Positions 1 through 64,000 of a DNA stretch of 64,000 nt are shown one piece after another; position 1 is the first letter of the stretch, and each line of letters opens with the position of its first letter. Under the pieces are notes generated by a model. It was not told the DNA's origin, did no database searches, and saw only the letters and a program-made list of their open reading frames with translations. The DNA is from Chloroflexota bacterium (GTDB taxonomy: Bacteria > Chloroflexota > Anaerolineae > Anaerolineales > UBA11579), in the NCBI GenBank assembly GCA_018662365.1, contig JABJGH010000022.1:1-64000 (forward strand). The letters run 5' to 3'. A program made the translations under genes and the position numbers.

Positions 1-1049
1 ATCGCATCATCATCATCTGTGACGAAGGTAAAAGCTTTCCCAGTTCGCTCTGCTCGACCGGTTCTTCCAATTCTGTGAATATAGGCATCCGCTGTATCGG
101 GAATGTCATAATTGACCACATGCGAGATGGACTCAATGTCCAGGCCTCTTGCAGCAATATCTGTCGCCACCATTATCTGCGATTGGCCGCTTTTGAACCC
201 TCGGAGTGCGGATTGGCGTTGATTTTGGGTCCGGTTACTGTGCAAACTGGTTGTGCGATAGCCCAAGTTGCCGATCTGTTTTGATAATTTTTGGGCACGG
301 TGTTTAGTTCGGGTAAAAACTAAAACGGACTTGAATTTTGTTTCGCGTAATAAGGCAATTAGTAATTTAGTTTTTAAATGTTTAGGAACTGGATAAAGGG
401 AATGGGAAACGGTGTGGGCAGGCCTGGCGAGACCAATCGAAACTCTCTTTGGATTTTGAAGCGTTTGTTTTGCTAGGGATTCAATTTCTTTAGGAAAGGT
501 TGCAGAAAAAAGCATGGTTTGCCGCTTATTTGGGATATTTTTTAGGATTCTTTTTACATCTGGTAAAAAGCCCATGTCTAACATGCGGTCAGCCTCGTCT
601 AAAACCAACATTTCAATATTTTGGAGATTCGCATCTCCTTTTTGAATGAGGTCTAATAATCGACCGGGACAAGCAACGACAATTTCAACTTTAGATCGTA
701 AGGCATGTACTTGGGGGTTTGCGCCTACTCCCCCATAAACGGTTGTACTGCGGATGCCAGTGCCGATACTGAATAATCGAAATTCTTGGTGAATTTGTTC
801 TGCCAATTCACGCGTTGGCGTGATGATTAATGCTCTTGTTTGCTTTTTTTGATTTGTAAGTAGTCTATTGAGAATTGGTAATACAAAGGCAGCCGTTTTC
901 CCAGTGCCAGTTTGGGCCGTGCCGATAATGTCCATTCCCTGTAATGCAAGGGGAATAGCTTGGACTTGAATCGGTGTTGGTGTTTCATAACCCGCCTTAT
1001 TTATGCCCACCTGTAGGCGACTATCAAGATTGAACTGATCAAAGTTCAT
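1..1049 (-). CDS. rhlE: DEAD-box ATP-dependent RNA helicase, RhlE-like (3' end cut by window edge)
   Basis: RNA-dependent ATPase that unwinds short RNA duplexes in the cytoplasm, with family roles in ribosome assembly and RNA decay. About 349 residues are visible from an ATG at 1049. The Q motif TPTPIQ lies near residue 23, Walker A AQTGTGKT at 45-52, PTREL near 78, DEAD at 151-154, then a SAT motif. The second RecA domain shows ATDIAARGLD and HRIGRTGRA. The frame is still open at position 1, so the usual basic C-terminal tail lies outside. RhlE rather than CsdA or DbpA is a family-level judgement from the short N-terminus. Confidence 0.9.
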   Translation of the reverse strand, partial: MNFDQFNLDSRLQVGINKAGYETPTPIQVQAIPLALQGMDIIGTAQTGTGKTAAFVLPILNRLLTNQKKQTRALIITPTRELAEQIHQEFRLFSIGTGIRSTTVYGGVGANPQVHALRSKVEIVVACPGRLLDLIQKGDANLQNIEMLVLDEADRMLDMGFLPDVKRILKNIPNKRQTMLFSATFPKEIESLAKQTLQNPKRVSIGLARPAHTVSHSLYPVPKHLKTKLLIALLRETKFKSVLVFTRTKHRAQKLSKQIGNLGYRTTSLHSNRTQNQRQSALRGFKSGQSQIMVATDIAARGLDIESISHVVNYDIPDTADAYIHRIGRTGRAERTGKAFTFVTDDDDA

Positions 1050-1211
1050 ATTATTTCCTTATTCAGAAGCCAATCATTAGTCAGGGGAATCGAGCGGTGC
1101 TCAAATAATAACTATTACAACGACTGCTGATACGTTAGTGATAAGATAACTTTTTCGGGTTTAACTGTCAAGTGAAAAATCAGCCCAACACGAAAAAATA
1201 TCCCTTTTTAA

Positions 1212-3062
1212 TTATTGTCTTACTCTTTCTCTTTTAGTTTGTCGGCCACGATCTTTGGAATCGAGGAGTCTTTTTCTTAAGCGTAAATTATCGGGGGTAA
1301 CCTCTAATAATTCGTCATCCGAAAGATATTCTATCGCTTCATCTAGGCTCATTTCCCTTGGGGGGGAAAGTCGTACTTCAATATCCCGAACTGATTTTCG
1401 CATATTTGTCAGATGTTTGGCCTTGCAGACATTTACATCCAGATCACCCGGACGTTGATGTTCCCCAACGACCATTCCTGCATACACATCGACCCCCGGC
1501 TTTAAGAATAGAATGCCTCTTTCCTCGGCATTTTTTAAGCCAAATGTTGTCGTTGCTCCAGGCTCCCAGGCTACTAAGGATCCACGAGATCTTGATGCAA
1601 TTGCCCCAGCCATTTTTTGATACCCATGAAAAATACTGTTCATGATTCCTAGGCCGCGAGTGGCTGTAAGGAAATGATGTCTAAAACCCAGTATTCCCCG
1701 TGAGGGAACAATAAAGGTTAATATTATGCCCCCTGAGGTAGATTCACTCATATTGGTCATTTCGCCGCGTCGTTTCCCAAGCATTTCAACAATTGGGCCG
1801 ACGGTGTCTTTACTGGTTTCTATATGCACTTCTTCAAAGGGTTCTTCTTTCTTACCGTCTGTACCGGTTTTGTATATCACTTGGGGGCGGGAAACTTGAA
1901 ATTCATATCCTTCTCGCCGCATCGTTTCGATCAATATTGCCAAATGTAATTCGCCACGACCAGAAACGATAAAAGTATCCGCGGATTCGGTGTCTTGAAC
2001 TCGGAGGGATACATTACTTTTTAATTCCTGGAATAAACGTTCACGAATTTTTCTGGAGGTTGCCCAACGGCCTTCTTTTCCGGTGAAGGGGGAGGTATTC
2101 ACGCCAAACGCCATTTGAACAGTTGGTTCTTCTACTGAGATTGACGGCAGAGCAACAGGGTTTTCAGGGTCGGTCAAGGTTTCCCCGATTGAAATTGATT
2201 CGATGCCCGCAACTGCGACAATATCTCCTGCAGCAACTTCTTCCACTTCCACTCTATTTAATCCGTCTTGAAGATAAAGATAACGGATTACCTCTGTCGT
2301 AATTTCACCTTTTAAATTTATCTTTGCTACCGGTTGACCCACCTTCATTGTTCCTGAGAATATGCGTCCAACGGCGATCAGGCCTCGATAATTATCATAG
2401 GCTAATGTAGTAACTAGCATTTGAAGAGAACCGTCTACGTCTACTTGGGGGGCCGGAATTTCTTTGAGAATCGTTTGAAAAAGGGGCTGTAAATCGGATT
2501 CAACTTCGGGGGTAAACCCGGCTTGTTGGGTAGTTGCAATCGCATAAACTACGGTGAAGTCAGCCTGCTCATCAGTTGCACCCAGTTCGATGAAGAGATC
2601 GAAAGTTTCGTTCAATACTCTTTCTGGATCTGCATCCTTTCTGTCTACCTTGTTGATCACCACGATCGTTCTGTGACCCATTTCCAAAGCTTTTTTGAGT
2701 ACAAACCGTGTTTGAGGTCGGGGACCTTCCGCAGCATCGACTAGGAGTAATACACCGTCAACCATATTTAGAACACGTTCAACTTCCCCGCCAAAATCGG
2801 CGTGACCTGGTGTGTCAACGATGTTAACTTTCACCATTTCATTAGTTTCGGGATTTTTTATTTGAATAGCTGTATTCTTTGCGAGAATGGTGATGCCGCG
2901 TTCCCGTTCTAAGTCATTTGAATCCATTACGCGTTCTTCTACTTGTTGATTAACTCTAAAGACCTGCGCTTGTCGTAATAAACCATCCACAAGGGTTGTT
3001 TTGCCATGATCCACGTGGGCAATGATGGCGATGTTTCGAATATCTTCTCTACTTTTTAACAT
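1212..3062 (-). CDS. typA: Ribosome-associated GTPase TypA/BipA
   Basis: Translational GTPase that binds the 70S ribosome and helps 50S assembly and stress adaptation. The 616-residue length is full for the family. G1 is AHVDHGKT at residues 15-22, the switch region has [10 protein letters not shown]3 is DTPGHADF, and G4 is NKVD near 139. EF-G-like domains and the BipA-specific C-terminal domain follow. A GAGG Shine-Dalgarno lies before the ATG. It is transcribed separately from the upstream ubiX operon because a terminator sits at 3081-3105. Confidence 0.97.
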
Positions 3063-3080
3063 AAAACCTCAATAATTCAC

Positions 3081-3105
3081 AAAAAAACCCCGACGCTTAG
3101 GTCGG
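3081..3105 (-). terminator. Rho-independent terminator after the ubiD-acnX-ubiX operon
   Basis: On the minus strand a 5-bp GC-rich stem (arms 3090-3094 and 3101-3105, six-base loop) is followed by a run of seven T at 3087-3081. It separates ubiX from typA. Confidence 0.75.
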
Positions 3106-3218
3106 AGCCTGTTAATAGCCGGATAATTCTATCAGCTATTGGATTAATCGGATAGGTTTGGACGAATTTAATAAATTATGAAAAATCAGAATTATCGAGC
3201 AAATTTCAACTTGGTTGC

Positions 3219-3815
3219 TTATTTTCCCTCCCACCTTGGGGAAATATCTTCAGGGAGTGAAATATCCAACAAATCCAGGCATCTTTGAACTGTATGATTA
3301 ATAATATCATCTAATGACTTTGGATGATTGTAAAATGCCGGCATAGGGGGCATAATGATCGCTCCAATTTCTGAAGCTTGAGTTAATAGTCGAAGATGGC
3401 CTAGATGCATGGGTGCTTCTCTGGGAACCAAAACCAGACGCCTTCGTTCTTTTAAGGTAACATCAGCGGCTCTGGTGAGGAGATTGTCATTGCTTGAATG
3501 GGCGATGCCAGATAATGATTTCATAGAACAGGGGATGACGATCATGCCATGGTTTTTAAAAGAACCCGAAGCTATGGGTGCGCCAATATTCGCAAGGGGG
3601 TATGTATAGTCTGCAAGATTCTCCGCCTCAGATATTTTGAAATCTGTTTCTGCCGCAATAGTTATTTTTGCCGCGTCCGAAATCACCAAATGGGTCACCA
3701 CGTTAGGCAAGGTGTTTAGAATTTCTAAAAAACGGATGCCATAAATTGCTCCACTGGCCCCCGAAATTCCAACAATAATAGTTATTTCCCCATCATTTTT
3801 TTGGCGTGATTTCAT
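3219..3815 (-). CDS. ubiX: Flavin prenyltransferase UbiX
   Basis: Joins a dimethylallyl group to FMN to make prenyl-FMN, the cofactor of UbiD decarboxylases. The 198-residue protein has the flavoprotein loop GISGASGAIYG near residues 16-26, the conserved REAPMHLGH stretch, and PPMPAFYNHP, typical of UbiX/Pad1. Its ATG overlaps the acnX small-subunit stop by four bases (ATGA, 3812-3815), so translation is probably coupled. Being in an operon with ubiD suggests that it supplies that enzyme directly. Confidence 0.95.
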   Translation of the reverse strand: MKSRQKNDGEITIIVGISGASGAIYGIRFLEILNTLPNVVTHLVISDAAKITIAAETDFKISEAENLADYTYPLANIGAPIASGSFKNHGMIVIPCSMKSLSGIAHSSNDNLLTRAADVTLKERRRLVLVPREAPMHLGHLRLLTQASEIGAIIMPPMPAFYNHPKSLDDIINHTVQRCLDLLDISLPEDISPRWEGK

Positions 3816-4201
3816 AATATTTCGACAATTCCTTTTTCACCATCTAAGGATATCATTGACCCAGATTTAATTTCAGTGATATTTATTTGGTCCACACAGG
3901 GAATCTCGGAGATGATACATCCTACAGCAGTGATGGTTTCACATTCAATATTGATAATGCCGATCGGTGCAAGTTGGTTATATTTTAAACGGTATAAAGT
4001 ATATGAACCTACGGTGGAGCCCTTTCCTGCTGGAAATACTAGAATTTTGCCTGAGATGGATTGCCCTTCTAGATCATGCCCGTTTTCCACGATTATTCCT
4101 GTTTCTGGGTCAACCCCGCCAAAAAATGATATCCCCATTTTGCTGACCAAACACTCGCCTTCAATAATGCCTGGATATATAGATCGCCCACTAAATTTCA
4201 T
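3812..4201 (-). CDS. AcnX small (swivel) subunit; candidate phosphomevalonate dehydratase small subunit
   Basis: A 129-residue stand-alone swivel domain of the aconitase X (DUF126) family. The signature GKILVFPAGKGSTVGSYTLY is visible in the middle of the protein. In archaea the separate small and large subunits together form mevalonate-5-phosphate dehydratase; in many bacteria related proteins are cis-3-hydroxyproline dehydratases. ATGA overlaps link it to the large subunit upstream and to ubiX downstream. The neighbouring UbiD/UbiX pair favours the mevalonate role, by inference. Confidence 0.85.
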   Translation of the reverse strand: MKFSGRSIYPGIIEGECLVSKMGISFFGGVDPETGIIVENGHDLEGQSISGKILVFPAGKGSTVGSYTLYRLKYNQLAPIGIINIECETITAVGCIISEIPCVDQINITEIKSGSMISLDGEKGIVEIL

Positions 4202-5397
4202 TTTAATGCCGCCTCAACCACATCATCAAAGGGCAAAAGTAAGGTTTTGAAATTATTTTTACTTGCACCGTAGTAGCAAGCTTTTGCGCTGTCGGTAACA
4301 AGCGTTTTAAATCTTCCTTTAATTGGGGCAACGACACAACATGTGTCAGTGGCGAACTTTGCGCCGCTGGCTTCGATAATTTTCGAGTACCCCAAACTAT
4401 CTGCAGTTTTTTTGGTCGGACGCCCCGTGGTGATCCAAAACTCTTTTTTTACTTCTTTGCCCTTTAGGATCTCTGCAATTCTAGCAATTTCGTTTATGGC
4501 GAGATGGGGGCATCCTAAACTAACGAAATCTATTTCCTCATCTTCAATTTTGCTACTTATTATTAATTTTGCTTGATCTATATCTCTTTCATTAATCTCC
4601 AAAGATTGACTTGGTTGATCATAAAGATAGGCTTCGGGTGTAATTCCTTGCATGTGAAATATTGCAGCACCCGCATATGTAGCAATGCTGGCACAGAAGG
4701 ATTTCAATTCTTCTAAGTTAGCAGAGGAAATGCCGGTAATGAAAGGAATTTTTTTAGTGTGCTGATCAAGTTTTTTTGATATTGCAAGACCAAGCGCACC
4801 AAAATGGTAAGTTCCTTCTAGTGAAGAATTAACTTTGATGGAGACGGTGGGCTTTCGATTTTCCTCTATATGGTACCCATAAGCAGGTGTTTTTCCAGTG
4901 AGTGCGGCTGCTAACGCACTTGGCCCTCCCTCACGATTTGTTCTCGCCCCGATCACTGAATTTGCATAACAAACTGCGCTACTCTCTGACCAAGCGATAT
5001 TGTCACCATAATTTGGGTTATTTCCTACTAGATAAGGGGTGCAAGAGCAAGTGGTATTTACTCCCATAGAGGAAAATGCTTCAAGCACACGATTTTGGTT
5101 CCTAGCAAATTCTGGGCTAATCCCCAGTTTTTCCCAATTTTCAATATCCATACCAGCGGGATTGAGAGTGGTTATTGTTCTAGTTTTTCCGCCCCCTGTA
5201 GCCATTTCTTCTAAAAAGCTTAAACCCGCTTCGCCTAAATTGTCATAACTTACCCCGGCAATTTGAACTGATTTTGCCGGAATTAATTTTTCAGCGCCGT
5301 AAATTTTTCCTAATGTCGTGAGAATCTGCATCGCCTTTTGCGTTGCTGGCCCCTCTTTTCCATCAAGCATAGCTTTTTCTTGCGGATTGAGTTTCAT
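4198..5397 (-). CDS. AcnX large catalytic subunit; candidate phosphomevalonate dehydratase large subunit
   Basis: Aconitase X family (DUF521), 399 residues. These enzymes use an Fe-S cluster to dehydrate a hydroxy-acid. Visible family blocks are CSCTPYLVGN, GDNIAWSESSAVCYANSV, ARTNREGGPSALAAALTG, SLGCPHLAI and TDTCCVVAP, which provide candidate cluster cysteines. The split large and small subunits and the block sequences resemble the archaeal enzyme that makes trans-anhydromevalonate 5-phosphate. The gene overlaps ubiD and the small subunit by ATGA. A hydroxyproline dehydratase role is the main alternative, but no proline catabolism gene is nearby. Confidence 0.85.
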   Translation of the reverse strand: MKLNPQEKAMLDGKEGPATQKAMQILTTLGKIYGAEKLIPAKSVQIAGVSYDNLGEAGLSFLEEMATGGGKTRTITTLNPAGMDIENWEKLGISPEFARNQNRVLEAFSSMGVNTTCSCTPYLVGNNPNYGDNIAWSESSAVCYANSVIGARTNREGGPSALAAALTGKTPAYGYHIEENRKPTVSIKVNSSLEGTYHFGALGLAISKKLDQHTKKIPFITGISSANLEELKSFCASIATYAGAAIFHMQGITPEAYLYDQPSQSLEINERDIDQAKLIISSKIEDEEIDFVSLGCPHLAINEIARIAEILKGKEVKKEFWITTGRPTKKTADSLGYSKIIEASGAKFATDTCCVVAPIKGRFKTLVTDSAKACYYGASKNNFKTLLLPFDDVVEAALK

Positions 5398-6701
5398 ATC
5401 GAGTCGCTCAAAAAACTTTCTAAATTTATCTTTGGAAATTCTGCTTTATCAAAGTGTTCGGTATTTCCCAGTGGTTTTGTAAGGTCAAAGCCGATGCGAG
5501 TGGTATTTTTTGTATTAAATTCTGCGCTGGGGTCGAGGCTAGAGCCGGGAGCCTTATCAAAAATAACTAAATCTTTGTTTCCTTGAAAACGGGTGGCCAT
5601 GGCCCATTCAATTTCTGAGGGGTTATATATATCGATATCGGAATCCACAATAAAAACATGCTTACAAGAACCATGTCCGTCAAAAGCTGCTTGAATAGCT
5701 TTTTTGGGGTCCTCTTTACTTTGTTTGTCAATTTGAACGATTGCGTGTAGCCATGAACAACCGCCAGGATTAATATTTACATCTAAGCATTTTACAACTT
5801 CGTTTACCTTTCGAAATATTGTGGGTTCGCGGGGCATGCCCATTAATAATTTATGCTCGAGGGCTCCTGGTAAAAGCGCTTGCCATATGGCATCTTTGCG
5901 ATGGGTGATGGCCTTGACTTCAAAAACAGGCTCGTCTCGAATAATGTCGTAGGTGCCAGTAAGGTCCACAAATGGACCCTCTGCATGGGTTCTATCTAGG
6001 TAAACCGTGCCTTCGATCACAATTTCCGTTTCAGCTGGAACAAATACGTCCACAGTTTTTGCTTTTACCACTTTTAAGGGTTCCATTGCGTTGGCGATTT
6101 CCAATTCATCAACCCCAATTTCTACAGATGTTGCAGCAGCAGCTAAAACATTAGGGGCATTCCCCAAACATATTGCGACATCTACTTGTCCTAAATCCCT
6201 TAGAAATGTATCGAAATGGCGACCTCTGACAATCCTTACAGTCATTTCTGTTTTGCTAAATTGCATACTCCGATGGTAATCTGCATTTTGTCCATATTTG
6301 GGATGGGATGTAATAAAGACTCCTGCACTAATGTAATTGCCACCGTCTTTTTCGCAATGCATTAATATAGGAAGCTGATCCAGGTCAGGATCGTCCATTA
6401 TTAGTTCTTGGCAGGGGGCATTTGTTACTACTTCATATTCACTGCGGTTATTGATTGAATAGGTTAATAGGGGGATAATTTCTTTTGTAGTTATTCCAAA
6501 GTATTCGGCAAAAGATTCTTTTGAGCAGAACAGATTACCCATCACTTTGAAACTTGATTCTTTTACATTTTCAAAAATTATTGGTCTCGGCTCTAATTCT
6601 TTTAATACCCCGGCAATTTCAAAATCTTTTGAGATGGGCTGATTGATTTTTAGGATTTTCTCATGTTTTTCTAACTTATCTAAATGAGTTCTTAACGTCA
6701 T
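5394..6701 (-). CDS. UbiD-family prenyl-FMN decarboxylase; candidate anhydromevalonate phosphate decarboxylase
   Basis: A 435-residue UbiD-family protein, first gene of a tightly coupled operon with acnX large, acnX small and ubiX. UbiD enzymes decarboxylate alpha,beta-unsaturated acids with prenyl-FMN. Visible features are the N-terminal alpha-beta domain, VRGRHFDTFLRDLG, and the active-site block AEGPFVDLTGTYD. In archaea a UbiD homologue of similar length converts trans-anhydromevalonate 5-phosphate to isopentenyl phosphate. The operon partners support that reaction here. A housekeeping role on 4-hydroxy-3-polyprenylbenzoate is less likely given the AcnX genes. A CAGGAT ribosome site precedes the ATG. 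Confidence 0.85.
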   Translation of the reverse strand: MTLRTHLDKLEKHEKILKINQPISKDFEIAGVLKELEPRPIIFENVKESSFKVMGNLFCSKESFAEYFGITTKEIIPLLTYSINNRSEYEVVTNAPCQELIMDDPDLDQLPILMHCEKDGGNYISAGVFITSHPKYGQNADYHRSMQFSKTEMTVRIVRGRHFDTFLRDLGQVDVAICLGNAPNVLAAAATSVEIGVDELEIANAMEPLKVVKAKTVDVFVPAETEIVIEGTVYLDRTHAEGPFVDLTGTYDIIRDEPVFEVKAITHRKDAIWQALLPGALEHKLLMGMPREPTIFRKVNEVVKCLDVNINPGGCSWLHAIVQIDKQSKEDPKKAIQAAFDGHGSCKHVFIVDSDIDIYNPSEIEWAMATRFQGNKDLVIFDKAPGSSLDPSAEFNTKNTTRIGFDLTKPLGNTEHFDKAEFPKINLESFLSDSI

Positions 6702-6836
6702 ATTTGATCCTGTTTAAAGAATAATATTTTTTTAATCTTATACCACATTTGGAGTAGTCCATTAATTCCGGGATAATCAATGATATTAGTTTTATAAGAA
6801 AATTAAATATTTGGTAATTATTTTTGTGAAATTTAG

Positions 6837-6842
6837 TATAAT
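6837..6842 (+). promoter_or_regulatory. Candidate -10 box for the OsmC gene
   Basis: A TATAAT hexamer lies about 50 bases before the OsmC start, in the AT-rich divergent spacer with the ubiD operon. I cannot find a good -35 at normal spacing, so this is only a candidate. Confidence 0.4.
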
Positions 6843-6896
6843 CCAGTTGGCTAAAAGAGCGAGCAATCTTCTAAATATGATTTTTAGGAGAAAAAA

Positions 6897-7292
6897 ATGG
6901 AATTAGTAATCGATTTTCCTGGTGGCGCAAGAGTTGATGCCCACTTTGGCCCCTATGACGTACCCACGGATCAACCACCACAAGGCGGTGGATCTGGTTC
7001 TGCCCCAACGCCCTACGCAGTATTTTTATCGTCTATGGGCACTTGTGCTGGTATTTTTGTATTGGGGTTTTGTAAACAAAGAGGACTTCCTGTTGAAGGA
7101 ATAAAAATTGTTCAACGAGTAGATAGAAACCCTTTGACTGGTCTAGCCTCGGATGTTGAACTTGAAATTCAAGTGCCTGAAAGTTTTCCCGATAAGTACC
7201 ATGCCGCGTTGGTAAAATCTGCGGAACAATGTTTGGTAAAGAAACAATTTGAGAGTCCCCCCAAATTCAATATTCATACCGAAGTAAAATAG
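6897..7292 (+). CDS. OsmC/Ohr-family protein
   Basis: A 131-residue OsmC-like protein. Family members are cytoplasmic dimers that reduce organic hydroperoxides with two cysteines. The two expected cysteines are visible, in MGTCAG near residue 50 and in AEQCLVKK near 110. The N-terminus PYDVPTDQPPQGGGSGSAPTPYAVFLSS is the family's substrate-loop region, split here only by description. It is a single gene with a strong AGGAG ribosome site and its own terminator. Ohr, OsmC and YhfA-like subtypes cannot be separated by eye. Confidence 0.85.
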   Translation: MELVIDFPGGARVDAHFGPYDVPTDQPPQGGGSGSAPTPYAVFLSSMGTCAGIFVLGFCKQRGLPVEGIKIVQRVDRNPLTGLASDVELEIQVPESFPDKYHAALVKSAEQCLVKKQFESPPKFNIHTEVK

Positions 7293-7318
7293 ATATTTTT
7301 TTGGTATCTCGTGAATCT

Positions 7319-7353
7319 AAAGAAACTAGGCAAAAAAACCTAGTTTCTTTTTT
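7319..7353 (+). terminator. Rho-independent terminator after the OsmC gene
   Basis: A perfect 12-bp stem (7319-7330 and 7339-7350) with an A-rich eight-base loop runs into T residues. Confidence 0.9.
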
Positions 7354-7439
7354 ACATTCTTTTTACAACTCCTAAACTTGTGATTAATCTTAATTCTGAA
7401 ATAGGTGATTTAATTTATTCAATAATAGGAGTTATAAAA

Positions 7440-8774
7440 ATGAGCAAATTAAAATTGAAGGAAATAAGAAAAGTCTTAATCGTAATATCTGCTGGAATAT
7501 TGTTTTCCGCATGCGGAAACACTTTGATTAATGGGAATGGTTTGACGATATCAAAAAAGGCAAATAATCAAATTGAAACGAAGGCATCTGAAACTATTAT
7601 TGATGCGACTTCTAGTGGTGATTCTGCAGATACCGAATTGCCAGCAGGAAGTTTGACTTACCCGATAGTGGGGACTGGTCAAACAAAATGCTATGATAAT
7701 TTCAATGAAATATCCTGCCCGGATGATGATGATAGTTTTTTCGGACAAGACGGAAATTACGATACTGGATCATTTAAATACCAAGACAATGAAGATGGCA
7801 CAGTAAGTGATTATTTGACGGGATTAATGTGGAAACAAGACCCAGGGGAGAAAGTAAGCTATGCGGAAGCCTTAGGGAATCTCGAAGGATTTGAACTGGC
7901 GGGTTACACAGACTGGCGATTTCCGACCATAAAAGAATTGTATTCACTTATTGATATGTCTGGCATTGACCCGAGTGGCTGTGATTCTATCCAGCAATGT
8001 CCGGATATTCAATCCTTTATAGATCAAGACTTTTTTGTTTTTGAGTATGGACAGGCTAGCAATGGAGACCGAATGATTGATTCTCAATTCGCAAGCTCTA
8101 CGCTTTATGTCGGTGAAGACACGAATGATCAATTGATGTTTGGCGTCAACTTTGCAGATGGGCGAATAAAAGGTTATGGAATTGGACCGATGCCCGGACG
8201 AACCGAAGCAAAAACATTTTACGTGCTATACGTGCGGGGTAATGAGAACTATGGAAATAATGATTTTGTTGATAATAACGATGGAACAATCACAGATCTG
8301 GCGACTGGATTGACATGGCAGCAAAATGATAGCGAGACAGGCATGAATTGGGAAACCTCACTTAACTACTGTGCCAATTTAGAAATCAATGGCAACGATG
8401 GTTGGCGATTGCCAGACATAAAAGAATTACAAAGTATCTTAGATTATTCCAGATCTCCTTCGTCCACAAATTCTGCTGCAATTAATTCCATTTTTTCTAC
8501 AAGCAGTATTACAAATGAAAGGGGTGCGCAAGATTTTCCATTTTTTTGGAGTAGTACTACTCATGTAAACTATAGAATTGGTGGTACTTCAGCATCCTAT
8601 ATGGCTTTCGGAGAAGGGTTGGGATATATGCGGAATTCGTGGATTGATATTCATGGGGCTGGTACCCAACGGAGTGACCCAAAAATTGGAGATGTAAGTG
8701 ATTACCCCTTTGGTCATGGCCCTCAGGGGGACGCCATCCGAATTGAGAATTATGTCCGATGTGTTAGTAATTAG
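7440..8774 (+). CDS. Lipoprotein with two DUF1566 (Lcl C-terminal) domains
   Basis: A secreted, probably lipid-anchored protein of 444 residues. The ATG at 7440 is chosen over an upstream GTG at 7380 because an AGGAG site precedes it and it starts a signal peptide ending in the lipobox LFSAC near residue 25. Two similar DUF1566 repeats follow, each opening with a DGT(V/I)(S/T)D motif and TGLxW, and containing GYTDWRFPTIKEL or GNDGWRLPDIKEL. The domain is related to formylglycine-enzyme/C-type-lectin-like folds; its function is unknown. The AT-rich, Asn/Asp-rich composition is typical of exported proteins. Confidence 0.85.
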   Translation: MSKLKLKEIRKVLIVISAGILFSACGNTLINGNGLTISKKANNQIETKASETIIDATSSGDSADTELPAGSLTYPIVGTGQTKCYDNFNEISCPDDDDSFFGQDGNYDTGSFKYQDNEDGTVSDYLTGLMWKQDPGEKVSYAEALGNLEGFELAGYTDWRFPTIKELYSLIDMSGIDPSGCDSIQQCPDIQSFIDQDFFVFEYGQASNGDRMIDSQFASSTLYVGEDTNDQLMFGVNFADGRIKGYGIGPMPGRTEAKTFYVLYVRGNENYGNNDFVDNNDGTITDLATGLTWQQNDSETGMNWETSLNYCANLEINGNDGWRLPDIKELQSILDYSRSPSSTNSAAINSIFSTSSITNERGAQDFPFFWSSTTHVNYRIGGTSASYMAFGEGLGYMRNSWIDIHGAGTQRSDPKIGDVSDYPFGHGPQGDAIRIENYVRCVSN

Positions 8775-8791
8775 TAGAAATTGGTTTATTG

Positions 8792-8834
8792 AAAGATTTT
8801 AAGCCAGAAAAACATATGGTTTGAAATCTTTTTA
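8792..8834 (+). terminator. Possible terminator after the DUF1566 lipoprotein
   Basis: An 8-bp inverted repeat (8792-8799 and 8824-8831) is followed by a short T-rich stretch. The stem is AT-rich and the loop is long, so support is moderate. Confidence 0.45.
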
Positions 8835-8934
8835 TTTAAATCTTGATTACTTCATAATTTATTTTCCAAAAATAATACCGTTTCTTTGGAATTGCAAAGA
8901 CGATTTTCTTGGGTTTTCTGCAACCGGTTTCGAA

Positions 8935-8973
8935 AGGGACATCTGCACTATTTTTGAGGGGATGTATGTCCCT
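8935..8973. repeat. Inverted repeat upstream of nifJ
   Basis: AGGGACAT at 8935-8942 is repeated in inverse orientation at 8966-8973, 85 bases before the PFOR start. It could be an operator or a dispersed genomic repeat. The rest of the spacer 8775-9045 shows nothing else clear. Confidence 0.4.
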
Positions 8974-9057
8974 ACGAATTGATATTCCATAGGATTATAC
9001 TTATTTGAACCCGAATTTGTAAATTTTATCTTTTTAGTCCTATTTATGGAGAGCCTT

Positions 9058-12000
9058 ATGAGTCGACAAAAAATAACAGTTGATGGTAACCAAGCGGTTG
9101 CTTCGGTTGCCTTTAAATTAAATGAGGTAATTGCGATTTATCCGATTACACCCTCCTCACCAATAGGTGAGTGGGCGGATCAATGGGGAGCAGAAGGAAA
9201 ACCCAATATATGGGGGACGACACCTTTAGTGGTTGAAATGCAAAGTGAGGGTGGTGCTGCGGGGGCAGTGCATGGCGCTCTTCAGGCTGGTGCATTGACC
9301 ACTACATTTACAGCTTCCCAGGGATTATTATTGATGATTCCTAATATGTATAAAATCGCGGGAGAATTAACGTCTACGGTATTCCATGTGGCTGCACGAT
9401 CGATAGCTGCACAAGCCCTTTCAATTTTCGGGGACCATAGTGATGTGATGGCCACGCGGGCAACCGGATTTGCCTTGATGTCCTCCAACTCTGTGCAAGA
9501 GGCAATGGACATGGCATTGATCTCCCAAGCTGCAACTTTAAAATCTCGAGTGCCCTTTATTCATTTCTTTGATGGGTTTAGGACGTCTCATGAGGTCGCT
9601 AAAGTTGAGCAATTGACCGAAGAAGATATGCGAGCCATGATCGATGATGAGATGGTTCGGGAACATCGAATGCGCGGACTCTCACCAGATAGGCCCGTAT
9701 TAAGAGGCACAGCACAAAATCCAGATGTATTCTTCCAGGCTAGAGAAACGGTTAATCCTTTTTATAATGATGCACCTGCTATTGTTCAAGATGCGATGGA
9801 TAAGTTTGCTGAAATCGTTGGAAGAAAGTATGAACTTTTCCAATATGAAGGCCCTAAAGATGCTGAACGGGTAATCATAATGATGGGTTCTGGTGCTGAA
9901 ACTGCTCATGAAACTCTCAATGCCTTAAATAAAGATGGGGAAAAGGTAGGATTATTAAAAGTAAGGCTTTATCGCCCCTTCTCTGTTGAACATTTCATCA
10001 ATGCCCTTCCTAAATCGGTCAACGCGATTGCAGTTTTGGACCGAACAAAGGAACCTGGCAGCACTGGTGAGCCAATGTATGTGGATGTGGTCACTGCATT
10101 GAACGAAGCAATTAGTTCCGGTAATTCTCCATTTAGCAAAATGCCCAAAATTATTGGTGGTCGCTATGGGTTATCTTCCAAGGAATTTACTCCCGCAATG
10201 GTAAAGGCTGTATTTGATGAATTATCAAAAGAACAGTCAAAAAATCACTTTACGATCGGTATCAATGATGATGTGACACACACCAGCTTAACTTATGATG
10301 CGGATTATGTGATCGAAGATGTAGAAGCAGTCCGGGCAGTATTCTATGGGCTGGGTTCAGATGGCACTGTAGGTGCAAACAAAAATTCAATTAAAATAAT
10401 TGGTGAAGATACTGATAATTTTGCCCAGGGTCATTTTGTTTATGACTCAAAGAAAGCTGGCGCAGTAACCGTATCTCACTTAAGGTTTGGTCCTAATCCG
10501 ATCAGATCTACATATGAAATACAAAAAGCAAACTTTTTAGCTTGTCATCAATTTAATTTCTTAGAACGAGTGGATATGTTCAAATTGGCTGATGAGGGAG
10601 CAACTTTCTTGCTGAATAGCCCTTATGGACCTGATGAAGTCTGGGATGAGTTGCCAAAGACAGTCCAGCAAACGATCATTGATAAAAAATTAAAATTCTA
10701 CGTGGTCGATGGTTATACTGTTGCAGAAAAAGCTGGCATGGGCCGAAGAGTGAATACGGTGTTGCAAGCCTGTTTCTTTGGTATCAGCGGTGTATTGCCT
10801 AAAGACGAAGCAATCGCAGCAATTAAGAATGCGATTAAAAAGACCTATGGAAAACGGGGAGAGGAAATTGTAAAAAGGAATTATGAAGCTGTGGATATGG
10901 CTTTAGAATATTTACACGAGGTAGAGGTTCCCGATTCCGCAACTAGTGATTTCGATGTAATCCCTCCTGTCCCCGCCGATTCTCCTGAATTCGTAAAGGA
11001 TGTTTTAGGAACAATTATTGGACGACGTGGTGACAGTCTCCCAGTAAGTGCTATGCCAGTGGATGGCACTTACCCCACTGGGACTACTCAATATGAAAAA
11101 CGTAATATTGCTTTAGATATTCCTGTTTGGGAAGCTGACATTTGTGCAGAGTGTGGAAAGTGCGTTATGGTTTGTCCACATGCCGTGATTCGGCAGAAAG
11201 TTGTGGATGAGGTCTTGCTAAAAGGAGCTCCATCTACCTTCAAATCAAAAGATGTAAAAACTTGGAAGAATTTTAAGGGGAAGAAATACCTACTACAAGT
11301 TTCTCCTGAAGATTGCACTGGATGTAGGCTATGCGTTGAAGTTTGCCCTGCTAAGGACAAAAGCCAAGTAGGTCGAAAGGCGATTAACATGGCTCCCCAA
11401 CTCCCTCTAAGAGAGCAAGAATCCGAAAATTGGGAATTTTTCTTGGGTTTACCTGAGGTAGATCGAGCCGAATTAGATGTCAGCAGGGTAAAAGATTCTC
11501 AATTCCTACTTCCAATGTTTGAGTTTTCTGGTGCATGTGCTGGTTGCGGTGAAACACCTTATCTAAAATTAATCACACAATTGTTTGGTGACAGAATGGT
11601 GGTTGCGAATGCGACTGGCTGTTCTTCAATTTATGGTGGAAATTTGCCCACCACGCCATGGTCAAAAAATGCAGATGGACGTGGACCTGCTTGGTCTAAT
11701 TCTTTATTTGAAGACAATGCAGAATTCGGATTGGGGATGAGATTGTCAATGGATAAGCAAGAAGAATATTCTATTGAACTAGTCAGGGAATTGGCTGAAG
11801 AAATAGGTACTGAACTGGCCGAGCAGATACTATCTGTTGATCAAACCACGGATGTAGGAATTCAAGCACAACGAAAAAATGTTGAGGAATTGAAAGAGAA
11901 ATTGTCTGGATCCTCGGATTCTCGGGCAATTGATCTACTCAGCTTAGCCGACGTACTGGTAAAGAGAAGTATGTGGATCATAGGAGGGGATGGGTGGGCC

Positions 12001-12633
12001 TATGACATTGGATATGGTGGATTAGATCATGTGATGGCCTCTGGGCGAAATGTGAATATCCTAGTGATGGATACTGAAGTATATTCCAACACTGGTGGTC
12101 AATCCTCCAAGGCAACCCCTCGTGCTGCCTCAGCCAAGTTTGCAGCCAAAGGCAAGGATTCACCTAAAAAAGACCTGGCATTAATGGCAATGTCTTACGG
12201 GAATGTTTACGTTGCTAAAATTGCGATGGGCGCAAATGATACACAAACACTTAATGCAATTTTGGAGGCAGAAGCCTATGATGGTCCTTCCTTGATTATT
12301 GCGTATAGCCAATGTATTGCACATGGAATAGATATGCAAAAAGGATTAACTCAGCAAAAATTAATTGTTGAATCAGGTGGATGGCCATTGCTACGTTACA
12401 ACCCTGAAAATGCTGAACAAGGAAAAAATCCTCTTAAATTAGATTCAAAAGATCCTAAAGTAAAATTTGAGGAATTTGCCTATAATGAAAATCGATACAA
12501 GGTGTTGCTCCAATCTTATCCGGATCGTGCAGAAGATCTGATGGAAAAAGCAATTGAAGATAACGATAAGCGATGGAATTTTTATAAGCAAATGGCTGCA
12601 ATGCATTACGATGATGGAAGCGAAGAAGCCTGA
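9058..12633 (+). CDS. nifJ: Pyruvate:ferredoxin (flavodoxin) oxidoreductase, single-chain
   Basis: Oxidatively decarboxylates pyruvate to acetyl-CoA, reducing ferredoxin. The roughly 1190-residue length is that of fused homodimeric PFOR. Domain order is visible: the N-terminal domain with YPITPSSPIGEWADQW, the gamma domain around residues 420-640, two ferredoxin motifs (CAECGKCVMVCP near 695 and CTGCRLCVEVCP near 753), and the TPP domain starting with CAGCGETPY near 827. The C-terminal cysteine in SQCIAHG supplies the last ligand of the proximal cluster. The start at 9058 is preferred to the ATG at 9046 because GGAG lies seven bases before it. Followed by its own terminator. Confidence 0.97.
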   Translation: MSRQKITVDGNQAVASVAFKLNEVIAIYPITPSSPIGEWADQWGAEGKPNIWGTTPLVVEMQSEGGAAGAVHGALQAGALTTTFTASQGLLLMIPNMYKIAGELTSTVFHVAARSIAAQALSIFGDHSDVMATRATGFALMSSNSVQEAMDMALISQAATLKSRVPFIHFFDGFRTSHEVAKVEQLTEEDMRAMIDDEMVREHRMRGLSPDRPVLRGTAQNPDVFFQARETVNPFYNDAPAIVQDAMDKFAEIVGRKYELFQYEGPKDAERVIIMMGSGAETAHETLNALNKDGEKVGLLKVRLYRPFSVEHFINALPKSVNAIAVLDRTKEPGSTGEPMYVDVVTALNEAISSGNSPFSKMPKIIGGRYGLSSKEFTPAMVKAVFDELSKEQSKNHFTIGINDDVTHTSLTYDADYVIEDVEAVRAVFYGLGSDGTVGANKNSIKIIGEDTDNFAQGHFVYDSKKAGAVTVSHLRFGPNPIRSTYEIQKANFLACHQFNFLERVDMFKLADEGATFLLNSPYGPDEVWDELPKTVQQTIIDKKLKFYVVDGYTVAEKAGMGRRVNTVLQACFFGISGVLPKDEAIAAIKNAIKKTYGKRGEEIVKRNYEAVDMALEYLHEVEVPDSATSDFDVIPPVPADSPEFVKDVLGTIIGRRGDSLPVSAMPVDGTYPTGTTQYEKRNIALDIPVWEADICAECGKCVMVCPHAVIRQKVVDEVLLKGAPSTFKSKDVKTWKNFKGKKYLLQVSPEDCTGCRLCVEVCPAKDKSQVGRKAINMAPQLPLREQESENWEFFLGLPEVDRAELDVSRVKDSQFLLPMFEFSGACAGCGETPYLKLITQLFGDRMVVANATGCSSIYGGNLPTTPWSKNADGRGPAWSNSLFEDNAEFGLGMRLSMDKQEEYSIELVRELAEEIGTELAEQILSVDQTTDVGIQAQRKNVEELKEKLSGSSDSRAIDLLSLADVLVKRSMWIIGGDGWAYDIGYGGLDHVMASGRNVNILVMDTEVYSNTGGQSSKATPRAASAKFAAKGKDSPKKDLALMAMSYGNVYVAKIAMGANDTQTLNAILEAEAYDGPSLIIAYSQCIAHGIDMQKGLTQQKLIVESGGWPLLRYNPENAEQGKNPLKLDSKDPKVKFEEFAYNENRYKVLLQSYPDRAEDLMEKAIEDNDKRWNFYKQMAAMHYDDGSEEA

Positions 12634-12642
12634 ATCAAATGA

Positions 12643-12679
12643 ATGGGACGAGAATACTAGTCTCGTCCCATGTTTTTTT
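12643..12679 (+). terminator. Rho-independent terminator after nifJ
   Basis: A perfect 11-bp stem (12643-12653 and 12661-12671) with a seven-base loop, then seven T at 12673-12679. Confidence 0.95.
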
Positions 12680-12743
12680 CTAGTTAAAGTTTAATTTTGA
12701 AAATCTGACCTCAACAATAAATTATATTTCAAAAGGAAATCCA

Positions 12744-13745
12744 ATGAAAAAGCTTGAGACAAACTATTTGGGGTTGAAATTAAAAAACCCCCTAGTTGTA
12801 TCTGCATCTCCCTTTTCTGAAAAAGTAGAAGCGGTAGTCGAATTGGAAAAAGCGGGAGTGAGTGCCCTAGTGATGCATTCTTTATTTGAAGAACAGATCA
12901 CACATGAAAGCTTATCCTTAGATCACCATTTGGAGTATGGCACTGATTCCTTTGCAGAAGCCCTTTCTTATTTCCCTGATAGTGGACGATATACATTGAG
13001 TACTGATTCCTATTTAGAAAAATTGAGGGATCTTAAAAAAGCGGTGGATATTCCGATAATTGCAAGCCTAAACGGATCATCAAGTGGAAAGTGGATTGAA
13101 TTTGCTGAGAAGATTGAAGCGATGGGGGCAGATGCCCTAGAATTAAATTTGTATTACTTGCCTACAGATCCCGAACAAACCAGTATGACTTTAGAGAATA
13201 CATATTTGGAACTTGTCCAAAATATTTGTCGGGCAGTAGAAATTCCTGTTGCTGCCAAGCTTAGCCCATTCTTTTCATCGCTTCCAAATTTTTCTAAAAA
13301 TTTAGCTGACGCGGGCGTACAGGGACTTGTGCTTTTCAATCGGTTCTATCAACCCGATTTAGATCTGGATGAATTAGAAGTTGTACCTAAACTCAATTTG
13401 AGTAACAACCAGGAAATGTTGCTTCCCCTGCGATGGGTATCCATTCTATATGGACGTGTTGATCTAGATTTTGCGTTAACTTCTGGAGTTCAATCGGGAT
13501 TGGACGTATTAAAAGCCATGATGGCAGGCGCCAATGTCACAATGGTTGCTTCAGAATTATTACGAAAAGGATACGGCAGAGCCACAGAAATTTTAGAGTC
13601 GATCAATATGTGGATGGAGGAAAATGATTACGAATCCATTCAGCAAATGCAAGGGAGCATGAGCATGCAAAGTGTATCTGATCCATCCGCATTTGAGAGG
13701 GCTAACTATATGAAAGTATTAAGTTCTTTCACAGATTTGCCATAA
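12744..13745 (+). CDS. Dihydroorotate dehydrogenase-like flavoprotein
   Basis: A 333-residue TIM-barrel protein of the DHOD-like group found beside PFOR in several anaerobes. It begins TNYLGLKLKNPLVVSASPF, which is the class 1 DHOD N-terminal strand and FMN region. Later blocks are PIIASLNGSS, the IPVAAKLSPF strand with the FMN-contacting lysine, and the GVQSGLDVLKAMMAGANV phosphate site. It lacks a genuine pyr operon context, so a pyrimidine role is unproven. Its position after nifJ suggests a redox or ferredoxin-linked function, by inference. An AAGGAAA ribosome site precedes the ATG. Confidence 0.8.
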   Translation: MKKLETNYLGLKLKNPLVVSASPFSEKVEAVVELEKAGVSALVMHSLFEEQITHESLSLDHHLEYGTDSFAEALSYFPDSGRYTLSTDSYLEKLRDLKKAVDIPIIASLNGSSSGKWIEFAEKIEAMGADALELNLYYLPTDPEQTSMTLENTYLELVQNICRAVEIPVAAKLSPFFSSLPNFSKNLADAGVQGLVLFNRFYQPDLDLDELEVVPKLNLSNNQEMLLPLRWVSILYGRVDLDFALTSGVQSGLDVLKAMMAGANVTMVASELLRKGYGRATEILESINMWMEENDYESIQQMQGSMSMQSVSDPSAFERANYMKVLSSFTDLP

Positions 13746-13765
13746 GTATTTTAATTAAAAAAATA

Positions 13766-13803
13766 AAACCAGGAGATGATTAATTTATTTCCTGGTTTTT
13801 TGT
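13766..13803 (+). terminator. Rho-independent terminator after the DHOD-like gene
   Basis: A 9-bp stem (13766-13774 and 13790-13798) with the 3' arm running into T residues. Confidence 0.85.
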
Positions 13804-13887
13804 TTCCCTCTTCAATTATGGTATTGTTAGATGCTGGAGTAATTAAAAACATAAAATAAATTTACCCAATTTGGGGGTTAGAAAATT

Positions 13888-15237
13888 TTGAAAATCACAA
13901 ATGAACGCCTAAGAAAAAGTCTACATCAGGCATTAAAATCCTGGAAAAATTTAGATTTTGGTAAGGATCAGGTTCTTCCGAAATTAGTTGAATCCATGGG
14001 ATATGCTTCGATTTCAGAATTGTTGGAAAAGGGAATAGACGATTTATCGAAAATTAATCCCCTTGAATCGCACATATTGTTTTTAAGGTTTAAAAGTGAT
14101 CGAACAATCATTTCTATTGCGCATGAGCTGAATTTTAGTTCTGATCAAATTAACAGAATGCAACGAAAAGGTATAACTCACTTAGCCCAAATCTATTTGA
14201 AAGAAGGGATGGTCATAAAGGAAGCTAAGGCAAATTATTTGATGCACAATTTGCCAACTAGAGATCCTGCCAAATTGTTTGGATTAGACAATGCCATTGA
14301 TTCAATAGTGAATAGAGTATTAAGTGTTGACAGCCCAAATATTTATACCATTTCTGGTCTGGGGGGAATTGGAAAAACTTCATTAGCAGATGCGGTTGCT
14401 CGAATAGTTTTAATCAGGCACTCCTTTGCCGACATTCATTGGATTAGATATGAAAAAGAAATAATAGATCAGTCTGGCATTAATGTTTTAGTGAATAGTT
14501 TGGCAAATGAAATATTGCCAACTGAGATCGACGAATCAATTGTTGAAGAAGCGTTAATTCAAGAGTTTAAATCGAAAACAACCTTAATAATTATTGATAA
14601 TTTGGGATCAGAAACTAATATTAATTTAGTGATCAAAAAATTATCTCAAATTAGTGGAAAAAGCAAATTTTTTCTCACAAGCCGACAACATCCATCTAAA
14701 GATGTTCAATCTTTTAATTACAGAATTTCTGAGTTGAGTCAAGAGGATTCGGAAAAAATTACTGTTAATCAAGCAGAAAATATTGGATTGGGTAAGCATA
14801 AACAAGAAATTATCGAAAATTTTGATTTTATTTATTCAAGGGTAGGGGGAAATCCACTGGCGTTAAAATTGCTTGTCGGACTTTTAGAAGCATTGCCGCT
14901 CGGGATTATATTGAATGAATTCAAAAACACAAAGCTTGATGATGTTATAAGTTTATACAAACATATTTATCTTTTATCATGGCAGTCATTAAATAACAAA
15001 TCAAAAAGACTTTTGCTTGGCATGATCCAAGTTAGTGATAATGGGATAACTTTTGATAATATGGTTAAACATAGCGGATTGAATGAAATAGAAACAACTA
15101 AATCGCTTCAATCGCTTTTTAATCGCTCTTTACTAGAATGGCGAGGGGGTTTGGAAGATCGCAGATACGGGATTCATCAACTCACTCATACTTTTCTAGA
15201 AAATGATATTTTGAATGATGCAGATTTTAGAATTTGA
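13888..15237 (+). CDS. NB-ARC NTPase with N-terminal helix-turn-helix (front half of a split NB-ARC/TPR protein)
   Basis: A 449-residue STAND-type ATPase, probably a signal-responsive switch protein. The N-terminal 110 residues resemble a sigma-region-4 helix-turn-helix (IISIAHELNFSSDQINRMQ). The NB-ARC core has Walker A GLGGIGKT at 157-164, Walker B TLIIIDN near 231, the sensor FFLTSRQ, and the GNPLALKLL motif. A winged-helix part follows. The start is a TTG at 13888; no in-frame ATG fits better. The reading frame ends just where TPR repeats normally begin, and the next gene continues in another frame. The ligand and target are unknown. Confidence 0.75.
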   Translation: MKITNERLRKSLHQALKSWKNLDFGKDQVLPKLVESMGYASISELLEKGIDDLSKINPLESHILFLRFKSDRTIISIAHELNFSSDQINRMQRKGITHLAQIYLKEGMVIKEAKANYLMHNLPTRDPAKLFGLDNAIDSIVNRVLSVDSPNIYTISGLGGIGKTSLADAVARIVLIRHSFADIHWIRYEKEIIDQSGINVLVNSLANEILPTEIDESIVEEALIQEFKSKTTLIIIDNLGSETNINLVIKKLSQISGKSKFFLTSRQHPSKDVQSFNYRISELSQEDSEKITVNQAENIGLGKHKQEIIENFDFIYSRVGGNPLALKLLVGLLEALPLGIILNEFKNTKLDDVISLYKHIYLLSWQSLNNKSKRLLLGMIQVSDNGITFDNMVKHSGLNEIETTKSLQSLFNRSLLEWRGGLEDRRYGIHQLTHTFLENDILNDADFRI

Positions 15238-16270
15238 CCCCAAAAAAGAATTTATACAATCGGTCCAACTAAATTTAAACTATTGGTTAGACAATTTATT
15301 GGACGCTCCGAAACTTGACCAGGCTAACCTCCGTCGTGCAGTTCTTTATGGATGCAGATATAAGGAAACAATTGATTTTAGCTTGAAATTAATGCGCAAT
15401 TCGATGCCTTTGATTGAAAAGCGTGGGGATTTCAATGAATGGCTGGAAATTATTGATCGTTTAAAAAACCCGGAAAAAAGTTTAGAAAAAATTGATCAAG
15501 GATTATTATTTATTTTTCAGGGAGATTTAGAGTTTCAATCAAATTTTTTTCTCGCTGCGATCGATAGTTTTCAGAAAGCGAAACAAGTTGGGGACGAAAT
15601 TAATAATATGGAGATAGTTATTAATTCTTCAATTGGATTATGTCAAAGTAGTTGGGGGTTAAGAAACTTTGACCTTGCAAAAAAATATGGTGAGGATTTA
15701 TTGAATATGGAGGAGGATGAATTTTTTCAACTTGCCAAGATTGCCTTAATTGATAATATTCTTGGTATGATCTCCTTGAGTGAAAATAAACTTAAGAAAG
15801 CTACAAGGTATTTCCAAGCAGCCAAACGAATATATATAAAAAATAAAGACAAGCTTGGAGAAATGAGAATACAGAATAATCTGGCAATTATTGACATTGC
15901 GAAAGAAAATAATAAAAGTGCATTAAAGCGATTAAACCAGGCAGAAAACTTTTTTAGTATTAATGGATTTGATGCCGATATGATAAAGATTAGAATGTCA
16001 AAAGGTTTTATGTATTATCGAATGGGAAATTTGATTTCGGCAAAATATATATTTTCAAATGCAATTCCTGAAAATTGGGAATATTCTGCCACTAAATACC
16101 ATATTGCATGGGGCGATTTCGTTTTAGGAGCAATTGAGTTAACCCAGAATAATCATGAAGAATCGAGAATCTATTTTGGAAAAAGTTTAAAATATTGGGA
16201 GGAATCAAACAACACTGATATGGTGTTGCTTACAAAAAACGTAATAAAATTATTTAGTGCCGATAATTAA
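15215..16270 (+). CDS. TPR-repeat protein (back half of a split NB-ARC/TPR protein)
   Basis: A 351-residue all-helical protein with repeated TPR-like helices (for example FFLAAIDSFQKAKQVGDE and KLKKATRYFQAAKRIYIK). It overlaps the NB-ARC gene by 23 bases in a different frame and has no visible ribosome site before its ATG pair. In related proteins such repeats are the C-terminal sensor part of the NB-ARC chain. It may be translated by coupling, or the two may be one gene broken by a frameshift. It ends 19 bases from the convergent PAP2 gene. Confidence 0.7.
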   Translation: MMQILEFDPKKEFIQSVQLNLNYWLDNLLDAPKLDQANLRRAVLYGCRYKETIDFSLKLMRNSMPLIEKRGDFNEWLEIIDRLKNPEKSLEKIDQGLLFIFQGDLEFQSNFFLAAIDSFQKAKQVGDEINNMEIVINSSIGLCQSSWGLRNFDLAKKYGEDLLNMEEDEFFQLAKIALIDNILGMISLSENKLKKATRYFQAAKRIYIKNKDKLGEMRIQNNLAIIDIAKENNKSALKRLNQAENFFSINGFDADMIKIRMSKGFMYYRMGNLISAKYIFSNAIPENWEYSATKYHIAWGDFVLGAIELTQNNHEESRIYFGKSLKYWEESNNTDMVLLTKNVIKLFSADN

Positions 16271-16289
16271 TTTCGGTAGAAAATAGGCT

Positions 16290-16814
16290 CTATAGGAATT
16301 GTGGTAAAAACTGTAGGGATAACAAACCCATAACTATCCCCACAATCCACCCGGCAATTACATCTGAAAGATAGTGAACCCCCATAGCAATTCTGGCTAA
16401 CCCCACAAGAGGGCCCCATATAATTAACAATATTCCAAACCAAATAGGTCCCAATCCAAGGGCCACAACGCCAATTAACATTGCCCTTGCAGCATGGCCG
16501 GAAGGAAAAGAATGTGGATCTGTTTTGCGATAGATCTGACCCCATTCACCTTCAGGACGATTTCGGCGAATTGTAAATTTTAGTATAAGGACAATAATCG
16601 CCGTGAAAAATATCGCGATAAAAAGGATTGCAGATCGGTATTTCCAAAATAAATTTCCAAAATACCATAGAATTGGTAAAGCAAGTAACCAAAACCAAGA
16701 GTCTCCGGAATGAGCTAGGAAAGCTGAGAAATTCCTTAAATTTCCTGGTTGCTCAGCAACCCTAAGGCGCTTAGAGATATTAGCGTCTTTATTGAGAAAG
16801 TCTTTTAATGACAT
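16290..16814 (-). CDS. PAP2-family membrane phosphatase
   Basis: An integral membrane phosphatase of 174 residues. The three acid phosphatase motifs are present: KFTIRRNRP, SFPSGHAAR, and RIAMGVHYLSD with its catalytic histidine. About four or five hydrophobic segments surround them. Family substrates are lipid phosphates such as phosphatidate, PGP or undecaprenyl diphosphate. It is the last gene of a three-gene operon: its ATG directly follows the stop of the nucleotidyltransferase gene. That context suggests a step in lipid or polyprenol metabolism, by inference. Confidence 0.85.
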   Translation of the reverse strand: MSLKDFLNKDANISKRLRVAEQPGNLRNFSAFLAHSGDSWFWLLALPILWYFGNLFWKYRSAILFIAIFFTAIIVLILKFTIRRNRPEGEWGQIYRKTDPHSFPSGHAARAMLIGVVALGLGPIWFGILLIIWGPLVGLARIAMGVHYLSDVIAGWIVGIVMGLLSLQFLPQFL

Positions 16815-17582
16815 TTATCTAGATTCAAAGTCTTTGATCAATAATTCAAGTTGTTCGGCTTTATCTGCATCCATCGCAATTTCAGCGTAGGGGCAGCGAA
16901 TTGCACGGGCTTTCATCCCAATTCTTTTTGAGATTCTCGCTGCCGCTTGTTCAGGTGTGATGAGTCTTAAAGCAATTAGCAATAAATTGTCAATACCAAC
17001 CATGGCGACTTGCTTCAATGGTTTTTTGCGATTGGCTTCTAATTTATTCCAAAGTCCCTCTTGGGCGACTACAGAAGAGGTTGTAAAAACGTTCATGTCC
17101 CCGCCACATAACTCAACACCTTTTAATTTTGTGTAGGTTCGATTAGCTCCAGGAAATCTTTTCTCCATTACAGCACGTTCAATGATGTTGTAATAAAGGT
17201 CGTCATCCGTCTCCCGGCAGGTATCTACGAGCCAATCAACCATTTCTGTAGTGATCGCAGGTATGTCTGAGGCAATGGCTAGTACATACTTCGCATCTTG
17301 ATTTATTTCTACAATTTTTTCGGTACCAGCCTTGATGTTGTCAATCATCCCGCCTTGGTGAGATACGTAATGGATTGGCTTTTTACATGTAAGCCCTGTA
17401 GAATCATCTAAACTAACAATGACCACATTATTGATCTTGGATGATTCGCCAACCGCATCTAAAATCCATTGGATCATTGGCTTTCCGCCAACTTCCGCTA
17501 AAGCCTTAGATTTTCCCAGCGTATATTTAAAAAAGGGATCATCTTCGGATGGAAAACCTCCCGCAGTAATTAGAGCATCCAT
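16815..17582 (-). CDS. MobA-like nucleotidyltransferase
   Basis: A 255-residue protein starting MDALITAGG, the Rossmann-type loop of NTP transferases, followed by LGKSKALAEVGGKPMIQW with the conserved lysines and the GGKP turn. A DSTG..GG region and the acidic AIASDIPAIT metal site follow. Such enzymes activate a phosphorylated sugar, alcohol or cofactor with CTP or GTP. The start codon shares one base (TAATG) with the preceding stop, and the PAP2 ATG follows at once. The substrate is unknown; the operon points to a phospholipid or polyol-phosphate headgroup. Confidence 0.75.
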   Translation of the reverse strand: MDALITAGGFPSEDDPFFKYTLGKSKALAEVGGKPMIQWILDAVGESSKINNVVIVSLDDSTGLTCKKPIHYVSHQGGMIDNIKAGTEKIVEINQDAKYVLAIASDIPAITTEMVDWLVDTCRETDDDLYYNIIERAVMEKRFPGANRTYTKLKGVELCGGDMNVFTTSSVVAQEGLWNKLEANRKKPLKQVAMVGIDNLLLIALRLITPEQAAARISKRIGMKARAIRCPYAEIAMDADKAEQLELLIKDFESR

Positions 17583-18481
17583 TAATTTAACTCCTGAATT
17601 TCAGGCTTGAAACCTAATTTATCAATTAACTCATCCAATTCTTGATGGGTAAGCACGCGGTCTTTTCCGGAAACAGCTATAAGGGCAGCCTCCATCATAT
17701 TTGTCCCAAAGGAGCGACCTTCTAAGACCGGTGTTGCAGTGACGAGATATTTTATTCCGATGGATCTGAAAAATTCAACATCTTCGCTAGTAGTTGTATT
17801 TGTAATAATTACTTTGTTTTCTAATTTATCGGGCATATGACGTTTGATATAGTGGCAATCTCCAGCAATGATCTCTGCCCATTGATAATGCTTCTCAAAT
17901 TTTGGCACACGAATTTCTTGTTTCTCGCCGGTAGGATAGATCCAATCAAATGGTAGACGACCTGCTATGGGCATCATGATAGCTGCTGCAGCTTTTAAAG
18001 ATTTTTCTGTATGTAAGGAAAGGGGGATGCCCAAACCAAACATGAAATCGCCAAATGTGCAATTAAACCCAGAATCTAAAAAGGATTTTGTCATCCCCCA
18101 ACGATCTATTCCTAGACTCACAAAGACGTTTTTTTCTTTGATGAAATCCCCATGTTTTTCCATGAAAGTTGGTAAAGCCCGACTTTCAAGCGTATTTTTT
18201 AATCCTGTACCGTCAACTAGTGGCGTTTGTTTAACAAAACGAACCATTGGTTTTACTGAATGGAGGAGATACCATTTGTCATCGACCAAGGTCCCGAGGT
18301 CTGCGCCCCCGACACCAAATGCATCCACTTTTCCATCTAATTCTTTATATAATTGTGCTGCTTTTTCCATATCCCCATCGCAGCCAATCCTTTCAATGCT
18401 TACCTTTTCCCCCAATAATTCAATTTCAACGGCTTTGTCTCTTTTTGAAGAACCCAAGCTCACACTCACTGCGCGTTTCAT
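17582..18481 (-). CDS. Conserved protein of unknown function, sometimes labelled quinate/shikimate dehydrogenase-like
   Basis: A 299-residue cytoplasmic protein that I recognise only as a conserved chloroflexal type of hypothetical. It starts RAVSVSLGSSKRDKAVEIEL and carries the block DAFGVGGADLGT near residue 55, which could be a nucleotide or phosphate loop. The middle contains AGDCHYIKRHMP and IITNTTTSEDVEFF, reminiscent of a Rossmann fold. It opens the operon with the nucleotidyltransferase and PAP2 phosphatase, with a strong GGAGGAAG ribosome site. Any dehydrogenase label is unsupported by what I can see. Confidence 0.6.
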   Translation of the reverse strand: MKRAVSVSLGSSKRDKAVEIELLGEKVSIERIGCDGDMEKAAQLYKELDGKVDAFGVGGADLGTLVDDKWYLLHSVKPMVRFVKQTPLVDGTGLKNTLESRALPTFMEKHGDFIKEKNVFVSLGIDRWGMTKSFLDSGFNCTFGDFMFGLGIPLSLHTEKSLKAAAAIMMPIAGRLPFDWIYPTGEKQEIRVPKFEKHYQWAEIIAGDCHYIKRHMPDKLENKVIITNTTTSEDVEFFRSIGIKYLVTATPVLEGRSFGTNMMEAALIAVSGKDRVLTHQELDELIDKLGFKPEIQELN

Positions 18482-18611
18482 AGGATGCTTCCTCCTCAGG
18501 GATTAAAAAAAATATTAAAATGAGTATAACCTATCGAATTGATTTATAAAACCCTTGCCTAATAAGTATCCATTAAAAATGGATACGAAAACGAATTGAA
18601 AATATGTTCAT

Positions 18612-18640
18612 TTGATTAGACAATAATTAACCAGTATAAT
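18612..18640 (+). promoter_or_regulatory. Promoter of ilvE
   Basis: TTGATT at 18612-18617 and TATAAT at 18635-18640 are separated by exactly 17 bases, about 45 bases before the ilvE start. Confidence 0.75.
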
Positions 18641-18684
18641 GCTTCAAAACTAAAATTGTTTGGCGACCAAAAAGGATTCTTTGT

Positions 18685-19602
18685 ATGAAACCAAATTATG
18701 CATATTTTGAAGGAAAAATTGTTCCCTACTCTGAAGCAAAAGTGGGTGTGTTAACTCATTCATTTAATTACGGGACAGGAGCCTTTGGGGGCGTTCGAGG
18801 TTACTGGAATGAGGAAGAGGAACAATTATTTATTTTTCGAGCTAACGACCATTACACTAGATTATTGCAATCTGGACAATTATTATTAATGGAGTTTGAT
18901 CTTGGACCCGAGGATCTAACGAATATCACTATTGATCTTTTGAAAAAAGAAGATCACCATCAAGATGTTTATGTTCGGCCCTTGATTTATAAAAGTGACG
19001 AACTCATTGGAGTGAAACTTCATGATCTAAACGCTGATATTTCAATCGTTTCATTGCCTTTCTCGAAATATGTTTCGAATGACACAAACGCCCATGTGAC
19101 AATATCCTCTTGGCGAAGAGTTGACGATAATATGATACCAGCGAGGGGAAAGATCGTGGGAGCTTACGTGAACACCGCATTAGTAAAAACGGATGCAGTC
19201 CGTGCAGGATTCGATGAAGCCTTGGTGTTAAATGTTGACGGCCATTTATCTGAAGGAAGTGCTGAAAATTTGTTCATGGTGAAAGGGGGCAAACTTGTGA
19301 CTCCTGCGGTGACAGACAATATATTAGAGGGCATCACACGTCGAACAATAATGGAGCTAGCTTCTGTGGAAATCGGGATAAAAGTTGTAGAAAGATCGAT
19401 AGATCGAACCGAGATCTATTTGGCAGAAGAAGTATTTATGACCGGGACTGCAGCGCAGGTTACTGCAATTACAAAAATTGATCATCGCAAAATAGGAAAT
19501 GGTGAAATGGGTCCAATCGCTTCAAAATTGCGTGAGTTATATGATTCCGCGGTTCGAGGAAAGTTAGAGAAATATCGACATTGGAATACACCTGTTTACT
19601 AA
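18685..19602 (+). CDS. ilvE: Branched-chain amino-acid aminotransferase
   Basis: PLP enzyme that transaminates leucine, isoleucine and valine with 2-oxoglutarate. At 305 residues it has the fold-type IV layout: SFNYGTGAFGGVRGYW near residue 26, the PLP lysine in VNTALVKTDA (Lys168), GFDEALVLN, the SEGSAENLFMV block, and DNILEGITRRTIMELA. TGTAAQVTAI near the end binds the phosphate. It stands alone, with its own promoter, upstream of the cysteine operon. Confidence 0.93.
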   Translation: MKPNYAYFEGKIVPYSEAKVGVLTHSFNYGTGAFGGVRGYWNEEEEQLFIFRANDHYTRLLQSGQLLLMEFDLGPEDLTNITIDLLKKEDHHQDVYVRPLIYKSDELIGVKLHDLNADISIVSLPFSKYVSNDTNAHVTISSWRRVDDNMIPARGKIVGAYVNTALVKTDAVRAGFDEALVLNVDGHLSEGSAENLFMVKGGKLVTPAVTDNILEGITRRTIMELASVEIGIKVVERSIDRTEIYLAEEVFMTGTAAQVTAITKIDHRKIGNGEMGPIASKLRELYDSAVRGKLEKYRHWNTPVY

Positions 19603-19648
19603 AAAAAACGAATGGAAAAGATTTTCAGCAAGGCAAGAAGTATATATG

Positions 19649-19677
19649 TTGACAAATCAGACATAATAAGCTAAATT
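19649..19677 (+). promoter_or_regulatory. Promoter of the cysteine operon
   Basis: A consensus -35 TTGACA at 19649-19654 and a -10 TAAATT at 19672-19677 with a 17-base spacer. Transcription would start near 19684, 25 bases before the leader peptide and 225 bases before cysM. Confidence 0.8.
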
Positions 19678-19709
19678 AGCTAGAATAAATATTTTATATG
19701 GAGATAAAA

Positions 19710-19742
19710 ATGTGGTATTGCTCGTGTATTAGGCGGGGTTGA
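19710..19742 (+). CDS. Cysteine leader peptide, 10 residues (MWYCSCIRRG)
   Basis: A very short reading frame with a GGAG ribosome site six bases before its ATG. It encodes ten residues with two cysteines at positions 4 and 6 (UGC and UGU). Its UGA stop overlaps the first bases of the antiterminator arm at 19741. The layout (promoter, short ribosome-bound frame rich in the end-product amino acid, alternative hairpins, terminator, then biosynthetic genes) is that of an amino-acid attenuator. No translation data exist here, so the call rests on this arrangement. Confidence 0.75.
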   Translation: MWYCSCIRRG

Positions 19743-19808
19743 AAACTGCCTGATATTAAAAAACAATAATATTATTCCTTGATAATCTAAAGGTAACAGG
19801 CAGTTTTC
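19741..19808 (+). promoter_or_regulatory. Antiterminator hairpin of the cysteine attenuator
   Basis: A perfect 12-bp inverted repeat: arm at 19741-19752 and its complement at 19797-19808. The 5' arm starts inside the leader stop codon, so a ribosome that reaches the stop would cover it, whereas one stalled at the Cys codons would leave it free. Confidence 0.75.
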
Positions 19809-19866
19809 CCTCGCAATCAAAATATTAGTATTTTGACAAGCCGATGAGGCCCTGTCTGTTTTTTTT
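19795..19866 (+). terminator. Attenuator terminator of the cysteine operon
   Basis: AACAGGCAG at 19795-19803 can pair with CUGUCUGUU at 19852-19860 (nine pairs, one G.U), directly followed by a run of eight U at 19859-19866. The 5' arm lies within the 3' arm of the antiterminator, so the two structures exclude each other. A smaller perfect 7-bp hairpin (19818-19824 with 19829-19835) sits inside the loop. Confidence 0.7.
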
Positions 19867-19908
19867 GTTTAATAACCGATTGTTTTTTATAAAGGAATAA
19901 TAAAATAA

Positions 19909-20853
19909 ATGTTAAGAACTGACTTTTCAACACCAAATAAGCTAAAAGAATATAAAAGTGCCATAGAATTTGCAATTGGAAATACCCCATTAATTCAAAT
20001 AAGTAATGTTGCTAAACAAATTAAACCGCATGTAAAAATATTTGCAAAGGCGGAATGGCTAAATTCTGGGGGATCAATAAAAGATAGGCCTGCTCTAAAA
20101 ATTATCCAAAATGCTATTTCCCAGGAATTGTTAAGCGAAGACATTCGTTTGCTTGATTCAACATCTGGAAACATGGGGATAGCTTATGCTTCCATTTGTG
20201 CATCAATGGGCATTGGCGTCACCCTTACATTGCCAGAAAATGCTAGTCCAGAAAGGCTGACAATTTTAAGCGCGTTGGGGGCAGAATTAATATTAACTGA
20301 TCCGCTTGAAGGTTCGGATGGCGCCATGATTGTTGCGCGGAAAATCGCCAAAGATTTTCCAAAAAAATATTATTTTGCTGATCAATATAATAATCCTAAT
20401 AATTGGATGGCCCATTTTGAGACTACTGGTCCTGAAATTTGGAATCAAACTAAAGGAGGGGTCACTCATTTTGTTGCAGGACTAGGTACAAGCGGGACCG
20501 TCACCGGCGTTACAAAATACTTAAAAGAGCAAAATGAGGAAATTCAATCAGTTGCTTTTCAGCCGGAATCTCCGTTTCATGGGATCGAGGGATTAAAACA
20601 TATGCCTTCTTCTCACCTACCAGGAATATATGAACAAGGCTTACCGGATATAAATCTTCAAATCAGTACAGAAAAATCATATGAAATGGTCAGGAGATTA
20701 GCCAAAGAAGAAGGTTTATTTGTCGGTTTGTCTTCTGGGGCTTCGATTCAAGCAGCGATCGAATTGGCAAAAGATCTCGAGGAAGGGGTAATAGTAACAA
20801 CGCTTCCTGATGGGGGATATAAATATATCAGTAACCAAATATGGGAATCTTGA
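19909..20853 (+). CDS. cysM: CysO-dependent cysteine synthase, CysM-like
   Basis: PLP enzyme that makes cysteine from an activated serine. In the mycobacterial CysM the sulfur donor is the thiocarboxylate of CysO rather than free sulfide. The 314-residue protein has the PLP lysine in GGSIKDRPA (Lys58), a motif close to CysM, then STSGNMGIAYAS and the GLGTSGTVTGVTKYL phosphate loop. Downstream lie a JAMM protease, a CysO-like protein and MoeZ, the full partner set. Expression is probably set by the attenuator just upstream. Confidence 0.88.
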   Translation: MLRTDFSTPNKLKEYKSAIEFAIGNTPLIQISNVAKQIKPHVKIFAKAEWLNSGGSIKDRPALKIIQNAISQELLSEDIRLLDSTSGNMGIAYASICASMGIGVTLTLPENASPERLTILSALGAELILTDPLEGSDGAMIVARKIAKDFPKKYYFADQYNNPNNWMAHFETTGPEIWNQTKGGVTHFVAGLGTSGTVTGVTKYLKEQNEEIQSVAFQPESPFHGIEGLKHMPSSHLPGIYEQGLPDINLQISTEKSYEMVRRLAKEEGLFVGLSSGASIQAAIELAKDLEEGVIVTTLPDGGYKYISNQIWES

Positions 20854-20855
20854 TA

Positions 20856-21299
20856 ATGAAAATACAAATTGAATCAGAAATAATGAACAGAATTCAGATA
20901 ATTGGAGAAGCAGCATATCCTGAAGAAGCGGCAGGATTTATTTTCGGACTTGATCTTAATGGGCAGAGAATTGCTAAGGAAATATGTGAGGTAAGGAATT
21001 CTAAAGAAAATGGAAAACGGCATAATAGATATCTGATAACCCCGAAGGATTTTTTTCAGGGTGAAATAGCTGCAGAAGAAAAAGGACTTGAGGTAATTGG
21101 GGTTTTTCATTCCCATCCTGACCATCCAGATCAACCTTCTGAGTTTGATAAAGAGTGGGCGATGCCATGGTTTTCATATGTGATTACAAGTGTTGAAAAA
21201 GGCATTGCGATATCTAGTCGATCTTGGCGTCTACTGGATGACAGGTCAAGATTTCAAGAAGAAAAAATAACCTCTGTGCAAGAAAAATTGGAGAAATAA
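20856..21299 (+). CDS. mec: JAMM/MPN+ zinc metalloprotease, Mec-like
   Basis: Zinc peptidase that in the CysO route hydrolyses the CysO-cysteine adduct to free cysteine. The complete JAMM motif is visible: Glu near residue 23-24, HSHPDHPDQPSEFD at 85-98 (His-Ser-His, seven residues, Ser, two, Asp). The ATG at 20856 just after the cysM stop is preferred; an upstream ATG at 20841 would add five residues and overlap cysM. The small size (147 residues) fits bacterial Mec. It could also act on the fused CysO-DUF4395 protein encoded next. Confidence 0.87.
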   Translation: MKIQIESEIMNRIQIIGEAAYPEEAAGFIFGLDLNGQRIAKEICEVRNSKENGKRHNRYLITPKDFFQGEIAAEEKGLEVIGVFHSHPDHPDQPSEFDKEWAMPWFSYVITSVEKGIAISSRSWRLLDDRSRFQEEKITSVQEKLEK

Positions 21300-21303
21300 T
21301 AAT

Positions 21304-22041
21304 ATGACCACTTTGAAAATTCCATCTCCTTTGCGAGCCTATACGGATGGAGAAAAACAGATTGAAATTGCTGGGAAGGATGTCGGAGAAGCAATAGAAG
21401 AATTGATTGCCATTTATCCCGCATTAAAAATTCATTTGATTGGTGAGGATGGAGAATTGAGACAATTTGTAAACCTTTTTGTAAACAATGAGGATGTTCG
21501 ATATCTGAATGGTACTAGGACTGTTCTCGGAAAAGAAGATCAGTTAATGATCATCCCAAGTATCGCGGGGGGATCTGAGGCAGACGTGAAAATAGTGAAG
21601 AATAGAGTAGATTACTCAAACTTGAAAACTAATCAGTCACTTATCATTTTGCTGAGCCTGATATCTTTTATATTTGATATTAATTGGATTGTAGCAGGGC
21701 TTGCCTTTTCTTTGATATTAGGTAGTATTTTGAAACAACCCGGATTTGCATTTGTAAATAAACTAATTTTTTATCCGATAAGTTTGGTAAAACCAAACAT
21801 TATTGCGGATTCATCCAAACCTCATCTGTTTGCTCAAAGCTTTGGGGCAGTTGTAGTAAGTTTGTCAGCATATAGTTTATTTGCCGGTCTGGTAGTCATT
21901 GGGTGGTCGTTACTGGCAATTGTTGTTTTATTGGCAAGTCTAAATTTATTTTTTGGATTCTGCCTCGGCTGCAGTCTGTACTACTGGCTCCACAGGAATG
22001 AGAATAGTAAGTCAGAATATAGGTTTTCTGGTGAAAAGTAA
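21304..22041 (+). CDS. CysO/ThiS-like sulfur carrier fused to a DUF4395 membrane domain
   Basis: A 245-residue fusion. Residues 1-90 are a ubiquitin-like sulfur carrier ending IIPSIAGG, with the Gly-Gly at 89-90 that would carry the thiocarboxylate. The chain does not stop there; residues 100-235 form a DUF4395 domain with about four transmembrane helices and a terminal FGFCLGCSLYYW motif (Cys220, Cys223). To be loaded by MoeZ the diglycine must be freed, possibly by the JAMM protease upstream. A GGAG site precedes the ATG. DUF4395 function is unknown, though sulfur handling is suspected from context. Confidence 0.82.
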   Translation: MTTLKIPSPLRAYTDGEKQIEIAGKDVGEAIEELIAIYPALKIHLIGEDGELRQFVNLFVNNEDVRYLNGTRTVLGKEDQLMIIPSIAGGSEADVKIVKNRVDYSNLKTNQSLIILLSLISFIFDINWIVAGLAFSLILGSILKQPGFAFVNKLIFYPISLVKPNIIADSSKPHLFAQSFGAVVVSLSAYSLFAGLVVIGWSLLAIVVLLASLNLFFGFCLGCSLYYWLHRNENSKSEYRFSGEK

Positions 22042-22461
22042 ATGCCTTCCACTATTAATCGGTTTGGAATAGTTTTATTACTTATTTTAATTAGTTATAT
22101 TTATATTCAGTTTACAAATAAAAAAAACTATAGGAATAAAAAATTAGGATTGGAAGGCCAAACATTTGGGATTCCTGCGATACTTTATTTCACTACCCCG
22201 GATTGCCAGATTTGCAAAAATATTCAGGAACCGGAACTTAATAAAATAAAAGAAAAGCTTAAAAAAGATATTCAAATTATAAAAATAAACGCAATGGAAG
22301 AGGTTGAATTGGCTGACTACTGGGGTGTGTTAAGCGTCCCCACTACGTTTATCATTGATTCCTTTGGGAGACCCCGACAGATTAATTTTGGAGTTGCCCC
22401 ATCAGAAAAATTAATTAAACAATTGGATAAATCAAGTAGATCTATAAACGGGGAGCTGTAA
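22042..22461 (+). CDS. Membrane-anchored thioredoxin-like protein
   Basis: A 139-residue protein whose ATG directly follows the stop of the CysO-DUF4395 gene. Residues 8-24 are a membrane anchor. The thioredoxin fold follows, with the redox motif TTPDCQICKN (Cys55, Cys58) and the cis-proline turn SVPTTFIID. Thioredoxins near DUF4395 proteins may reduce sulfur intermediates. Its place in the operon suggests delivery of reducing power or sulfur to the CysO system, by inference. Confidence 0.85.
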   Translation: MPSTINRFGIVLLLILISYIYIQFTNKKNYRNKKLGLEGQTFGIPAILYFTTPDCQICKNIQEPELNKIKEKLKKDIQIIKINAMEEVELADYWGVLSVPTTFIIDSFGRPRQINFGVAPSEKLIKQLDKSSRSINGEL

Positions 22462-22558
22462 GTTATGGATGAGGTAAAATTGCATCGAAGAGTAATGAAA
22501 TAAATCAAATAAAAAAATTTAAGGAAAAATTGAAAAATAATTTTCAACAATAAGAATT

Positions 22559-23707
22559 ATGAAATTATCCCACGAAGAAATAAAAAGATATTCCCGCCAT
22601 TTATTAATACCTGAGGTTGGACTAGAAGGACAGGAAAAGTTAAAATCTTCTTCAGTTTTAATTGTTGGAACGGGAGGGTTAGGATCGCCATTAGCTCTTT
22701 ATTTAGCAGCTGCTGGTGTGGGGCATATTGGGTTAGTGGATTACGATGTCGTAGATTTTTCAAATTTACAGCGTCAGGTAATTCACGGAAGCGCAAATAT
22801 AGACCAATTAAAAGTTGAATCTGCAAAAGCAAGACTCTTAGATTTAAATCCTCAAATTGAAGTTTCCGCATATAACGAGCCATTCGTCTCAGAGAATGCC
22901 ATTGAAATTGCGACCGGATATGATCTGGTCATTGATGGGACTGATAATTTTCCAACTCGATATCTGGTAAATGATGTAAGCGTGATGCTTGGCATCCCGA
23001 ATATTTACGGTTCGATTTTTAGATTTGATGGGCAAGTGAGCATTTTTGACGCCAAAGATGGACCATGCTATCGATGTGTGTTCCCAGAGCCGCCACCCCC
23101 AGGTTTGGTCCCTTCTTGTGCTGAGGGAGGAGTATTAGGGGTATTGCCTGGTACGATCGGGACATTGCAGGCAACGGAAGCCTTGAAGGTTTTGTTGAAT
23201 ATTGGATCAAACTTGAAGGGCAGGATGCTTCTGTATAATGCCCTAGATCTAAGTTTTGATTTCATCAATCTAAGAAAAAACCCAAATTGTAAGGTTTGTA
23301 GTGAGAACCCTGAAATAACAGAGTTGATCGATTACGAAGAATTTTGTGGGGTTCCAATGAATGATCATGAAGATGATTTTTTGGATGAAAAGTGGGATAT
23401 CACCCCCATTGCATTGGCTGAATTGCTGAAAGGCGAAAACCCTCCAATCTTAATTGATGTAAGGGAACCACATGAACTTTCGATTTCTAAGATAGATGCT
23501 GCTAAACTTATCCCCTTAGGGCAGCTTGCCGCTCAGCTTTCAACCCTTGATACTGCAGATGAAATTATATTAATGTGCAAAAGCGGTGTCAGATCTGGGC
23601 GTGCATTAGAATTAATGCTAGGTGCAGGATTTAGAAAACTGAAAAATTTGAAAGGTGGAATAAATGCATGGGCAGAAAGTGTTGATGAGAGTTTGCCGAT
23701 TTACTAA
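22559..23707 (+). CDS. moeZ: Adenylyltransferase/sulfurtransferase MoeZ (ThiF-rhodanese fusion)
   Basis: Adenylates the C-terminal glycine of a sulfur carrier and transfers sulfur to it. The E1-like domain has the ATP loop GTGGLGSPLALYLAAAG near residue 37, the zinc cysteines in CYRC (170, 173) and CKVC (244, 247), and Cys187 in PSCAEGG. The C-terminal rhodanese domain (about 285-382) has LIDVREPHE and the active cysteine in MCKSGVRS (Cys340). It closes the cysteine operon after a 97-base gap. Its length of 382 fits MoeZ/MoeB-R. Confidence 0.93.
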   Translation: MKLSHEEIKRYSRHLLIPEVGLEGQEKLKSSSVLIVGTGGLGSPLALYLAAAGVGHIGLVDYDVVDFSNLQRQVIHGSANIDQLKVESAKARLLDLNPQIEVSAYNEPFVSENAIEIATGYDLVIDGTDNFPTRYLVNDVSVMLGIPNIYGSIFRFDGQVSIFDAKDGPCYRCVFPEPPPPGLVPSCAEGGVLGVLPGTIGTLQATEALKVLLNIGSNLKGRMLLYNALDLSFDFINLRKNPNCKVCSENPEITELIDYEEFCGVPMNDHEDDFLDEKWDITPIALAELLKGENPPILIDVREPHELSISKIDAAKLIPLGQLAAQLSTLDTADEIILMCKSGVRSGRALELMLGAGFRKLKNLKGGINAWAESVDESLPIY

Positions 23708-23811
23708 TTCTTCAATTCCTTTTTCCGATAAATGATTAATAAATCATTATAGATATTTGAGTATAATGGCGGGCATTAATCTAATTAATAAAAATTAAGG
23801 CTGTTAACTCT

Positions 23812-24657
23812 ATGAAAAAGATCAAAAGAATATTATCTGTGTTGGCACACCCCGATGACGAATCATTTGGAATGGGAGGTACGTTAGCGTTATATTCCTC
23901 TCAAGGGGTAGAAGTTTATTTGATATGTGCCACGCGTGGTGAAGTGGGGGAGGTTGAACCGGAATTTTTGGAAGGTTATTCCAGCAAGGGAGAATTAAGG
24001 GAATCTGAGTTGCGATGTGCAGCAGAAAAGTTAGGGATCAAAGAAGTAATGTTCCTTGATTACCGTGATTCTGGAATGCAGGGATCCCTAGAAAATCAAC
24101 ATCCCGAGGCCTTAGCTGCTCAAAAGATAGATGAAGTTGCCGCTAAGATCACCACAATTATTAGAAGAATAAAACCCCAGATTGTGTTGACCTTTGATCC
24201 GGTGGGGGGATATCACCATCCTGATCATATCGCAACACATGATGCCACAATTCTAGCCTTTAATGCGGCTTCATCAAAGGATTTTTCTGACGGAGAAGAA
24301 ATATTTCAACCAGAAAAATTATATTTCCATATATTCCCAAAGGGGTTTATCCGTTTTATGGTAAACCTTTTGAAACTATTTCGTGTGGACGTAAACCATT
24401 TTGGGAGAAATAAGGACATTGATCTGGAAATGTTAGCTGGGGACAAAGATTATCCAAGACATGCAATAATAAACTATAAAAATTTCGCCAAGATAAAAGA
24501 TTCAGCAAGTGACTGTCATGCGAGTCAACTTGATTTCGGCACTCAAAGCCCAAATATAATCACATGGTTTAGAAAATTGACAGGTGGAAAAGACAGTTTT
24601 ATGCAAGCTTTTCCTGAAGTTACCGGGTCGTTAAAAAAGAAAGACCTCTTCTTGTAA
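23812..24657 (+). CDS. LmbE/PIG-L family N-deacetylase
   Basis: Zinc-dependent deacetylase family acting on N-acetylglucosaminyl conjugates. The 281-residue protein has the metal motif AHPDDESFGMGG near residue 12 and the downstream GGYHHPDHIATHDA block with the third histidine. The family includes MshB and Mca of thiol metabolism and BshB. Being just after the cysteine operon makes a low-molecular-weight thiol role possible, but that is only inference. The LysE gene follows eight bases later. Confidence 0.85.
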   Translation: MKKIKRILSVLAHPDDESFGMGGTLALYSSQGVEVYLICATRGEVGEVEPEFLEGYSSKGELRESELRCAAEKLGIKEVMFLDYRDSGMQGSLENQHPEALAAQKIDEVAAKITTIIRRIKPQIVLTFDPVGGYHHPDHIATHDATILAFNAASSKDFSDGEEIFQPEKLYFHIFPKGFIRFMVNLLKLFRVDVNHFGRNKDIDLEMLAGDKDYPRHAIINYKNFAKIKDSASDCHASQLDFGTQSPNIITWFRKLTGGKDSFMQAFPEVTGSLKKKDLFL

Positions 24658-24664
24658 TTAACAA

Positions 24665-25312
24665 ATGAATTCATATAATTGGCCAATCTTGTCTCAAGGG
24701 TTACTCTTCGGGTTTGGATTGATTATCGCAATCGGCGCTCAAAACGCTTTTGTGTTGCGGCAAGGATTAAAAAAGAGCCACGTATTTATTACCGCCTTTA
24801 TCAGCGCTCTTGGTGATACACTTTTGATGATCTTAGGCGTGGGAGGATTAGGGGCTTTCATCGCTAATAATGAAATATTGTCAAAGATTTCAATTTGGGG
24901 CGGAGGGATATTTTTGTTATATTTTGGGGCCAGATCTTTTTGGACTGCACTAAATCAGGGTGACAAAGAAGATATTGGAGAAGCAAATCCTCCAGAAACT
25001 AGTAAAAAAATAATCTTATCTGCGCTGGCTTTTAGTTTTTTGAATCCTCATGTCTATTTAGATACAGTCGTTTTAGTGGGGAGCTTGGGAGCTCAATATC
25101 CTCTAGAACAAAGATGGATTTTTGGCGCTGGGGCAATCGCTTCTTCATGGATATGGTTCTTTGGGTTGGCTTATGGTGCGGTCATATTCTCTCCATTGTT
25201 TAATAAAGCTTCCTTTAGGAAATTAGTGGATATAATAATCGCAGTAATTATGTGGTCCATAGCATGGTCTCTCTTAAAGGAACCCATTCTCGATATTATT
25301 AAAAATATTTAA
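24665..25312 (+). CDS. LysE/ArgO-family amino-acid exporter
   Basis: An integral membrane protein of 215 residues with about six hydrophobic helices. The LysE signature GAQNAFVLRQGLKKSHV near residue 22 and ISALGDTLLMILGVGG follow family pattern, and ALAFSFLNPHVYLDT contains the conserved NPH motif. Members export basic amino acids. It is likely cotranscribed with the LmbE deacetylase upstream. Substrate is not predictable from the sequence. Confidence 0.87.
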   Translation: MNSYNWPILSQGLLFGFGLIIAIGAQNAFVLRQGLKKSHVFITAFISALGDTLLMILGVGGLGAFIANNEILSKISIWGGGIFLLYFGARSFWTALNQGDKEDIGEANPPETSKKIILSALAFSFLNPHVYLDTVVLVGSLGAQYPLEQRWIFGAGAIASSWIWFFGLAYGAVIFSPLFNKASFRKLVDIIIAVIMWSIAWSLLKEPILDIIKNI

Positions 25313-25355
25313 GCAAAATGTCTTTCATATTTTGCTAGGCAAAATAGTTAAGCCT

Positions 25356-25364
25356 TGGTATAAT
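25356..25364 (+). promoter_or_regulatory. Candidate extended -10 promoter of rplS
   Basis: TGGTATAAT is an extended -10 element about 55 bases before the rplS start. The -35 region is not clear. Confidence 0.5.
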
Positions 25365-25417
25365 TTCTAGCTGTGCCACAAAACACTATTGATCATTAAA
25401 GTTTGAGGAAATTAAAA

Positions 25418-25768
25418 ATGGACGAATTATTACGAGCGGTTGAAGCTCAAAGAAATGAGAATGTCAAGGACGTTGAACCTGGTGATGTTGTGAGTGTTCA
25501 CGTACGGATTAAAGAGGGTTCAAGAGAACGTGTTCAGGAATTTAAGGGCACAGTCATTGCTTCAGGAAATGCAGGGAATAACGCAAACTTTACAGTTCGT
25601 CGAGTAGCCGCCAACGGTATCGGCGTTGAAAGAAAATTCCTTTACAATTCCCCAAGAATTGAAAAGATAGTCGTAGAACGATCCTCGCACGTCCGTAGAG
25701 CAAAATTATATTATTTGCGAGATCGAACAGGTAAGAGCGCAAGACTAAAACAAAGAATTAAAAAATAA
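25418..25768 (+). CDS. rplS: 50S ribosomal protein L19
   Basis: Ribosomal protein at the 30S-50S interface. The 116-residue protein has the typical blocks [20 protein letters not shown] and [18 protein letters not shown] and a basic C-terminus. The ATG at 25418 is chosen because GAGGAAAT precedes it; an upstream TTG at 25403 would overlap that site. It is monocistronic, with a terminator at 25791-25822, and not next to trmD or rimM as in many bacteria. Confidence 0.96.
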
Positions 25769-25790
25769 ATTATCGAGTATTAATTTATTT

Positions 25791-25822
25791 AGGGTACAGA
25801 TATTCGTCTGTACCCTATTTTT
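25791..25822 (+). terminator. Rho-independent terminator after rplS
   Basis: A perfect 10-bp stem (25791-25800 and 25807-25816) with a six-base loop and a T-rich tail. Confidence 0.92.
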
Positions 25823-25920
25823 ATACATGTGAACTTTTCTCTATAGTTCAAGAGATTGCAAAGAAATTATTTCGAGTAAAATTAGAAATATGATTTGCAA
25901 AGTAAATTTGGAAAATTACA

Positions 25921-26739
25921 ATGAATAACAATAATAAACCTATAGCTATGTTTGATTCTGGGGTGGGGGGATTATCTGTTTTAGAAGCTGTCACTCAATT
26001 ATTGCCAAATGAAAAATTTATTTATTTAGCTGATCAATCTCATGTTCCTTATGGATCGCGTGATTTGAGTGAAATTCAAAAGTTTTCTAAAGAAATCTCT
26101 AAATTTTTTATTGAAAGGGGAGCGAAACTCATTGTGGTTGCATGCAATACGGCCTCTGCTGCTGCGTTAGAGGTCCTTAGAATGGAATTCTCAAATATCT
26201 CCTTTGTTGGGATGGAGCCTGCAGTAAAACCCGCTGCAGAAAAGACTGAAACGGGCGTTGTGGGTGTGTTGGCAACGCGGGCAACCTTTCAAGGAGAGTT
26301 ATACACCTCGGTTGTGGAGCGATTTGTGAAAGATGTAAAAATCATTCAAGATCCTTGTATAGGTCTAGTACAGCAAATTGAAGCTGGTAATTTTGAAGGC
26401 GAGGAAACCGAAGAGATTTTGAAAAATGCTTTGTTACCCATGCTCGAAGAAAATATTGATACGATCGTTCTAGGTTGTACACATTTTCCATTTGTGTTCC
26501 CTGCAATCGAAAAAATTGTCGGACCTCATGTTCGACTCATTAATCCTGCCCCCGCAATAGCCAAGCAGGTGCATAGATTGCTAGAAAAAGAGAATAAATT
26601 AGCAAACAGTGAAAAGCAGGGAAAAGTCGAATATTTAACTACTGGAAATTTAATACACTTTAAAAGTATATTAGGAAAATTGGGAATGGACGGATCCGTT
26701 GAAAGAATTGATTGGGGGAAAGAATTATCTCTTGTTTAG
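25921..26739 (+). CDS. murI: Glutamate racemase
   Basis: Interconverts L- and D-glutamate for peptidoglycan. The 272-residue protein has FDSGVGGLSV near residue 11, the first catalytic cysteine in VVACNTASAA (Cys75), and the second in VLGCTHFPF. YLADQSHVPYGSR is also conserved. Its presence indicates a peptidoglycan wall. It converges with the CYTH gene five bases away, with no clear terminator between them. Confidence 0.94.
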   Translation: MNNNNKPIAMFDSGVGGLSVLEAVTQLLPNEKFIYLADQSHVPYGSRDLSEIQKFSKEISKFFIERGAKLIVVACNTASAAALEVLRMEFSNISFVGMEPAVKPAAEKTETGVVGVLATRATFQGELYTSVVERFVKDVKIIQDPCIGLVQQIEAGNFEGEETEEILKNALLPMLEENIDTIVLGCTHFPFVFPAIEKIVGPHVRLINPAPAIAKQVHRLLEKENKLANSEKQGKVEYLTTGNLIHFKSILGKLGMDGSVERIDWGKELSLV

Positions 26740-26744
26740 AGGGA

Positions 26745-27365
26745 TTATTGGTCTGCCGCTTGAATAGCTAAGTCTTCTAGTTGGATATCAATTCCCTTGA
26801 AATTCTCAAAAGTCAGATCTCGAAAATCAAGATTCAATGCGTTTTTTAGTCTATAGAATAAGGTTAAATAACTCTCGGATAAACGTGCACCCCAATTTAG
26901 ATCTAATTTATTAGCACAACCTTGAATCGAGACCACATCTGGGCCTTCAATCTCGAGAAAAAGCCCATAGGGCATTTCATCAAAAGTAATTTCAAATTCG
27001 TCGAGTTGGTAAGTAGTTCGATATTTTTCATAGATTACGCTAACATCATAACCCAATGCTTTTAGGAATTTATTTGCCGAAGTAAAATTATTGGCTTGAA
27101 ACTCGATTTCCCTTCGTTTACTGATGCCACCCACGTGCTCTGCTGCCCCTTTAAAAGTTAAGTGAATATTTTTATCTTGCCGCAGTCTTAAAACCCGATG
27201 GTTTCTTGTTAATTCCTGATGCGGCGTATCAAATCTTAGATTGCGCTCGTGATGGCGCGGTTTTATCAGTAGTCCACCAATCTCAATCAGTTTTTTTTCA
27301 ATATCCTGGAAGGACAGCAAGCAAAATTTTGCTTCAATTTCATTACCTTGATTTTTATCAGTCAT
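26745..27365 (-). CDS. CYTH-domain protein (CyaB/thiamine-triphosphatase-like)
   Basis: A 206-residue tunnel-fold protein. The family's ExExK signature is visible as EIEAKF at residues 9-14, followed by the basic strand residues RNLRFDTPHQ and HRVLRLRQDK that hold the triphosphate. Members hydrolyse triphosphates or make cAMP. It is the last gene in the carboxylase operon, 30 bases after the biotin carrier gene. Which activity it has is not decidable here. Confidence 0.8.
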   Translation of the reverse strand: MTDKNQGNEIEAKFCLLSFQDIEKKLIEIGGLLIKPRHHERNLRFDTPHQELTRNHRVLRLRQDKNIHLTFKGAAEHVGGISKRREIEFQANNFTSANKFLKALGYDVSVIYEKYRTTYQLDEFEITFDEMPYGLFLEIEGPDVVSIQGCANKLDLNWGARLSESYLTLFYRLKNALNLDFRDLTFENFKGIDIQLEDLAIQAADQ

Positions 27366-27395
27366 AAATTCCTGTTTTATTAGCTAAAGCTACAG

Positions 27396-27905
27396 TTATT
27401 CTTCTTTAGGCCGAACAACGATCATCGATTCTTTTTGTTCGACATTCTCGCCTTCGTTTATTCTTATTTCAGATATGATCCCATCCTGAGGACTCTTTAG
27501 TTCATTTTGCATTTTCATGGATTCTAAAATTACCAGGACATCCCCAGTTTCCACTTCTTGCCCAATAGTAACCGGGATTTTTACCACCATGCCAGGCATG
27601 GGTGATTTGAGGACATATTCACCAGAACCGGAAACAATAATGCCTGCGGCTTCTCGAAGCCTTTTTTCGCGTTCATCGACAACTTCCGCTTTGTAAAGAT
27701 CCCCAAGCAGGAGTACATTCCAAAGATCATCATCTTCAGCGACATGAGCCTCAAAGGATCTGCCATCTACTAAAAGGGTATAAATATTTTGACCGCTAAC
27801 TGTTTCGAAATCAACCTCGTAAATAGTTTCATTCACTCGGACCTTATTTCGATCTAAAATTTCAACCTCGTATTCAACACCATTCACTGTAGTGATATAT
27901 TTCAT
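27396..27905 (-). CDS. Biotin carboxyl carrier protein of an acyl-CoA carboxylase
   Basis: A 169-residue protein with a C-terminal biotinyl domain from about residue 95. The biotin attachment lysine lies in LESMKMQNE near residue 135, with PMPGMVVKI on the preceding strand. The N-terminal part resembles the BT-like region of carboxylase carriers. It lies 12 bases after the biotin carboxylase gene and two genes after the carboxyltransferase, so the three encode one enzyme. AAGGAAG precedes its ATG. Confidence 0.9.
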   Translation of the reverse strand: MKYITTVNGVEYEVEILDRNKVRVNETIYEVDFETVSGQNIYTLLVDGRSFEAHVAEDDDLWNVLLLGDLYKAEVVDEREKRLREAAGIIVSGSGEYVLKSPMPGMVVKIPVTIGQEVETGDVLVILESMKMQNELKSPQDGIISEIRINEGENVEQKESMIVVRPKEE

Positions 27906-27917
27906 TCTGCTTCCTTG

Positions 27918-29435
27918 TTATTTTTGCATTCTTTCCCAGCGCCCGACCCATTTCCAGTTACTCGTATCCCGTTTTCCCCTTTGGATAATTTGGGCGGACC
28001 TTTCGGTATGCTGATGTTCAACCAAAGTTGTAATTATCGCCGCAATTTCAGGAAATGTTTCTTTATTCTCATCGGCTTTTTCCATCGAGAAGCGTTCTTC
28101 CACAAAGCTCGTATCAAAATTACCAGCCATAAATCGGTGTTGGTTCATCATGTTTTGATGAAAGGGAATATTAGTAACAACCCCTACAATGCGATATTCT
28201 TCAAGCGCTCTCCTCATCCTGAGGATGGCTTGGGCACGAGTTTTACTCCAAACGACTAATTTTGAGATCATCGAGTCGTAATAAGGTGTAATATCAAAAC
28301 CCGTATATACACCACTGTCCACTCGCACTCCAGGTCCAGTTGGGGCGGCGTGTTTGCTGATATAGCCAGTTGAAGGCATAAAGTTATTATGAGCATCCTC
28401 GGCATTTATCCGACATTCAATTGCCCAACCATTCATCTTGACATCTTCTTGCGTATAGCCAAGTTGTCTGCCTCGAGCGATACGAATTTGGGATTTTACA
28501 ATATCTACCCCGGTGACGAACTCAGTCACGGGATGCTCTACCTGTATCCTCGTGTTCATTTCTAAGAAATAAAAGTTTTTATCTTTGTCTACCAGGCATT
28601 CAATGGTTCCGGCGTTGACATAATCCACTGCCTTGGCGGCTTTTACAGCCATTTTGCCCATCTTCTGGCGGAACTCTTCATCATCACCTATGAAGGGGGA
28701 GGGGGCTTCTTCTAAGAGTTTCTGGTGGCGTCTTTGAATGGAACATTCTCGTTCACCCAGATGAATAACATTACCCTGCTGATCTGCCAAGATCTGAATT
28801 TCGATATGTCGTGCATTTTCGACTAGTTTTTCAATGTAAACGTTATCATCACCAAATGCGGCTTTTGACTCTCTGCGAGCAGTTTCTACGGCCGCCTTAA
28901 TATCTTTTTCTGATTTTACGGTGCGCATGCCCTTCCCGCCGCCGCCCGCAGTTGCCTTTACAAGGACTGGAAAACCGATCTTTATTGCGGCAGCAATTAA
29001 CTCCTCATCGCTAAGGCGAAGTTCTCCCGAAGTTCCTGGAACAATAGGTACTCCTGCAGACTCCATTGTTGCGCGAGCAATTCCTTTATCTCCCATTTTT
29101 CTAATTGCTTCTGGAGAGGGACCTATAAAAACAATACCTTCATCCGCACATGCTTGGGCGAAATCAGCCCTTTCAGATAAAAATCCATAACCTGGATGAA
29201 TTGCTCCGGCACCGGTCTTTTTTGCAATCTCAATAATCTTATCCATTCTTAAATAAGATTCTGCTGAGGGGGCTGGTCCAAGGAGATAGGCTTCATCCGC
29301 ATATCTCACATGTAAGGCTTTTCGATCGACATCCGAATACACTGCGACCGTTTCTAACCCGAGTTCCCTGCAGGCCCGAATCACCCGAACGGCTATCTCC
29401 CCTCGATTTGCAATGAGTACTTTAGTAAAAACCAT
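27918..29435 (-). CDS. accC: Biotin carboxylase subunit of an acyl-CoA carboxylase
   Basis: ATP-grasp enzyme that carboxylates biotin with bicarbonate. The 505-residue protein starts [19 protein letters not shown], shows the glycine-rich ATP loop [12 protein letters not shown] near residue 165, [13 protein letters not shown] with the catalytic residues, and the metal site [16 protein letters not shown]. It lies between the carboxyltransferase and carrier genes. The family set suggests propionyl- or acetyl-CoA carboxylase; substrate choice depends on the carboxyltransferase. Confidence 0.95.
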
Positions 29436-29459
29436 AAAAGATCCTTTGTTTATTAGGGG

Positions 29460-31010
29460 TTAAAGGGGGATGTTCCCGTGTTTCTTAGCAGGATTTATAT
29501 CCCGTTTATTTGCAAGCATCTCTAGGGCATTGATCAACCTAGACCGAGTATCACTTGGTTCGATCACATCGTCAATAAAGCCCTGAGCCGCGGCAACGTA
29601 TGGGTTAGCAAATTTTCCCCGATATTCGTTTACCAATTCCGCTTTTTTAGCTACTGGGTCTTTTGCTTCAGCAAGTTCTTTTCTAAAGATAATGCTGACA
29701 GCTCCCTCTGGGCCCATTACTGCGATTTCCGCATTTGGCCAAGCAAAATTTACATCTCCACGAATATGTTTGCTGCTCATTACATCATAAGCACCACCAT
29801 ATGCCTTTCGGGTTATTACAGTAAGTTTTGGGACTGTTGCCTCGCAATAAGCAAATAATAATTTTGCTCCCGAGCGGATTATGCCACCGTGTTCTTGTGT
29901 CGTGCCAGGTAAAAATCCAGGGACATCTTCTAAAGTCAAAATTGGGATATTGAAGGCATCACAAAACCTTACAAAACGAGCTGCTTTTTCAGAGGCGTCA
30001 ATGTCGAGTACGCCTGCTAATATGGCGGGTTGGTTTGCAATGATTCCAATGGAATGCCCACCCAATCGCGCAAAACCAACTACGATATTTGCTGCGTAAT
30101 TTTCATGAACTTCAAAGAAGCCCCCTTCATCCACGATCATACGAATGACTTCTTTAATATCGTATGGCTTGCTTGGATCCTCAGGAATGATCGTATCCAG
30201 TTCCGCTTCTCTGCGAAGTGGGTTGTCCTTTGTTAATTTATAGGGAGGATCTTCCATATTGTTTTGTGGAAGGTAAGATAGTAATTTTCGGATGAGGAAA
30301 AGGGTGTCTGCTTCGCTATCAGCAGACACATGACAAACCCCAGATTTTTCAGCATGCACGCTTGCCCCGCCAAGATCCTCGAATGAGACCTCTTCATGGG
30401 TTACTGTTTTTACTACGTCTGGCCCAGTCACAAACATATATGAAGAATTCTTAACCATAAAAATAAAGTCAGTTAATGCGGGAGAATATACCGCGCCACC
30501 CGCACATGGTCCCATAATTGCGCTAATTTGAGGGACTACACCAGATGCCATCGTATTTTTTAAAAATATATCTGCGTAACCGCCTAGGGAGACAACTCCT
30601 TCCTGAATCCTTGCGCCACCGGAATCATTTAATCCAATCACCGGGGCGCCATTCTTCATCGCCATGTCCATGATCTTTACAATTTTCTTCGCATGAGCGG
30701 CGCCAAGGCTGCCTCCCAATACAGTAAAGTCCTGTGAAAATACATACACCAAACGATTTTCAATCGTCCCCCAACCGGTAACTACACTATCTCCAATAAA
30801 TTTCTTATCAGAGAGACCAAAATTTGACTCATTATGGGTGACGAATGCATCATTTTCTCGGAAAGAGCCTTTATCCAAAAGTAAATCAATTCTTTCTCTG
30901 GCAGTTAATCGACTCTTTTTGTGTTGGGTTTCTATCCGAGCCGCCCCACCACCTTGCCTTCCAATGGCTCGTTTCTCTCGTAATTCATTAATTTTTGGGT
31001 TCTCACTCAT
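29460..31010 (-). CDS. Acyl-CoA carboxylase carboxyltransferase subunit (PccB/MmdA-like)
   Basis: A 516-residue crotonase-fold carboxyltransferase that moves CO2 from biotin to an acyl-CoA. It has both N- and C-terminal halves, with [18 protein letters not shown]-type blocks, [23 protein letters not shown] and, in the second half, [12 protein letters not shown] and [11 protein letters not shown], the oxyanion sites. The length matches propionyl-CoA carboxylase beta or the methylmalonyl-CoA decarboxylase alpha subunit. As no membrane decarboxylase subunits are nearby, the carboxylase reading is preferred. It overlaps the upstream membrane gene by eight bases. Confidence 0.93.
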
Positions 31011-31437
31011 TCATATCTCCAAAGTATTGTTTTGATGCTTTACGGTTTATCGCCGAAATCGAAAAAATCAAAAATAATGTGCATAATAATAAAATGAATA
31101 ACCAATTTGTTGATCTATTCGGATTAGTCATTATAAATAGCTGTTCAATCCAAAAATAGATCAGAAAAAAAATTGTAAATGTATTACTAAATTTTCTTGT
31201 CCCTTTTCGCCCAGTCCAAATTCTGTAAGAAAGTATCAATCCTGTTGCGCTCCAACCCAATCCAGTAAAGATCATATAAAAAGGGGATATGTTAATGGAG
31301 AGGTTATCTAGGAAAGTCCATTGAATAAAACTAAAAATTGTTCTAAATAAAAATATCAAAGCAATGCTTAAAACCCCAAAAGCCAAAAGTGTTACGCTAA
31401 ATGGACGTGGATATGGATCATATTTTTGTTTTTGCAT
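31003..31437 (-). CDS. Small membrane protein of unknown function
   Basis: A 144-residue protein with four hydrophobic segments and a basic N-terminus ([19 protein letters not shown]). I recognise no family. Its stop overlaps the start of the carboxyltransferase gene by eight bases, so it is the first gene of the acyl-CoA carboxylase operon. A role in that enzyme is not implied by the sequence. Confidence 0.6.
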
Positions 31438-31621
31438 TTAATTATTATTTAGGATATTGAATTACTTGACCTAATAAGTTGTGAAAGCCATAAATTTTTC
31501 CGTATTATACTCGAATAAAAAATTGAATAATGAAAAATTATTATTGACGCAGGGGGTTTATTCTGGCAGATATTAAAATGTGGTGTAAAATAATTTTTGG
31601 TAAGAATGGAGGATTTAAAAA

Positions 31622-32008
31622 ATGGATTTAACTTTTATTCACGGAAGATTAGCGACAACTTCTGCTTTTTTCTTTTTTGTTTTATCAATCTGGGCATTTA
31701 TTCGGTATTTTAGAAAACAAGGACCGGATTCCTCTTATTGGGGAGCATTGGTGATTGGGGAAATTCTAATCGTAGCCCAGGCTTTAATTGGAGCTTATTT
31801 ATGGTTTTCCGGTGCTAGACCCCCGAGAGACATGCATATTTTATACGGCATATTGTTGCCTGCAATTATCCCAGCTATTTATGCGAATACCAAGGGAAGT
31901 GGGGAACGTCGGTCAAATCTTATATATGGAGCTGTGATTTTATTTGCAGTTGGATTAATTATTCGGGCAATTTCTACAGGACTTGATCCTTTACCAGTAT
32001 TGAATTAA
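31622..32008 (+). CDS. Four-helix membrane protein upstream of the Rieske/cytochrome b genes
   Basis: A 128-residue protein with four transmembrane helices. Histidines at the start of helix 1 (FIHGRLAT) and before helix 3 (DMHILYG), with GAYLWFSGA between, resemble four-helix haem-binding proteins of the CtaA or cytochrome b561 type, but no assignment is certain. A GGAGG site precedes the ATG. It lies 178 bases before the Rieske gene, in the same orientation, suggesting a link to the respiratory module. Confidence 0.6.
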   Translation: MDLTFIHGRLATTSAFFFFVLSIWAFIRYFRKQGPDSSYWGALVIGEILIVAQALIGAYLWFSGARPPRDMHILYGILLPAIIPAIYANTKGSGERRSNLIYGAVILFAVGLIIRAISTGLDPLPVLN

Positions 32009-32186
32009 TTATCGATTAAGATCTGCCCATTTTTTTTCTAAAAAAACCTAGGAATTATCAATTAATTATTGCTTTTCAAATGTAGAATTTTCGATAAGTA
32101 ATAATTATGGGTAAATAATATCGAATTTGTAAGGTATGTGATACAATCCAAAAAATCAGAAATATTGCATGAATAGGAGAGAGTGG

Positions 32187-32765
32187 ATGACTGAAGCAAA
32201 TGCTTCTCTTGCGGAGGCACCAGAGGAAGAAAAAGTAAAAATTAACCGCCAGGAGTTTCTAAATTTGGCTTGGTTAGCTTCTCTTGGATTTTTAGTATTA
32301 GAAGTGAGCGGGGTGACGGTTTTGTTCGCATATCCGAGGTTTAAAGAAGGGGAATTTGGTGGAATTTTTACTTTTGGTAAAGTGACCGACCTGCCTGAAA
32401 AGGGATCTGGGCCTGCAAATATTCCAAAGGTAAAACTTTGGTTAAGCCATACAGATGAAGGTGTGATTGGTCTATATAAAGTTTGCCCTCATTTAGGGTG
32501 TTTATATGGGTGGAGCGATCAGGATGGAAAATTTATTTGCCCATGCCATGGCTCACAATATGAACTTGATGGAGATTATATTCAAGGACCTGCGCCCAGA
32601 AGTCTGGACAGGTTTGCCTTACAAATTGTAGATGGAGAAACAGGCGAAATTTTAGCAGATAATTCAACGACAGATTTTGGTCCAATTTCCTTAAATAATT
32701 TTCCCGAAAACGCAATTGTACAGATTGATACTGGGAATAGAACCGAGGGCGCTAACCATGATTAA
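32187..32765 (+). CDS. Rieske [2Fe-2S] protein of a cytochrome bc-type complex
   Basis: Electron carrier from quinol to cytochrome c in a bc-type complex. The 192-residue protein has one membrane anchor near residue 30-55 and the cluster motifs CPHLGC and CPCHGSQY, followed by the proline loop GPAPRSLDRF. The ATG at 32187 is chosen because AGGAG precedes it at eight bases; the ATG at 32169 has no such site. Cytochrome b follows after 31 bases. Confidence 0.93.
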   Translation: MTEANASLAEAPEEEKVKINRQEFLNLAWLASLGFLVLEVSGVTVLFAYPRFKEGEFGGIFTFGKVTDLPEKGSGPANIPKVKLWLSHTDEGVIGLYKVCPHLGCLYGWSDQDGKFICPCHGSQYELDGDYIQGPAPRSLDRFALQIVDGETGEILADNSTTDFGPISLNNFPENAIVQIDTGNRTEGANHD

Positions 32766-32796
32766 TTTTTTTAGTGGGCAATGGGAGAAGAAATAA

Positions 32797-34509
32797 ATGT
32801 TAAATTCCTTAAGAGAAAAAATTAATAACTTTCCTCGTGGAACTGAGCTACGAACTAAAATAAGAGAAATGGTTGATAACCGAGTTCGTATCATTACGGC
32901 TGGTTTGAGTATGAAGGAAATCCGGGCGGTACTCCGAGGAGATCCTCCCACAGAAAAACCAAATCCAAGATATAAGGTTATTACGACTAGTTTTGTGGCT
33001 CATTTGAGACCACGTTATTATCCTAAGGCTGCAACATGGTTCACTCACACCTTCAGACTAGGCTGGTTTACTACGTTCTTTTTTGTTGTAGAACTGGTTA
33101 CCGGAATGGTGTTGATGATTTATTATGTGCCCTTTCCCGACCAAGCATATGAGTCTATATTGGCTATCGAAAGCAATGTCTTCCTTGGCGAATTAATGCG
33201 TGACCTTCATCGGCTAGGTGCTGAGGGAATGGTTCTATTCACATGGTTGCATATGTTCCGTACGTATTTTACCGGGTCTTATAAAGGACAGCGCTCCTTT
33301 ACCTGGTTGACCGGCGTAGCTTTGTTAGCCATCACTGCATGGTTGAGCTTCTCTGGTTATTTATTAACCTGGGATCAATTAGGCTATTGGGCGATTACCG
33401 TGGGTTCAAGTATGGCGGAATCTGGGCCAGTTGTTGGGCCAGCCCTAAACTTATTATTGCGGGGTGCACCTGATATCGGAGCGGGCGGATTATTACGATT
33501 CTATTTAAACCACGTCATATTATTCCCGCTCATTGCAATTCTAGTTATTAGTATCCATTACTACAAAGTTTCACGCGAACATAGCATTTCCCTTCCTGCA
33601 ACTGTGGAAGAAGGGAAATTGACTAAGGAAGAGAGAAAAGAAGCTACGAGACGAATTGACTTGATTCCAGATTTGTTAACCCATGAGTTATTCTTGACCT
33701 CTTTGGGTATTCTTATCATGCTGGTCATTTTGTATTTTGGCTTGTTCGCGTCTCCCCTTGAGACACATGCAAACCCGCAGCAGACACCACTCGATACAAA
33801 AGCGCCATGGTATTTTTGGTGGTTACAAGGATTATTAAAAATCGATCCAGCAAGCATTATTGAAAATATGTTGGCTGGAATTGGAATAACGGTTGAATTA
33901 AGTTCCATATTGAATAGTAAGTTCATTATGGGATTAGTAATACCGCCGGTCTTGATAGGGATTTTGGTAGGTGTGCCTTACATCGATCGGAACCCAAGTA
34001 GACTGGCAAAGAATCGACCCTTCGCAATTGGATGGGGCATTGCTTGGATTTTCATTTTGCTAGCCTTGAGTTACATGGGCCTGCCTGAATTTGGTGTTGA
34101 AACACCCCTTGCAACGAGGATTATTCAAGATCTGGCGCCTGAAGAGGGATTAGGAGAATTAAGGGCGACGCCTTATGAAGAATTGATCCCAGGTGTTTAC
34201 ACTGTTGGGGAGGACTATGGAAGAGACCTTTGCCCGTCCGGGTATTCCTATGAAGACCACGAATCTGGTGAGTTAGTCATTGGATGTCCACATCTGACTG
34301 CTGTGTTCACTGAATACTCCGAAAAATTGTTAATTGGTGAAGAAGAGGGTAAACTGACGGATTTGCATGCGACGATGACTATCGAAGATTTTGCCCCCAG
34401 CTTGAGACGAGTAATTATGCATATCGAATGGTTTGATGATGATGCATCCATTGATAAGGAATATGAAAAGCAATATTTCCTTCACTTAGACAGAGTACGA
34501 GAACACTAG
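32797..34509 (+). CDS. Fused cytochrome b with an extra C-terminal soluble domain
   Basis: Membrane subunit of the quinol-oxidising complex, 570 residues. The N-terminal half has b6-type haem spacing: His-x13-His in DLHRLGAEGMVLFTWLH and His-x14-His in NHVILFPLIAILVISIH. The second half carries APWYFWW at the position of the quinol-site PEWY motif. After the last helix near residue 440, about 120 residues form a polar extension with DLCPSG and IGCPHL, which are not part of ordinary cytochrome b. The fusion of b6 and subunit IV halves resembles bc1-type proteins. Confidence 0.9.
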   Translation: MLNSLREKINNFPRGTELRTKIREMVDNRVRIITAGLSMKEIRAVLRGDPPTEKPNPRYKVITTSFVAHLRPRYYPKAATWFTHTFRLGWFTTFFFVVELVTGMVLMIYYVPFPDQAYESILAIESNVFLGELMRDLHRLGAEGMVLFTWLHMFRTYFTGSYKGQRSFTWLTGVALLAITAWLSFSGYLLTWDQLGYWAITVGSSMAESGPVVGPALNLLLRGAPDIGAGGLLRFYLNHVILFPLIAILVISIHYYKVSREHSISLPATVEEGKLTKEERKEATRRIDLIPDLLTHELFLTSLGILIMLVILYFGLFASPLETHANPQQTPLDTKAPWYFWWLQGLLKIDPASIIENMLAGIGITVELSSILNSKFIMGLVIPPVLIGILVGVPYIDRNPSRLAKNRPFAIGWGIAWIFILLALSYMGLPEFGVETPLATRIIQDLAPEEGLGELRATPYEELIPGVYTVGEDYGRDLCPSGYSYEDHESGELVIGCPHLTAVFTEYSEKLLIGEEEGKLTDLHATMTIEDFAPSLRRVIMHIEWFDDDASIDKEYEKQYFLHLDRVREH

Positions 34510-34528
34510 GCCGAAGAGGAAAATAATT

Positions 34529-35353
34529 ATGAAAAAAATACATTTAGAAATTATCTTCGGTACTGTTTTTATTTTGATAAGCGCATTGCTCCTTGCAATA
34601 ATGGCTGTGAAAGAACAAGATCGACTTGGCGAAGAAGGACGATTAAGTGCATATGAAGGTCAACAAAGAGCATCACAGATTGAATTTGGTGCTGGGATTT
34701 ACGAGACAAATTGTACAAGTTGCCATGGAGAGTATGGACAAGGCATACCTGGGAAAGCTCCCTGTTTGAGATGTGAGGAGTTGTTTTCTGCCCGAATGGA
34801 AGAAATCGGCTGGCAAGGGAGCTTAGAAGAATATGTTGAGTCAGTTGTCACTACTGGCAGACAGGTTTCCACTCGCCCTGAGCTTTACCAGGGAGAAGGC
34901 TTGGGCTCTCCGGTTATGCCTACATGGTCTGAAGCTTTTGGAGGCCCCTTGAGGGAAGACCAAGTCAAATCTGTTGCAGCGTTCGTAGCAAATTTTGAGG
35001 AATGGGGTTTAAATCCTGAGTTGGTCCCTACACCTGTAATTGCCTTGCCCCCAGATGACCCAACTGCCCTGGGAAGATTGGTCTTTGTACAGCAAGGTTG
35101 TATAGGGTGTCATACCGTGGAAGGGCTTTCCACCGCAACCACGGGGCCTGTGCTAAATGGATTAGCTGATCGAGCAGGTAGTACTGTTGATGGAATGGAC
35201 GCAGAGGAATATATAAAGAATTCAATTAAAAATCCAAGCGATTATGTGGTTAGTGAATTTAATGATGGCTTAATGCCAGCTAATTTTTCTGAGTTGATAA
35301 CAGACGAAGAAATGGATTTGTTATTGAGCTTCTTGCTTACCTTGTCCGAATAA
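34529..35353 (+). CDS. Membrane-anchored dihaem cytochrome c
   Basis: A 274-residue protein with an N-terminal anchor (about residues 8-28) and two c-type haem sites, CTSCHGEYGQG and CIGCHTVEG, outside the membrane. An extra CLRC pair lies just after the first site. Methionine ligands are possible in GSPVMPTW and DGLMPANF. It follows cytochrome b by 19 bases, so it is likely the cytochrome c subunit of this bc-type complex. A terminator at 35381-35420 closes the operon. Confidence 0.9.
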   Translation: MKKIHLEIIFGTVFILISALLLAIMAVKEQDRLGEEGRLSAYEGQQRASQIEFGAGIYETNCTSCHGEYGQGIPGKAPCLRCEELFSARMEEIGWQGSLEEYVESVVTTGRQVSTRPELYQGEGLGSPVMPTWSEAFGGPLREDQVKSVAAFVANFEEWGLNPELVPTPVIALPPDDPTALGRLVFVQQGCIGCHTVEGLSTATTGPVLNGLADRAGSTVDGMDAEEYIKNSIKNPSDYVVSEFNDGLMPANFSELITDEEMDLLLSFLLTLSE

Positions 35354-35380
35354 AATATATCTAAAATTAAATCTTAATAC

Positions 35381-35420
35381 TGATCTTCCTGGTTGTAAAA
35401 TGCTGGGAAGATCATTTTTT
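35381..35420 (+). terminator. Rho-independent terminator after the cytochrome bc operon
   Basis: A 9-bp stem (35381-35389 and 35406-35414) is followed by six T at 35415-35420. Confidence 0.85.
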
Positions 35421-35461
35421 ATTAATCTCGTTTTGGTCAATTTATTATTGTCAAACAAAGC

Positions 35462-36361
35462 ATGGATGTTATACTTACGATGAAATTAATACGGAGAAAA
35501 TTTTTGCCAAAAATCAAACAAATCGTCTTTGTAACGTTAGTAATTTGTATTGCGATATTATCAATAAGTGCCGTTAATTTTTATCAAGAGGGGGATAGTG
35601 GTGATTATGTAAAGGGGGCACAATTGTATTATTCTTGGGACCATTTTTTTGAAGTAAATGAAGACCTGGGAAAGCATCCTCTTTGGGAGGGCAATTCTAA
35701 AAGTGGGATTGAAACATGGAGATGTGTTACCTGTCATGGTTGGGATTATGCTGGTGTGGACGATTTCCCGGGGATCGTAAAATCTTCGAATTTAACAGAA
35801 GCCGAGATTCTGGAATGGCTAAATGGTAATCAAAACGAACTTCATGATTTTTCTAATTACTTTACCGTTACAGCAATCGAGGATATTACAGAATTTATAA
35901 AAGTTGGTGTAACGGATTATTCTGAAATATTTTCTGAAGGTGAATTAGCGAATGAAAATGTGGACCGCACCTATGGGGAAGAATTATATAAAAATGAATG
36001 TTTAAGTTGCCACTCTGTAGATGGATCAAAAATAAATTTCGGCACTGCCGCCAACCCTCTTTTTGTTGGTGATTTTGGGTTCGATAATCCAAAAATGATG
36101 CTGCATATTGTAAGGTTCGGGCATTTAGAAATAAACACAGGATCAGAAAGTTCACTTGGTTGGGAATTGAGAGATTCTTTAAGTCTGGTTGGATACACGG
36201 AATTGCTTCCGCGTGGTCAAAGAGACGGAGCCGCATTGCTTGACGATTTTGATTATGATGACCAGGGAGATACCACAGACATCGTAAACTTAGCGATCGT
36301 ATTGGTTATAATCGTTTTGATTACAGTTTCATTTGTGATTTTAAGAGAGCGAGGTGGGTAA
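35462..36361 (+). CDS. Dihaem cytochrome c with N- and C-terminal membrane helices
   Basis: An exported cytochrome of 299 residues with haem sites CVTCHGWDY and CLSCHSVDG. Hydrophobic segments lie near residues 20-38 and 275-295, so the haem domains face outside between two anchors. The ATG at 35462 lacks a clear ribosome site; a second at 35480 would give MKLIRRKF, also a good signal start. It lies beyond the bc terminator, so it is a separate unit. Its partner is unknown, though a role beside the bc-type complex is plausible. Confidence 0.82.
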   Translation: MDVILTMKLIRRKFLPKIKQIVFVTLVICIAILSISAVNFYQEGDSGDYVKGAQLYYSWDHFFEVNEDLGKHPLWEGNSKSGIETWRCVTCHGWDYAGVDDFPGIVKSSNLTEAEILEWLNGNQNELHDFSNYFTVTAIEDITEFIKVGVTDYSEIFSEGELANENVDRTYGEELYKNECLSCHSVDGSKINFGTAANPLFVGDFGFDNPKMMLHIVRFGHLEINTGSESSLGWELRDSLSLVGYTELLPRGQRDGAALLDDFDYDDQGDTTDIVNLAIVLVIIVLITVSFVILRERGG

Positions 36362-36387
36362 TTATTTACAATTTTATCCATGGATTA

Positions 36388-36416
36388 TTGACAATGAATA
36401 GTAACTGCGTTATCCT
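36388..36416 (+). promoter_or_regulatory. Promoter of the SRP RNA
   Basis: TTGACA at 36388-36393 and TATCCT at 36411-36416 with a 17-base spacer. The predicted start near 36421 matches the 5' end of the RNA. Confidence 0.75.
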
Positions 36417-36419
36417 TTT

Positions 36420-36531
36420 GCCTGCCTGAGTGGGTCCAACGTGGCGAAACCCTATGAAACTTGTCAGATCCGAAAGGAAGCAGCAATAAGTAGTTGTTTT
36501 CGGGTGCCGTTGGGAAACCTACTCGGGCATT
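36420..36531 (+). ncRNA. ffs: Signal recognition particle RNA (small bacterial type)
   Basis: RNA core of the signal recognition particle, bound by Ffh. The conserved apical domain is seen as GTCAGATCCGAAAGGAAGCA near 36463-36482, with the pairing arms at the ends (CCTGAGTGGG and CCTACTCGGG). About 110 bases, the size of 4.5S-type RNA. Its end is followed by T residues. It has a dedicated promoter and is followed by ksgA. Confidence 0.93.
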
Positions 36532-36587
36532 TGTTTTTGATTAATCGCTATTGTAAAAATAATATTTTTCCCTAATTCTAAAACTTT

Positions 36588-37418
36588 ATGAAACTTAAAA
36601 ATATAAATATTACCCAGTTATTAAAAAAATATGCTATAAGGCCAACAAAGGGCCTTGGGCAAAATTTTTTAATCGATGATTCAGCATTGAAAAAGATTGT
36701 AGCTGCTGCTGATGTATCTTCAAATGATGTTGTTTTGGAGATTGGACCAGGCTTGGGTAGCCTAACTCGCTATTTAGCTGCTGCCGCAAAAAGTGTTGTT
36801 GCGGTTGAGATCGACAAAGCCTTGTTGGGCCCTTTTGCTGAAGTAGTTAAACCATTTGGAAATATCAAAATAATCAATAGGGACATATTAAAAGTTGATC
36901 TTGCAGAATTATTTGGCGTAAAAAATTATTTGGTTGTCGCAAATATCCCGTATTATATTACTTCCGCATTGCTTCGCCATTTGTTGGAAAGCAAATCAAA
37001 TCCATCACGAATTGTTCTTACTGTGCAAAAGGAAGTTGCAATGAGGATATGTGAAAAGCCCGGAAATATGAGTTTGCTGGCCTTGAGTGTGCAAGTTTTT
37101 GGAGAACCCTCCATCGTTGCAAAAATACCTGCTGGCGCATTTTATCCAGCTCCAAATGTTGATTCTGCTGTTGTTCGGATTGACCTGTTTGATAAACCAA
37201 AAATTGAAAAAGAAGAGCTAGATCTTTTTTTTAAAATTATTAAGGCGGGATTTTCACAAAAAAGGAAAATGCTGAGAAATACCCTTTCTTCTGGAATGTC
37301 CTGGGGAAAAGAAAAAACCGAGAAATTGCTGAAGGATGTTGATATTGACCCAAGCCGCCGTGCTCAAACCTTAAGCATGGATGAGTGGGGGGAAATAGTC
37401 AAATCAGTCAAACAATAA
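36588..37418 (+). CDS. ksgA: 16S rRNA dimethyladenosine methyltransferase
   Basis: Dimethylates the two adjacent adenines in the last hairpin of 16S rRNA. The 276-residue protein opens with GLGQNFLIDDSALKKIV, has the SAM loop LEIGPGLGSLTRYLA, the catalytic NIPYYITS motif, and FYPAPNVDSAVVRID. The stop lies in a 17-bp palindrome shared with the convergent glycosyltransferase. Confidence 0.95.
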   Translation: MKLKNINITQLLKKYAIRPTKGLGQNFLIDDSALKKIVAAADVSSNDVVLEIGPGLGSLTRYLAAAAKSVVAVEIDKALLGPFAEVVKPFGNIKIINRDILKVDLAELFGVKNYLVVANIPYYITSALLRHLLESKSNPSRIVLTVQKEVAMRICEKPGNMSLLALSVQVFGEPSIVAKIPAGAFYPAPNVDSAVVRIDLFDKPKIEKEELDLFFKIIKAGFSQKRKMLRNTLSSGMSWGKEKTEKLLKDVDIDPSRRAQTLSMDEWGEIVKSVKQ

Positions 37419-37444
37419 TAATCCTTTGGATTATTATTGTTTGA
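37408..37444. terminator. Bidirectional terminator palindrome between ksgA and the DPM1-like gene
   Basis: A perfect 17-bp inverted repeat (37408-37424 and 37428-37444) with a three-base loop. It contains the stop codons of both converging genes. The stem is AT-rich and flanking T runs are weak. Confidence 0.6.
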
Positions 37445-38156
37445 GATCTTTGTAGGAAAACAGAACTTGCCAAACTCTAAAAGCCGCTTCAACTTGAATT
37501 TTGAAATTCATTTTGGAATCTCCCCATCTTCTGTCAGCAAAATAAATCGGAATTTCGGTTGACTGGAATCCAAGCAAATTAGTTATATGAGCCATTTCGA
37601 CCTGAAAAATATAGCCATTAGAAATTACACGTTCCAGAGGCAAATTTTCTAAAACATGTCTTGACCATAGCCTGAATCCGCCTGTTACATCTTTTGTAGG
37701 AATTCTTAATATAGAACGTGCATAAAAGTTTCCCCATGCCGAAAGTGCTTTCCTCCATAAGGGCCATTTTTTATCCAGTGACCCGCCTTTGATATATCTG
37801 GAACCAATCGCAATATCATACCCATTAATGCCGTCTATTAATTCAGGAAGTTTTTCAGGGGGGTGGGAAAAGTCTGAATCCATTTGGCCAATTGCATCTG
37901 CTCCATTTTCTAAGGCCATTTTGAAGCCCAGAATATAAGCACTTCCTAATCCTAGTTTCCCTTTTCGATGGACGACCTGAATCTTCCCCGGGTATTCGAG
38001 TGCAAGTTTTTCTGCTATTTCCCCAGTACCATCTGGACTATTGTCATCAATTATGAGGATATTTAAGTCTTGGATCGGTAAATTGAATAATACTGGAATT
38101 AAGCGAGGCAGGTTTTCTGCTTCGTTGTAGGTAGGTAGAATTAAATTGATTTTCAT
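37434..38156 (-). CDS. Polyprenol-phosphate mannosyltransferase-like family 2 glycosyltransferase
   Basis: Transfers a sugar from a nucleotide donor to polyprenyl phosphate. The 240-residue protein has the GT2 start NLILPTYNEAENLPRLIP, the acidic IIDDNSPDGT and MDSDFSHPP donor-metal sites, and the DPM1-like DVTGGFRLW and FQVEMAH blocks. It lacks a C-terminal membrane domain, as in DPM1. It lies just before the roadblock gene on the same strand. Confidence 0.88.
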   Translation of the reverse strand: MKINLILPTYNEAENLPRLIPVLFNLPIQDLNILIIDDNSPDGTGEIAEKLALEYPGKIQVVHRKGKLGLGSAYILGFKMALENGADAIGQMDSDFSHPPEKLPELIDGINGYDIAIGSRYIKGGSLDKKWPLWRKALSAWGNFYARSILRIPTKDVTGGFRLWSRHVLENLPLERVISNGYIFQVEMAHITNLLGFQSTEIPIYFADRRWGDSKMNFKIQVEAAFRVWQVLFSYKDLKQ

Positions 38157-38161
38157 ATAAT

Positions 38162-38533
38162 TTATAATATCTTTTCAAAATCTGAGACAGCTCTTTTCAT
38201 ATCTAATAATATAATCCCCAATTTAGAATCCTCTTTTATCATTGCGGTCAAAACCGCATCTTCACCCACGGCCATTAGTATCGCAAAGCCATTATTGCCA
38301 TGAATATACACTTGATCAAGTAAACCCCTTCCTAACTCGGTTGCAATTCTCTCGCCCAGAGAAAGCATTGCCGCAGACATTGCCCCCAGTCTTTCTTCTT
38401 CAATCCCTTGATGGAGAGAAGATGCAATCGTAAGACCATCAAGGCTAATTAACGCAGATCCTTCTATATCTGGTGACGAGGCTTGTAAATCACGTAAGCG
38501 ATCCGATAATTTTTGAGTACGTGACTTAGTCAA
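38162..38533 (-). CDS. Roadblock/LC7-domain protein
   Basis: A 123-residue single-domain Roadblock/LC7 protein. The core is IEGSALISLDGLTIASSL followed by MSAAMLSLGERIATEL and VYIHGNNGFAILMAVGEDAVL. Bacterial members work with small MglA-type GTPases in polarity or signalling; no GTPase partner is in the window. It is five bases upstream of the DPM1-like gene on the minus strand, so the two are probably cotranscribed. Confidence 0.85.
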   Translation of the reverse strand: MTKSRTQKLSDRLRDLQASSPDIEGSALISLDGLTIASSLHQGIEEERLGAMSAAMLSLGERIATELGRGLLDQVYIHGNNGFAILMAVGEDAVLTAMIKEDSKLGIILLDMKRAVSDFEKIL

Positions 38534-38698
38534 TTGATAACTCCCTAAAAATCCTAGAACATGTCATTAAATATTGATAGTGGTGAAAGAAAGAAAATGC
38601 GTTTAAGGTAACTTTTTAAATTTAGCATAGGCGGCAAATTGTGTCAAGTTAGTTTCACAAATGATAGTTTTTTGGATAACAATACAATTTTTTTGTCG

Positions 38699-38707
38699 TG
38701 CTATAAT
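38699..38707 (+). promoter_or_regulatory. Candidate extended -10 promoter of hutI
   Basis: TGCTATAAT is an extended -10 element about 50 bases before the hutI start. No good -35 is seen. Confidence 0.45.
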
Positions 38708-38755
38708 CATTTTTGTTATATATTTATGTATATTTTTTAATAGGATATATTATTC

Positions 38756-40021
38756 ATGTTGATACATTCCGCTTCACAATTGTTAACCATTGCGGGTACT
38801 CCCCAGCGAGGAAACTCGCTTGGAAAACTTAATATTTTAGAGGATGGAGCTGTATTAATCGGTGATGGGAAGATTAAAAAAGTTGGGAAAAGTAAAGAGT
38901 TATTGGATGCCTATCCCGAGGAATTGAAAATTAATGCAAATAATAAAGTGGTGATGCCAGGATTTGTAGATCCCCATACCCACGCAGTTTGGGCAGGAAG
39001 TAGAGCAGCTGAATTTGAATTGAAATTAGAGGGAAAATCATATTTAGAAATTCTCGCATCGGGGGGAGGAATTTTATCAACTGTTACCGAAACTAGGAAA
39101 GCTAGCTTTAATGAATTAGTTGATCAGACCCGCGACAGATTATGGAAAATGCTTCAATATGGATCAACTACCATTGAGGTTAAAACAGGCTACGGGTTAA
39201 ATATTGAATCTGAAATTAAAATGCTTAAGGTTGTATTGGAATTAGATAATGAAGGTCCCTGGAATTTAATGCCCACATTCTTAGGAGCCCACGCCATTCC
39301 TCCTGAATATAAGGATAATACTCAGGGTTATACAAATTTTGTTTGTGAAGAAATGTTGCCAGCAATACTGGAATGGTGGAATGAGAATACCGGTAGAAAA
39401 AAACTACCCTTTGTAGATGTTTTTTGTGAAACCGGTGCCTTTGATATTAATCAAACCAAGCAAATATTTGATGCAGCCAGAAAATTAGGGTTTAAATTAA
39501 AAGTGCACGCGGATGAATTTGATAATTTAGGGGGTGCGTCTTTGGCGGTGGATTATAAAGCGATATCCGCGGACCATTTGGTCGTCACCTCCTCTGATGA
39601 CATTTCTTCCCTGGGAACCAGTAATACCGTTGCTGTTGCGCTCCCAGGCACCCCTTTTGGCCTAGGGCACAGCGAATACACTCCTGCGAAAAAGATACTT
39701 GAAGCAGATGGAATTTTGGCCATTGCTTCTGATTTGAACCCAGGAACAACTTGGTGTGAAAACATGCAAATGCCGATTGCTTTAGCTTGCCGGTTCATGA
39801 AGCTTACTCCGGCCCAGGCAATAGTAGCGGCAACTCTAAATGCTGCCGCAGCCATAGATAGGGATAGAGATATCGGTTCAATTGAAGTTGGGAAAAATGC
39901 CGATTTGCTTATGTTGTCCGTCGTAGATTATCGTCAATTAGGATATCAATACGGAACTAATCTGGTTAAAACCGTAGTTAAAAATGGTAAAGTTATTTCG
40001 TTTAACGAGGATATAAATTAA
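38756..40021 (+). CDS. hutI: Imidazolonepropionase
   Basis: Metal-dependent amidohydrolase that opens imidazolone propionate in histidine degradation. The 421-residue protein shows the first metal site DPHTHAVWAGSR, GGGILSTVTETRK, the HADEF and SADHLV metal ligands, and ASDLNPGTTW near the last aspartate. No other hut gene lies nearby in the window. It shares one base (TAATG) with the small membrane gene that follows. Confidence 0.92.
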   Translation: MLIHSASQLLTIAGTPQRGNSLGKLNILEDGAVLIGDGKIKKVGKSKELLDAYPEELKINANNKVVMPGFVDPHTHAVWAGSRAAEFELKLEGKSYLEILASGGGILSTVTETRKASFNELVDQTRDRLWKMLQYGSTTIEVKTGYGLNIESEIKMLKVVLELDNEGPWNLMPTFLGAHAIPPEYKDNTQGYTNFVCEEMLPAILEWWNENTGRKKLPFVDVFCETGAFDINQTKQIFDAARKLGFKLKVHADEFDNLGGASLAVDYKAISADHLVVTSSDDISSLGTSNTVAVALPGTPFGLGHSEYTPAKKILEADGILAIASDLNPGTTWCENMQMPIALACRFMKLTPAQAIVAATLNAAAAIDRDRDIGSIEVGKNADLLMLSVVDYRQLGYQYGTNLVKTVVKNGKVISFNEDIN

Positions 40022-40209
40022 TGAATTCTTTTTTTGGGTTGGAAGACCCAATTAACCTTTTGCCAATATTAGGGGCGGTTTTGCTTTTAGGAGTTTTATT
40101 TTTAATCTTTTGGAAAACAATAAAGATGATCATAAAAATTATTGTTATTCTCGCCGGGCTTGGGATAGCAATTTGGATTATCTCATCAATTAGCTCCTAT
40201 TTTTCATAA
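40021..40209 (+). CDS. Small hydrophobic protein of unknown function
   Basis: A 62-residue protein with two hydrophobic segments (residues 13-28 and 36-58). Its ATG overlaps the hutI stop by one base. I recognise no family. The reading frame is kept by its coupling and its short gap to the HD-domain gene. Confidence 0.55.
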   Translation: MNSFFGLEDPINLLPILGAVLLLGVLFLIFWKTIKMIIKIIVILAGLGIAIWIISSISSYFS

Positions 40210-40215
40210 ATCAAC

Positions 40216-40851
40216 ATGCTTAATATTGATAAAGCAAGGGAATGGTATGAGGGGGCAGATGCTGTCCATAATTTTGATCACATATTAAGAGTTTATAGAA
40301 TGGCTGAATTCTTATCGAATGAGGAGGGGGGAGATTTTGAAATAATTGGTGCTGCAACATTATTGCATGATGCAGTCGATCCTCATCCAAATGAAGATTA
40401 TACGCGTACGGCGCACCATGAAATTTCCGCAAATTTTGCAGGAAAAATATTGGCAGGTGAAAAGTGGGAATCCGATAAAGTTGAAGAGGTTCAGCATTGT
40501 ATTCGTGCGCATCGTTTTAGATCCACTGAAAAACCCAAATCTCTTGAAGCCAAGATAGTATTTGATGCAGATAAAATCGATTCAATTGGTGCTATCGGAG
40601 CGGCTCGGGCTATTGCTTATGCAGCTTTAGATAACAAACCTTTTTTCACTCCCGCCTCAAAATTATTTTCAAAAAAATTTGAGTTAGAAGAAAACGAAGT
40701 GCATAGTGCATATCATGAATATATTTTTAAACTAATTAATATAAAAGATCGACTTTATACGGCCACAGCAAAAAAAATTGCGGTAGCAAGACATAAATAT
40801 CTAGAAGAATTTTTCATTCAACTTAAAGCAGAATATCTTGGGGAAAGATAA
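40216..40851 (+). CDS. HD-domain phosphohydrolase
   Basis: A 211-residue metal-dependent HD phosphohydrolase. The motif is visible as DHILRVYRMAEFL (first His), LLHDAVDP (His-Asp pair), and the closing DADKIDSIGAIG aspartate. The family (YedJ-like) acts on nucleotides or phosphate esters, with unknown substrate. It lies six bases after the small hydrophobic gene and overlaps no functional start downstream. Confidence 0.85.
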   Translation: MLNIDKAREWYEGADAVHNFDHILRVYRMAEFLSNEEGGDFEIIGAATLLHDAVDPHPNEDYTRTAHHEISANFAGKILAGEKWESDKVEEVQHCIRAHRFRSTEKPKSLEAKIVFDADKIDSIGAIGAARAIAYAALDNKPFFTPASKLFSKKFELEENEVHSAYHEYIFKLINIKDRLYTATAKKIAVARHKYLEEFFIQLKAEYLGER

Positions 40852-40909
40852 TTTATTTGTAGTCCAAATTAGAAAACGATCCTTTAATAAATGTAGGAAG
40901 GTTACCCAT

Positions 40910-41680
40910 ATGAGACCTAAACTTGAAGAAGTTTGTGAAATGGCATTGAATGCGGGGGAAATTCTAAGAGATGGTTTTGGGAAACTGAAATCTCTTAAGT
41001 TAAAAAGAGAGATTGATGTTGTCACTGAAATAGATCGCAAGTCAGAAAAATTTCTAATTGGAGAAATTAAAAGCAAATTTCCTGGGCATCATATTATTGC
41101 TGAGGAATCGGGAGAAACGATCGGGGATGTTGAAAGAAAATGGTATATAGACCCGTTAGATGGCACAACAAATTTCGCCCATAACCTGCCAATTTTTTCT
41201 GTATCTATCGCATATGCAGAAAAAGATCAAATTGTTCTTGGGGTTGTTTATGACCCAATGAGGGATGAATTATTTAGTGCGGAAAAGGGGGGAGGGGCTA
41301 AATTAAATGGTGTGCCAATTTTCGTAGGAAAAGAATCTGAATTAAACAAAAGTGTATTGGTGACCGGTTTTCCTTACGACCGCTTTACCAATGAGGATAA
41401 TAACCTCGATAACTTTAATAGGCTTGCAACAAAAATTCGGGGCATTAGGAGACTAGGAAGCGCTGCCCTAGACCTATGTTATGTGGCGGCTAATCGAGTT
41501 AACGGATATTGGGAAATCCGAATGGAAACCTGGGATCTGGCGGCTGGAATGCTCATTGCTCAAGAGGCAGGAGCAAAAGTTACCAAAAGGGATGGGAGTT
41601 TAGATATGCTCAATCCCCCAATAAATGTAATTGCAGCTAATCCCCTGCTTCATCAAAAATTTCTTGAAAATATAGTTTAA
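40910..41680 (+). CDS. suhB: Inositol monophosphatase family protein
   Basis: Mg-dependent phosphatase of the IMPase/FBPase superfamily, 256 residues. The metal sites are clear: HHIIAEESGE, DPLDGTTNFAHNLPIFSVS, and WDLAAGMLIAQEAGAKVT. The start at 40910 has an AGGAAGG site; a longer frame from 40838 would overlap the HD gene. Substrate could be inositol phosphate, PAP or NADP, which the sequence does not decide. Confidence 0.9.
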   Translation: MRPKLEEVCEMALNAGEILRDGFGKLKSLKLKREIDVVTEIDRKSEKFLIGEIKSKFPGHHIIAEESGETIGDVERKWYIDPLDGTTNFAHNLPIFSVSIAYAEKDQIVLGVVYDPMRDELFSAEKGGGAKLNGVPIFVGKESELNKSVLVTGFPYDRFTNEDNNLDNFNRLATKIRGIRRLGSAALDLCYVAANRVNGYWEIRMETWDLAAGMLIAQEAGAKVTKRDGSLDMLNPPINVIAANPLLHQKFLENIV

Positions 41681-41698
41681 ATGAATTTGTAAGTTATT

Positions 41699-42505
41699 TC
41701 AAGAAAGGTCTTTTTTTAATTTTGAAAAATCAACTTTGGATGTCATGTTCAGGTTAACCGGCGTGACAGAAATGATTCCTTTGGATAATACAGTGTGTAC
41801 ATCCGATCTTTCTGGGAAAAGGCTCGCATCCTCTTGCATTTTATAACCCAAGCTTGCTGGCTCATCCCAAGATTTTCTTTTTGGTGGATCTGGCACATAA
41901 TATCGCACTGGCGATAAACTAGTAATTTCCCAATCTGTTTCTTTTGTAGCATTCGTAGGCAAATCGATTTTCAAAATTTGGACCAGAGGATCTAGTTCTT
42001 TATTCAGAAATTGTTTTGCAAAGTAAGCTGTGAAATATGCAGCAACATTGAAATCAATTTCATTGGAATAAGATAAATGGTATTCCTTGGCTGTGTCCAA
42101 GGAAACTGCCAAGGCAGGAATCTCATAAGAAGCTGCCTCCATGGCGGCACCAACCGTTCCTGAAACGGTGATGCCCTGGCCTAGATTTAAACCATAATTA
42201 ATTCCAGAAACGACAATATCAGGTTTTGTTGGCATTATTTCAAATATAGCGTGCTGCACAGTTTGGGCAGGTGAGCCACCCACGGCATATATTTTCCATT
42301 CTTTTCCGTTTACAACTAATTCTTTGATGCGGATGAGACCATCCGAGCTAAGAGGCATACTCCTGCCGGCTGCAGAATATTGTTCACGGGGTGCTGCTAC
42401 CCAAACATACCCAATTTCGGAGAGGGATTCTGCAGCAGCCCATAGACCGGGGGAATCAATTCCATCATCATTGGTTAGTAAAATCTGCGGTTTGTCATTT
42501 TTCAT
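41699..42505 (-). CDS. surE: 5'/3'-nucleotidase SurE
   Basis: Metal-dependent nucleoside monophosphatase. The 268-residue protein has the motif LLTNDDG at residues 9-15, PREQYSAAGRSM with the metal-binding Ser region, GGSPAQTVQHAI, and SGINYGLNLGQGITVSGTVGAAMEA. It ends 19 bases from the convergent IMPase gene. Confidence 0.93.
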   Translation of the reverse strand: MKNDKPQILLTNDDGIDSPGLWAAAESLSEIGYVWVAAPREQYSAAGRSMPLSSDGLIRIKELVVNGKEWKIYAVGGSPAQTVQHAIFEIMPTKPDIVVSGINYGLNLGQGITVSGTVGAAMEAASYEIPALAVSLDTAKEYHLSYSNEIDFNVAAYFTAYFAKQFLNKELDPLVQILKIDLPTNATKETDWEITSLSPVRYYVPDPPKRKSWDEPASLGYKMQEDASLFPERSDVHTVLSKGIISVTPVNLNMTSKVDFSKLKKDLS

Positions 42506-42520
42506 AGGGAACTCTTTTTG

Positions 42521-43903
42521 CTAGGGAAGGGGATTGTTGGTGGCCCAGTCATTTCCTAAAAATAACTCGATATCATAGGCCGAATTAGGATCGAATCGGT
42601 GATAAATTATTACTTGGTTTCCAAATAAATTAAGCAAGAACTGTGCTGTAAATGGATTTCCAGTGTGGTCAATTATTGTGGATGTGTAACTAAATTGGTT
42701 TGTTGGATTGGTGCCCGCAATATGCGCACCTAGTGAGGTCAAGTAATCGGATGTCCTTGATTCAAGTTCGGGGGAATTTGAGGAATTTTCGATATAGATG
42801 TTTGACAATTCCAAATTCATCTTGGTTTGATCATCCCCGACAGTTAAAGGTGAAAAAACTCCGCCAGAGCCGAAAATATCATCCCTCAAGGTTCGAATTA
42901 AATCAGGCACTGGGATAAGAATAGAAAGCCCATCAGGAGATGTACCAAAATTCACATATTTTTCATCGATCACGCCACTTTTTATGTTTTCAAAATCAAT
43001 TTGAGCAGCAAGGACAATTAATTTCAAAGCATCATCTAAGGGGAGATTCGTATTGATTCCCGAAGAAATTTCATCGTAGATATCGGTTGCATTGTTGAGT
43101 AACCGAGTGAAATTATCAGGCTCTAGGAATCGGTCTCTAATTGCTAAGATTACTTCCTGCTGACGTTCAGATCGAGTAAAATCACCACCTTCCGTGTAAC
43201 GCATTCGAGCATAGGCCAATGCAAGATACCCTGGCAGGGTTTGCCGGCCCAACTCAAGAGTTACGGGCAACTTAGGGCCAATAGGGTCGATTCGAAGTGG
43301 CGTTTTTACATCAATGGTGATGCCACCGATCAAATCTATAAACCTCTCAAATGTAGAAAAATCAATTTGGGCATAATAATCAATAGGCACCCCAATGGTT
43401 TGCTCTATCGTATCGATCGCTAATTTTGGACCACCGCCAGGGAGTTTATAGATATCCCCTAGATAATAAGCGGTATTAATTTTCCCCGGATTAAAGCCAG
43501 GAATATTAGCCCAAAGATCTCTAGGAACAGAAAGCATCCCAGCTTCTTTTGAAATTGGGTCAATGGTTAACAGAATCATCGTATCAGACCGAGATGCGGT
43601 TTCTCCAGAAGATACGTCTCTATAATCTAACCCTAACAATAATAAGGTTACTCTATCATTACCGTTCCAGGGTTCTGCAGTCGGGCCTTGAGGAACAAAA
43701 ACGGCATCCTCATCCGCTGGGTTTTCATCCGATGAATTGATATCGTTATCCAGATTTGGAATGAAATCAAATCCTAATATAGTTCCTTTTTGTCCAATAT
43801 CTTTTAATATACTGAATGACAAACCAGAAAGGGTTATACAAATAAACACAATGAAAAAGGAAACAAGAATGCGTATTTTTTTTGATTCAAAATATTTCAT
43901 CAT
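42521..43903 (-). CDS. LytR-CpsA-Psr (LCP) family wall-polymer transferase
   Basis: Membrane-anchored enzyme that attaches anionic glycopolymers to peptidoglycan. About 460 residues. After an N-terminal helix, the LCP domain shows LLLLGLDYRDV, SRSDTMILLTIDP with the diphosphate-binding Arg-Asp, MLSVPRDLW, and the YARMRYTEGGDFTRSERQQ block. A C-terminal LytR_C-like domain follows. The ATG at 43903 is preferred to a TTG at 43930. It lies 45 bases downstream of the next gene on the same strand and indicates a single-membrane envelope. Confidence 0.9.
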   Translation of the reverse strand: MMKYFESKKIRILVSFFIVFICITLSGLSFSILKDIGQKGTILGFDFIPNLDNDINSSDENPADEDAVFVPQGPTAEPWNGNDRVTLLLLGLDYRDVSSGETASRSDTMILLTIDPISKEAGMLSVPRDLWANIPGFNPGKINTAYYLGDIYKLPGGGPKLAIDTIEQTIGVPIDYYAQIDFSTFERFIDLIGGITIDVKTPLRIDPIGPKLPVTLELGRQTLPGYLALAYARMRYTEGGDFTRSERQQEVILAIRDRFLEPDNFTRLLNNATDIYDEISSGINTNLPLDDALKLIVLAAQIDFENIKSGVIDEKYVNFGTSPDGLSILIPVPDLIRTLRDDIFGSGGVFSPLTVGDDQTKMNLELSNIYIENSSNSPELESRTSDYLTSLGAHIAGTNPTNQFSYTSTIIDHTGNPFTAQFLLNLFGNQVIIYHRFDPNSAYDIELFLGNDWATNNPLP

Positions 43904-43947
43904 AATAGACTTCTTTGGGATTATCACCAAATGTTTGCTCAGGCGCC

Positions 43948-45195
43948 TTAGGTTTCAGTCGGTGTCTCAGTTGGTGTTGGCGTTTCCGTAGGGGTAGGTG
44001 TAACGGTTAAGGTGCTAGTAGCCGTACCCGTTTCTAAAATGAGTGTACCAGTTGCTGATTCAATTGGTGTAGGAGTTTCGGTCGTTAGTGTACCTGTTAT
44101 GGTTGGGGTTACTGTAAACGTCGAAGTCAGGGTTGGCGTGGACGAGGGTGTCAGATTAAAACAGTTTTCCTGAACGATGATTGAGGTAGCTAATATATTT
44201 TCATCCAAACCTGCAGCAGCATTTGCGATTTGATATTGTTCATTTGAGCCGCACCAATTTTCTTCAGTGGCTAATTTTTCTGCATATTGGATCAAAGACG
44301 CCCAATAGCGATAAAAGGCAGTCATTCCAGATGAATCACTCATATTAGGGACCATGCCAGCGAGCTGTCCGTAATAAAATGCTGCTATATCTGGATAGGC
44401 CATCCAGAATCCATTCCCCTGCAGATATAAGCGCGCCCAATCTCGATAGTTTCTGGCTTCGATGTCTAACGGCCCAAATTGTTCAGCCAAAGTAAAATCG
44501 TAAAGGCCTTCCTCTAATTTACCTTGTTCTAAAACTTTAATTGCCCCTAAATTTCTTAAAGTCACATAAATAAATCCATCTAATTCTGTGACTCGGTATA
44601 AGGGATCTACATTTCTTAGTGCCGATAGGGTTTCAAGAGCTTTTCCCCAGTTTTGGGAATGGACATAGGAAATTACTAAATTAAAAAGTTCCTCTTTTGG
44701 GCGGCCGTCCGGGGTTGGCGTAATTGTTGGTTCAACTAGCGGAGTTGGCGTAGCTGTAGTGTTCATGATCACTTGAATTTCGACCCAGCGATCGAGAGCC
44801 AGTTGGTAAGTTGGGTCTTGGGCATATATAAATTCAAAGCGCTGCAAGGCAATATAATAATTGCCGGCTTCAAAATCTTCGACCCCCCTTTGGTATTCTT
44901 GATCTAGGGCCACTTTGCTTATTTCAGTGGCATCCCCATTGAAATGGGAGGAACCTTGTTTGAAACCGAAGTATCCGCTGAATGAAACAGAAATAATAAG
45001 TATAAAAATTGCCCCTAACGCAATGATCGCAGGTCGAAATTTGTTAGTTATTTGCGCTGGAGGAGGGTTAACGGGGGGGTTATTGTCTTTTTCAATTTGG
45101 ACAGTCTCAGAAAAACCGCCATTTTTTTTCGCTAATTGAGTTTCGTCCTCTTTTGAGGAATCGCTGAATTGCGTTTCATCCAAATTCTTATTCAT
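43948..45195 (-). CDS. TPR-like membrane protein with a Thr-Pro-rich C-terminal tail
   Basis: A 415-residue protein with an N-terminal polar stretch, one membrane helix near residues 52-75, and an outside part with helical TPR-like repeats (YYIALQRFEFIYAQDP). Thr-Pro linkers (TPTPLVEPTITPTPDG) divide it, and it ends in a long Thr/Pro/Glu tail of repeated TPTPTE units from about residue 350. Such tails are often spacers in cell-wall regions and may be glycosylated. It precedes the LCP gene, so a wall-related role is inferred. Confidence 0.7.
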   Translation of the reverse strand: MNKNLDETQFSDSSKEDETQLAKKNGGFSETVQIEKDNNPPVNPPPAQITNKFRPAIIALGAIFILIISVSFSGYFGFKQGSSHFNGDATEISKVALDQEYQRGVEDFEAGNYYIALQRFEFIYAQDPTYQLALDRWVEIQVIMNTTATPTPLVEPTITPTPDGRPKEELFNLVISYVHSQNWGKALETLSALRNVDPLYRVTELDGFIYVTLRNLGAIKVLEQGKLEEGLYDFTLAEQFGPLDIEARNYRDWARLYLQGNGFWMAYPDIAAFYYGQLAGMVPNMSDSSGMTAFYRYWASLIQYAEKLATEENWCGSNEQYQIANAAAGLDENILATSIIVQENCFNLTPSSTPTLTSTFTVTPTITGTLTTETPTPIESATGTLILETGTATSTLTVTPTPTETPTPTETPTET

Positions 45196-45267
45196 AGGTG
45201 TTATATTTTACTCGTCTTTATAGAAAAGAGATATACCGATAAAAAAGGTTTTCAATCAAAACAAGTC

Positions 45268-45828
45268 ATGATAAAAAACAAAATTCAAGTTTTTGGAGAA
45301 ATAAAACCGCGCGGCATGTATTTGTTGATAATGGAGCTATCTAAAGAGATTAAGATTGATTTCGGGAAATTCAAGAAGGGAAAAGAATTTCGATTGGAAC
45401 CTGGGCATTACCTTTATTTAGGGTCTGCAATGAAAAATCTTCCCTCCAGGTTAATTCGCCATACCCTTAGGTCAGAAAAAAGGCCCGCGCATGAGATCCA
45501 AAAAGAATCGGTTAAAAGTATGATTGACCTTGGTTTTATTATAAAAGAGCCTGACTTATCAGAAAAGAAACTGCATTGGCATATCGATTATTTATTGGAT
45601 AATTCACATATTTCTATTGCTCAAATAAATATGTTTATGACAAATGTATCCCTTGAAGCCAAAATGGGGAATTTCTTGAAAAATAGTTTAAATGTGGAGC
45701 AGATATCAACTGGGCTTGGTGCGAGCGATCATTACGGGAATTCGCATATATTAAAAATACTTGATTTGAATTGGTTTACTCAGAATGAAGGGGAAAACCT
45801 GAAGAAATTGTTTGATGAATTGATATAA
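45268..45828 (+). CDS. DUF123 protein, GIY-YIG-like nuclease domain
   Basis: A 186-residue protein of the DUF123 family, related to the GIY-YIG fold. Visible blocks are RGMYLLIMEL, EPGHYLYLGSAMKNLPSRLIRH, and LHWHIDYLLD. The ATG at 45268 is chosen because a longer start at 45169 would cover the divergent gene and the promoter space. Some family members are DNA-associated; the reaction is unproven. It ends with a terminator at 45830-45867. Confidence 0.8.
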   Translation: MIKNKIQVFGEIKPRGMYLLIMELSKEIKIDFGKFKKGKEFRLEPGHYLYLGSAMKNLPSRLIRHTLRSEKRPAHEIQKESVKSMIDLGFIIKEPDLSEKKLHWHIDYLLDNSHISIAQINMFMTNVSLEAKMGNFLKNSLNVEQISTGLGASDHYGNSHILKILDLNWFTQNEGENLKKLFDELI

Positions 45829-45829
45829 A

Positions 45830-45867
45830 AAAAAGACTGTTTCCTCCTCCGGATAACAGTCTTTTTT
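45830..45867 (+). terminator. Rho-independent terminator after the DUF123 gene
   Basis: An 11-bp stem (45832-45842 and 45855-45865) followed by a T run to 45867. Confidence 0.9.
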
Positions 45868-45890
45868 AGAAACAGGCGAATGCCTTTTAG

Positions 45891-45964
45891 TACCCTCGAC
45901 ATGATTCGAACACGTGGCCTCTTACTCCGCAAGCAAGCGCTCTATCCAGCTGAGCTACGAGGGC
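45891..45964 (-). tRNA. tRNA-Arg (anticodon GCG)
   Basis: A 74-base cloverleaf. The acceptor arms GCCCTCG and CGAGGGT pair with one G.U, the D arm is GCTC/GAGC, the anticodon stem CTTGC/GTAAG holds loop TTGCGGA (anticodon GCG, Arg CGC/CGU), and the T loop is TTCGAAT. CCA is not encoded. Confidence 0.9.
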
Positions 45965-46019
45965 AAAATTTCTTTTGTAACAGCTCTAGATTATACCAAC
46001 TAATGATCTAAAGTAAAGG

Positions 46020-46109
46020 CGGGGAGGGAGGGATTCGAACCCTCGTCCGGGTTACACCCGGAACCCACTTAGCAGGCGGGCGCACTAAACCAGGCTATGC
46101 GACCTCCCC
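46020..46109 (-). tRNA. tRNA-Ser (anticodon GCT)
   Basis: A 90-base class II tRNA. Acceptor arms GGGGAGG/CCTCCCC, anticodon loop CTGCTAA (GCT) and a long variable arm (CCGGGTGTAACCCGG) identify serine. It reads AGC/AGU. Confidence 0.95.
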
Positions 46110-46175
46110 GATTGTTTCGAAAAACCCCAGAATTAAATTGCATCATTTTTAGTGAAAATTAGCAATAAATTTCAG

Positions 46176-46262
46176 CGGAGGGAGTGGGATTCGAACCCAC
46201 GGTGAGCGTTAACCCACATCGGTTTTCAAGACCGACGCCTTCGTCCACTCGGCCATCCCTCC
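46176..46262 (-). tRNA. tRNA-Ser (anticodon TGA)
   Basis: An 87-base class II tRNA. Acceptor arms GGAGGGA/TCCCTCC, anticodon loop CTTGAAA (TGA) and a long variable arm mark serine. It reads UCA and related codons. A GC-rich hairpin directly precedes it (46261-46302). Confidence 0.95.
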
Positions 46263-46302
46263 AGGGCCTCGCGCGGAGCAAAGGCTCCGTTGGAGCGCCC
46301 TG
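46261..46302 (-). promoter_or_regulatory. GC-rich hairpin in the 5' leader of tRNA-Ser(TGA)
   Basis: Outer arms CAGGGC/GCCCTG enclose an inner CGGAGC/GCTCCG hairpin, immediately before the tRNA 5' end. It may mark the precursor for processing; the role is unknown. Confidence 0.4.
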
Positions 46303-46489
46303 AATTTTACCACAAGGCTATATCAGTTTCAATCTATTTGATAAAGAATTTTTAGCTAACAACTTGAGCTTTTAGAATATAAATTTCGCGCCTAATTTTG
46401 AATGATTTTACTCATAGGATGAAGGGGGATTTTGGGTAAATGCCTATTAGGTGAACTAATTGCTTATCTATTATATTCTCAGTTATACT

Positions 46490-46498
46490 TGCTATAAT
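46490..46498 (+). promoter_or_regulatory. Candidate extended -10 promoter of the kbl/bioF-like gene
   Basis: TGCTATAAT is an extended -10 element about 37 bases before the start. No clear -35. Confidence 0.45.
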
Positions 46499-46534
46499 TG
46501 TGATAAATAATGAAGCTTTAGGAGATTTAATACT

Positions 46535-47713
46535 ATGAGTAAATTAGCCTGGATAGACGAAGAGTTAAACACTCTTCATGAATCTGGTTTATATAATAAT
46601 ATTCGTGCGCTTGGTTCTCCTCAGGGAGCCTGGCTCAACATTGATGGGAAAAAGGTGCTAAATTTTTGTTCTAATAATTATCTTGGATTAGCAAATCACC
46701 CGAAGATCCGCGAAGCAGCAAAAAATGCAATTGATAAAATGGGTGTAGGACCTGGTGCTGTCCGAACAATTGCAGGAACTATGGAATTGCATGTTGAACT
46801 AGATCGCCGGCTTGCCAAATTTAAAGGCGTTGGTTCTGCGATCACATTTCAATCTGGGTTTACCGCAAATTTAGCCGTTATTCCCGCTTTGGTTGGAAAA
46901 CCAGACGTGATTTTTTCAGATGAATTAAATCATGCCAGTATTATTGATGGGAGTCGGTTGTCGGGTGCAAAAATAATTCGCTTTAAACATGCTAACCCGC
47001 AAGATTTGAAACTGCAATTGGAAAATCACAGGAGTGACTATCGGAGAGCATTGGTTATCACTGATGGAGTTTTCAGCATGGATGGGGATATTGCCCCGCT
47101 AAATAAAATTTATGATGTTAGCAAAGATTTTGATGCCTCTCTGATGGTGGATGATGCTCATGGAGAGGGCGTGATGGGGAAAGGTGGGCGCGGCATTGTA
47201 GATCATTTTGACCTACACGGCAAAGTAGATGTTGAAGTGGGAACAATGTCTAAGGCATTTGGTGTAATGGGCGGGGTGGTTGCTGGTAATTCAAAAATTG
47301 TTGAGTGGCTCCATCAACGTGGGAGACCATTTTTGTTTTCATCCGCAATGACCGTTCCAGATGTTGCAGCGTGCATTGCAGCTATTGATATTCTGGAAGA
47401 ATCAACGGAATTGGTTGACAAATTATGGGCAAACGGTAAATTATTTCAGAGCGAAATGCAAAATTTAGGGTTTGATACAGGGAAAAGCGTCACCCCAATT
47501 ACACCTGTAATGTTAGGTGAGGCAGAAATTGCTCAAAAGTTTAGTAAAGAGTTGTTTGATGAGAATGTTTTTGGGATGTCAATTGCTTTTCCAACTGTGC
47601 CTCGCGGAAAAGCAAGGATTAGAGTGATGATCTCAGCTGCTCATTCGTCTAGTGACCTCGAACACGGATTGGCAGCCTTTGAAAAAGTTGGAAAGAGATT
47701 AGGGTTGATATAG
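46535..47713 (+). CDS. Alpha-oxoamine synthase: glycine C-acetyltransferase or 8-amino-7-oxononanoate synthase
   Basis: PLP enzyme of 392 residues that condenses an amino acid with an acyl-CoA. Visible blocks are [38 protein letters not shown], and the PLP lysine in [13 protein letters not shown]. The family includes Kbl (glycine plus acetyl-CoA) and BioF (alanine plus pimeloyl). The residues around [14 protein letters not shown] fit either. No tdh or bio genes lie nearby, so the substrate stays open. GGAG precedes the ATG. Confidence 0.88.
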
Positions 47714-47724
47714 GGAAAAAATGT

Positions 47725-47931
47725 TTATTGGGATTTTAATAAATACTCGCAAGAGTCCTTATCCATCAAATTGCAATCTAAGACATGGGAACAGCTTCGT
47801 TTATTTATTCTTGGCAGAGTATCGGGAAAGATATCTGGGGGAAATACGTAGGAAGTTTTCAATCTGATATTTTGTGCGGCGTGTTCACAAAATACTTCAT
47901 TGGTAACTTCCTTTTTTTCTAGATCTTTCAT
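47725..47931 (-). CDS. Small Cys-rich protein of unknown function
   Basis: A 68-residue protein with a GGAG site five bases before its ATG. Four cysteines and a histidine lie in FCEH, SCSHVLDCN and DSCEYL, which could bind a metal. No family is recognised. It converges with the kbl/bioF-like gene 11 bases away. Being short, it may be spurious, but the ribosome site supports it. Confidence 0.5.
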   Translation of the reverse strand: MKDLEKKEVTNEVFCEHAAQNIRLKTSYVFPPDIFPDTLPRINKRSCSHVLDCNLMDKDSCEYLLKSQ

Positions 47932-48146
47932 AAAGACTCCATGGCAATAATTACTAGTGATTAATTCAGTTGTTTATAGTTTACCCAATCAGAAAATGTG
48001 GTCATGTGTCAGTTGTCCTCGATATTAAGGGACTAATGCCCCGAATATTCTAAATTGGATAATAATTGCCCAAAAGGCCAATAAGCCTGAATGATAGTTT
48101 AAATATTTCTAATTAAGGTTTGAAAATGAGAAACTTTATTATTTTG

Positions 48147-48210
48147 TTAGAAAATTAGGGTTTGTTCTGCCAATATTATTTTTGTGTGACCATATTAGAA
48201 AATTGGGGTT
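48147..48210 (+). repeat. Direct repeat pair upstream of the coaE promoter
   Basis: TTAGAAAATTAGGGTT at 48147-48162 recurs with one change at 48195-48210, spaced 48 bases start to start. Both lie within 90 bases of the coaE promoter, so they could be operators. The second overlaps a GGGGTT/AACCCC inverted repeat (48205-48228). The rest of 47932-48140 shows nothing clear. Confidence 0.5.
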
Positions 48211-48234
48211 ATTTCTATTGAAAACCCCTGCGCT

Positions 48235-48263
48235 TTGACAGTTCTCGCCTCAAAGACTACAAT
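48235..48263 (+). promoter_or_regulatory. Promoter of the coaE-cdaA-ybbR-der operon
   Basis: TTGACA at 48235-48240 and TACAAT at 48258-48263, spacer 17 bases. The start near 48270 supports the ATG at 48293. Confidence 0.82.
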
Positions 48264-48292
48264 GATACTTGCAGAGTGGCAAGAGGCATAAT

Positions 48293-49444
48293 ATGGTAAA
48301 TAAAGATAAGAAAACAATTATAGGATTAACCGGTAATATAGCTACTGGAAAATCTGTTGTAAGGAAAATGCTCCAGCATTTGGGTGCCTTTGGAATTGAT
48401 GCAGACACCCTTAGTCATAGAGCAATGGCAAAGGGCGCTCCCGGATATGAACAAGTAATTAGCGAATTCGGGCACCATATCCTTGGTAAGGACATGGAAA
48501 TAGATCGAAAGAAATTGGGCCGGATCGTATTTTCAAACCCTTCTTCCTTAAAGAATCTTGAAACAATTATTCACCCCTTAGTTCGGCAGGCAGCCAAATT
48601 TTTAATTTCTAGTTCAACTCAAGAGGTAATCGTAATTGAAGCCATAAAACTATTGGAATCCCCAATTAAGGATTTTATTGATTATATATGGGTGACTACC
48701 TCCTCTGAAGAAATTCAAATTGAACGCTTGGGAGAAAAAAGAGGAATTTTGATAAAAGATGCCAAAGAAATAATGGAAAATCAGTCTTCTCAAGATGAGA
48801 AGGTAAAATTTGCTGATTCCATTATTATTAATGATAAAAGCATCGAGGATACTTGGAATCAGGTTCAAAGAGCGTGGTTTGAATTATTCCCAGAAAAAAT
48901 TTCCAGCTTAGCAAGTCAAGAAAAAGAAGAATCCGGTAGATTGCTTGATGGCTCAAATTATTCAATTATCCGTGCTACACCAAAACACGCCAAAGAAATA
49001 TTCGAATTTTTAGAAAGCAATAACATCAATGGCTCAATTTTTAGCGACAGGGATGTAATTCATACATTTGGGGAAAGAGCTTATATGTTGCTAAAGAAAC
49101 AAAATAAGTTGACTGCAGTAATTGGTTGGCAGGTTGAAAATTTAGTTTCTGTAATTGATGAAATATGGCTCGATAAAACATTTTCCGAGTATGAACTTGT
49201 GAACGAGCTATATTCAGGTATTGTTAAATTCTCCAAAGAATTACAGGCAGAGGCTATGTTGATCATTATTGACGAGGATATTGCAAAAAAGATTCCTGTA
49301 GATAGTGGATTGAAATTAAAATCGGTGGATATTGAAGACCTAAAAATAAAAGCTTGGAGGGAAGCAGCAAAGGAAAAGTATAAAGACAATTCTGAGATTT
49401 TGTTCAAGCAATTGCGTATGGATAGAATAATGAGACCGCTATAA
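48293..49444 (+). CDS. coaE: Dephospho-CoA kinase fused to a GNAT-like domain
   Basis: Last enzyme of CoA synthesis, phosphorylating dephospho-CoA. Residues 1-205 are CoaE: P-loop GNIATGKS near 14-21, the GIDADTLSHRA aspartate, and the ETIIHPLVRQ lid. Residues 220-383 form a second domain resembling GNAT acetyltransferases (SIIRATPKHAKEIFEFLESN, TAVIGWQVENL). CoaE alone is about 200 residues, so this is a fusion. The ATG at 48293 has an AAGAGG site; a TTG at 48269 would start before transcription. The gene leads an operon with cdaA, ybbR and der. Confidence 0.88.
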   Translation: MVNKDKKTIIGLTGNIATGKSVVRKMLQHLGAFGIDADTLSHRAMAKGAPGYEQVISEFGHHILGKDMEIDRKKLGRIVFSNPSSLKNLETIIHPLVRQAAKFLISSSTQEVIVIEAIKLLESPIKDFIDYIWVTTSSEEIQIERLGEKRGILIKDAKEIMENQSSQDEKVKFADSIIINDKSIEDTWNQVQRAWFELFPEKISSLASQEKEESGRLLDGSNYSIIRATPKHAKEIFEFLESNNINGSIFSDRDVIHTFGERAYMLLKKQNKLTAVIGWQVENLVSVIDEIWLDKTFSEYELVNELYSGIVKFSKELQAEAMLIIIDEDIAKKIPVDSGLKLKSVDIEDLKIKAWREAAKEKYKDNSEILFKQLRMDRIMRPL

Positions 49445-49486
49445 TAGAGTACAAAGATAATTTGCTTCTATGGAGAAGCTGATGAA

Positions 49487-50368
49487 ATGCAAGAAATAAT
49501 CAATAATCTACTTTTTATATTTCAAAGACTAAATTGGATCGGGTTCTTGGATATCATTTTAGTTGCTGCGGTATTCTTTGTGTTGTTACTGTTCCTAAGG
49601 AATACCCAAGCGATGGTATTGTTGCGTGGAATATTATTTTTAGTATTACTGATTAGCTTGTTGACCAGTTTAAGTAACTTATTTGCATTTTCATGGTTAA
49701 TTGAAAAATCTCTACCAGCCCTATTGCTATCTATACCAGTGATTTTTGCCCCTGAAATTAGAAGGGCATTGGAAAGATTTGGTAGAGCCGGAAATTTCCT
49801 TCCCTCTAAAGGTAATTCTGGAGAGCAGGGCGATATTATTGGGTCAGTCGTACATGCGGCGAGGAGATTGTCTAATCGAAAGCATGGCGCCTTAATCGTT
49901 TTACAACGATTTGACAGTTTAGAAGAATATGTTTCCACCGGGGTGAAAATGGGGTCAGAAGTTACGCCCGAGTTGTTAATGCAAATTTTTTATCCCAACA
50001 CCCCTCTACATGATGGTGCGGTGATCATTTCCGATGAAAAAATAACTGCTGCAGGATGTGTCATGCCCTTATCTGCAAGCGGGGTTTTATCCTTCAGTTC
50101 GGATAGGAAAATGGGATTGAGACATCGAGCGGCTTTAGGTACGTCAGAAGTCAGCGATGCTGTCGTCGTGGTCGTGTCAGAAGAAACAGGTGCAATTTCA
50201 ATAGCAACAAACACGAGGATGATCCACCGTTTAGACGCTTCCCGATTAGAATCAGTGATTAGAGCAATATATGGATCGCAAGAAAAACAAAGTGCAATGG
50301 ATTGGATTACTCGCTTCTTGCCCTTTCTTAGGAAGAAAAACTTACTTGATGAGAAAACAGAGGTTTAA
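49487..50368 (+). CDS. cdaA: Membrane diadenylate cyclase CdaA
   Basis: Makes the second messenger c-di-AMP from two ATP. The 293-residue protein has three N-terminal membrane helices (to about residue 85) and a DAC domain with the DGAVIISD motif and GLRHRAALG. YbbR follows directly, as in the usual cdaA-ybbR operon. CdaR(YbbR) is the usual regulator of CdaA. Confidence 0.94.
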   Translation: MQEIINNLLFIFQRLNWIGFLDIILVAAVFFVLLLFLRNTQAMVLLRGILFLVLLISLLTSLSNLFAFSWLIEKSLPALLLSIPVIFAPEIRRALERFGRAGNFLPSKGNSGEQGDIIGSVVHAARRLSNRKHGALIVLQRFDSLEEYVSTGVKMGSEVTPELLMQIFYPNTPLHDGAVIISDEKITAAGCVMPLSASGVLSFSSDRKMGLRHRAALGTSEVSDAVVVVVSEETGAISIATNTRMIHRLDASRLESVIRAIYGSQEKQSAMDWITRFLPFLRKKNLLDEKTEV

Positions 50369-50373
50369 TTCCT

Positions 50374-51645
50374 ATGATTATTGAATTTTTTAAATTAATA
50401 TGGAAGAATTTGGGAACACTGTTTCTCGCGTTATTTTTAGCGGTTGTTGTTTGGGTGTCAGCGGTGGTTGCATCTGATCCAAATCAAGAGAAAGATTACC
50501 CTTATGAAATAAATTTAGAAATAATTGGACAAGATGATCGATTGGTAATGGTTGCTGATATTCCTAATAATATATTTTTAAAGTTGATAGCGCCTGTTTC
50601 TGTATGGGATGAACTGTCATTAAATAGAAAGTTAGTTTCTGCAAGTATAGATATTTCCGGTTTAGATATTGGATCTTATGAATTGCCTGTTGATGTTAGT
50701 TTGGGAATAGAGCCTGTACGAGTAGTCGAAATATCTCCAAGTTTGATAAAATTTACTGTTGAGAAATTGGTCAAAGAGGAATTGGCTGTAATTGCAATGG
50801 TTGCTGGCGAACCTGCTTTGGGTTATCAATTAGATAAACTTTCTTTAAGTGAAGGGCTGGTACAAATATCTGGTGCTGGCTCTATTATTGCTCAAGTAAG
50901 ACAGGTAGTAGCGGAAATTGATGTTACAGATGCCCGAGGAAATGTGAGTAAAAGTGTTGAGTTAATTGCATTAGACAATAATGGCAATCTATTAGAGGAT
51001 GTAGATATTTTTCCCTCGGTAATATTATTAGAGCAAGAAATTACCCAAGCTGAAGGTTATAAAAATGTAGCTGTGAGAGTGGAAACTATCGGACAACAAG
51101 CAAGCGGGTATCGTGTGACTAGCATATCCGCATTTCCGCAAACTGTAACCGTTTCATCTTCAGATCCGAATCTAGTAAATCAAATGCCCGGCTTTGTGAG
51201 AACACAACCGATAGATTTAACTAATGCTGATGATGACATTGAAGTTAATTTAGTTTTAGAATTGCCCGAAGGGGTTGTATTGGAAAGTGAAGAACAGTTT
51301 ATATTTGTGCAGGTCGGTATTGCACCAATTGAAACAAGCATATCTTTGAATATTCCAATAGAATTTACAAATTTGAATAGCGGTCTATCTGCTACATCTT
51401 CTCCGGCTGAAGTTGATCTATTGATTTCAGGACCAGTGCCAATCTTAGACGAACTTTCTAATGAGGATATTGTGATAGTGGTAGATTTGACGGATTTGGG
51501 GGTAGGGACACATTTGCTGATACCAAACATTGTAACCATACCAGATAGTGTTTTGATTGATGCGATTAATCCTGAAACGATTGAAGTTGAAATCAATCTG
51601 TCTACGAATGGTTCTAATCTTCATTCATATAATCAAAATCAATAA
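50374..51645 (+). CDS. YbbR-domain protein (CdaR-like regulator of CdaA)
   Basis: A 423-residue single-pass membrane protein with an N-terminal helix near residues 8-30 and extracytoplasmic YbbR repeats of about 80-90 residues each (for example VVEISPSLIKFTVEKL and FPQTVTVSSSDPNLVN). It starts five bases after cdaA and would control cyclase activity from outside the membrane. About four repeats are visible. Confidence 0.9.
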   Translation: MIIEFFKLIWKNLGTLFLALFLAVVVWVSAVVASDPNQEKDYPYEINLEIIGQDDRLVMVADIPNNIFLKLIAPVSVWDELSLNRKLVSASIDISGLDIGSYELPVDVSLGIEPVRVVEISPSLIKFTVEKLVKEELAVIAMVAGEPALGYQLDKLSLSEGLVQISGAGSIIAQVRQVVAEIDVTDARGNVSKSVELIALDNNGNLLEDVDIFPSVILLEQEITQAEGYKNVAVRVETIGQQASGYRVTSISAFPQTVTVSSSDPNLVNQMPGFVRTQPIDLTNADDDIEVNLVLELPEGVVLESEEQFIFVQVGIAPIETSISLNIPIEFTNLNSGLSATSSPAEVDLLISGPVPILDELSNEDIVIVVDLTDLGVGTHLLIPNIVTIPDSVLIDAINPETIEVEINLSTNGSNLHSYNQNQ

Positions 51646-51663
51646 TATTAGTTGAGAACAATA

Positions 51664-53052
51664 ATGGAAAAACCTGTAGTTGCATTGGTTGGCCGCCCAA
51701 ATGTTGGGAAAAGCACCTTATTTAACAGACTAGCTGGAGAGCGTTTAGCGGTCGTGGATTCTATACCTGGTACAACCCGAGACCGTCTACATGCCGATTC
51801 GGATTGGGCTGGGATTGATTTTATTGTAGTAGATACCGGGGGTATAGACCCAATTGATGTAAAAATTGGGGAAGGTCGAGTACCGCTTTCGGTTGGATCT
51901 GCAGATTTCATTAAAGAAATTAGATTTCAAGCCAAAGCAGCCATAAAAGATGCTGATGCAATAATATTAGTTGTGGATGTAGAATCTGGGGTTACTCCTG
52001 CGGATCATGAAGTTTCCGAAATATTAAGAAAAAACCAAAAAGAAATTGATGGGGAATGGAAACCTCCTGTTTTGCTTGTAATTAATAAATGTGATAGCAA
52101 AGCAAGGCGTGACCTCGCACCCGAATTTTTTGAACTTGGAATGGGCGAAATTTATCCAATCTCCGCTTTGCATGGAACCGGAACTGGGGATATGTTAGAT
52201 GCATTAATACAGTCTCTTAAAGTTGACCAACCTGGTTCCTTCGTTGAAGAAGAAATTGATGAATCTGTAAAAATCGCAATTGTAGGAAAGCCAAATGCAG
52301 GAAAATCAAGTTTATTAAATCGACTAGTTGGCTCTGAGCGAGCAATTGTTAGCAATATACCAGGAACAACGAGAGATGCAATTGACCAGTCTTTTGAATA
52401 TAAAGATACTCCAATAACCCTCATTGACACTGCAGGGATTAGAAGACGTGGCAGGGTGGAACCCGGGGTAGAAAAATATAGTGTAATCCGGGCAATGAGA
52501 GCAATAGAAAGGGCGGATGTTGCCTTGTTAGTTATTGATGCAACTACAAGCATTACTAACCAGGATGCTCATATAGCCGGATTCATCCTTGATGCGTGGA
52601 AAAGTACTGTAGTCGTTGTAAACAAATGGGACGCAATCGAGAAAGACAGCTATACAATGGACGGATATAAAAAGAAGATCATGAATGATCTAAATTTTAT
52701 GGATTATGTGCCCATTTTATTTGTTTCAGCAAAAACGGGTCAGCGGACAAAAGATATCTTACCCATGGCTATTAAAGTTCAAAAAGAAAGAATGGTAAGG
52801 TTGTCGACCTCCGCGATTAATAAATTGTTGAGAAAATCTCAAGAATTACACCCAACACCCTCTCAAGCAGGAAGGCATTTAAAGATACTATATGGAACCC
52901 AGGTGAGATCAGACCCCCCAACATTTTTAATATTCGTCAATGAACCGAAGCTAATGCATTTTTCCTATAAAAGGTATTTGGAAAATAGGTTTAGAGAAGA
53001 GTATGGTTTTGAGGGGACACCTATTCGATTGGTACTTAAAAAAAGAGAATAG
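51664..53052 (+). CDS. der: Ribosome-assembly GTPase Der (EngA)
   Basis: GTPase with two tandem G domains that supports 50S assembly. At 462 residues it shows GRPNVGKS (10-17), DTGGID, NKCD in the first domain, and GKPNAGKS, DTAGIRRRG, NKWD in the second, then the KH-like domain with FVNEPKLMHFSYKRYLENR. The ATG at 51664 is preferred to a TTG at 51652. It follows ybbR within 20 bases. Confidence 0.96.
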   Translation: MEKPVVALVGRPNVGKSTLFNRLAGERLAVVDSIPGTTRDRLHADSDWAGIDFIVVDTGGIDPIDVKIGEGRVPLSVGSADFIKEIRFQAKAAIKDADAIILVVDVESGVTPADHEVSEILRKNQKEIDGEWKPPVLLVINKCDSKARRDLAPEFFELGMGEIYPISALHGTGTGDMLDALIQSLKVDQPGSFVEEEIDESVKIAIVGKPNAGKSSLLNRLVGSERAIVSNIPGTTRDAIDQSFEYKDTPITLIDTAGIRRRGRVEPGVEKYSVIRAMRAIERADVALLVIDATTSITNQDAHIAGFILDAWKSTVVVVNKWDAIEKDSYTMDGYKKKIMNDLNFMDYVPILFVSAKTGQRTKDILPMAIKVQKERMVRLSTSAINKLLRKSQELHPTPSQAGRHLKILYGTQVRSDPPTFLIFVNEPKLMHFSYKRYLENRFREEYGFEGTPIRLVLKKRE

Positions 53053-53084
53053 AATTCTGGAGATTTGGGTTAGGAGAGAAGATA

Positions 53085-53705
53085 TTGGAAAATTCGAAAT
53101 TAGATAATTCTGAAACTAAAATGATGGATGAAGAAGAATTATTAAAAATCAATCAAGAAAAAGCTAAATTAAAATTTCGTCTATTTATAAAAGAAAGCTT
53201 AGAAACCTTATTGCTCGCTCTAATTCTTGTGTTGATCATTAACACCATTTCTACCAGAATTCGGGTTGAAGGGTATAGTATGGAGCCCACCTATCATAAT
53301 AATAATTATATTGTTGTTAGTAAATTGACATATAAGTTTAAAGAAATTTCCCGTGGTGATGTAATTGTTTTTGAGTACCCCTTGGCTCCTGATGAAGATT
53401 TTATCAAGAGGGTAATTGGATTACCTGGAGATGAGATCGAAGTTACTGGTGGAAAAGTATATCTAAATGGAAGGGTTTTAGATGAAAGTTATATTGTGGC
53501 TGCTCCAATCCGCGAACAGCCCTTATACGTTGTGCCTGAAGAATCCTTATTTGTGATGGGGGATAACCGGAATAATTCTTCGGATTCTCGCACATGGGGA
53601 TCGCTGCCAATTGAAAACATTATTGGAAAGACCGTATTTGTTTATTGGCCTATAAGCGATTTCGGAGCCATTGATTATTCAGAAATAGAATTGATTTTTA
53701 ATTAG
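53085..53705 (+). CDS. lepB: Signal peptidase I
   Basis: Membrane serine peptidase that cleaves secretory signal peptides. The 206-residue protein has one membrane helix near residues 38-57, the catalytic serine in VEGYSMEPT (Ser65), the catalytic lysine in DFIKRVIGLPGDE (Lys108), and MGDNRNNSSDSRTWG. The start is a TTG with AGGAGAG before it; an ATG 12 codons later is possible. It lies 32 bases after der. Confidence 0.94.
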   Translation: MENSKLDNSETKMMDEEELLKINQEKAKLKFRLFIKESLETLLLALILVLIINTISTRIRVEGYSMEPTYHNNNYIVVSKLTYKFKEISRGDVIVFEYPLAPDEDFIKRVIGLPGDEIEVTGGKVYLNGRVLDESYIVAAPIREQPLYVVPEESLFVMGDNRNNSSDSRTWGSLPIENIIGKTVFVYWPISDFGAIDYSEIELIFN

Positions 53706-53730
53706 TACACATATTTTACAGGAGATAAAA

Positions 53731-54321
53731 ATGACCAATTATCCACTTGACCTTCTATTTAAATTTTCCATCGTACCTCAGATCTCTGTGACCGATTCGA
53801 GTGGGCAACAAATCGCTTATGTTAAACAGAAATTATTTAAATTAAAAGAGGCCATTTCTGTTTTTTCGGATGAGACTCAAACTAATATTTCTTTTAAAAT
53901 TGAGGCAGATCGGGTAATAGATTTTTCTGCAAAATATAATTTTTATGATTCTTCGGGCGGGAATTTTGGCGCTGTAAAAAGACAAGGACTCAAGTCCATT
54001 CTCAAGGCCCATTATGATATTTTTGATGGAAATAATGAATCGCCAACCTTAGATATTCAGGAAGAAAATTCCCTTATACGACTAGCGGATGGATGCTTAA
54101 ATCAAATTCCGATTGTCGGTCTATTCATGGGTTATTTTTTGAATCCCACTTATATCGTAACCCGTCCTGATGGTACTCCGGTTATGCGTTTATTAAAAAT
54201 GCCTGCTTTCATGGAAGGAAAATTCCAACTTCAAAAATTAGCAGAAATGGATAAAGCGGAAGAAGATCGAGTGTTATTGAGCGTTGTAATGATGACCTTG
54301 CTAGAAAGAACTCGTGGGTAA
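53731..54321 (+). CDS. LURP-one/tubby-like domain protein
   Basis: A 196-residue protein with the beta-rich pattern of the LURP-one/scramblase-like fold (VTDSSGQQIAYVKQKLFKLKE near residue 20 and FYDSSGGNFGAVKRQG near 72). One hydrophobic stretch (LNQIPIVGLFMGYFLNPTYI) is present. Function is unknown. A GGAGAT site precedes the ATG, and a strong terminator follows. Confidence 0.65.
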   Translation: MTNYPLDLLFKFSIVPQISVTDSSGQQIAYVKQKLFKLKEAISVFSDETQTNISFKIEADRVIDFSAKYNFYDSSGGNFGAVKRQGLKSILKAHYDIFDGNNESPTLDIQEENSLIRLADGCLNQIPIVGLFMGYFLNPTYIVTRPDGTPVMRLLKMPAFMEGKFQLQKLAEMDKAEEDRVLLSVVMMTLLERTRG

Positions 54322-54343
54322 ACAGTAAGGAAGTAAAAATATA

Positions 54344-54377
54344 AAATGAGCCTGGATTTATATCCAGGCTCATTTCT
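54344..54377 (+). terminator. Terminator after the LURP-one-like gene, shared with the convergent DUF3179 gene
   Basis: A perfect 12-bp stem (54346-54357 and 54362-54373) with a four-base loop, flanked by A on the left and T on the right, so it could act on both strands. Confidence 0.9.
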
Positions 54378-54394
54378 TTGTTATCTGCGGAGTA

Positions 54395-55585
54395 TCAGTT
54401 AGCAGAAAAAATTAATGTGTCTTCGTGGAAATCTTTCCATCCGAACCAGAACGAAGAGGTGCTTTTTATTCTCTCAAGCCTCTTTCCAGCTAATTCGCCT
54501 TCAATTGCAAGCCCATTTATCCCATCCCATAATGAACCTGTTTCATTGTCTTTAATTGTGAGCCCATCTGCAACCGCAAAGGTCAATTTTTGACCATCTA
54601 AAACTGGATTGTAAGCCACACCCAATGCAGATTCTGCATTAAAGACAACGAGAATATTATCTTCTCCAATCTCATAGTTCACTACCGGTTCTAAGGACAA
54701 TTGTGAAAACGGAAATGCAACGGATACTTTATCCAACTCCACTCCTAAAACAAATTCTTTTGTTTCTAATCGGTCGTCAATGTATTGCGGTCCAATTACG
54801 CCCCCTTGATTATTTTCATAATAGCTGGAATATGGATCTTTTTCTCCATAATGCCCTTTTTTCAATGCCAGCGAATCGGGGTGCAGGCTTTTCCATTCTT
54901 CCCAAGTAGTTTGGAAAGAAGGCAAATATTCCAATTTTGTGCCAATTAATTTTCCTTGAACGGCTTCGCCAAGCAATTGGCTCCAAAGCGTATCTGTTTG
55001 GCGATCATACATAACAAGTACGTTTCTGATCAATTTGCCACTAACGCCAAAATCATACTCTTCGCCATTAATATTTCGGGAATACACGATTCCCGTAAAG
55101 CAAAGAGGTCACCACGTTATCGCAATTTTCTTCCCTCCAACATCGTCGTTCACAATTTCATGTCTTGAAAGGAAGTTTATTGAATACGCCCTTGCTTCAC
55201 CATTGAAAACTACACCAATGACAAGCTCAAGTGGGTCATATTCGGAATCCGCCTCAGAAGGAGATAAAAACTTTGGATTGTTGATTGCAGGAATTGCATC
55301 GAAGGGCAACAAGGTAATTATTTTGTACTCTCCATATTTGGCCAACAGTTTTGGGTCCGGAAGGTCGGGTGCTTCAGTGGGTGGTTCGTCATTCGGCATT
55401 TTTAAACTTTCTAGATCTTCACCGTTATTTGAATTATTCAAATTTTCACTATTGGATTTATCAGTTTCCTCTATTGAATTGTCCGATTGAGAATTCCCAG
55501 ATGAAACAATATTGCTGGTACAGGCAACCAAAAGTAGGTTGATGAGAAATATAAGTGTGAAAAATTTTATATGGGTTTTGTTCAT
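54395..55585 (-). CDS. DUF3179 lipoprotein, candidate selenoprotein (in-frame UGA as Sec at residue 159)
   Basis: One 396-codon frame interrupted only by a UGA at 55111-55109. Upstream, residues 1-158 carry a lipoprotein signal (lipobox LLVAC) and GEARAYSINFLSRHEIVNDDVGG. Downstream come PLCFTGIVYSRN, FGVSGKLIRNVLVMYDRQT and TTWEEWKSLHP, all DUF3179 blocks. In this family the block reads CPLC; here the first Cys position is the UGA, giving ITW-U-PLC. A 7-bp hairpin lies at the right distance (see 55077-55095). GGAGG precedes the ATG. It is last in an operon with a DsbA-like protein and DUF1684. Function of DUF3179 is unknown. A pseudogene is the alternative. Confidence 0.8.
55077..55095 (-). 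promoter_or_regulatory. Bacterial SECIS-like hairpin in the DUF3179 coding region
   Basis: In the mRNA a perfect 7-bp stem (CGGGAAU/AUUCCCG) with loop CGUGU begins 13 bases after the UGA; the loop is 20 bases from it and has G in its second position. Published bacterial SECIS rules ask for such a loop G and a spacing of about 16-37 bases. Confidence 0.7.
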
Positions 55586-55599
55586 TAATGCCTCCGGTA

Positions 55600-56103
55600 T
55601 TATTTGAAATTCTTTTCGCCTGCCTCAATCGCTACGGAAAGCCGATTTTCAGAGGGGGGTAAGGGGCAAGAATAATTTTCGTTGTAAGCACAATAAGGGT
55701 TGTATGCTTGATTAAAATCTATTTCTAATTGTCCGTTATCCAATAAGGGAGGATCCAAATATCTTCCTGCGCCATAAGTTACTTTTCCTCCATTTTTATC
55801 AACGAAGGGAATAAAATAACCATGGTGACTTTGATAAACAGTGAGTTCAGCCAACTCATCCTTCACTGTAAAATGGATTTTTCCGGCCTTGACATAATCT
55901 TGAACGTCACCGGTAGATGTTTGCATTTTGATGCTTTCTTTTGTTTCAAATTCTTCAATTTTAAGTTCAAGTCTAAGCTCATTGTTTTCAGGAAAATAAT
56001 TCAATCCATCAAAGGAACTTTTTTGTTCGGCTGTTAAGGGGCTGTGCTGATCAGTTTCAAAGAATAAATCTTTTTGATTGCGAAAGGTTTCAAGTTGAGT
56101 CAT
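55600..56103 (-). CDS. DUF1684 protein
   Basis: A 167-residue DUF1684 protein. The family's closing block is visible as FNQAYNPYCAYNENYSCPLP followed by ENRLSVAIEAGEK, with conserved cysteines. GGKVTYGAGRYLDPP precedes it. Function is unknown. It lies 14 bases upstream of the DUF3179 gene and 13 bases downstream of the DsbA-like gene, so it is part of the same redox-flavoured operon. Confidence 0.85.
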   Translation of the reverse strand: MTQLETFRNQKDLFFETDQHSPLTAEQKSSFDGLNYFPENNELRLELKIEEFETKESIKMQTSTGDVQDYVKAGKIHFTVKDELAELTVYQSHHGYFIPFVDKNGGKVTYGAGRYLDPPLLDNGQLEIDFNQAYNPYCAYNENYSCPLPPSENRLSVAIEAGEKNFK

Positions 56104-56116
56104 TTTTTCTCCGTAA

Positions 56117-56734
56117 TTAATTTTGTAAGCTTTCTAATTCAGAATTTATAGCAGTTATGATTGCGCTGGGGTTTGCTCCAATTAAGGAAAATCCATTAAC
56201 TAAAAATGCAGGTGTTCCTCTTAATCCTAATGCTCTAGCAGCCTGTAAGTCAAAATCCACAGTATCCTTATGTTGATTACTATCAAGGCATTGTTCAAAG
56301 ATGGAAACATCTAAATTTGATTTTTCAGCATAAGCCAAAAGGTCTTTTTGGGAAAGTGCCGAGTAATTTTCACGCTCAAAGGTTGCATCATGAAATTCCC
56401 AAAATTTTCCTTGATCTAAAGCGCATTGGCCTGCCTCTGCGGCCTTAGGGGAATACGATGTGATAACTGGGAAATCTTTCCATTCGAATTTGACTTGCCC
56501 GTCAAACGTGGATAATATTTCTTGAATAATACCTGCCTCATGCCAAGATTGACATGCTTCACATCCAAAGTCACCAAATTCTGTTAAAGTGACCACCGTA
56601 TTTTGATTTCCTTTATACGGATTTTCATTTAACCTTTCAAGAGAATTTGCAACAGGTTTTGGGGCTGTAATAATATTATGTTTCCTGCGCAATCTTTCTC
56701 GTTGAGTTAATTGCTTGTTGTTGCGAGAGGGCAT
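56117..56734 (-). CDS. DsbA-like thiol-disulfide oxidoreductase (Thioredoxin_4)
   Basis: A 205-residue thioredoxin-fold protein with the helical insertion of the DsbA type. The redox pair is in FGDFGCEACQSW (Cys58, Cys61), and the cis-proline turn is GLRGTPAFLVNG. No clear signal peptide is seen; the first 25 residues are basic and polar, so it may be cytoplasmic or tethered. It heads the DUF1684-DUF3179 group and may reduce or oxidise a partner there. Confidence 0.87.
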   Translation of the reverse strand: MPSRNNKQLTQRERLRRKHNIITAPKPVANSLERLNENPYKGNQNTVVTLTEFGDFGCEACQSWHEAGIIQEILSTFDGQVKFEWKDFPVITSYSPKAAEAGQCALDQGKFWEFHDATFERENYSALSQKDLLAYAEKSNLDVSIFEQCLDSNQHKDTVDFDLQAARALGLRGTPAFLVNGFSLIGANPSAIITAINSELESLQN

Positions 56735-56806
56735 ATGGATAATTCCTGGTTTTTGGTTAGCATTATCATCTGACGAAGAGTAGAGAGTTTCTCTTACGCT
56801 AATTTA

Positions 56807-57825
56807 TTAAAAATTTTTTGGAATCAAGATATTAAGGATTAATCCGAATATAAATAACTCCCCGGCTTTTCTATTGAAATGCATTGCCCAGCCCACGTAC
56901 CACAGGGGCCAAACAGTCCATTCTTCTGGTGCTTCAAGAGGTTTTGGCTCAGAATATACCTTCCAAGTTTGTCGCAATCTTGGTGCTGCCAAAAGTGTGA
57001 GAAGTATCCAGGGTCCGGTAAATTTGAAGTAAACCAGGGCAAATATCATGAGATAAAACAAAATGAAAAAGAATTTGTTTAATACTAAAGAGTTTTTCTC
57101 TCCTAATAACACTGGGACTGATCTCACCCCCAGTGGTTTATCAGAACTTATTTTATCAATATGTTTACCCACCAACACAGAGGCTACAATCAAACCATAG
57201 GGGAGTGTTGCGAACCAAATGGCGTTGGTAATTTCCCCAGAAGAAACAAACGCCGTTCCGCCGATCATAAGGGGCGCCCCCATACCAACAGGGAAGTAAT
57301 TTCACCTAAACCAATTCTCTTTAAGATACTGGTATATCCTAAACTTAATAAAAATCCCGATACGGCAAAAAAGATTACCCAGGGACCTCTAACTGATGTT
57401 AAGTAGATCATGATCGCTGCATCGATGAGAGTAAATACGAAAGCAGATTGCAGCAAGCCCTTTGGCGTTGTCAACCCACCCAATATTGGATGAACAGAGT
57501 ATTGAGCTCTTGGGTAATCTTCTGTATCCACGCCGCTTTTTACATCCGCATAGTCATTAATCACATTATTTGCCGCATGGGCAAGAAGTAAACCAAAAAC
57601 GCTGAGAGCTGCATAAAACCAATTTATTTTACCGATTTCTGCGGCTAATAGAACCCCTATTAATCCAGATGTAAAAGTCATAGAAAATACACAGGCTCTT
57701 ATAATAACTAGCCATCTGGTGATGAAATCAGCTTTATCAATTTCTGGAACATTACAGCCATTGATTGCCATCGCCCATCGTTTAAACATTGGGAGGGGAT
57801 GTTGAGTTAAATTTACATTCTCCAT
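56807..57825 (-). pseudogene. UbiA-family prenyltransferase (MenA-like), frameshifted
   Basis: An integral membrane prenyltransferase in two frames. The first part (57825-57265) has LAHAANNVINDYADVKSGVD, with the Asp-rich diphosphate site, and ends at a stop just after TSLLVWG. The second part (57283-56807) continues as APLMIGGTAFVSS and has the second Asp site LVGKHIDKISSDKPLG. Joining across a G5 run (57284-57275) by one extra base gives an uninterrupted protein of about 340 residues. It is either a sequencing error or a real mutation; a menaquinone role fits the bc-type complex nearby. Confidence 0.75.
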
Positions 57826-57955
57826 TAAAAAATCTCCATAAAATAATTTAGAGTGTCATAAAAAACTGGTTATTTTTTCTTAACACAAGCTATCATTATG
57901 CTGTTAACGTAGGAGTTTGAGGAATTTTTTGAGGATCGACAATAAAAATTTAGAT

Positions 57956-58702
57956 TTATATTGGTTTTGTACCGATTGCATAAAAAGTTGGGATATATAG
58001 CACTCTGTACCCTAGATTCCAAGATTGCCGGTCAATTTTCTTTAGTCTCATAATCTCCTTAATATTTGGCGAATTTTTTATGTCGGATTTGATAACTTCC
58101 CATTCAAGATCAAACGAATTTACCGACGGGGAGGTATTCCATGAACCATTGATTACCCCATATTCAATATCCTTCATCCGAGAATCTTGAAAAATTTTCT
58201 TGATTTTTCTGCCCATAAAAGGATCAGCACCTTGGCTGATTAGGCTATTAGTTTGCGCTTTGCCAATGACTTCAAATTTTTCCGGAAAGTCAATTCTGCC
58301 GCCGTAATCTGGTTCGGCGATTGCGATAATTTTCCCACCGGGTTTTGTCACCCGGATCATTTCCTCTAAAACTATTTGGGGGGACTGAACCCATAATAAT
58401 AGGAATTGGCAGAAGGAATTGTCCAAGGCATTATCTCCGAAAGGCAATTTATGGGCATCTGCGCAAGATAAGTTTAAACCTGGATTATTTAATTTGGCAA
58501 AAGACAAGCTTTCCATATCGATATCCACACCCATGGAGGTTTCTGGTCTAATTCCATCTAAAGAGACGCCAGTGCCGCAGCCCACATCTAATATTCTCTC
58601 TGCGGCGTTAAGATGTGATTTGCGAAAAAGATATTGTCGAACTTTTTCGGTCCATTGCGCCTGTTGTTGATAGCGGGAATGCCAAAATTGAATTTCCTTC
58701 AT
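57956..58702 (-). CDS. SAM-dependent class I methyltransferase
   Basis: A 248-residue cytoplasmic methyltransferase. The SAM loop is ILDVGCGTGVSLDGI near residue 37, followed by GVDIDMESLSFAK and the LSCADAHKLPFGDNALD acidic site. It starts divergently from the radical SAM gene 104 bases away. Its substrate is unknown, though the shared intergenic space might link it to that module. Confidence 0.85.
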   Translation of the reverse strand: MKEIQFWHSRYQQQAQWTEKVRQYLFRKSHLNAAERILDVGCGTGVSLDGIRPETSMGVDIDMESLSFAKLNNPGLNLSCADAHKLPFGDNALDNSFCQFLLLWVQSPQIVLEEMIRVTKPGGKIIAIAEPDYGGRIDFPEKFEVIGKAQTNSLISQGADPFMGRKIKKIFQDSRMKDIEYGVINGSWNTSPSVNSFDLEWEVIKSDIKNSPNIKEIMRLKKIDRQSWNLGYRVLYIPTFYAIGTKPI

Positions 58703-58806
58703 ATAAGTAATTATATCTTTGCGGAAGCAAATCTGTACAAAATGGTTTGACCATATTATTTTTTCTGCTTATACTTATCTGATACGATTCCCAATGGAGT
58801 TTATCA

Positions 58807-60432
58807 ATGCTAAATATCAATGAAATCAGTTCCAAGGTTGGCGAATATTTTAAATCAGATATTGTAAATTTTGGTCGTGTAATTAATGGGGTTAGTGCTA
58901 AAAAAACCGGACTATTTACCTACTCAGTATTCCAAGACGATGGCAGGGAGATGAGAATTCACCTGCGAAAAGAATCTGACGGAAATGGAATATTATTTAT
59001 TGATGTAACAGACGTAATACATTTAAATTCTACTGCAACTGATATTGCACAAATGGCATTAGAGGGGCATTCTAAAAACCGCACAAAAAATTTTATTTTT
59101 AACAAGTATTCTGGAATTGATAAAAATGATATTGATTCCCAAATATCAAATATTTTCAATATGATCGATCATTTTAAGGTTCATTCAGGGGATTGCTACA
59201 CTTGTGGTCTCTCAAGCTCATTTGAAATGGCTCCCCTTTTTAGTTTAAATGTGAACGCACCGTTCAAGGTAGATATTGCTTTGACTTATGGATGTAATAA
59301 TAATTGCCCCCATTGTTATAACGAAGCTGATCGATTTTCACTTCAGTCTCTTGAACTTGAAAAGTGGAAAATTGTAATAGATAAAATTGTGGAGCTTGGT
59401 GTTCCACATTTGATACTCACCGGAGGGGAAGCCACTCTTCATCCGGAATTACCTGAAATTATTAATTACGCGGACAGTAGCGGAATGATCGTTGGTTTAA
59501 ATTCAAATGGGCGCTATTTGGCGCACGAATCCTACATGAATAAATTGGCCTCCTCAGGGTTAAATCATGTACAAATAACATTAGGGTCTAACCAAGAAGA
59601 AGTCCACAACGCTATGATGGGGGCTAAATCTTTCAAGCAAACTGTCAATGGTATTGAAACTGCAATCGATAGTGGCATTCACGTGATCACAAATACTACG
59701 TTAATGCGATCCAATATGGATCACGCTGAAGAAATTATCGATTTTCTTTATGATTTAGGTATTCGGACATTTGCGATGAATGGAATGATCTACTCTGGTG
59801 GTGGATTTGCGGATCCCAATGCAATTACAGAAAAAGAAATGCCCGCTTTGCTTGTTCGAGTTAGGGACCACGCACAAAGGCTAGGGATGCGCTTTCTCTG
59901 GTACACGCCCACTGAATATTGTAGGTTATCTCCAGTTGAATTAGAAATAGGAGCCAAAAGGTGCAACGCGGGGGAGTATTCGATGTGCATTGAGCCAAAT
60001 GGAGATGTGTTGCCCTGCCAATCCTATTATGTATCGGCGGGGAATATTATCAATGACCCCTGGGAAGAAATTTGGCAAGGGGAATTATTCCGAAGTTTTA
60101 GGGAACGAGGCGATCAACCTGAATTCGGAAAATTACCTGAAAAATGCTGGGAATGCCCCGATCTAGTTTTATGCGGTGGGGGATGTAGAATCGAGAGGGA
60201 AGCGCGGGACGGTGTGCGGGTTTCTGAAGACGCTGGGGGAGGATGCTCAGGATGTAGTGGAAGTTGTGGAACTGGAGGCTCCTCCAATGTTGTTCGTTCG
60301 CATAACCATACATCTGGGCTCATCAGCGGTGATGGTTATGCTCCAATAGGGAGTCAAATTAAAGACGATCTGAGAAGCACTGGTGGAAATCAATTAATTT
60401 CTAAGGACGATTTATTTTCTTTGGAAAATTAA
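58807..60432 (+). CDS. Radical SAM/SPASM protein with PqqD-like N-terminus and Cys-Gly tail
   Basis: A 541-residue radical SAM enzyme of the peptide-modifying type. The N-terminus (about 1-100) resembles a PqqD-like peptide-binding domain (VIHLNSTATDI). The radical SAM motif is YGCNNNCPHC (Cys163, 167, 170), with TGGE at 205-208. The SPASM region has CNAGEYSMC, CQSYYV and CWECPDLVLCGGGC, ligands for extra clusters. After Cys460 comes a tail GGGCSGCSGSCGTGGSSN. The partner is probably the DUF2207-like protein encoded next. The target peptide is not known. Confidence 0.85.
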   Translation: MLNINEISSKVGEYFKSDIVNFGRVINGVSAKKTGLFTYSVFQDDGREMRIHLRKESDGNGILFIDVTDVIHLNSTATDIAQMALEGHSKNRTKNFIFNKYSGIDKNDIDSQISNIFNMIDHFKVHSGDCYTCGLSSSFEMAPLFSLNVNAPFKVDIALTYGCNNNCPHCYNEADRFSLQSLELEKWKIVIDKIVELGVPHLILTGGEATLHPELPEIINYADSSGMIVGLNSNGRYLAHESYMNKLASSGLNHVQITLGSNQEEVHNAMMGAKSFKQTVNGIETAIDSGIHVITNTTLMRSNMDHAEEIIDFLYDLGIRTFAMNGMIYSGGGFADPNAITEKEMPALLVRVRDHAQRLGMRFLWYTPTEYCRLSPVELEIGAKRCNAGEYSMCIEPNGDVLPCQSYYVSAGNIINDPWEEIWQGELFRSFRERGDQPEFGKLPEKCWECPDLVLCGGGCRIEREARDGVRVSEDAGGGCSGCSGSCGTGGSSNVVRSHNHTSGLISGDGYAPIGSQIKDDLRSTGGNQLISKDDLFSLEN

Positions 60433-61436
60433 TGGAAAATATTCTGGAGTTTTTTTATCCCAATCAACTAATAAATGTTCTTTTAATAATAATTAATTTT
60501 GTCTTGTTATGGGTTATATATTTTCGTAAATACTACGGCACGATAAAGCTTATTTGCTTTTTTATTAATCTTGCAGTATTAGCTTCGGCTTTGGTTTATC
60601 CTCCTTCTAGTTATCTAATTTTAGGATTAATGCTCATTTTATTATTTCCCTTTCGAAATAATAATCCAAAGATTCTATATCAAACGCCTAAAGCTGTTTT
60701 TGAAGGCGGAGGAATTAGGCGAGGATTGACACCGCCTGAAACCGCTGGGCTATTAGGAAAAACTCCTGCTTTGGTTATTACCCTGGTAATTATGCAAATG
60801 CTAAAAAAAGGATTTCTTGAATTTGGCAAGAAACCATTATCCTTTTTAATACCAAGGAGTATGCAACCTAAAGAAACAAGTTTGAATTACGTGGATAGAG
60901 AAAAGAGTCGCAGAGAAAATGCCCAAAAATTGAATGCTGTATTGACACCCTACGAAGAAATGGTATTTGAGTATTTTGAGCAGAAAAAAGGGTTATCGCT
61001 CAATGAAATGAACTTCGATTTTTTCCCAACGCTATTTTCAGATTATTTAAACTGGCGAATTGGGGGCTATGATATTCCGTTGTCTAAAGATTATTATGAA
61101 AAAATAGTAAATCGTTCACATATCGAAATTCGAAGCGAGGGTAATTTAATCAATAATAAGAGTGAAGTAATTGAAAGAAATATATTTTGGATACTTTTGA
61201 GTACAGATTTTGAACAAACAATCAATAAAGAATTTTCGGATTTCTTTCCAAGTTGGTTTGAAACCGATTCAAAAAACAAAGAAAGAAGAGATTTCATAAA
61301 AGAATACAAAGATTTAGTGCTTAACGTCCAAGCCAGTTTATCTGATGATTTGGGGATTATTGAAATTTCAGAAAATATAAATGCGACATCTGAAAATTTA
61401 TTATCGGATATTGCCAAAGCTACTAGATCTGGTTAA
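60432..61436 (+). CDS. DUF2207-like membrane protein, C-terminal half only
   Basis: A 334-residue protein starting with two or three membrane helices (residues 10-75), then a cytoplasmic part with GIRRGLTPPETAGLLGKTP and LVIMQMLKKGFLEF, which match the GIKRGLSAIEAGILLEQP block of the DUF2207 protein at the window end. It lacks the extracellular domain and the Cys-rich tail of that protein. Its ATG overlaps the radical SAM stop by one base, so it is coupled to it. Function unknown. Confidence 0.75.
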   Translation: MENILEFFYPNQLINVLLIIINFVLLWVIYFRKYYGTIKLICFFINLAVLASALVYPPSSYLILGLMLILLFPFRNNNPKILYQTPKAVFEGGGIRRGLTPPETAGLLGKTPALVITLVIMQMLKKGFLEFGKKPLSFLIPRSMQPKETSLNYVDREKSRRENAQKLNAVLTPYEEMVFEYFEQKKGLSLNEMNFDFFPTLFSDYLNWRIGGYDIPLSKDYYEKIVNRSHIEIRSEGNLINNKSEVIERNIFWILLSTDFEQTINKEFSDFFPSWFETDSKNKERRDFIKEYKDLVLNVQASLSDDLGIIEISENINATSENLLSDIAKATRSG

Positions 61437-61441
61437 ATAGA

Positions 61442-61475
61442 AAATGAGACTTGTTATATTTTACAAGTCTCATTT
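61442..61475. terminator. Bidirectional terminator between the two radical SAM modules
   Basis: A perfect 13-bp stem (61442-61454 and 61463-61475) with an eight-base loop, A/T at its ends, between the convergent genes. Confidence 0.85.
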
Positions 61476-61506
61476 CAGGTACTTATACTAAAGATTTTTA
61501 AACTTA

Positions 61507-62694
61507 TTATTGTTTGGTTTTATTCCAGATCGTTCCCCAATCATCCTTCAGAATATTCCCCAACACCTGGTTCTTCCCTTGGGAGGGAAGTACATCACCG
61601 TCAGGTTCAACATAAAGCCAAGCTTTGCCAGACCCTGGTGGGGATTCGTCATTTTTTTCTATTTCTAATTCTAAAGAAACGGGATTTAATTCCGAGTAGG
61701 GCACGGGAAGATCCCAAATAAGTTCAATATCTTGATCATCAAGATAATCTCTCGCTTTTTGAAGTTCTCCAGAAAGCGTACTGTCATTTTCGCTCAAGGA
61801 GACAGCTGATACGCCAGCTTCTATTATTTTGTCAATAAGGGTTTCAATATTACTGGAATTTTCTTTTGTGAGGGTCAAATGAGCAGCAACAAATATGTCT
61901 TCTCTTAGGGTTTCTGCCCAATAGGAGAAACTTGCTAATGCTTCCCAAGAGGAGTTGCTTTCAGGATTCAGAACGATCATAGTATGATCCAATCCAGCCT
62001 GAAGTAATTTTTGCAAGTAGGAAGGATCTCCTAATTTTTTGCCATTTGTTAGTAATCCTGTGACTTGTCCATTTTTTTCTGCATGCGCTAAGAGTAAGGG
62101 AAGGTCCTCTCTTAGTGTAGGCTCTCCTCCAGTGAAAAGTAAATGAGGGATACCGTTTGCCCATGATTTATCAATTATGGATATCCATTCATCGGTAGTC
62201 AATTCTCTATCCACACATTTTGTGGGGCTAGAGCCACTAATGTCATCAGAATCTACAGTATAAGTAATTGCGCAATCTAATCTGTATGGCGCTGAAATTT
62301 CTTCTTCAGAAGAAATGTTTCTATCGAAATCTAAAGAAATCACAGGGTCTAGATCTTGAGAAGTTAATAATGTGTCAATCCTATTTTTGAATTCCTGATA
62401 ATCATTTTCAATAATTGAGGATTTGGTTTTATATCGCTTTGAAAAATGTTGGATTACTTCATAGTTAGGTAAATTATTCACTAGAAAATATGCATATTCT
62501 GTGGCAGTTTCGTTCAAGTGTAGGATGGTAGAAGCATTTACCATAAGCACACCTTTTCCAGAAGATTCTACACGGAGGTGCAATCGATAATTTAAAGGAT
62601 CATCTAACGGAGCCATATATGAATACATACCTGGCGGAAATGCCTGAGGTTTATTATTTGGAGTTCTTAAATTTTCTAACCAATTCTTAAACAT
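61507..62694 (-). CDS. Degenerate radical SAM protein lacking the cluster cysteines
   Basis: A 395-residue paralogue of the radical SAM protein at 58807. It keeps the PqqD-like N-terminus (TILHLNETATEY), the FTGGEPTLREDLP block and the SPASM-like YVEPDGDVLPSQG. The CxxxCxxC motif is gone: the site reads TYTVDSDDISGSSPTKC. The SPASM cysteines are lost (CQ became SQ) and the protein ends early. It is probably not a radical enzyme but may bind peptide. The start at 62694 follows a GGGGAGGAAG site in the upstream gene; the longer frame from 62757 is out of register with that gene. Confidence 0.8.
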   Translation of the reverse strand: MFKNWLENLRTPNNKPQAFPPGMYSYMAPLDDPLNYRLHLRVESSGKGVLMVNASTILHLNETATEYAYFLVNNLPNYEVIQHFSKRYKTKSSIIENDYQEFKNRIDTLLTSQDLDPVISLDFDRNISSEEEISAPYRLDCAITYTVDSDDISGSSPTKCVDRELTTDEWISIIDKSWANGIPHLLFTGGEPTLREDLPLLLAHAEKNGQVTGLLTNGKKLGDPSYLQKLLQAGLDHTMIVLNPESNSSWEALASFSYWAETLREDIFVAAHLTLTKENSSNIETLIDKIIEAGVSAVSLSENDSTLSGELQKARDYLDDQDIELIWDLPVPYSELNPVSLELEIEKNDESPPGSGKAWLYVEPDGDVLPSQGKNQVLGNILKDDWGTIWNKTKQ

Positions 62695-62696
62695 AA

Positions 62697-64000
62697 TTAT
62701 CTTCCTCCCCCGGCACATGCACAAGCGCAGCCCGCACAGGCACAGGCGCAAGCACATGAACTCCCTCCACCTCCACCTCCGCTTCCTCTGTAACTGCTGC
62801 TAGGCTTAGGTGGAGGGTTTGTGGTCTTTGTGATGCCATTAGTGAAATCTGTAATGTTTCCGACAACTCCAGCAGAAAACCCTTGGACGCCATTGACAAC
62901 CGAAGCGGCAAAATCTGAACCTGGAAGATTAGGCAATCCTGAGCCTCCAGGTGTTGGTTTCATTGTGGGGCCGGAAGGTTTTGATGGAGTGGATGGGCTT
63001 CTATATACAGGATCGTATCGGGGCCACCAGATGGGTGTAATAATTGGACGGTTTTGAAAAACCTCTTTGGTGCGATCATCATACTTCTTATCCAGCATCG
63101 TCCATTGCATCACATCATCGTAAATTTCACCACGCATTTCAGGAGTATCTGCCTTCTCAACTTGAGCCCAAGCTTTCTCCATTATGGACTTATAGTAGGT
63201 GACAGTTTCTCTTTTGCTAAAACCCTTCATTTTTCTCGTTACAGATTTAACAAGTTTTAACATTGTCTTCTGTAATTCTTTGCGTCTTGGCTTTTTTTGC
63301 TTCTCCATTGCTCCCAGGAAATCAACTTCATACGGTCGTAATTTTTGGGGAGGGGGATCAATTAAAGTCAGCTTTAATGGATCCTTGGTTTCAACCACTG
63401 CGGCTTCTTTTTTGATGCAAGCGAATAAGATCATCATTAGGATCTTGTCCATCGGTTGTTCCAACAGAATGCCCGCTTCTATCGCCGATAGACCCCGTTT
63501 AATCCCATGACCGGCTATTGATATTTTTGGTGGCAGATATTTTAGTTTCCTGCGTTTCGTGCTAATAATACTAATTACCGGGATTCCAATAATAAAAGCT
63601 GCGGCTCCAGCGCACATCAAAAAGCCAAGAAGATCTTCGGGATCTATGCCTAAACGCTGCCAAATGGTTGGAACAGTAATTGTGTCGGCAGGAACATAAG
63701 ATTTTGGAAATGATGCACCAAATAAATATTGAGTATGGCCATTGGCTCCCGGGTTTTCCCAAACATAAATAATTCTGCCTTGTTCATCTAAACCTGAAAA
63801 TGGTTCAGCAGAAAAACCGGAGGGTGCCTGGTGATATTTCGGCTCATCAGGAAGTACACCTTTGGGCAGGTGATACACGACGGTAAGATCCGTTTGTCCA
63901 CTAACAAAATCAGAATCAAACCAGGTTGGGGAAAAAACAGCGCTGGCATAATTGCCATCGTCTGAATCTTCGAAGAGGACATTTGTAATATTAGATATAA
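62697..64000 (-). CDS. DUF2207-like membrane protein with alternating Cys-Ala C-terminus (start outside window)
   Basis: About 433 residues are visible and the frame stays open at 64000. The order is an extracellular part (TDLTVVYHLPKG and VWENPGANGHTQYLFG), one membrane helix (LMCAGAAAFIIGIPVISII), and a cytoplasmic part with GIKRGLSAIEAGILLEQP, followed by a Pro/Ser linker. The chain ends GGGGSSCACACACAGCACAC-AGGGR: seven cysteines in a Cys-Ala alternation. The Cys and Ala codons vary, so the repeat is kept at protein level. A strong ribosome site for the dead radical SAM gene lies inside the tail. Confidence 0.8.
   Translation of the reverse strand, partial: ISNITNVLFEDSDDGNYASAVFSPTWFDSDFVSGQTDLTVVYHLPKGVLPDEPKYHQAPSGFSAEPFSGLDEQGRIIYVWENPGANGHTQYLFGASFPKSYVPADTITVPTIWQRLGIDPEDLLGFLMCAGAAAFIIGIPVISIISTKRRKLKYLPPKISIAGHGIKRGLSAIEAGILLEQPMDKILMMILFACIKKEAAVVETKDPLKLTLIDPPPQKLRPYEVDFLGAMEKQKKPRRKELQKTMLKLVKSVTRKMKGFSKRETVTYYKSIMEKAWAQVEKADTPEMRGEIYDDVMQWTMLDKKYDDRTKEVFQNRPIITPIWWPRYDPVYRSPSTPSKPSGPTMKPTPGGSGLPNLPGSDFAASVVNGVQGFSAGVVGNITDFTNGITKTTNPPPKPSSSYRGSGGGGGGSSCACACACAGCACACAGGGR

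Follow-up and report, generated by a model that had tools for sequence, protein, structure and literature searches.

The locus described here raises the question of how a single TGA inside the reading frame of a DUF3179 gene is decoded, as a stop codon or as selenocysteine (Sec), and of what kind of protein results if translation continues through it. We examined it in the window, by which we mean the whole stretch of 64,000 nt that was analysed (positions 1–64,000 of contig JABJGH010000022.1, assembly GCA_018662365.1), and in the genomes of its relatives.

Translation of the minus strand gives one frame of 396 residues, with a lone internal TGA at codon 159 and a second TGA (54397–54395) as the terminator, while the first frame of the plus strand over the same interval contains many stops and is non-coding there. 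A single match to Pfam DUF3179 (PF11376) spans the internal TGA, covering residues 96–390 and profile positions 2–292 of 292 and scoring 298.7 bits where 27 is the cut-off, and searching Pfam at a relaxed limit adds nothing of note in the protein beyond this domain. Both results agree with the preliminary description of this DNA, which had reported, without naming the strand, one frame running through one UGA with DUF3179 blocks on either side. In an ordinary list of open reading frames the gene appears as two pieces, one of 158 aa ending at 55109 and one of 230 aa starting from a GTG within the hairpin discussed below. Because standard gene calling cuts at the UGA (here at 55109), annotations probably show proteins of this kind in two separate fragments. 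The putative lipobox named earlier is also legible by eye in the translation, as LVAC behind a hydrophobic stretch, and among 80 related loci (the best 80 of 180 relatives) 40 have a lipobox-like motif when searched with a simple pattern. The coordinates of all features are collected in Table 1.

Table 1. Features of the DUF3179 locus and its upstream neighbours, in window coordinates.
Feature	Position	Strand	Basis
DUF3179 gene, predicted selenolipoprotein	54395..55585	minus	Translation; Pfam 298.7 bits across the UGA
Putative lipobox LVAC	55520..55531	minus	By-eye reading, residues 19–22
Predicted Sec UGA, first residue of the U-P-L-C dyad	55109..55111	minus	Translation, homologue alignments
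Predicted bacterial SECIS hairpin, 7-bp stem, loop CGUGU at 55084–55088	55077..55095	minus	Folding, covariation, frozen codons
N-terminal repeat, residues 113–241, with Sec/Cys dyad	54863..55249	minus	hhalign of the halves
C-terminal repeat, residues 270–393, dyad absent	54407..54778	minus	hhalign of the halves
DUF1684 gene, likely on the same transcript	55600..56103	minus	Pfam 155.3 bits; 14-base gap
DsbA-like thioredoxin-fold gene, Cys-type CEAC	56117..56734	minus	Thioredoxin_4/DSBA match

Sec machinery and the UGA column in relatives

The genome that carries the window (2.79 Mb, 94% complete) also holds selA (536.7 bits), selB (361.5 bits) and selD (364.3 bits), the last with an in-frame TGA of its own in the CAGUASK site, as well as a tRNA-Sec (72 bits, anticodon TCA). 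The preliminary description had suggested looking for selA, selB, selC and selD and had regarded a lack of Sec machinery as telling against a selenoprotein; all four genes were found, and such a lack is not the case. Among the genomes with a Sec-type DUF3179 gene, selA is present in 21 of 24, the three others (G122, G145 and G174) being 68–80% complete. This co-occurrence agrees with Sec decoding and yet discriminates little, since selA is common in the order as a whole (162 of 201 genomes).

A search for homologues in 201 genomes, comprising the genome itself and its relatives, found DUF3179 in 66 and at least one DUF3179 match with an in-frame TGA in 24, own genome included. We examined 40 of the 43 match rows that bear a TGA, leaving out the fragments G068:C118, G056:C83 and G127:C267 (the last also with a TAG), and from the rows lacking a TGA we took 30 loci and 20 lower-scoring ones (one of the 20 has an internal TAA), the rest being left out. 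In all 40 of the TGA-bearing genes examined, the window's included, the TGA stands at one same column, as U-x-x-C. These genes fall largely into three types by the sequence around the motif: type A, U-PLC-[FY]-[ST]-GIVYSR (17 rows, the window among them); type B, U-xx-C-SSGVG (8 rows); and type C, U-P[LI]C-YTGLVHDR (12 rows), with three Sec rows outside all of them. An alignment of 40 rows that includes Cys homologues has only Cys or Sec in this column, never Trp, and C162 is invariant.

A further scan of named genomes, with the part of the protein after the UGA as query, yielded 180 relatives, and we retained the best 80. The codon at the Sec column is TGA in 78 of these 80 and a Cys codon (TGT or TGC) in two, L154 and L163. 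Since 16 of the 80 loci duplicate genes of the first set, 64 are additional. The proposal that the UGA takes the place of the first Cys of a CPLC motif is borne out by this column of Cys and Sec, which answers the suggested check of homologues in the 40-row alignment and in the scan alike. Because relatives hold TGA at this one column, chance can be excluded as the source of the UGA.

The same data bear on two other readings of the codon. The UGA could be a true stop, leaving a pseudogene or a truncated lipoprotein with a downstream part that is restarted or dead, and UGA does serve as an ordinary terminator here, ending the DUF3179 gene itself and 9 of the 54 window ORFs of at least 150 aa. 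We nonetheless judge this very improbable, as the relatives examined hold the UGA at a single column, the hairpin behind it covaries (see below), and the part of the gene after the UGA is conserved and shows purifying selection (pN 0.08 and pS 0.65 between L059 and L060, for example; in comparisons with the window itself, synonymous change has mostly reached saturation). On these three grounds a pseudogene was rejected. The terminator role of UGA counts in turn against its reassignment to Trp or Cys in this organism, as do the aligned Cys in place of any Trp and the presence of a Sec system, while the identical TGA in so many of the best 80 of 180 relatives also speaks against a sequencing error. 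Code change and sequencing error were rejected accordingly, and we regard the pair of them as having only the slightest chance of being correct.

Homologues that are generally disabled, which the preliminary description would have held against its own reading, were looked for and not found, with L076 and L099 as exceptions in that each has a further TGA. In L076 a second in-frame TGA lies near TF-U-WEEG and in L099 one falls at the conserved Trp of FWFGW; either may be an error, a nonsense mutation or a second site. A different kind of change is seen in L179, which is type A-like around the motif and has Arg (CGT) at the Sec column, a loss of the dyad.

The hairpin downstream of the UGA

Thirteen bases past the UGA begins the hairpin CGGGAAU-CGUGU-AUUCCCG, with 7 bp, a loop G in second place and a minimum free energy (MFE) of −7.7 kcal/mol when folded in isolation. 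The consensus limits for the bacterial SECIS, as given in PMC13188914, are a loop of 3–9 nt, a stem of 4–16 bp, a UGA-to-loop distance of 16–37 nt and an MFE of −7.5 or lower. The window hairpin is like this consensus in every respect, with a loop of 5 nt, a stem of 7 bp, a UGA-to-loop distance of 20 nt, a G at one of the first two loop positions with U after it, and an MFE of −7.7, so the earlier reading of a 7-bp hairpin within bacterial SECIS rules holds. Across relatives the energy limit is less well kept, with 59 of 79 rows passing −7.5 and 20 of 79 missing it when the bare 19-nt hairpin only is folded.

To place the hairpin in an evolutionary setting, we aligned 79 ungapped sequences, each of 45 bases beginning with the UGA, from the window and 78 Sec loci (75 of the sequences are distinct; the Cys loci L154 and L163 were left out). 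In the 75 distinct sequences, 98.3% of the cells of stem columns 17–23 and 29–35 are paired, and changes on both sides occur in four of the seven stem pairs (44 cells). Covariation scored 0.275 where shuffling gave a mean of 0.063, and none of 500 shuffles was as high for this score, for the cells paired or for the cells changed on both sides. The remaining two of the five measures are less strong, the number of pairs changed on both sides being matched by 7 of 500 shuffles and that of further pair types by 199 of 500. Sliding the partner strand by 1–3 columns lowers the pairing to 16–56%, and in all 79 rows the first or second loop base is a G, with G or U as the next base.

Codon usage in the hairpin is frozen as well. 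Among columns with an invariant residue, a single codon is used in 4 of 6 within the hairpin vs. 0 of 69 elsewhere for type A, in 6 of 8 vs. 0 of 52 for type C and in 2 of 6 vs. 0 of 66 for type B, and the mean codon difference in type A is 0.16 in the hairpin vs. 0.61 elsewhere. The Cys family control had a single usable column and showed no effect. Compared with synonymous recodings, the structure downstream of the UGA has a z of −3.1 in the window and a mean z of −1.28 in 40 Sec genes vs. −0.01 in 31 Cys rows, which contain one gene twice (L033 and L090) (Mann-Whitney p 8e-6); individually, only 9 of the 40 Sec genes reach p<0.05.

When the hairpin alignment is used as a covariance model, this site scores 64.3 bits in its genome and the runner-up 18.4, the window being one of the 79 training rows. 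The Cys genes L163, L154 and L177 score 31.0, 27.2 and 23.1 bits, within or above the 21.4–24.8 bits of the four type C genes tested, and three type B genes tested gave no match at their own hairpin. The model is thus type-specific and no classifier of Sec and Cys genes, since some Cys genes score within or above the type C range and the type B genes tested go unmatched.

With the sel genes in the genome, the Cys/Sec column, the agreement with SECIS rules, the covariation and the frozen codons all supporting it, comparative sequence analysis makes it almost certain that the internal UGA of the DUF3179 lipoprotein is read as selenocysteine. In mechanistic terms, the hairpin would direct Sec decoding of the UGA by the genome's own SelA/SelB/SelC/SelD machinery.

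Predicted fold and possible function of the product

The AlphaFold2 model of the protein is confident and mostly beta (domain blocks mostly above 90; mean pLDDT 93.0 for the N-terminal repeat modelled alone, residues 91–250); the folds used 43 and 40 rows of the 81 available. When compared by hhalign, the halves of the domain prove to be tandem copies (probability 99.9%, E 3.4e-33), and the Sec/Cys dyad lies in the first half only, the second repeat having neither Cys nor Sec at the dyad positions. The product is pictured as a predicted lipoprotein that would be anchored in the membrane and face outward, its beta-rich domain being present in two copies, of which the first alone would carry the redox dyad Sec159-Pro-Leu-Cys162. 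In such a protein Sec159 would attack the substrate and Cys162 would resolve the Se–S intermediate.

Sec in bacteria is mostly catalytic. We infer Sec insertion, location outside the membrane and redox chemistry from sequence features, the last from the dyad motif, and consider it reasonably likely that the protein acts as an extracytoplasmic selenol/thiol oxidoreductase. The dyad might instead be a metal or metalloid site (e.g., for mercury, copper or arsenic) in what would still be a selenoprotein. CxxC also binds metals, and the fold searches bring Rieske-type domains to the top of the matches listed for both models (5bok, E 0.035, probability 0.99; 3c0d_C, E 0.058, probability 0.98). Most members of the Rieske fold hold an iron-sulfur cluster. 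The cited Rieske-type matches have TM scores of 0.53–0.62 by target length (0.62 for 5cxm) and are mixed with low-probability unrelated ones.

The signal is weak, however, as no Foldseek match reached E 0.001 with either model. Comparison with profiles of 30 Rieske domains gave a probability of 1.8% and a score of 17.33, against 17.03 for the best of 20 column-shuffled controls, and Rieske homology by profile was rejected for being barely above these. The cluster ligands C-x-H ... C-x-x-H are also absent, C162 being the sole Cys of the window's N-terminal repeat, besides Sec159. While Rieske-type domains are the best structural matches of the predicted models, these three negatives make DUF3179 Rieske-like at most, and together with the mostly catalytic use of Sec in bacteria they render the metal-site reading rather unlikely. 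A search of the PDB with the single protein returned no match, and the corresponding profile search gave two antibody chance matches only. It is conceivable, albeit improbable, that DUF3179 is a tandemly duplicated Rieske-like barrel that has degenerated, its iron-sulfur cluster loop having given way to a selenol/thiol dyad; if true, it would be a new kind of extracytoplasmic redox protein, widespread in Chloroflexota.

The oxidoreductase reading invites comparison with the DsbA/thioredoxin-like UxxC selenoproteins found in a table of PMC1088965. The UxxC dyad of the DUF3179 protein is like theirs and its predicted fold differs, being mostly beta, with no thioredoxin fold among the 50 matches listed for either fold search.

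Genomic neighbours, distribution and earlier listings of the family

Upstream of the DUF3179 gene and on the same strand lie the DUF1684 and DsbA-like genes, with gaps of 14 and 13 bases. The only NCBIfam match of the DsbA-like gene is the Rcas_1661 thioredoxin-like (seleno)lipoprotein (NF041057), at 87.7 bits and below the cut-off of 190. The DUF3179 protein is like that family in its lipoprotein setting, by name, whereas the DsbA-like neighbour, unlike the family, has Cys and scores under its cut-off. Of the earlier claim that a DsbA-like protein belongs to the operon, the adjacent position stands; a conserved partnership does not, as the gene was found beside none of 80 related loci (the best 80 of 180; flanks up to 4 kb, many contigs being shorter), and it was rejected as a conserved partner. 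It is a local candidate only for the substrate or electron donor. DUF1684 occurs in the flank of 5 of the same best 80 of 180, and when all flanking ORFs of these 80 loci were clustered, no neighbour proved to be shared: the two largest groups (58 and 30 loci) have as representatives ORFs that overlie the DUF3179 gene itself, and the other groups have at most 7 loci.

Of the best 80 of 180 relatives, 78 are labelled Chloroflexota, with the labels Anaerolineae, Caldilineae, Ardenticatenaceae, Dehalococcoidia/SAR202 or unplaced. The other two, L143 (labelled Nitrospinota) and L164 (Tectomicrobia), pair together inside type A with a support of 99 in a quick tree; their Sec genes may reflect transfer between phyla or a binning error. 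A first tree held 42 of these 80 loci (best 80 of 180), without the 16 repeats and with L079, L082 and L090 left out, and a second tree of 111 rows, enlarged by more Cys homologues, was built by a quick method, leaving out L179, L184 and L190, in which no Sec or Cys was found at the motif. The nearest tree rows of the window are Anaerolineae, which points to a Chloroflexota bacterium as the source. On the 111-row tree, which is flagged for three long terminal branches and for one place where long branches meet, the fewest Sec/Cys changes are five, in a direction that is not inferable. The Cys genes L177 and L185 stand beside type A (support 81), and L154 and L163 lie inside it. A phylum-wide search gave matches in 84 of 400 genomes; as its query starts after the UGA, this count concerns the family irrespective of Sec state. 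In genus g9, of the window's own family, neither selA nor DUF3179 was found in any of the 11 genomes searched (G009, G012 and G015–G023), which would fit a joint loss of the gene and the Sec trait.

The preliminary description knew of no DUF3179 selenoprotein, and here it needs correction, since the family is already tabled. Table rows of two reviews list it as pfam11376 with the motif UxxC/T and accession MBW1804167.1 (PMC9312934) and as PF11376 with UxxC/T and MDJ0986319.1 (PMC13188914), both crediting Zhang and Gladyshev 2007; a DUF3179 protein is also listed in an Idiomarina table. The window gene is like these tabled proteins in its Pfam family and in the UxxC position of its Sec. The rows give the family name, the motif, one accession and a citation only, and what is added beyond them here is a set of Chloroflexota members, three larger Sec subtypes, SECIS covariation, the lipoprotein form and the internal duplication. 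Among the matches listed for searches of the open-licence literature (titles and abstract starts) that combined Chloroflexi, SAR202 or Chloroflexota with selenoprotein terms, nothing concerned DUF3179, and as far as such searches reach the Chloroflexota branch is undescribed. The 2007 study reportedly dealt with an Olavius algarvensis symbiont.

We conclude that the window gene is very probably a real selenoprotein gene of an uncharacterised, already listed selenoprotein family, to which a broad Chloroflexota branch, several Sec subtypes and an internally duplicated domain that has the dyad in one of its halves are now added. What was a table entry becomes a system open to testing, namely an uncharacterised family that has both Sec and Cys forms within one phylum and offers a clear residue to mutate, and the strongly conserved SECIS can help to find more members of the window type.

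Two further observations concern the remainder of the neighbourhood. A UbiA/MenA-like prenyltransferase (56807–57825, minus strand) is split into two overlapping frames (57825–57265 and 57283–56807), each half of which matches UbiA, and this may be a frameshift, an assembly error or a pseudogene. The stretches 58807–60432 and 61507–63878 look like a peptide-modification cluster: one radical SAM/SPASM protein has a tail rich in Cys and Gly, another protein matches radical SAM more weakly, and a further one ends in a Cys-Ala-repeat tail.
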